From Janthinobacterium lividum (GTDB lineage: Bacteria > Pseudomonadota > Gammaproteobacteria > Steroidobacterales > Steroidobacteraceae): 17,490 nt of DNA. Of this stretch, positions 1-17,490 are shown in pieces. The notes under the pieces were generated by a model. The model saw nothing but the letters and a program-made list of their open reading frames with translations, was not told where the DNA came from and did no database searches. Location: the NCBI GenBank assembly GCA_943327025.2, contig CALPVO020000007.1, positions 1 through 17,490 of the forward strand. Reading direction: 5' to 3'. The position numbers were made by a program, and so were the translations under genes. Position 1 is the first letter of the stretch, and every line of letters starts with the position of its first letter.

Positions 1-476
1 AGCCGCCGCAGCAGCAAGGGTAGGCGGTCCAAGCCCCAGAACCATTCGCCACGAAACCAGAAACTGGCACCCAGAAAGCCACGACGCTTGACGCGTTCCT
101 GTTCGCCGCGCAGTTCTTCGCGCGTGGGCGTTGCGGAGAAGTCGCTGGCAGTTGTGGTGTCAACGGTAATGGGCTCCGGCAGACAGCTGGTTACTTGGCG
201 CCAGTGTTCGGCATCGCGCAGGGCCCAAGCGCGGAGCCGTTCGCGGTCTGGCGCCAGCGCGGCGGGTGGCGGCGGTACGCGATGCTCGTGAAGGTCCACG
301 GCGTAGTGCGCACGCAAGCCGGGCAGCACGCTGGCAGTCAGCAAGCTGTACGGGTCGCCTTCTTCATGAAAGTAGTGCAGTTCGTGTGGGTGCAGCCAAG
401 CCTGCCAGCGCTGTTGCCAGCGCCTTAACCGCGGGCTGGTAACCGCCCGCGTGAACCAAGTGGCTGCTTGGCTCAA
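1..476 (-). CDS. DsbA-family / 2-hydroxychromene-2-carboxylate isomerase-like protein, 3' end outside window
   Basis: This gene has no ATG, but a clean open frame of 158 codons runs from TTG at 476 off the left edge. The proposed start TTG shares bases with the dehalogenase stop (TTGA), and a GGTGGGG stretch lies about 8 bases upstream as a possible ribosome site. The protein begins MSQAATWFTRAV. Residues 35-62 (HYFHEEGDPYSLLTASVLPG) resemble the first strand and helix of the thioredoxin-like HCCA isomerase/DsbA fold with its DPYS motif. Residues 136-157 (FWFRGEWFWGLDRLPLLLRR) resemble the Gly-Glu-Trp/aromatic-Trp-Gly-x-Asp-Arg-Leu segment near the C-terminus of that family. Such proteins isomerise hydroxychromene carboxylates or act as kappa-class GST relatives; the substrate here is unknown. 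The short distance between the two motifs suggests this may be the first domain of a longer two-domain protein. Codon usage looks like the neighbours. The family is fairly sure; the start codon is less so. Confidence 0.68.
   Translation of the reverse strand, partial: MSQAATWFTRAVTSPRLRRWQQRWQAWLHPHELHYFHEEGDPYSLLTASVLPGLRAHYAVDLHEHRVPPPPAALAPDRERLRAWALRDAEHWRQVTSCLPEPITVDTTTASDFSATPTREELRGEQERVKRRGFLGASFWFRGEWFWGLDRLPLLLRR
431..450. other. Inverted repeat inside the DsbA-like gene
   Basis: GCGGGC (431-436) pairs perfectly with GCCCGC (445-450). Inner GGT/ACC pairs can extend the stem, with one bulged base. In the minus-strand message it lies about 26-45 bases after the TTG start. There is no T-run, so it is not a standard intrinsic terminator. 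It could slow translation or be accidental in GC-rich coding DNA. Confidence 0.35.
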
Positions 477-1408
477 GCAGCAGGCCCCACCGGCGTGGCC
501 TGAATGAACGCGTCAATGCGTCGCGCCAGTTCCGGTCCGCAGTCTTCCTGTAGGAAGTGTCCCGCTTTTCGCACAATGTCGTGAGGCTGCCCCGTGGCCC
601 CGGGCACCTGCCGTTGGAAGACTTTTTCCACCCCGCGCGTGATGGGGTCCCGGCTGCTGAACAGCGTAAGAAACGGCTTCTGCCACTGTTGCAGCACTTC
701 CCAAGCAGCCACGTTCGCGGCGCGCTCCGGGTCTTGCAGGGAGACGGGCACGAAGCCTGGGAAGCTCCGCACGGCCGCGGTATAGGCGCGAGACGGGAAG
801 GGCGCGTTGTAAGCCGCCAGTTCGGCTGGCGAGAGGTCTTTCACGCAGCCGGTGTTGACGATGCGGCCGATGGGAAACCACGGGCTCCAGCGCGCGAAAT
901 TCTTCCAGATGAAAAAGGCGCGGGGTACGCGGCCTTCGCCCGTGGGCAGGCCACCATTACCCACAATCAGGCGTGCGAAGCGGTCCGGCTGTGCTGTGGC
1001 CATGCGCAGGCCAATGAGCGAGCCCCAGTCCTGGCAGAACAAGGTGATGTCGCGCAGGTCGTTCGCTTCCAACCACGCGTTCATCCACGCGACATGGCGG
1101 GCGTAGCTGTAGTCCTTCTGACGTGCGGGTTTGTCGGAACGGCCACAACCCACGAGGTCTGGTACCACGACGCGATGGCCGGCGGCCACGAGCACGGGGA
1201 TGAAGTGCCGGTACAAGAACGACCACGTGGGTTCGCCATGCATGAGCAGCACGGGCGGCGCATCGCGCGGGCCTTCATCGATGTGGGCGATGCGCAGGCC
1301 ACCCACTTCCGTGTAGTGCGGCGCATAGGGGAAGTCGGGCAGGGCCGCGAAGCATTCCTCGGGTGTGCGGAGGACGCGCTCTGGTAACGGTGGCAGTGAA
1401 GGTTCCAT
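473..1408 (-). CDS. Haloalkane dehalogenase (alpha/beta hydrolase)
   Basis: Haloalkane dehalogenases hydrolyse carbon-halogen bonds to an alcohol and halide through a covalent aspartyl ester, usually in the cytoplasm. The 311-residue protein has the usual length (about 300-310). Visible motifs are HGEPTWS (57-63, oxyanion-hole Glu59), QDWG (126-129, nucleophile Asp127 and halide-binding Trp128), the cap-domain WKNF with Trp168 as the likely second halide-binding Trp, SSRDP (Asp254, catalytic acid) and AGHFLQED (catalytic His284). The N-terminal RTPEECFAALPDFPYAPHY also resembles the Xanthobacter DhlA type, subfamily I. The start is supported by GGGG seven bases upstream of ATG. The stop overlaps the TTG start of the next minus-strand gene, so the two are probably one transcript. 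The set of dehalogenase residues argues against a general epoxide hydrolase. Substrate range cannot be read from the sequence. Confidence 0.88.
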   Translation of the reverse strand: MEPSLPPLPERVLRTPEECFAALPDFPYAPHYTEVGGLRIAHIDEGPRDAPPVLLMHGEPTWSFLYRHFIPVLVAAGHRVVVPDLVGCGRSDKPARQKDYSYARHVAWMNAWLEANDLRDITLFCQDWGSLIGLRMATAQPDRFARLIVGNGGLPTGEGRVPRAFFIWKNFARWSPWFPIGRIVNTGCVKDLSPAELAAYNAPFPSRAYTAAVRSFPGFVPVSLQDPERAANVAAWEVLQQWQKPFLTLFSSRDPITRGVEKVFQRQVPGATGQPHDIVRKAGHFLQEDCGPELARRIDAFIQATPVGPAA

Positions 1409-1537
1409 CGATATCCCCGGATGCGCTTGCGCTATCTTGTGTTGTTCGGGCCAGTCATGGACGATACGGGCTAACCCAATCGTAAACCAAAGCGGTCCCG
1501 GGTAATATCCGACAACTCACTCGGCTGGTACTGCTGA
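1409..1537. promoter_or_regulatory. Divergent intergenic region
   Basis: These 129 bases separate the dehalogenase (minus) from the GST-like gene (plus) and must hold both promoters. I see a purine-rich GGGGATATCG before the dehalogenase ATG and a TAATAT at 1503-1508 that could be a plus-strand -10 box, but no convincing -35 partner and no clear operator. The GST-like gene has no good ribosome site before its ATG. Confidence 0.4.
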
Positions 1538-2644
1538 ATGCCTAAGCCTTTCGTCCTGCTCGGTTGGCAGTTGTCGTACTTCACCGGCAAGACGCGGAGC
1601 CATCTGCTGTATAAGGGCATCCCTTTTGTAGAGCGGCCCATCACTTTTTGGCAATACGCGCGCGAAGCGCCGCGCCGTACCCGTGCGGCCGTCATGCCGG
1701 TGCTCGTGACGCCTGAAGGCGAGTGGTGGCAGGACACCAGCGACATCATCGACCGGCTCGAAGCGCGGTTCCCGGAGCCCTCCATTCAGCCGAAGGGTCC
1801 CCTGCAGCAAGTGCTGGATTTGCTGCTCGAGGCTTGGGCGGACGAGTTCTGGATTCCTTCGGCCATGCACACCCGTTGGACTTACCCTGAAGCGAACTGG
1901 GACTTGTTCCGCCGCGAGGCCGGGAGTGGGCTGCTCCCTTGGGCGCCGCGCTTTCTGCAGAACTTGGCAGCGGGGAAGGCACGCGATGCCATGCGCGCGC
2001 ATTTGCCGATGTTGGGCATCGTGCCGGGGCAGTACGCCACTATTGAAAGCTGGACGCGCCGCATGCTCGAGCGGTTGGATGCGCACTTCGCTCAGCACGA
2101 GTTCTTGTTGGGCGGCCGGCCATGTCGTGCGGACTTCGCGCTGGTGGGGCCGTTTTATGGCCACTTGGCCCGCGACCCATGGCCCCGCGACCATCTGGTG
2201 GCGCAGCACGCCCATGTGCGCCGCTGGCTGGAGCGCATGCAGTTGGCTGCGAAGCCTGAAGGTGCCTTTCTGGCAGACGACGCGATAGCGCCCACCTTGC
2301 TGCCGATTTTGGAAGCCGTGTTCAGTGAATTCCTCGGCTGGTGCAGCGGCGTTGCTTGCCAGATGAATGCCTTGACGCCGCGCCCCGCACCCGGCGTGAA
2401 GTGGCCACGGGGGCTGGCGCCGGTGGAGTTCCAGATGGACGGCAAGCCTTTTCAGCGTGCGGCCCTAACTTACGTGCTGTGGATGCTTCAGCGCGTGCAG
2501 GACTGTCTGGGGGCCCTGCCGGCTGCCGAGCAGGAGCGCGTTCGCACTTGGCTGGCGGACCACGGTGGTAGTGCCGTCGTGAATTTGCAGTTTCCGCGCA
2601 TCGAGCGCGCTGGACTGCGTGTGGCCACGGCGCGCGCGGCATGA
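1538..2644 (+). CDS. Glutathione S-transferase-like protein with long C-terminal extension
   Basis: GSTs conjugate glutathione to electrophiles or use it in isomerisation or reductive dehalogenation. The N-terminal 80 residues fit the thioredoxin-like GST domain: a first strand FVLLGWQLSYFTGKTR, then AAVMPVLVTPEG with the usual cis-proline (Pro54), then WWQDTSDIIDRLE, where the glutathione-binding Glu/Asp-Ser pair is expected. Residues about 90-240 look like the all-helical GST C-terminal domain, including HEFLLGGRPCRADFALVGP, a typical 'FLxGxxxSxADxxL' helix cap. Residues about 240-368 form an extra region I do not recognise; ordinary GSTs are near 200-230 residues. The ATG at 1538 lacks a good ribosome site, but starting there keeps the whole first strand. 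The stop overlaps the arylsulfatase start (ATGA). The fold is likely; the reaction is unknown. Confidence 0.75.
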   Translation: MPKPFVLLGWQLSYFTGKTRSHLLYKGIPFVERPITFWQYAREAPRRTRAAVMPVLVTPEGEWWQDTSDIIDRLEARFPEPSIQPKGPLQQVLDLLLEAWADEFWIPSAMHTRWTYPEANWDLFRREAGSGLLPWAPRFLQNLAAGKARDAMRAHLPMLGIVPGQYATIESWTRRMLERLDAHFAQHEFLLGGRPCRADFALVGPFYGHLARDPWPRDHLVAQHAHVRRWLERMQLAAKPEGAFLADDAIAPTLLPILEAVFSEFLGWCSGVACQMNALTPRPAPGVKWPRGLAPVEFQMDGKPFQRAALTYVLWMLQRVQDCLGALPAAEQERVRTWLADHGGSAVVNLQFPRIERAGLRVATARAA

Positions 2645-4530
2645 GGCGTTTACAGCGTATGGGTATGCTCGCCTGGCGACGGGCATGGCCGCGGTCTGTG
2701 GGGCGGTTATGGCCAGTGTGCTTGTTGGTAGCGAGCCTGCTCGGCACCGCATCGCTCGCTACTGCGGCGCCCGTCAAGGCGTCGCCAACCCCAAACGCGG
2801 CGTCGCCAACGCGCCCCAACATCGTCGTGCTGGTCGCGGACGACTGGGGCTTCACGGATGTGGGCGCGTTCGGTGGCGAGATGGCCACGCCGAATATCGA
2901 CGCCTTGGCGCGTCGAGGTGTGCGCTTCAGCAACTTCCACGTCTCCGCTTCCTGCTCACCCACTCGCGCCATGTTGCTCACCGGCGTGGACAACCATCGC
3001 AATGGCGTAGGCAACATGCGGGAGACCATCCCGCGGGAACACTTGGGACGCCCCGGCTACCTCACGGTGCTCGACCGCAACGTGGTGACGGTGGCGAGCC
3101 GCCTGCAGGCGGCGGGCTACCGCACCTATGCCACGGGCAAGTGGCATGTGGGGCATGAAAGCTACAACTTGCCTTCGGCGCGCGGCTTCGACCGTTCGCT
3201 CATTCAGGCGGACAGCGGCTCCGACAACTGGGAAACGGGGCAGCGTTACCTTGCCCTGACGGATCGGGTGAATTGGTACGAAGATGGGCGGCCGGCCCCA
3301 ATGCCGGAGAACTATTACTCTTCGGAGTTCTTCATCGACCGCATGCTCGGTTATTTGCAGGGCGCAGTTGGCACGCCGCAAGCGCAGCAGCCTTTCTTTG
3401 CCTACGTCGGCTTCCAAGCCAACCATCTACCCGTGCAGGCTCCAGCCGCCTTCCGTGACCGTTACCGCGGGCGCTACGCAACCGGTTGGGAAGCGATCCG
3501 CGCAGAGCGTGCGAAGCGCGCTGCGGCCCTAGGCGTGCTGCCGGCCGATGTCGCCATGGGGCAGACGCCCACCGCGCCGGTTTGGGACGCTTTGTCTGCT
3601 GCTGACCAACAATTCGCAGCACGCAACATGGAGGTCTATGCCGGCATGGCGGAGGCGATGGACTTCCATGTCGGGCGCTTGGTGGACTACTTGCGTGCCG
3701 CGGGCCAACTCGACAACACCGTCTTCGTGTTTCTTTCGGACAACGGACCCGAAGGCTCGGACCCGTACGCCACCATTTCGGGCCGTTTGTGGCTGCAGAT
3801 GAACTACTCGCGGGATGCGGCGCGCCTGGGTGAAAAGGGAACCTATGGTGTCATCGGGCCGGGTTGGGCCACGGCGGCTGCGGGCCCCTTGGCTGGCTAC
3901 AAGTTCTACAGTAGCGAGGGTGGCATCCGCGTGCCATTAGTCATCGCGGGCGTGCCCGGCGTGGCCGCCGGTAGCGTGCAGCCCGCCTTCACGCGGGTGA
4001 TGGATCTGGCGCCCACTTTGCTCGAATTGGCGCAGTTACCGGTGTCGGTGTCGCAGTGGCAAGGGCAGCCAGTGGAGCCCGTGACCGGGCGCAGTTTGCT
4101 GCCCGTGTTGCAGGGCAAGGCGCAGCAGGTCTATCCAGACGACGAGCCGGTAGGCTTCGAACTTTCCGGTAACGCCGGGCTGTACAAAGGGCGCTACAAA
4201 CTCAGCAAGGTGATGCCTCCGGTGGGAGATGGCCGCTGGCATTTGTATGACGTGGTCGCGGACCCCGGCGAAACCCGTGATTTGGCCGACGCTATGCCTG
4301 AGGCATTTGTCGCAATGCAGGCGGATTACGCAGCTTATGCGCAAGCGAATGGCGTGTTGCCTATGCCTGCCGGTTACGACGCTATCAGCCAAGTGATGAT
4401 TAACTCGCTGCTCAACGTGTACTGGCCGGCGACCAAACGGGCGCTTCCCGGCACGCTGGCTGTCGTCTTGCTGCTGTTGGGCGGCTGGTGGTTCGTCCGC
4501 CGCCGGCGGCGCGCTTTGCCTGCCGGTTGA
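2641..4530 (+). CDS. Arylsulfatase, exported and C-terminally membrane-anchored
   Basis: Sulfatases hydrolyse sulfate esters using a formylglycine made from Cys or Ser after translation. The maturation motif CSPTR is at 105-109, so Cys105 should be converted. Other family residues are the metal-binding Asp67-Asp68 in VADDWG, the GKWHVGH block (Lys167, His169), QANHLP (His262) and FLSDNGPEG (metal-binding Asp367, Asn368). An N-terminal hydrophobic stretch (about 21-42) ending in TASLATAAP looks like a cleavable export signal or an anchor. At the C-terminus a hydrophobic helix (about 604-621) is followed by FVRRRRR and a short tail. The enzyme domain should therefore be periplasmic and held in the inner membrane. 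At 629 residues it is longer than many arylsulfatases. Its ATG overlaps the GST stop, indicating translational coupling. No sulfatase-maturing enzyme is encoded in the window. The substrate is unknown. Confidence 0.9.
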   Translation: MRRLQRMGMLAWRRAWPRSVGRLWPVCLLVASLLGTASLATAAPVKASPTPNAASPTRPNIVVLVADDWGFTDVGAFGGEMATPNIDALARRGVRFSNFHVSASCSPTRAMLLTGVDNHRNGVGNMRETIPREHLGRPGYLTVLDRNVVTVASRLQAAGYRTYATGKWHVGHESYNLPSARGFDRSLIQADSGSDNWETGQRYLALTDRVNWYEDGRPAPMPENYYSSEFFIDRMLGYLQGAVGTPQAQQPFFAYVGFQANHLPVQAPAAFRDRYRGRYATGWEAIRAERAKRAAALGVLPADVAMGQTPTAPVWDALSAADQQFAARNMEVYAGMAEAMDFHVGRLVDYLRAAGQLDNTVFVFLSDNGPEGSDPYATISGRLWLQMNYSRDAARLGEKGTYGVIGPGWATAAAGPLAGYKFYSSEGGIRVPLVIAGVPGVAAGSVQPAFTRVMDLAPTLLELAQLPVSVSQWQGQPVEPVTGRSLLPVLQGKAQQVYPDDEPVGFELSGNAGLYKGRYKLSKVMPPVGDGRWHLYDVVADPGETRDLADAMPEAFVAMQADYAAYAQANGVLPMPAGYDAISQVMINSLLNVYWPATKRALPGTLAVVLLLLGGWWFVRRRRRALPAG

Positions 4531-4544
4531 GCGTCCCGCACAAT
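4516..4544 (+). promoter_or_regulatory. Possible promoter before lolC
   Basis: TTGCCT (4516-4521) and CACAAT (4539-4544) are separated by 17 bases and each match 4 of 6 positions of the sigma-70 consensus. A start site seven bases further on would fall on the A of the lolC ATG, giving a leaderless message. This fits the lack of a properly spaced ribosome site. The -35 box lies inside the arylsulfatase 3' end. Confidence 0.3.
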
Positions 4545-4553
4545 AGCGGGATG
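4532..4553 (+). other. Hairpin covering the lolC start codon
   Basis: CGTCCCGC (4532-4539) pairs with GCGGGATG (4546-4553) around a six-base ACAATA loop; one pair is G-U and the inner six are perfect. The right arm contains the only purine-rich, SD-like bases and the ATG itself. In a read-through message from the arylsulfatase this would hide the start codon. Confidence 0.45.
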
Positions 4554-5822
4554 GCTTCCCGCTTCCTCCCGTTGCTTATTGGTCTGCGCTATGTGCGTTC
4601 GCGCGAAGCGGGCTTTTTCGTGTCATTCAGTAGTTGGCTGTCGCTGGCGGGTGTGTGCGTCGGTGTCGCTGCGCTCATCACCATTCTGTCGGTCATGAAC
4701 GGGTTCGAAGGGGAGTTGCGCGGGCGCCTGCTCGCCATGGGCGCCCCAGTCACCCTGACGGCGGCGCCGGGCACTGCGGCTCCCACAGCCGCAGGCTGGC
4801 TGCCCGTGGTGGACCGGCTGCGGGTGGCCGGCTTGCCGGTAAGGGGGGCAGCTCCCTTCATCGATCAACAGGCCTTGTTGTCGAATGGCGCCGAGATGAC
4901 TGGCGCCCTCGTGCGTGGCATTGACCCGGCGCGCGAGGCCACGGTTTCAGCGGCGGCTCGCACCCTCATTGAAGGCCGATTGGACCTGCTGCAGCCTGGG
5001 CTGGACCGCATCATTCTCGGCGTTGCTTTGGCAGACCAACTCGGCGTGCAGGTGGGTGGCACGGTCACCGCGCTGGTTCCCGGCAAAGTCAATGGTGCGC
5101 TGGAACTTACCCCCCAGTTGCGCAGCTTCACCGTCGCGGGCGTGTTCGAAGCGGGTATCGCCGATCACGACGCAGGGCTGGCCTTGGTGCATTTGGAGGA
5201 TGCCTGGGGGTTGACGGGTGGTGAAGGGGAGGTGCGTCCGGCCGGGCTGCGGCTGAGCCTGCCAGACCCACTCGCCGTCCCGGGCCTGCGTGGTGCCTTG
5301 CAGCGTGCTGCGGGACCTGCTGTGCGTGTGCGGGACTGGACCGACGACAATGCCACGTATTTCCGGGCGATTCGTGTCGAGAAGCTGATGGTCACCGCCA
5401 TCTTGCTGTTGGTCGTAGGCATCGCCGCTTTCAACATCGTGGCCATGCTGGTCATGGTGGTGCGTGCCAAGCGCACGGACATCGCTATTTTGCGCACGCT
5501 GGGCCTCAGTCCACGGGCAGTACTACAGGTGTTCATGGTGCAGGGTTTGGTTATCGGTTGGGCCGGGGCAGCATTGGGCGTGGTCTTCGGCCTGCTACTG
5601 GCCGGCAATGTAGATGTCATCGTTCCGGCGCTTGAACAGGCCTTCGGGTTCCAAGTGTTCGACGCCGCGGTCTATTACGAAACCGCTATCCCTTCCGACC
5701 CGCGTTGGACGGACGTGGTTGCCATTGCCGTAGCCGCGTTCACGCTCACTTGGCTGGCCACGCTCTATCCGGCACGGCGTGCCGCGGCCACGCCGCCTGC
5801 TGTGGCGCTACGCTACGAATGA
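4551..5822 (+). CDS. lolC: Lipoprotein-releasing ABC transporter permease, LolC/E family
   Basis: LolC and LolE are the membrane subunits of LolCDE, which lifts mature outer-membrane lipoproteins from the inner membrane and hands them to LolA. This 423-residue protein has the family layout: a first membrane helix (about 22-47) ending in ILSVMNGFEGELRGR, a periplasmic domain to about 278, and three helices near 279-300, 326-350 and 388-405. Between helices lies LRTLGLSPRAVLQVFMVQG. The start IGLRYVRSRE and the end RAAATPPAVALRYE match the two ends of LolC, hence the name. The open frame extends further upstream, but ATG 4551 gives the normal N-terminus. It starts 20 bases after the arylsulfatase stop, and its stop overlaps the next start (ATGA). 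The LolC/LolE split is not certain, because the next gene has the better LolC-like hook segment. Confidence 0.9.
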   Translation: MASRFLPLLIGLRYVRSREAGFFVSFSSWLSLAGVCVGVAALITILSVMNGFEGELRGRLLAMGAPVTLTAAPGTAAPTAAGWLPVVDRLRVAGLPVRGAAPFIDQQALLSNGAEMTGALVRGIDPAREATVSAAARTLIEGRLDLLQPGLDRIILGVALADQLGVQVGGTVTALVPGKVNGALELTPQLRSFTVAGVFEAGIADHDAGLALVHLEDAWGLTGGEGEVRPAGLRLSLPDPLAVPGLRGALQRAAGPAVRVRDWTDDNATYFRAIRVEKLMVTAILLLVVGIAAFNIVAMLVMVVRAKRTDIAILRTLGLSPRAVLQVFMVQGLVIGWAGAALGVVFGLLLAGNVDVIVPALEQAFGFQVFDAAVYYETAIPSDPRWTDVVAIAVAAFTLTWLATLYPARRAAATPPAVALRYE

Positions 5823-7078
5823 ACGGCTTCTCTTACGAATGGCGGTTGGCACGGCGCTCTTTGGGTGGCGGTGGCTTCCTGTCGTTCATCTCGATGGTGG
5901 CACTCGGCGGCATTGCGCTTGGCGTGGCCGTGCTCATTGTGGTGCTGTCCGTCATGAACGGCTTCGAGCAGGAACTGCGCACACGCATTTTGGGCGTCGC
6001 TTCGCACGCCACCATCAGTGGGCTGGAAGGTCACCTGTCAGATTGGCGCCAACAGTTGCTGCAAGCCCGCTCGGTTCAGGGTGTGGTGGCGGTGGCGCCC
6101 TATGTGGAAGACCAAGGCCTGCTGGCCAGTGCAACGCCGCAGGCAGGGGGGGCGGGTCCGCTCGGCACTGTGGTGCGGGGCATTGATCCCGCGGCTGAAG
6201 TCACGGTGGGTTCGCTGGGTGAGCATCTCACTGCCGGTTCGCTAGCCGCACTGCAACCGGGCGCTTGGCGCGTGGTGCTTGGCAAGCAGTTGGCCGAAGA
6301 ACTGCAGGTGAAGGTGGGTGACCGCGTGGTGTTGGTAGTGCCGCGCGGGACGGCAACGCCGGCTGGCGTGGTGCCGCGACTGCGACGCTTGACCGTCGCC
6401 GGCATCTTCGATGTCGGCATGTATGAATACGACCGCGGCTTGGTGCTGCTGAACTTGCAGGATGCAGCGCGCCTTTACCAATTGGGCGATGCCGTGACTG
6501 GCCTGCGCTTGGCACTGGACGACCCGTTCCAAGCGGGCAGCCGCGTTCACGAAGTGGCCGTGGCGCTGGGTGGTGGTGTTTACGTTAGCGATTGGTCCCG
6601 CAAGCACGCCAATTTCTTCCGTTCCATTCAAGTGACCAAGGGCATCCTCTTCGTCATCTTGCTGCTGGTAGTGGGTGTGGCGGCTTTCAATATCGTTGCC
6701 ACGCTGGTGATGGTGGTGAAGGAAAAGGGCAACGACATTGCGATCTTGCGCACGCTAGGCGCCACGCCGGCTGCCGTGTTGCGGACCTTCATGCTGCATG
6801 GTTTCGCGCTGGGTGCCATGGGCACGGCCGCCGGGGTGCTGTGCGGCGTGCTGCTAGCGTGGAACATTGGCGCCATCGTGCATGGGCTGGAATGGCTGCT
6901 GGGCACCACGCTCGTGGATGGCCGCGTGTATCTCATCGGCGATTTGCCGTCGCGCATCATTCCCGGCGAGGTGTTGTCCGTGGCCTTGGTCGCCTTGGCA
7001 TTGGCGACGCTTTCGACACTGTATCCGGCGTGGCGCGCTTCGCGTCTTGCCCCCGCGCAAGCTTTGCGCCAGGAGTAA
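5819..7078 (+). CDS. lolE: Lipoprotein-releasing ABC transporter permease, LolC/E family, second copy
   Basis: This is the second membrane subunit of the LolCDE complex, paralogous to the gene before it. It has 419 residues from the ATG that overlaps the lolC stop, which gives the expected short N-terminus MNGFSYEWRLARRSL. The first helix ends in VVLSVMNGFEQELRTRILG. A periplasmic domain follows to about 270, then helices near 272-295, 322-345 and 384-402, with LRTLGATPAAVLRTFMLHG between them and LSTLYPAWRAS at the end. Residues about 174-190 (VPRGTATPAGVVPRLRR) carry a T-P-x-G-x-x-P pattern like the LolA-binding hook of E. coli LolC. The functional roles of the two subunits may therefore be the reverse of the names given. 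It is followed after 4 bases by lolD. The family is very likely; the letter is uncertain. Confidence 0.88.
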   Translation: MNGFSYEWRLARRSLGGGGFLSFISMVALGGIALGVAVLIVVLSVMNGFEQELRTRILGVASHATISGLEGHLSDWRQQLLQARSVQGVVAVAPYVEDQGLLASATPQAGGAGPLGTVVRGIDPAAEVTVGSLGEHLTAGSLAALQPGAWRVVLGKQLAEELQVKVGDRVVLVVPRGTATPAGVVPRLRRLTVAGIFDVGMYEYDRGLVLLNLQDAARLYQLGDAVTGLRLALDDPFQAGSRVHEVAVALGGGVYVSDWSRKHANFFRSIQVTKGILFVILLLVVGVAAFNIVATLVMVVKEKGNDIAILRTLGATPAAVLRTFMLHGFALGAMGTAAGVLCGVLLAWNIGAIVHGLEWLLGTTLVDGRVYLIGDLPSRIIPGEVLSVALVALALATLSTLYPAWRASRLAPAQALRQE

Positions 7079-7082
7079 CCGC

Positions 7083-7772
7083 ATGACTTCCCCCGTTCCC
7101 GTACTGCAGGCTCAGGGCATCGTGAAGGAGTTCCGTTCGGGCCCTTCGATGCTGCGGGTGTTGGATGGCGTGAACTTCACTGTGCAGCGCGGCGAACGCG
7201 TGGCCGTGGTCGGTGCTTCAGGTTCCGGCAAGACGACGTTGTTGCAGGTGTTGGGCGGGCTGGACCTGCCTACGCAGGGCGAAGTACATATTGCCGGCGA
7301 GGCCATGACGCAGTTGGGTGAAGCGGCGCGCGGTGAGCTGCGGAACCGCGCGGTGGGCTTCGTCTACCAGTTCCACCACTTGCTGCCGGAGTTTTCGGCG
7401 CTCGAGAATGTGGCCATGCCGTTGCTCATCCGGCGCGTGCCGTCCAGCGAGGCGATGGCAACGGCGCGCGCCCTGTTGGAGCGAGTAGGGCTCGGACCAC
7501 GCCTGCAGCATCGGCCGGCAGAGTTGTCCGGCGGTGAGCGCCAGCGCGCCGCGGTGGCGCGGGCCTTGGTGACTCGTCCAGCACTGCTGTTGGCGGACGA
7601 ACCGACTGGCAACTGGGATGGTCGCAACGCCGAGGCCGTGTTTGCCTTGATGCTGGAGCTGAATGTGGAGTTTGGTACCAGCTTGGTGGTGGTGACGCAC
7701 GATGAGCGCCTCGCAGCACGCATGGAGCGCCGCGTCACGTTGCTGGACGGGCGTCTCGTCGAGATGGTCTGA
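7083..7772 (+). CDS. lolD: Lipoprotein-releasing ABC transporter ATPase LolD
   Basis: LolD is the cytoplasmic ATPase that powers LolCE. The 229-residue protein has the Walker A GASGSGKTT (44-52), a Q-loop followed by the LolD-type FHHLLPEFSALEN (97-109), the signature LSGGERQR (148-155), Walker B ALLLADEP with catalytic Glu173, and the H-loop VVTHDERLA. The FHHLLPEF segment separates LolD from related MacB/FtsE-type ATPases and is the part that contacts LolC/E. The motif after Walker B reads GNWD rather than the common GNLD, a mild change. The ATG at 7083 has AGGAG (7071-7075) seven bases upstream, overlapping the end of lolE, so translation is probably coupled. The same frame is open upstream, but no family similarity supports a longer start. 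Confidence 0.95.
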   Translation: MTSPVPVLQAQGIVKEFRSGPSMLRVLDGVNFTVQRGERVAVVGASGSGKTTLLQVLGGLDLPTQGEVHIAGEAMTQLGEAARGELRNRAVGFVYQFHHLLPEFSALENVAMPLLIRRVPSSEAMATARALLERVGLGPRLQHRPAELSGGERQRAAVARALVTRPALLLADEPTGNWDGRNAEAVFALMLELNVEFGTSLVVVTHDERLAARMERRVTLLDGRLVEMV

Positions 7773-7787
7773 GAGGCCACGCTTCGT

Positions 7788-7831
7788 GCATTAATGCGCG
7801 GTCGCGCCAGCGGAACGGCGCAAATTTGCGC
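7788..7831. promoter_or_regulatory. Two perfect palindromes between lolD and comEC
   Basis: GCATTAATGC (7788-7797) and GCGCAAATTTGCGC (7818-7831) are perfect palindromes 20 bases apart, each with an AT core in GC-rich DNA. They lie in the 114-base gap before comEC. They could be operators for a dimeric regulator or small hairpins. No T-run follows, so they are not clear terminators, and I cannot name a binding protein. Confidence 0.4.
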
Positions 7832-7886
7832 GAACACACTCGGAATGGCGCTGCCTTGTTGAGCGCGCCGCTGCCACGCTGCGGGC

Positions 7887-10433
7887 ATGCCATGGATTCC
7901 TTTTGCCTTGGGTTGGGCCGCAGTTTCAGCTGCAGGTTTGCAGTGGGCTGCATTGCCACAGTGGCCCTTTTGGCTGCCGGGTTTGCATGGGCCGTATGGG
8001 CTAAGCGCCCTTGGCGGCACTGTGCTCGTACTGCTGTGCGCGCTGCTGGCTGTTGCAGCCGTATTGGCTCGGTTGCGTGGCGTGTGGTGGTGTGCGGTGG
8101 TGCTCGCCACGCTGGCTGGTGTTGCCGCTGGTGGTGCTTCGTTCGTGGTAGCCGGCCACGACGCCTTGGCGCACCGCTGGCCGGTCGCGCAGGAATCGGC
8201 GGTGGTCACGTTCAGCGGTTGCGTCGTTGGTGTACCGCAGGTGTCGCCCGGTCGCGTGCGTTTCGAGTTGGTGCAGTTGCAGGGCGCGGCGCCGGCGCGG
8301 CGGCTGCGGCTTAGTTGGTACCGTTCGCTGGAAACGCCACAAGGCGGTGAGCGCTGGGAGTTCACGGCGAAGTTGCGGGCACCGCGCGGGCTGGTGAACC
8401 CGGGCTCCGGCGACTATGCGTTGGCGCTGCTGCAGGCCGGCGTCGATGCTACCGGTACTGTACGAGAGGCGCAGCGGCTGGCGGGTTCCGGCTGCCTCAA
8501 AGGTTTCGAGCGCTGGCGACAGCCGGTAGACGATGTCCGCGCACTGCTCGCACGGCGGTTGGCGGCGGCAGTGCAGCCGCCGACGTCTTTGGTGCCATCC
8601 TCAGCATCGTCGCAGGCAACATCGCCAGCCTTGCCGCCAGCCTTGCCGCCAGCCTCGCCGCCGTCACTGGCGCAGACCGGGATGGGCTTGCTACTCGCGC
8701 TCGCGCTGGGCTTGCAGGACGAAGTGCCCGACGCCCAATGGCGGGTCTTCTCGGTCACTGGCATCTCGCATCTGGTGGCTATCTCCGGGCTGCATGTCAC
8801 CCTGTTCGCGTGGTTGGTCTTGGTGGCCGTACGTTCCGTGAAGGGGCGAGGGCAACTCGCACCGGCGGCTGGGCTGGGTGCCGGGTCCGCACTGCTCGCC
8901 GTGCTGGCGGCTTTCGCCTATGCACTTCTGGCCGGAGGCAACTTGCCGGCCTTGCGGACAGTGTGGATGTTGGCTTTGGCGCTTACGGTGGTGCGCTTGC
9001 GGCGCCATGCCGGCATTGCCGATGCCTGGGGTGTCGCCTTGGTGGGTGCGCTGTGGCTGGACCCGTTTGCCGCAGCGTCTTTGGGGTTCTGGTTGTCCTT
9101 CGGCGCGGTGGGTGCCCTAGTGTGGTCCGACGCTGGGCGCCCGGTAGTGGCAACGCACTTCATGGCACCTACTGCCGTACCCACGTCCGCTACCTGGCGG
9201 CGCGTGGTAACTCATGCGGGCCCGTTCCTCACCGCCCAATGGGTAGTCACGCTGGTGCTCGCGCCCCTGTTGGCCGCTTCCGTCGGCTTGCCGGCTTGGG
9301 TGAGTTTGCCGGTGAATGCCATTGCCATTCCGTTGTTTTCGGTGGGTTTGGTGCCGGCCGTGCTGTTAGCCACGGCTGGTGTGGCTGTGGCACCACTCGC
9401 TATGGCAGGGTGGGTTCAAGGCGTCGCCACTGCGCTCGGCGCTTGCGTGGTTGCGTTGCAGTGGTGCTCGGCGCTGCCCGGCGTTCACTGGTCTCCCGCG
9501 GCGCCGGGTGTGTTGGCAACGGTCGTGGCGTTGGCTACGGCACTTTTGGCGTGCTCACCGCTGCTGTCGCGGCGGGCACGAGCGGTCGCGGCCGTCTCCT
9601 GTGCTGTCGTTCTGCTTTGGCCGGCGCCACGGCCGGCCGAGGGTGGCTTCCATTTGCAGGTGCTGGACGTCGGGCAGGGCAGCGCCGCGGTCATTGAAAC
9701 CGCCCACCATGCGCTCGTGTTCGACCCCGGTCCCGCGTATGGCCCGGAGGCCGATGCGGGCGGACGGGTGGTAGTTCCGTTCTTGCGCGCCAGCGGTTGG
9801 CATGCGGTGGCGGCGGTGGTGGTGAGCCACGCGGACGCAGACCACTCGGCGGGCCTCGGGCAGGTGCTGCAGCGCTTCCCCAAGGCTGCCGTCTGGTGGG
9901 GAGGCGATGGCGGCGCCGCGGCGCATGGTCGGCACCCGTGCCGTGCCGGGCTGCAATGGCGGCTCGATGGCGTGGAGTTCACCTTCCTGCACCCCGGCCC
10001 GGCAGCCGAGCGCGACGATAACTCGGGCTCCTGTGTGCTGCTGGTACGGGCGGCGGGACGGGCGGCCCTGTTGCTGGCAGACATTCCACGGCGCATTGAA
10101 GACCAGCTCATCGCTGCAGGGCCGTTGCCCATCGATATCGTGCTGGTGGCCCATCATGGCAGCGCCACGGCTTCTGGTGAGGCTTTGCGCGCGGCAACGC
10201 GGGTGGTGGAGGGCGGGCACGCAGTGGTCTCGGCGGGGTACCGCAACCGCTGGGGGTTCCCCAAGCCTGCGGTGCGCGCTGGCTGGCGGGACGCCGGCAG
10301 AGAGGTTTGGGTCACGGCCGAGGAGGGTGCCGTGCAGTTTCAAGTGCAGCCCAGCGGGGCGCTGCAAGTCTTGCCATCGCGCCGTTTGGCGCCGCGATGG
10401 TGGCGGCCTGCGGCACCTGTCGCTTTTCCGTAG
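7887..10433 (+). CDS. comEC: ComEC/Rec2 DNA-uptake channel protein
   Basis: ComEC forms the inner-membrane channel through which single-stranded DNA enters the cytoplasm in natural transformation. The 848-residue protein has the full domain set. N-terminal membrane helices are followed by an OB-like region (about 95-200) ending in LVNPGSGDYALALLQAGV. A competence membrane domain (about 265-530) carries SVTGISHLVAISGLHVTLF. A C-terminal metallo-beta-lactamase-like domain (from about 589) has LDVGQGSA, VSHADADHSAGL (about 644-655) and LVAHHGSATASG (about 752-763). The metal-binding SHADADH pattern is complete, so the nuclease-like domain may be active. A Pro/Ala/Ser-rich linker at about 230-262 contains a 12-base DNA repeat. 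The ribosome site before ATG is weak. Its place between the Lol and ExbB genes is an arrangement I associate with xanthomonad-like bacteria. Confidence 0.93.
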   Translation: MPWIPFALGWAAVSAAGLQWAALPQWPFWLPGLHGPYGLSALGGTVLVLLCALLAVAAVLARLRGVWWCAVVLATLAGVAAGGASFVVAGHDALAHRWPVAQESAVVTFSGCVVGVPQVSPGRVRFELVQLQGAAPARRLRLSWYRSLETPQGGERWEFTAKLRAPRGLVNPGSGDYALALLQAGVDATGTVREAQRLAGSGCLKGFERWRQPVDDVRALLARRLAAAVQPPTSLVPSSASSQATSPALPPALPPASPPSLAQTGMGLLLALALGLQDEVPDAQWRVFSVTGISHLVAISGLHVTLFAWLVLVAVRSVKGRGQLAPAAGLGAGSALLAVLAAFAYALLAGGNLPALRTVWMLALALTVVRLRRHAGIADAWGVALVGALWLDPFAAASLGFWLSFGAVGALVWSDAGRPVVATHFMAPTAVPTSATWRRVVTHAGPFLTAQWVVTLVLAPLLAASVGLPAWVSLPVNAIAIPLFSVGLVPAVLLATAGVAVAPLAMAGWVQGVATALGACVVALQWCSALPGVHWSPAAPGVLATVVALATALLACSPLLSRRARAVAAVSCAVVLLWPAPRPAEGGFHLQVLDVGQGSAAVIETAHHALVFDPGPAYGPEADAGGRVVVPFLRASGWHAVAAVVVSHADADHSAGLGQVLQRFPKAAVWWGGDGGAAAHGRHPCRAGLQWRLDGVEFTFLHPGPAAERDDNSGSCVLLVRAAGRAALLLADIPRRIEDQLIAAGPLPIDIVLVAHHGSATASGEALRAATRVVEGGHAVVSAGYRNRWGFPKPAVRAGWRDAGREVWVTAEEGAVQFQVQPSGALQVLPSRRLAPRWWRPAAPVAFP
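8625..8660 (+). repeat. 12-bp tandem repeat in comEC, three units
   Basis: Units CCAGCCTTGCCG at 8625-8636 and 8637-8648 are identical, and the third (8649-8660) has one change (T to C). They encode the Pro-Ala-Leu-Pro-rich linker between the OB-like and membrane domains of ComEC. Gain or loss of a unit would keep the reading frame. Confidence 0.8.
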
Positions 10434-10479
10434 GGGGCAGTTGTGCAGCGAGGTTGCGGGGCGTGGCAGACGTTCGCGG

Positions 10480-10485
10480 TACAAT
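10480..10485 (+). promoter_or_regulatory. Possible -10 box before exbB
   Basis: TACAAT (10480-10485) matches 5 of 6 bases of the sigma-70 -10 consensus and lies 41 bases before the exbB ATG, in the 93-base gap after comEC. The -35 region is poor: TTGCGG at 10454 is about 20 bases away. A CAGGAG about 12 bases before the ATG could be the ribosome site. Confidence 0.35.
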
Positions 10486-10526
10486 CTCGCCTTGTCTGAA
10501 CCCCAGCGCAGGAGCGCCCCCGCCTC

Positions 10527-11258
10527 ATGTGGGAAATCTTCAAGACCGGTGGCCCCGTCATGTGGCCCATCCTGCTGTGCTCTATCGTGGCCGTCGCCAT
10601 CATGGCGGAGCGTTTTTGGAGCCTGCAGGAACACCGCGTGCTGCCGCCGGATTTGGCCAACAAGGTGTGGAAGCTCATTGAGGCGAAGCAGTTGGCGGAC
10701 AAGCATGTCACCTCGCTCGCCCAGAATTCCCCGCTGGGCCGGGTGCTGGCGGCGGGCCTGTCTAACCGCCACCGCTCGCGGGAAATCATCAAGGAGTCCA
10801 TCGAGGACACTGGCCGCCATGTGGCGCATGAACTCGAGCGCTACCTGAACGCGTTGGGCACCATCGCTGCCGTGTCGCCGTTGTTGGGTTTGCTCGGTAC
10901 GGTCACCGGCATCATTGCAGCGTTCAATGCCATCACTGCGCAAGGCGTGGGCGACCCACGCGCGCTGGCCGGTGGTATTGGCGAGGCGCTCATTACCACT
11001 GCGGCCGGTTTGCTGGTGGCCATTCCCTCGCTCATGGGCTACCGCTATCTGCGCGGCCGCGTGGATTCGCTGGTCGTCGGTATGGAGCAGGAAGCGTTAC
11101 GTCTGGTGCAGGCACTGGATGTTCAAGCGCGCGCTGAACAGGCCTTTATCGCTAGTGGCAACACGGGGCGGTTCGTCCCAGGTGCTACGCCAACCGGGCC
11201 TGCCGGCGGTGGGTCGGTTAATCCAGCCCCTGCGGCTGCCCCGCGCGCTGCAAGCTAA
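10527..11258 (+). CDS. exbB: ExbB/TolQ/MotA-family proton channel protein
   Basis: ExbB pentamers with ExbD use the proton gradient to drive TonB- or Tol-like energy transfer across the envelope. The 243-residue protein has three membrane helices (about 12-27, 110-135 and 153-172), as in the family. The core segment NALGTIAAVSPLLGLLGTVTG (108-128) and the segment ALAGGIGEALITTAAGLLVA (146-165) with its conserved polar Thr residues are characteristic. The C-terminal 35 residues are a Pro/Ala/Gly-rich tail. exbD follows after 3 bases. No tonB or receptor gene is nearby, and the downstream genes build lipid A. In this context the pair could energise an envelope process linked to lipopolysaccharide or serve a TonB encoded elsewhere. 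TolQ is the main alternative, but there are no tolR-tolA-tolB genes. Confidence 0.9.
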   Translation: MWEIFKTGGPVMWPILLCSIVAVAIMAERFWSLQEHRVLPPDLANKVWKLIEAKQLADKHVTSLAQNSPLGRVLAAGLSNRHRSREIIKESIEDTGRHVAHELERYLNALGTIAAVSPLLGLLGTVTGIIAAFNAITAQGVGDPRALAGGIGEALITTAAGLLVAIPSLMGYRYLRGRVDSLVVGMEQEALRLVQALDVQARAEQAFIASGNTGRFVPGATPTGPAGGGSVNPAPAAAPRAAS

Positions 11259-11261
11259 CCT

Positions 11262-11690
11262 ATGCGCTTCCAACCGCGCCGCACCGAAGAACCCGAAATC
11301 AATCTCACCTCGCTCATCGATGTGGTGTTGCTGCTGGTCATCTTCTTCATGGTCAGCACCAGCTTCACGGTGGACGGACGGCTGCGCCTGCAGTTGCCGG
11401 GCTCGAGCGCGGTGCCCGAACGGCAGGCGGCAGACGCCGTGGTCATCGCCATCACGGCGGATGGCAGCTACAGCGTGAATGACCGCGTGCTGGCCAATGC
11501 TACGCCGGCTACTTTGCGGGCAGCACTCGACGGTTTGGTGAAGGCCGGTGGTGGTGCGGGTAAACGACCAGTGACGGTACGTGCGGATGGACGGGCCACT
11601 CACCAGTCCGTGGTCATGGCGATGGATGTGGCGGGCAAGGCGGGCTTCACCCAAGTGAATATCGCCACTGTGAACGACGGGGAGAACTGA
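11262..11690 (+). CDS. exbD: ExbD/TolR-family protein
   Basis: ExbD is the partner of ExbB: one N-terminal membrane helix that sits in the ExbB pore and a periplasmic domain that contacts TonB. The 142-residue protein has the normal size. INLTSLIDVVLLLVIFFMVS (13-32) contains the key membrane aspartate, Asp20. The periplasmic domain (about 45-142) includes KRPVTVRADGRATHQSVVMA, which matches the family's beta-strand and helix. The start lies 3 bases after the exbB stop with no clear ribosome site, so translation is probably coupled. msbA begins 3 bases after its stop, tying the motor pair to the lipid A genes. Confidence 0.92.
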   Translation: MRFQPRRTEEPEINLTSLIDVVLLLVIFFMVSTSFTVDGRLRLQLPGSSAVPERQAADAVVIAITADGSYSVNDRVLANATPATLRAALDGLVKAGGGAGKRPVTVRADGRATHQSVVMAMDVAGKAGFTQVNIATVNDGEN

Positions 11691-11693
11691 ACC

Positions 11694-13472
11694 ATGGCAC
11701 GCCCCGGCGAGATTCCCATTCCGGTCACCAACTTCGCATTGGCGGACAAGCCCATGCTGGTGTGGAAACGTTTGCTGGGCTATGCGCGCCCGCACTGGGC
11801 CATGTTCGCGCTTGGTGTGTTCGGCATGGCGCTGTTCGCCAGTGTGGACACGGCCATGGCGTGGTGGGTGAAGAAGTTTCTGGATGGTGCTTTTGTCGAG
11901 CAAGACCCCACCACCTTGCTCATTGTGCCCGGCGGGCTCATTGTGCTGTTCGCGGTACGCGGCATTGGCGACTATTTGTCCAGCTACGCGCCCGGTTATG
12001 TTGGCCGCAAGGTCATCCAGAAGCTGCGTGGCGATTTGTTTCGCCACTACTTGGACCTGCCCACGGCTTATTACGACCGTGAGACCGGCGGGTCGCTGCT
12101 GTCGCGGCTGACGTTCAACACGGAGTTGGTGGCGGAAGCCGCCACGAATGCTGTCACGGTGTTCATCCGTGACACGCTAACCATCATCGGGTTGCTGTGC
12201 TACATCTTCTGGCTGAACTGGCGGTTGGCGGCATTCGCTTTCCTCATTTCGCCGGTCATCGCCACGCTCATCCGCATCGTGAACCGTGCGTTCCGTCGGT
12301 ACAGCACGCGTATTCAGGGCTCCATGGGCGATGTTACGCGCGTCGCCAAGGAAGCCATTGATGGTCACCGCTTGGTGAAGGTGTTCAACGCGCAGGAGCA
12401 TCAGGCGGCGCAGTTCGCCGAAGTGAACGAACGTAACCGCTTCCAGAATATGAAGCTTATTCAGGCGCGTTCATTCAGTAACCCCACCGTGCAGTTCATC
12501 ACCGCTATCGCTTTGTCGGGTGTGCTGTATGTCGCTATCCGCGGCGTGCTGAAGAACGAAATGACGGTAGGTGCATTCATGTCGTTCCTCACGGGCCTCA
12601 TGATGATTACAGCGCCGCTGCGTCGTTTGGTGCAGGTGTTCGGGCCGCTGCAGCAGGGCATTGCCGCTGGCGCTAGCGTCTTTGAGATGCTCGACACGCC
12701 CATCGAGGACCGCGGCGGCACACGGCCCTTGGTGCGCGCTGTCGGCGAGGTGGAATTCCGCGATGTGCGCTTCACCTACGACGCCGACAAGGGCGAGGTG
12801 TTGAAGGGCGTTTCGTTCCAGGCGCATGCCGGACAAACAGTCGCCATCGTTGGTCGTTCGGGCGGTGGCAAGACCACGCTCGTGGGCATGCTGCCGCGCT
12901 TCCACGACCCAGAGCCCGGTGCCGTGCTGCTGGATGGCCATGACGTTCGCGAGTATTCGCGCGTGGCACTGCGCAACAACGTCAGTCTCGTCAGCCAGGA
13001 TGTCATTCTGGTGAACGGTTCTATTCGCGAAAACATCATCTACAGTACGACCGATGCGACCGACGAACAGGTGCGTGCTGCGGCCCGTGCCGCGCACGTG
13101 CTGGAGTTCGCCGAAGCACTGCCGCAAGGTCTGGATTCCCCTGTGGGCGACCGCGGAGCCTTGCTGTCAGGCGGGCAAAAGCAGCGCATAGCCATTGCGC
13201 GTGCGCTGCTGAAGAACGCGCCTGTGCTCATTTTGGATGAAGCCACCAGTGCGCTAGACACTGAGTCGGAACACATCATTCAAGAAGCGCTGGAACAACT
13301 GAAGCGCGGCCGTACCACCCTGGTCATTGCACATCGCTTGTCCACCATCGAACATGCGGACCTGATCGTGGTGGTGGACGAAGGCCGTTGCCTGGAGCAA
13401 GGCACGCATGCGGAACTGCTCGCGCGCGGTGGCGCTTATGCGGCGCTCCACCGGATGCGCTTCGACGCGTGA
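11694..13472 (+). CDS. msbA: Lipid A export permease/ATP-binding protein MsbA
   Basis: MsbA flips lipid A-core across the inner membrane. The 592-residue half-transporter has a six-helix membrane domain (about 20-330) and a C-terminal ATPase domain. ATPase motifs are Walker A GRSGGGKTT (387-395), signature LSGGQKQR (491-498), Walker B VLILDEATSALD (511-522, catalytic Glu516) and H-loop IAHRLST (His547). Membrane-domain segments such as DLPTAYYDRETGGSLLSRLT and VKVFNAQEHQ match the MsbA coupling regions, and EDRGGTRPL precedes the ATPase domain as in MsbA. A GGGGAGAA run ending in the exbD stop gives a good ribosome site. The adjacent lpxK makes MsbA the best call over other exporters of this class. 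Its stop overlaps the lpxK GTG start (GTGA). Confidence 0.95.
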   Translation: MARPGEIPIPVTNFALADKPMLVWKRLLGYARPHWAMFALGVFGMALFASVDTAMAWWVKKFLDGAFVEQDPTTLLIVPGGLIVLFAVRGIGDYLSSYAPGYVGRKVIQKLRGDLFRHYLDLPTAYYDRETGGSLLSRLTFNTELVAEAATNAVTVFIRDTLTIIGLLCYIFWLNWRLAAFAFLISPVIATLIRIVNRAFRRYSTRIQGSMGDVTRVAKEAIDGHRLVKVFNAQEHQAAQFAEVNERNRFQNMKLIQARSFSNPTVQFITAIALSGVLYVAIRGVLKNEMTVGAFMSFLTGLMMITAPLRRLVQVFGPLQQGIAAGASVFEMLDTPIEDRGGTRPLVRAVGEVEFRDVRFTYDADKGEVLKGVSFQAHAGQTVAIVGRSGGGKTTLVGMLPRFHDPEPGAVLLDGHDVREYSRVALRNNVSLVSQDVILVNGSIRENIIYSTTDATDEQVRAAARAAHVLEFAEALPQGLDSPVGDRGALLSGGQKQRIAIARALLKNAPVLILDEATSALDTESEHIIQEALEQLKRGRTTLVIAHRLSTIEHADLIVVVDEGRCLEQGTHAELLARGGAYAALHRMRFDA

Positions 13473-14581
13473 GCCTGCTGCCCACCAAGCGCGCGCTGGA
13501 AGTCTGGGTGCTGGGCGCCTGGTACGACGGTGCTACGCGCACTTTGGCGCAGCGATGTTTTACTGCCGCGCTGGCGCCGCTGGGTTGGTTGGTGGCGTTG
13601 GTTGCGCAAAGGCGGCGGCAACGGGCGCAGGTGTTGGCCACTCAGTTAGCTAACCGCGAGGCTCCTGCAGCAGGGCATCTGGCGCTCGGTACAACCGCGT
13701 TGCCACCCGTCATCGTCGTGGGCAATCTCACCGTAGGCGGTACCGGCAAAACGCCGGTCGTGGCTTGGCTCGCGGCGCAACTGCGCGCGCAGGGCAAGCG
13801 CGTGGGCGTGGTGTCGCGCGGCTATGGCCGCAGTGCCGCTAGTGCGCGGCGTGTGGTGCCCGGCGATAGCGCCGTACTGGTAGGCGATGAGCCTGCGTGG
13901 CTTGCGGCTACTATCGGCTGTCCGGTAGCGGTGGGGCAGGACCGCGTAGCGGCTGTCGGGTTGCTGGCTGGCGATGTAGACGTGGTGCTGGCGGACGACG
14001 GTCTGCAGCACCACGCCCTGCCGCGGTGCCTCGAAGTGATCGTGGTGGATGCCACCCGCGCCGCGCCTTTGGGCAACGGCCGTTGTCTGCCCGCGGGGCC
14101 GCTTCGCGAACTACCGGGCTTTGTTGGTCCGGCGCAGGTGGTGTTGTTCAATCATGGGGCGGCGCCTGCGGCACTGTTGGCTACGGCCGCTGTGCCTGCG
14201 TGGGCCAGCACTGCCACGGCGCTGCATTTCGCCGTGCAGCCACAGGTGGCTGTCAATTTAGTTACCGGTGAATCCCGGTCCCTCGCGTCGTTCACGGATA
14301 CCGTGGCAGTAGCGGGCATCGGGCATCCGGAGCGGTTTTTCCATGCACTACAGGCGGCCGGCGCGGGGTTGCGCCAAACCTGCGGCTTTGCGGACCACCA
14401 CGCGTTCACGGCGGCGGACCTCGCGCCCTTCGCCGGCATGCCGCTGCTGATGACCGCGAAAGATGCCGTAAAGTGTGCGGCGTTTGCTGCGCCGAACTGG
14501 TGGCGAGTAGAGGCCGTCGTGGCGTTCGCACCGGGGGAGGGCGAACGCCTGCTCCGCGCGGCGCTGTCTGCGCTGGAGTGA
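13469..14581 (+). CDS. lpxK: Tetraacyldisaccharide 4'-kinase LpxK
   Basis: LpxK adds the 4'-phosphate to the lipid A disaccharide precursor at the inner membrane, using ATP. From the GTG that overlaps the msbA stop the protein has 370 residues, somewhat longer than the usual 320-345. The N-terminal LEVWVLGAWYDGATRTLAQR and hydrophobic FTAALAPLGWLVALVAQ match the membrane-associated start of LpxK. The P-loop region is VVGNLTVGGTGKTPVVAW (83-100), followed by VVSRGYG (114-120) and LADDGLQHHAL (174-184) with Asp176, Asp177 and His181. ADHHAFTAADLAPF near residue 312 is another family landmark. After the DDGLQH motif the usual Arg-Asp reads Arg-Cys (186-187). An ATG further upstream is in frame but would lie inside msbA, so GTG is preferred. 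Confidence 0.93.
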   Translation: MSLLPTKRALEVWVLGAWYDGATRTLAQRCFTAALAPLGWLVALVAQRRRQRAQVLATQLANREAPAAGHLALGTTALPPVIVVGNLTVGGTGKTPVVAWLAAQLRAQGKRVGVVSRGYGRSAASARRVVPGDSAVLVGDEPAWLAATIGCPVAVGQDRVAAVGLLAGDVDVVLADDGLQHHALPRCLEVIVVDATRAAPLGNGRCLPAGPLRELPGFVGPAQVVLFNHGAAPAALLATAAVPAWASTATALHFAVQPQVAVNLVTGESRSLASFTDTVAVAGIGHPERFFHALQAAGAGLRQTCGFADHHAFTAADLAPFAGMPLLMTAKDAVKCAAFAAPNWWRVEAVVAFAPGEGERLLRAALSALE

Positions 14582-14640
14582 CTTCGAAGTGCGACGTTGA
14601 ACTGGGTCCGTTTTCGGCCCGGTGTTGATGGAGAGGAACC

Positions 14641-14829
14641 ATGGATACCAAGTTGCTTGATGTTCTGGCGTGCCCGGCTTGCAAGGGGCCCCTGCATTTC
14701 CTGCGCGAACCCGCGGTGCTGGTGTGTCGTGCGGACCGGCTGGCCTTTCCCATCCGCGACGGCATTCCCGTGATGCTGGAAGAAGAGGCCAAGGTGCTGG
14801 CCAGCGACGACCCGTGGCTGAAGGCCTGA
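14641..14829 (+). CDS. Trm112/YcaR-family small protein
   Basis: This 62-residue protein belongs to the family of E. coli YcaR (UPF0434), related to the eukaryotic methyltransferase activator Trm112. It has LLDVLACPACKGPLHF with the C-x2-C pair (Cys11, Cys14), one more cysteine (Cys29), and the family ending AFPIRDGIPVMLEEEAKVL. The role in bacteria is not firmly known. It is very often found between lpxK and kdsB, as here. AGAGGAA four bases before ATG is a strong ribosome site. It lies 59 bases after lpxK and 73 before kdsB, a looser spacing than the rest of the run. Confidence 0.92.
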   Translation: MDTKLLDVLACPACKGPLHFLREPAVLVCRADRLAFPIRDGIPVMLEEEAKVLASDDPWLKA

Positions 14830-14841
14830 GTTGAATGTCGG

Positions 14842-14881
14842 ATTTGCAGGCTGTATTTGAAGCTTGCATTTGCAGGCCTGC
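14842..14881. repeat. Short direct repeats and a palindrome between trm112 and kdsB
   Basis: ATTTGCAGGC occurs at 14842-14851 and 14868-14877, 26 bases apart. The second copy runs into the 10-base palindrome GCAGGCCTGC (14872-14881). This lies just before the AAGGA ribosome site of kdsB. It may be a regulator site or leader structure; the function is unknown. Confidence 0.4.
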
Positions 14882-14902
14882 GCTAAAGGATTGAACACCG
14901 CC

Positions 14903-15664
14903 ATGACCTTCCGCGTCGTTATTCCCGCCCGCTATCCTTCCACGCGTTTACCAGGCAAGCCGCTGCGTATGCTGGCCGGCAAGCCGATGGTGCAGCATGT
15001 TTACGAACGTGCCTGCGCTTCAGGTGCGGCTGAAGTGATTGTGGCCACCGATGACGACCGGGTGGTGCAAGCCTGTCTGGCCTTTGGTGCGCCGGTGCTC
15101 ATGACAGACCCGAACCACCCTTCCGGAACGGACCGGTTGGCGGAAGTAGCGGCGCTATGCGGCTGGAACGATGAACAGATAGTCGTGAACGTGCAAGGTG
15201 ACGAGCCTCTCCTGCCTCCCGCAAATGTGGCGCAAGCGGCGCAGTTGCTGGTGGCGGACGCCGGCGCCGCCATTGCCACGCTCGCCACGCCCATCTGCAG
15301 CCTTCACGAATTCATGGACCCGAATGCCGTGAAGGTGGTGGCCGCTGCCAATGGGCGTGCGCTGTACTTCAGTCGCGCGCCCATTCCATGGCCGCGCGAT
15401 ACCGCACCGGCTGGTTTTGGCAGCCAGACTAGCTTCGGGGCGGCCTTGCGGCATGTGGGGCTGTACGCCTACCGCGTGGGTGCCTTGCGACAGTTGGCCG
15501 CGTGGGCCCCTTCGCCGCTGGAAACCGCAGAGCGTTTGGAGCAACTGCGCGCCATGGAAAATGGCCTGGCCATTGCCGTGGCGGTTGCAGTGGAAGCGCC
15601 CGGCCCGGGTGTGGACACCGAAGCGGATGCGCTGGCGGTGGAGCGGCTTTTAGCCGGCAGATGA
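14903..15664 (+). CDS. kdsB: 3-deoxy-manno-octulosonate cytidylyltransferase KdsB
   Basis: KdsB makes CMP-KDO from CTP and KDO, the activated sugar placed on lipid A to start the lipopolysaccharide core; it acts in the cytoplasm. The 253-residue protein is of normal length. It has the nucleotide-binding VIPARYPSTRLPGKPL (5-20), then VATDDDRV, NHPSGTDRLAEV and VVNVQGDEPLLPP, all standard KdsB blocks. The ATG at 14903 gives the usual N-terminus; an ATG 39 bases upstream is in frame but adds residues unlike the family. AAGGA lies 12 bases upstream. The last 12 codons and the start of the stop codon are repeated exactly 1,544 bases downstream, so the 3' end seems to have been the target of an insertion. 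The reading frame is intact. Confidence 0.95.
   Translation: MTFRVVIPARYPSTRLPGKPLRMLAGKPMVQHVYERACASGAAEVIVATDDDRVVQACLAFGAPVLMTDPNHPSGTDRLAEVAALCGWNDEQIVVNVQGDEPLLPPANVAQAAQLLVADAGAAIATLATPICSLHEFMDPNAVKVVAAANGRALYFSRAPIPWPRDTAPAGFGSQTSFGAALRHVGLYAYRVGALRQLAAWAPSPLETAERLEQLRAMENGLAIAVAVAVEAPGPGVDTEADALAVERLLAGR
15624..15662 (+). repeat. Putative attachment-site repeat, copy 1 (kdsB 3' end)
   Basis: These 39 bases are identical to 17168-17206 by base-by-base comparison. They code for the C-terminal ALAVERLLAGR of KdsB and stop at the first bases of its TGA. Position 40 differs (G here, A in copy 2), so the second copy would end kdsB with TAA. A long exact repeat at a gene's 3' end is typical of att sites used by tyrosine integrases. 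Confidence 0.72.
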
Positions 15665-15672
15665 GTTGCCGC

Positions 15673-15688
15673 GCAGCCGTTACGCTGC
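15673..15688. terminator. Weak hairpin between kdsB and the nucleotidyltransferase gene
   Basis: GCAGC (15673-15677) pairs with GCTGC (15684-15688) around CGTTAC, with possible flanking G-C pairs. It lies in the 28-base gap between two converging genes, where a terminator for both is expected. No strong T-run follows on either strand (TTCTATT on plus), so the assignment is weak. Confidence 0.3.
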
Positions 15689-15692
15689 GGTT

Positions 15693-16406
15693 CTATTCCA
15701 ATCTTGCTAATGTCAGGAGTCTGCGCCGCAACATCGGCACTCTGGCCTGACTGCCTGCGTCAGTTGGCAAGTGCCCGGCGAGTGCAAGAACGAAACTTGA
15801 ATTTGACATGAGATTTGCCATCGACTCACTCAAATAATTGCGCACAGCGAGCGGCGCTGAGTGAACTTCTTCCTCGAGCTCCGGTCGTCCATCCACGACG
15901 GTCACCAAATCCTCTAGGTCATGGCTCGCCCAAAAGTCACCGCGGCCACGGTCAGAAAAGGCATCGAGCTTGGTGGCAAGAAAGAGCGGTGCAGTTATCA
16001 AGCGAATTCGCTGCTCCGAGTTGAGCTCGAAGGGTTGTGCGGTCTCCGCAGCCACTGAGTACCATCGATTGCTGAAGCCGAGAATTGTCGGGTCAGTGGG
16101 TACTACATCTAACTGCAGGCCATCCGCAATCCACCGGCAGAGAGGGGCGTCTTCACTGCGCGATTGACGAAAACCCTTCTTTTCAAGTTCCGCTGAAATG
16201 GTGTAATAGTCGCCGAGTGTTGCGACTTGCGTGACAACATCTACATCAATTGTCATACGAACGGTCTGTGAACGAACGCTGGTTACCAGTAAGCCAGTGG
16301 CGCATCCGCCCACGAACACGAATTTTTCCGCGAGCGCGCCGAGACGTATGACAGTGTCGAGCAGCAACACCCGGTTGGCGTCGGCACCCAAGTCACGCAT
16401 ATTCAT
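15693..16406 (-). CDS. Nucleotidyltransferase, AbiEii-like (putative toxin)
   Basis: The 237-residue protein has the core of the minimal DNA-polymerase-beta-type nucleotidyltransferase fold. FVFVGGCATGLLV holds the Gly-Gly (33-34), MTIDVDVVTQ the metal-binding Asp54 and Asp56, and LQLDVVPTD a likely third Asp (Asp100). LFLATKLDAFSDRG (Lys146) and ASHDLEDLVTVVDGR (160-174) are like the Lys and Asp-Leu segments of AbiEii/AbiGii-type proteins. Enzymes of this class block growth by adding nucleotides to RNA or GTP-related targets, as toxins or phage-abortive factors; the target here is unknown. The start ATG overlaps the stop of the winged-helix gene by 4 bases, the usual antitoxin-first order. 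All putative catalytic residues are present. A housekeeping nucleotidyltransferase is possible but less likely given the island setting. Confidence 0.78.
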   Translation of the reverse strand: MNMRDLGADANRVLLLDTVIRLGALAEKFVFVGGCATGLLVTSVRSQTVRMTIDVDVVTQVATLGDYYTISAELEKKGFRQSRSEDAPLCRWIADGLQLDVVPTDPTILGFSNRWYSVAAETAQPFELNSEQRIRLITAPLFLATKLDAFSDRGRGDFWASHDLEDLVTVVDGRPELEEEVHSAPLAVRNYLSESMANLMSNSSFVLALAGHLPTDAGSQARVPMLRRRLLTLARLE

Positions 16407-16975
16407 TGCAGAAGCATCTCGAGATGTTCTATTGCTAGCGCGCGCTCACGCGCCTGACCAATTCGAAGTGCATCGAATAGCGCTAGCATTGCGTATAAGC
16501 GCGTGTCCGATCGAGCGGCCTCGGTAGCCCGGGGGTAGAGTGGCATGACGGAGCCTCCACGTTGCCTCCCCTCCGGGTCTGGCCATACAGGAGGTAGTTC
16601 GTTGCCTATGACTAGCAGTGAGTTAAGCGGAGGGGCAGCATGGGCGGTGGGCATACCGACCGTGATTTCGCCTCGGACTGCCGGGTAAGCAAAGGGGGCG
16701 CCGTTCAGCAAAAAGCAGCGAAGCGAGGGGAGGATGGGCATCACTTGCCCATCCAGCGTAGCCACTAGTCTGGCCGCGATAAGGCGCTGCGTGGCGGCGT
16801 GCGCTTCGAACGGTGAAAGTCTGAGCGCCTTCCCCAAGACAGCGAAACTCACCCGCTCGGCCCCTAGTAGATGCAATTTCAGAGCAACGACGAGGTCCTG
16901 AGGCTTCAGAGTCCATTGTCGATGGGATGCCCGCCGCATTGCGGCGTATTCAACAGGTCTTGAGGTGGTTGGCAT
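16403..16975 (-). CDS. Winged-helix DNA-binding protein (putative antitoxin/regulator)
   Basis: This 190-residue protein is the first gene of a two-gene unit with the nucleotidyltransferase. Residues about 22-75 read as a winged helix-turn-helix: LKPQDLVVALKLHLLGA, then VSFAVLGKALRLSPFEAHAA with a recognition helix, then RLIAARLVATLDGQV as the wing. The rest holds GAPFAYPAVRGEITVGMPTA, PPVWPDPEGRQRGGSV and LYAMLALFDALRIGQARERA, which I recall as conserved blocks in proteins paired with such nucleotidyltransferases, though I cannot name a family. By analogy with AbiEi/AbiEii it may repress the operon through the palindrome at its start codon and neutralise the toxin. It does not look like canonical AbiEi throughout. 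There is no ribosome site before ATG 16975; the leader would be very short. ATG 16939 is an alternative start but also lacks a good site. Confidence 0.72.
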   Translation of the reverse strand: MPTTSRPVEYAAMRRASHRQWTLKPQDLVVALKLHLLGAERVSFAVLGKALRLSPFEAHAATQRLIAARLVATLDGQVMPILPSLRCFLLNGAPFAYPAVRGEITVGMPTAHAAPPLNSLLVIGNELPPVWPDPEGRQRGGSVMPLYPRATEAARSDTRLYAMLALFDALRIGQARERALAIEHLEMLLQ

Positions 16976-16996
16976 ATGCTGTATGCATATAGCATA
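16975..16996. promoter_or_regulatory. Near-palindromic operator of the regulator-nucleotidyltransferase operon
   Basis: The 22 bases have arms TATGCTGTATG and CATATAGCATA that pair at 20 of 22 positions, with a perfect TATGCATA centre. They cover the -10 box and end on the first base of the regulator's ATG. A dimeric winged-helix protein bound here would block transcription, so autorepression by the product of the first gene is the natural guess. Confidence 0.6.
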
Positions 16997-17015
16997 CGGC
17001 AGGATTTTAAGTCAA
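16986..17015 (-). promoter_or_regulatory. Promoter of the regulator-nucleotidyltransferase operon
   Basis: On the minus strand TTGACT (17015-17010, 5 of 6 consensus) and TATATG (16991-16986, 4 of 6) are 18 bases apart. Transcription would begin roughly 4-6 bases before the ATG at 16975, giving a leaderless or nearly leaderless message. This agrees with the absence of a ribosome site. Confidence 0.55.
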
Positions 17016-17167
17016 CGGCGGTCTACTTCAGGTCGTGTATTGGCGCCGGCCGTGGTACCGGGCACGTGGACGTTCACCTGGGCCCATGACGGCACTGATG
17101 TGGCGGCATTGCTATGTGGGCGCCTCACGCTACGCGCCGAAGGCGAGCCGGACAAGACCGAACACGA

Positions 17168-17206
17168 CGGATGCGCTGGCGGTGGAGCGGCTTTTAGCCG
17201 GCAGAT
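17168..17206 (+). repeat. Putative attachment-site repeat, copy 2
   Basis: An exact 39-base copy of the kdsB 3' end (15624-15662), in the same orientation. Read in the kdsB frame it ends in AGA TAA, so it would still close the gene properly. The DNA upstream of it is not kdsB, so it is not a duplicated gene but only the short tail expected of an att site. Confidence 0.72.
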
Positions 17207-17441
17207 AAGACAAGGCCTGCTCCAAAATTCAGTATCCGCACGCCGGATATTCATTCCTTACTGCGGCTAAAACTCCCAGCTTTGGTACCCCCAAGGTGTC
17301 GGGAATCTTTACGCCTGCGGCACCGCCAATCTCAAGACGGGTTCCCTTGCATTGATTGAGTAGGGGTTTTTACGTATGGCATTTTTCTTGCTTCATGTGT
17401 GCGAGGTGAGTCAGTACGCGTTTTAAGTATTTAATACGAAC

Positions 17442-17470
17442 TAGACTCATTCTATACTTCGTCATATACT
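17442..17470 (+). promoter_or_regulatory. Possible promoter at the right edge
   Basis: TAGACT (17442-17447) and TATACT (17465-17470) are separated by 17 bases and match 4 and 5 of 6 consensus positions. A second TATACT lies at 17453-17458. They could drive a plus-strand gene that begins beyond the window. Confidence 0.35.
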
Positions 17471-17487
17471 GTCGCCAAACAGCGACA
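17470..17487. other. Hairpin at the right edge
   Basis: TGTCGC (17470-17475) pairs perfectly with GCGACA (17482-17487) around CAAACA. It sits right after the promoter-like boxes, so it could be an operator or a structure in the 5' leader of a gene to the right. Confidence 0.4.
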
Positions 17488-17490
17488 TGC

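Follow-up and report, generated by a model that had tools for sequence, protein, structure and literature searches.

The insert behind the 3' end of kdsB is probably a minimal, non-autonomous, CIME-like integrative element that carries the gene pair PDC-M21A/B and whose integrase acted in trans or has since been lost. The observations beneath this reading are an exact direct repeat, an empty site in a sister species, the gene families of the insert and the presence elsewhere of the same pair bracketed by repeats. The window analyzed here is an entire contig (C7, 17490 bases) of an assembly that is fragmented into 351 contigs (completeness 75.37), and its right flank therefore stops at 17490. 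The relevant features are as follows.

14903 to 15664, plus strand: kdsB (CMP-KDO synthetase), the target gene (NF003952, 1.1e-82; TIGR00466, 1.8e-79; profile scan begun at the upstream TTG, 14864)
15624 to 15662, plus strand: left-hand (inner) repeat copy of 39 bp, within the kdsB 3' end (sequence)
15672 to 15689, plus strand: terminator-like hairpin in the insert right after kdsB, a weak candidate (2 sites against a shuffle mean of 1.7)
15693 to 16406, minus strand: M21B, AbiEii-like nucleotidyltransferase and putative toxin, convergent with kdsB (PADLOC PDC-M21B, 1.3e-62)
16403 to 16975, minus strand: M21A, putative antitoxin or regulator (PADLOC PDC-M21A, 5.3e-34)
16981 to 16997, minus strand: palindrome GTATGCTATATGCATAC, putative operator, directly upstream of M21A
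16998 to 17167, no strand: right non-coding arm of the insert (matches only itself, with no counterpart as a source among the 21 genomes searched)
17168 to 17206, plus strand: right-hand (outer) repeat copy, which is the original 3' end of kdsB (sequence; comparison with G003)
17233 to 17249, plus strand: hairpin, candidate native kdsB terminator (on the minus strand only in the hairpin scan)

The first-pass annotation had described an exact 39-bp repeat, spaced by 1544 bases, around a two-gene cassette of lower G+C, and the sequence agrees on each point. The copies lie 1544 apart from start to start (42 nt with one mismatch in extended form) and run from two leading bases through the last 12 kdsB codons to the first stop-codon base; G+C in the insert (15665-17167) is 0.576, compared with 0.646 in the remaining window (0.54-0.61 compared with 0.58-0.72 elsewhere in sliding windows). 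Chance origin is ruled out for this repeat, the longest exact direct repeat of the window (the next, of 21 nt, is a local tandem repeat at 8623/8635), and the 39-mer occurs twice in the entire assembly with up to 3 mismatches permitted. The kdsB frame runs unbroken through the left copy, with the insert supplying the rest of the stop codon TGA, and the right copy is followed by TAA and the flank that directly trails kdsB in the sister species G003. That genome supplies the empty site that the annotation had proposed to look for: it has a single copy of the repeat, and kdsB runs directly into the sequence at 17207. Because G003 holds this empty site, the repeat is, on sequence comparison, an insertion scar, and frame and empty site together support the earlier proposal that insertion restored the kdsB 3' end. 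A counterpart of the hairpin at 17233-17249, followed by a T run, stands directly behind kdsB in G003, and the hairpin is thus the probable native terminator, parted from kdsB by the insert. Nor is the pair present throughout the genus without repeats, a pattern that the annotation had named as telling against insertion: G002 and G003 contain no M21B match. The window could also owe its structure to occupied and empty alleles of a mixed population joined through the common 39-mer, given a fragmented assembly and a repeat close to the contig end, but we consider such an artefact extremely improbable. For the stretch that precedes the right copy (16976-17167) the assembly contains no other match, so that an artefactual join must link unrelated sequence to kdsB; an identical M21B protein is also known from a 13,361-base contig, which says nothing on the junction itself.

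The history of the site is complicated, and not everything at kdsB can be put down to one recent insertion. At the same junction G001 carries a decayed C-terminal remnant of M21B, together with other TA-like short frames, and a second repeat copy was not found in the 1677 nt available. The remnant has 85% nucleotide identity to the window, and kdsB likewise 83-86%; the kdsB tails of G000 (the genome of the window) and G001 differ at about 7 of 39 sites, and the two copies in the window at 0 of 39, where an insertion as old as the remnant's divergence implies would be expected to show about 7 differences. This discrepancy points to re-insertion, gene conversion or a second insertion, and the position of the remnant at the same junction means either that the site was used twice or that the insert is older than perfect repeats imply. 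A synonymous comparison bearing on the age of the insertion gave 8/35 versus 88/227 codons (p = 0.09). Alternatively, the pair may have been ancestral behind kdsB in this genus, with homology-assisted illegitimate recombination later importing the right flank and the 39-bp kdsB tail from an empty-type relative. This would fit a left junction common to G001 at core-like divergence, a right flank restricted to G000 and G003 among the four genus members, and repeats that are perfect and hence young; we nevertheless judge it very unlikely, since it requires a chance join exactly 39 bp into the tail and leaves the repeat-bracketed units at other genes unexplained.

The insert consists of two overlapping minus-strand genes, an operon convergent with kdsB, in which M21A overlaps the start of M21B by 4 nt. 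Profile searches of the insert proteins recognized these two genes only, and no integrase or transfer genes, in keeping with the annotation's statement that no integrase lies inside. The two genes adjoin in 42 of 43 loci (window locus counted), and in the window neighboring genes match both models, M21A and M21B, by which PADLOC recognizes PDC-M21, a phage-defence candidate whose defence role is putative. From its sequence, the pair looks like a putative toxin-antitoxin or phage-defence module. It resembles AbiE type IV in its nucleotidyltransferase toxin family (GG and TxDxD residues of M21B are invariant across 36 aligned sequences) and in having an upstream partner in one operon; it differs in that M21B matches PF08843 weakly (21.1 bits, below the curated cut-off of 22.5 that AbiE type IV assignment calls for in the AbiEii model) and in that M21A has no AbiEi antitoxin match in Pfam or PADLOC at E up to 1. 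The two families are also set apart by a separate AbiE-type pair in the neighboring unit at locus L155 and, by similar translation, at L158. A search of solved structures found no relative (one match at E 0.38), and the term 'PDC-M21' is absent from the paper texts searched. As to carriage by phages, 50,697 phage records gave no match, and viral contigs contained no close relative; plasmid matches numbered 115 of 72,556 records, every one below 60% identity. The palindrome upstream of M21A may be an operator: its TATGC..GCATA form recurs in 11 of 74 M21 loci, some others have different inverted repeats, and 26 of the 74 have no inverted repeat of at least 6 bp at this position. The module would persist through restraint of the M21B nucleotidyltransferase by M21A, which may repress its own promoter via the palindrome.

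We surveyed M21 pairs at 76 loci, eight of which (L054, L060, L064, L065, L072, L073, L147 and L193) had flanks shorter than 250 nt and were dropped, leaving 68 usable. With a search reach of 700 nt, the pair is bracketed by exact direct repeats 20 bp or longer at 17 of the 68, and at the other 51 none was found within that reach. Among mismatched flanks 2 of 3540 pairs reach at least 20 bp, and none of 1200 random intervals does (longest 19); one mismatched pair is as long as 28 bp, and the repeats of 20-22 bp at L034, L150 and L181 are therefore not individually beyond chance. Below the cut fell L148 and L203 (18 bp each) and L071 and L074 (14), and L168 was left out, its repeat lying more than 700 nt away. 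The 3' parts of tRNA genes hold 11 of the 17 repeats. The target is tRNA-Met at eight loci, all in genus g18 (with this genus excluded, 9 of 60 loci are bracketed), and the other tRNA targets are tRNA-Gln (L067), tRNA-Arg (L150/L166) and tRNA-Cys (L199); at L185 it is the 3' end of a Rieske-type gene, with a repeat of 186 nt (96.8% identity) that ends inside the stop codon, like that of kdsB. Thirteen loci, kdsB among them, have a recognized target gene, and by our reading this gene is convergent with M21B in 11. Because the same pair is bracketed by the repeats of other targets elsewhere, the insert looks like a passenger, as the annotation had suggested.

Several tRNA-Met loci are tandem arrays with more than two successive copies of a 43-47 bp repeat, separated by units of M21, AbiE, Fic-like and Wadjet/HipA type; in L154 and L155 the repeat copies have a tyrosine recombinase gene beside them. 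Integrases near M21 loci were seen beside tRNA-Met loci only. The annotation had ascribed the kdsB insert to an integrase; the insertion stands, and the part of an integrase at kdsB is a proposal. The window's genome (75% complete) has two PF00589 matches, each with similar-score counterparts in the three other genus members and presumably XerC and XerD, and G000-G003 yielded no PF00239 resolvase. With the two tRNA-Met array integrases as queries there was no match in 64 kdsB-downstream stretches; no kdsB-specific recombinase or integrase emerged from the profile searches of G000-G003 or from the 64 other kdsB loci, and no text in the literature search combined kdsB, integrase and integration site.

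These results bear on insertion without an integrase, in which kdsB would break at its 3' end and be joined to incoming DNA, leaving a long target duplication. Nobusato and Kobayashi reportedly proposed such insertion for restriction-modification genes, which the TA-like pair resembles in being a selfish pair. The varying targets, the range of repeat lengths (from exact 20 bp to 186 nt at 96.8%) and the failure to find a recombinase near kdsB within the genus are in its favor; the predominance of tRNA 3' parts, classic integrase targets, and a single 43-47 bp repeat common to array units, with a recombinase gene adjoining two such loci, make it unlikely. We prefer entry of the CIME-like element by site-specific recombination, in which the last 39 bp of kdsB would serve as attachment sequence, an integrase would be supplied in trans or later lost, and a rebuilt kdsB 3' end would be left on the left, with the original end and terminator on the right.

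As a target, kdsB is rare. The annotation had suggested searching genomes for other cargo at this site: the kdsB tail is duplicated downstream in 0 of 64 other kdsB loci (reach 1677 nt in G001, 822 nt in G003 and 5 to 12 kb in the remaining loci), so that kdsB as a general hotspot of the family is unsupported. A general tie between M21 and kdsB is likewise unsupported. Among 37 family carriers the two stand side by side in G000 and G001; in the 29 other carriers with kdsB positions they lie on different contigs in 28 (fragmented assemblies, in which closeness across a contig break is possible) and more than 2 Mb apart in G013, a count that omits G010 and G135 (no kdsB match) and G060, G151, G186 and G189 (not listed).

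The CIME concept (Pavlovic 2004 and Bellanger 2011, cited in PMC5704250) is described in PMC5704250 as attL/attR flanks without integration or transfer genes, such elements occurring in tandem with others; IMEs, which are related, insert at tRNA and housekeeping genes, in their 3' ends. The window shows both features, direct repeats that restore the target (the exact repeat, the kdsB frame and the G003 empty site) and an insert free of integrase and transfer genes. The insert differs in that its content is one toxin-antitoxin-type pair, found in units of similar size at unrelated targets. Since CIMEs are defined there as decay products, a larger element at kdsB might have lost all but an addictive toxin-antitoxin pair and its att sites, and the decayed M21B and TA-like frames of G001 would suit such decay. 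Random deletion would not, however, yield units as alike as those at kdsB, tRNA-Met, tRNA-Arg, L034 and L181 (1529-1686 nt between outer edges, a span seen in 12 of the 17 bracketed loci), and we hold decay to be improbable, with the caveat that the pair itself accounts for most of that size. Additive flexible genomic islands such as fGI-2 of Methylophilaceae are also marked by repeated target 3' ends, there the terminal bases of a tRNA gene, and are extended at one integration site; as presented in PMC10872708, fGI-2 consists of mostly unknown genes at tRNA-Lys, whereas the window has a single cassette at a protein gene. Integron cassettes and CALINs similarly form tandems of small cassettes at a recombination site, some without a nearby integrase (CALIN, in PMC11389934), but the M21 repeats are the 3' ends of tRNA or protein genes.

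More tentatively, PDC-M21 pairs might form a class of minimal att-bounded mobile modules of about 1.6 kb without a recombinase of their own; mobilized by many different integrases, they would settle throughout bacteria at the 3' ends of tRNA and protein genes and build up in tandem defence arrays; kdsB would then be a new target and its locus one that gains and loses the module repeatedly. The kdsB locus offers defined boundaries, an empty-site control and other targets for testing mobilization in trans. Island finders that seek integrases may be overlooking mobile units among the solitary TA pairs that adjoin tRNA or housekeeping genes. If our reading is true, an integrative element can consist of nothing but a toxin-antitoxin or defence pair, and such modules could thus spread and accumulate one by one with no mobility genes of their own.

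The insertion scar around the PDC-M21 gene pair in the window is genuine. The first-pass annotation had read a 39-bp direct repeat as bracketing an island at the 3' end of kdsB, and we confirmed that repeat as exact, at the coordinates listed below and with a spacing of 1544 nt. It comprises two leading bases, the last 12 kdsB codons and the first base of the stop codon, is longer than every other exact direct repeat in the window, and occurs twice in the whole assembly with up to three mismatches allowed (the assembly is fragmented, with 351 contigs and a completeness of 75.37, and the window is all of contig C7).

The kdsB locus and its insert (15665-17167)
14903-15664, plus strand: kdsB
15624-15662: left copy of the exact 39-bp direct repeat
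15693-16406, minus strand: M21B (PADLOC PDC-M21B, 1.3e-62; Pfam AbiEii below cut-off)
16403-16975, minus strand: M21A (PADLOC PDC-M21A, 5.3e-34; no Pfam match)
17168-17206: right copy of the repeat

We checked this arrangement against three further genomes from the same genus. An empty site had been predicted to carry one repeat copy followed by the sequence now lying beyond the insert, and this is what we find in one of them, G003, whose kdsB (95% protein identity) ends in a single 39-bp copy with one mismatch, followed by TAA and then by sequence that aligns with what lies beyond the right copy in the window (246 aligned positions, 89% nucleotide identity). The two genomes are identical on this right side from GCGCTGG, within the repeat, to 38 nt past it. 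Because kdsB in G003 runs directly into the same downstream sequence, the right copy is the original kdsB end. A hairpin just 3' of it, with a T run behind it in G003, is the probable native terminator. Among the 21 genomes searched, the right flank is present only in G003 and the window's own genome, G000.

The two insert genes, both on the minus strand, overlap by four bases, and M21A stands beside M21B in 42 of 43 loci (window locus counted). An alignment of 36 M21B sequences has an invariant GG pair and invariant TxDxD residues, both found in the window copy. Immediately upstream of M21A lies the palindrome GTATGCTATATGCATAC; among 74 loci its TATGC..GCATA form recurs in 11, some others have TTCGC/GCGAA inverted repeats close to the M21A start, and 26 have no inverted repeat of at least 6 bp upstream of M21A. 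The M21 operon is putatively self-repressing. Three M21A homologues of about 310 residues (P0218, P0223 and P0240) have PF18765 and PF01909 among their listed domains, which in P0218 and P0223 form an extra C-terminal minimal nucleotidyltransferase part; this fusion may hint at the mode of action of M21A.

The age of the insertion can be approached through G001, another genome of the genus. The genus tree over 13403-15661 favours ((G000,G003),G001),G002 (65 sites, versus 32 and 17 for the other arrangements). Directly 3' of kdsB, G001 has a C-terminal remnant of M21B (78% protein identity over 55 residues), with no second repeat in the 1677 nt behind kdsB. The remnant is 85% identical to the window DNA, much as kdsB is (83-86%), which suggests that the insertion is older than the G000/G001 split. 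Synonymous differences, in 8 of 35 codons versus 88 of 227 in kdsB (p = 0.09), favour neither side. The two repeat copies in the window agree at all 39 sites. Between G000 and G001 the kdsB tail has 7 differences in 39, a rate at which a perfect pair is expected about once per thousand (Poisson estimate). Three histories would explain this: loss and re-entry of the module, gene conversion of the copies, or a separate acquisition by G001. Past the decayed remnant in G001 are what we take to be toxin-antitoxin (TA)-like short frames (L077:1380-1782), presumably the end of a PIN toxin and a Phd-type antitoxin, and then a presumed glycosyltransferase-like gene; more than one TA module may therefore have entered the kdsB flank.

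M21B relatives were found in 37 of 200 genomes of the family (E <= 1e-3), 33 of 396 of the order (E <= 1e-20) and 29 of 369 of the class (E <= 1e-25), samples that overlap and include the window's own genome. We surveyed 76 loci for repeats, 68 of them usable (both flanks at least 250 nt), and an exact direct repeat of at least 20 bp surrounds the M21 pair in 17. None of 1200 random intervals reached 20 bp (maximum 19); when flanks were mismatched among the 60 loci without a tRNA-Met repeat, 2 of 3540 pairs did so (maximum 28), versus 9 of the 60 true pairs. The size between outer edges is 1529-1686 nt in 12 of the 17 (kdsB, eight tRNA-Met loci, L034, L150 and L181). The 3' part of tRNA-Met is the repeat in 8 of the 17, all from genus g18. 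Of the 13 loci whose target gene was recognised, 11 have it converging on M21B, tRNA-Gln and tRNA-Cys having the opposite orientation. The L185 repeat stops inside the stop codon, as the kdsB repeat does, providing a second protein-gene target. At L168 a tRNA-Ser-like repeat lies farther out from the pair.

Other repeats bracketing M21 pairs
L067: tRNA-Gln, 100% over 47 nt to the intact gene
tRNA-Arg: 93% over 45 nt to another genome's intact gene; inner copy interrupted
L199: tRNA-Cys, outer copy within the intact gene
L185:12-197 and 1668-1853: 3' end (the final 61 or so codons) of a gene we call Rieske-type from its motif; 186 nt, 96.8%
L184:146-681 and 2325-2860: 536-nt copies, 98.5% identical, of a stretch we take to be REP-transposase-like, M21 pair between
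L034, L181, L200: no target gene assigned

In g18 the tRNA-Met copies form arrays: six stretches (L152, L155, L156, L158, L160 and L161) have at least three successive 3' copies of 43-47 bp, L154 and L157 have two each, and L163 has one full and one 24-nt copy. G149 (L153) and G188 (L157) have an intact tRNA-Met at one end, and none was found in the remaining g18 stretches. Defence or TA units lie between the copies. They are M21 pairs and, recognised by models, an AbiE pair in L155 and both a Fic-like gene and HipA with Wadjet jetABCD in L156; by similarity of translation, the AbiE pair also occurs in L158, the Fic-like gene in L152, L160 and L161, and HipA with Wadjet jetABCD in L160. Two stretches have a recombinase gene of the PF00589 family near a copy, at a distance of 80 nt in L155 and about 220 nt in L154; the two genes are about 31% identical. 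The arrays could be the leavings of shared integrases with passenger units, and they resemble the published additive flexible islands (PMC10872708) and the accretion of cis-mobilizable elements (CIMEs; PMC5704250).

At kdsB itself, none of 64 other loci has its tail duplicated downstream, nor did the two array integrases, used as queries, find a relative there. G000 has two PF00589 matches, each with similar-score counterparts in G001-G003, which we take to be XerC and XerD, and PF00239 has no match in the four genus genomes. Elsewhere, G208:C2:8509-19701 and G141:C93:110771-116675 are dense clusters with at least six PF00589 matches. The cassette behaves like a minimal CIME-like passenger unit, for which we infer a recombinase acting at kdsB, the direction of recent change and the function of the pair.
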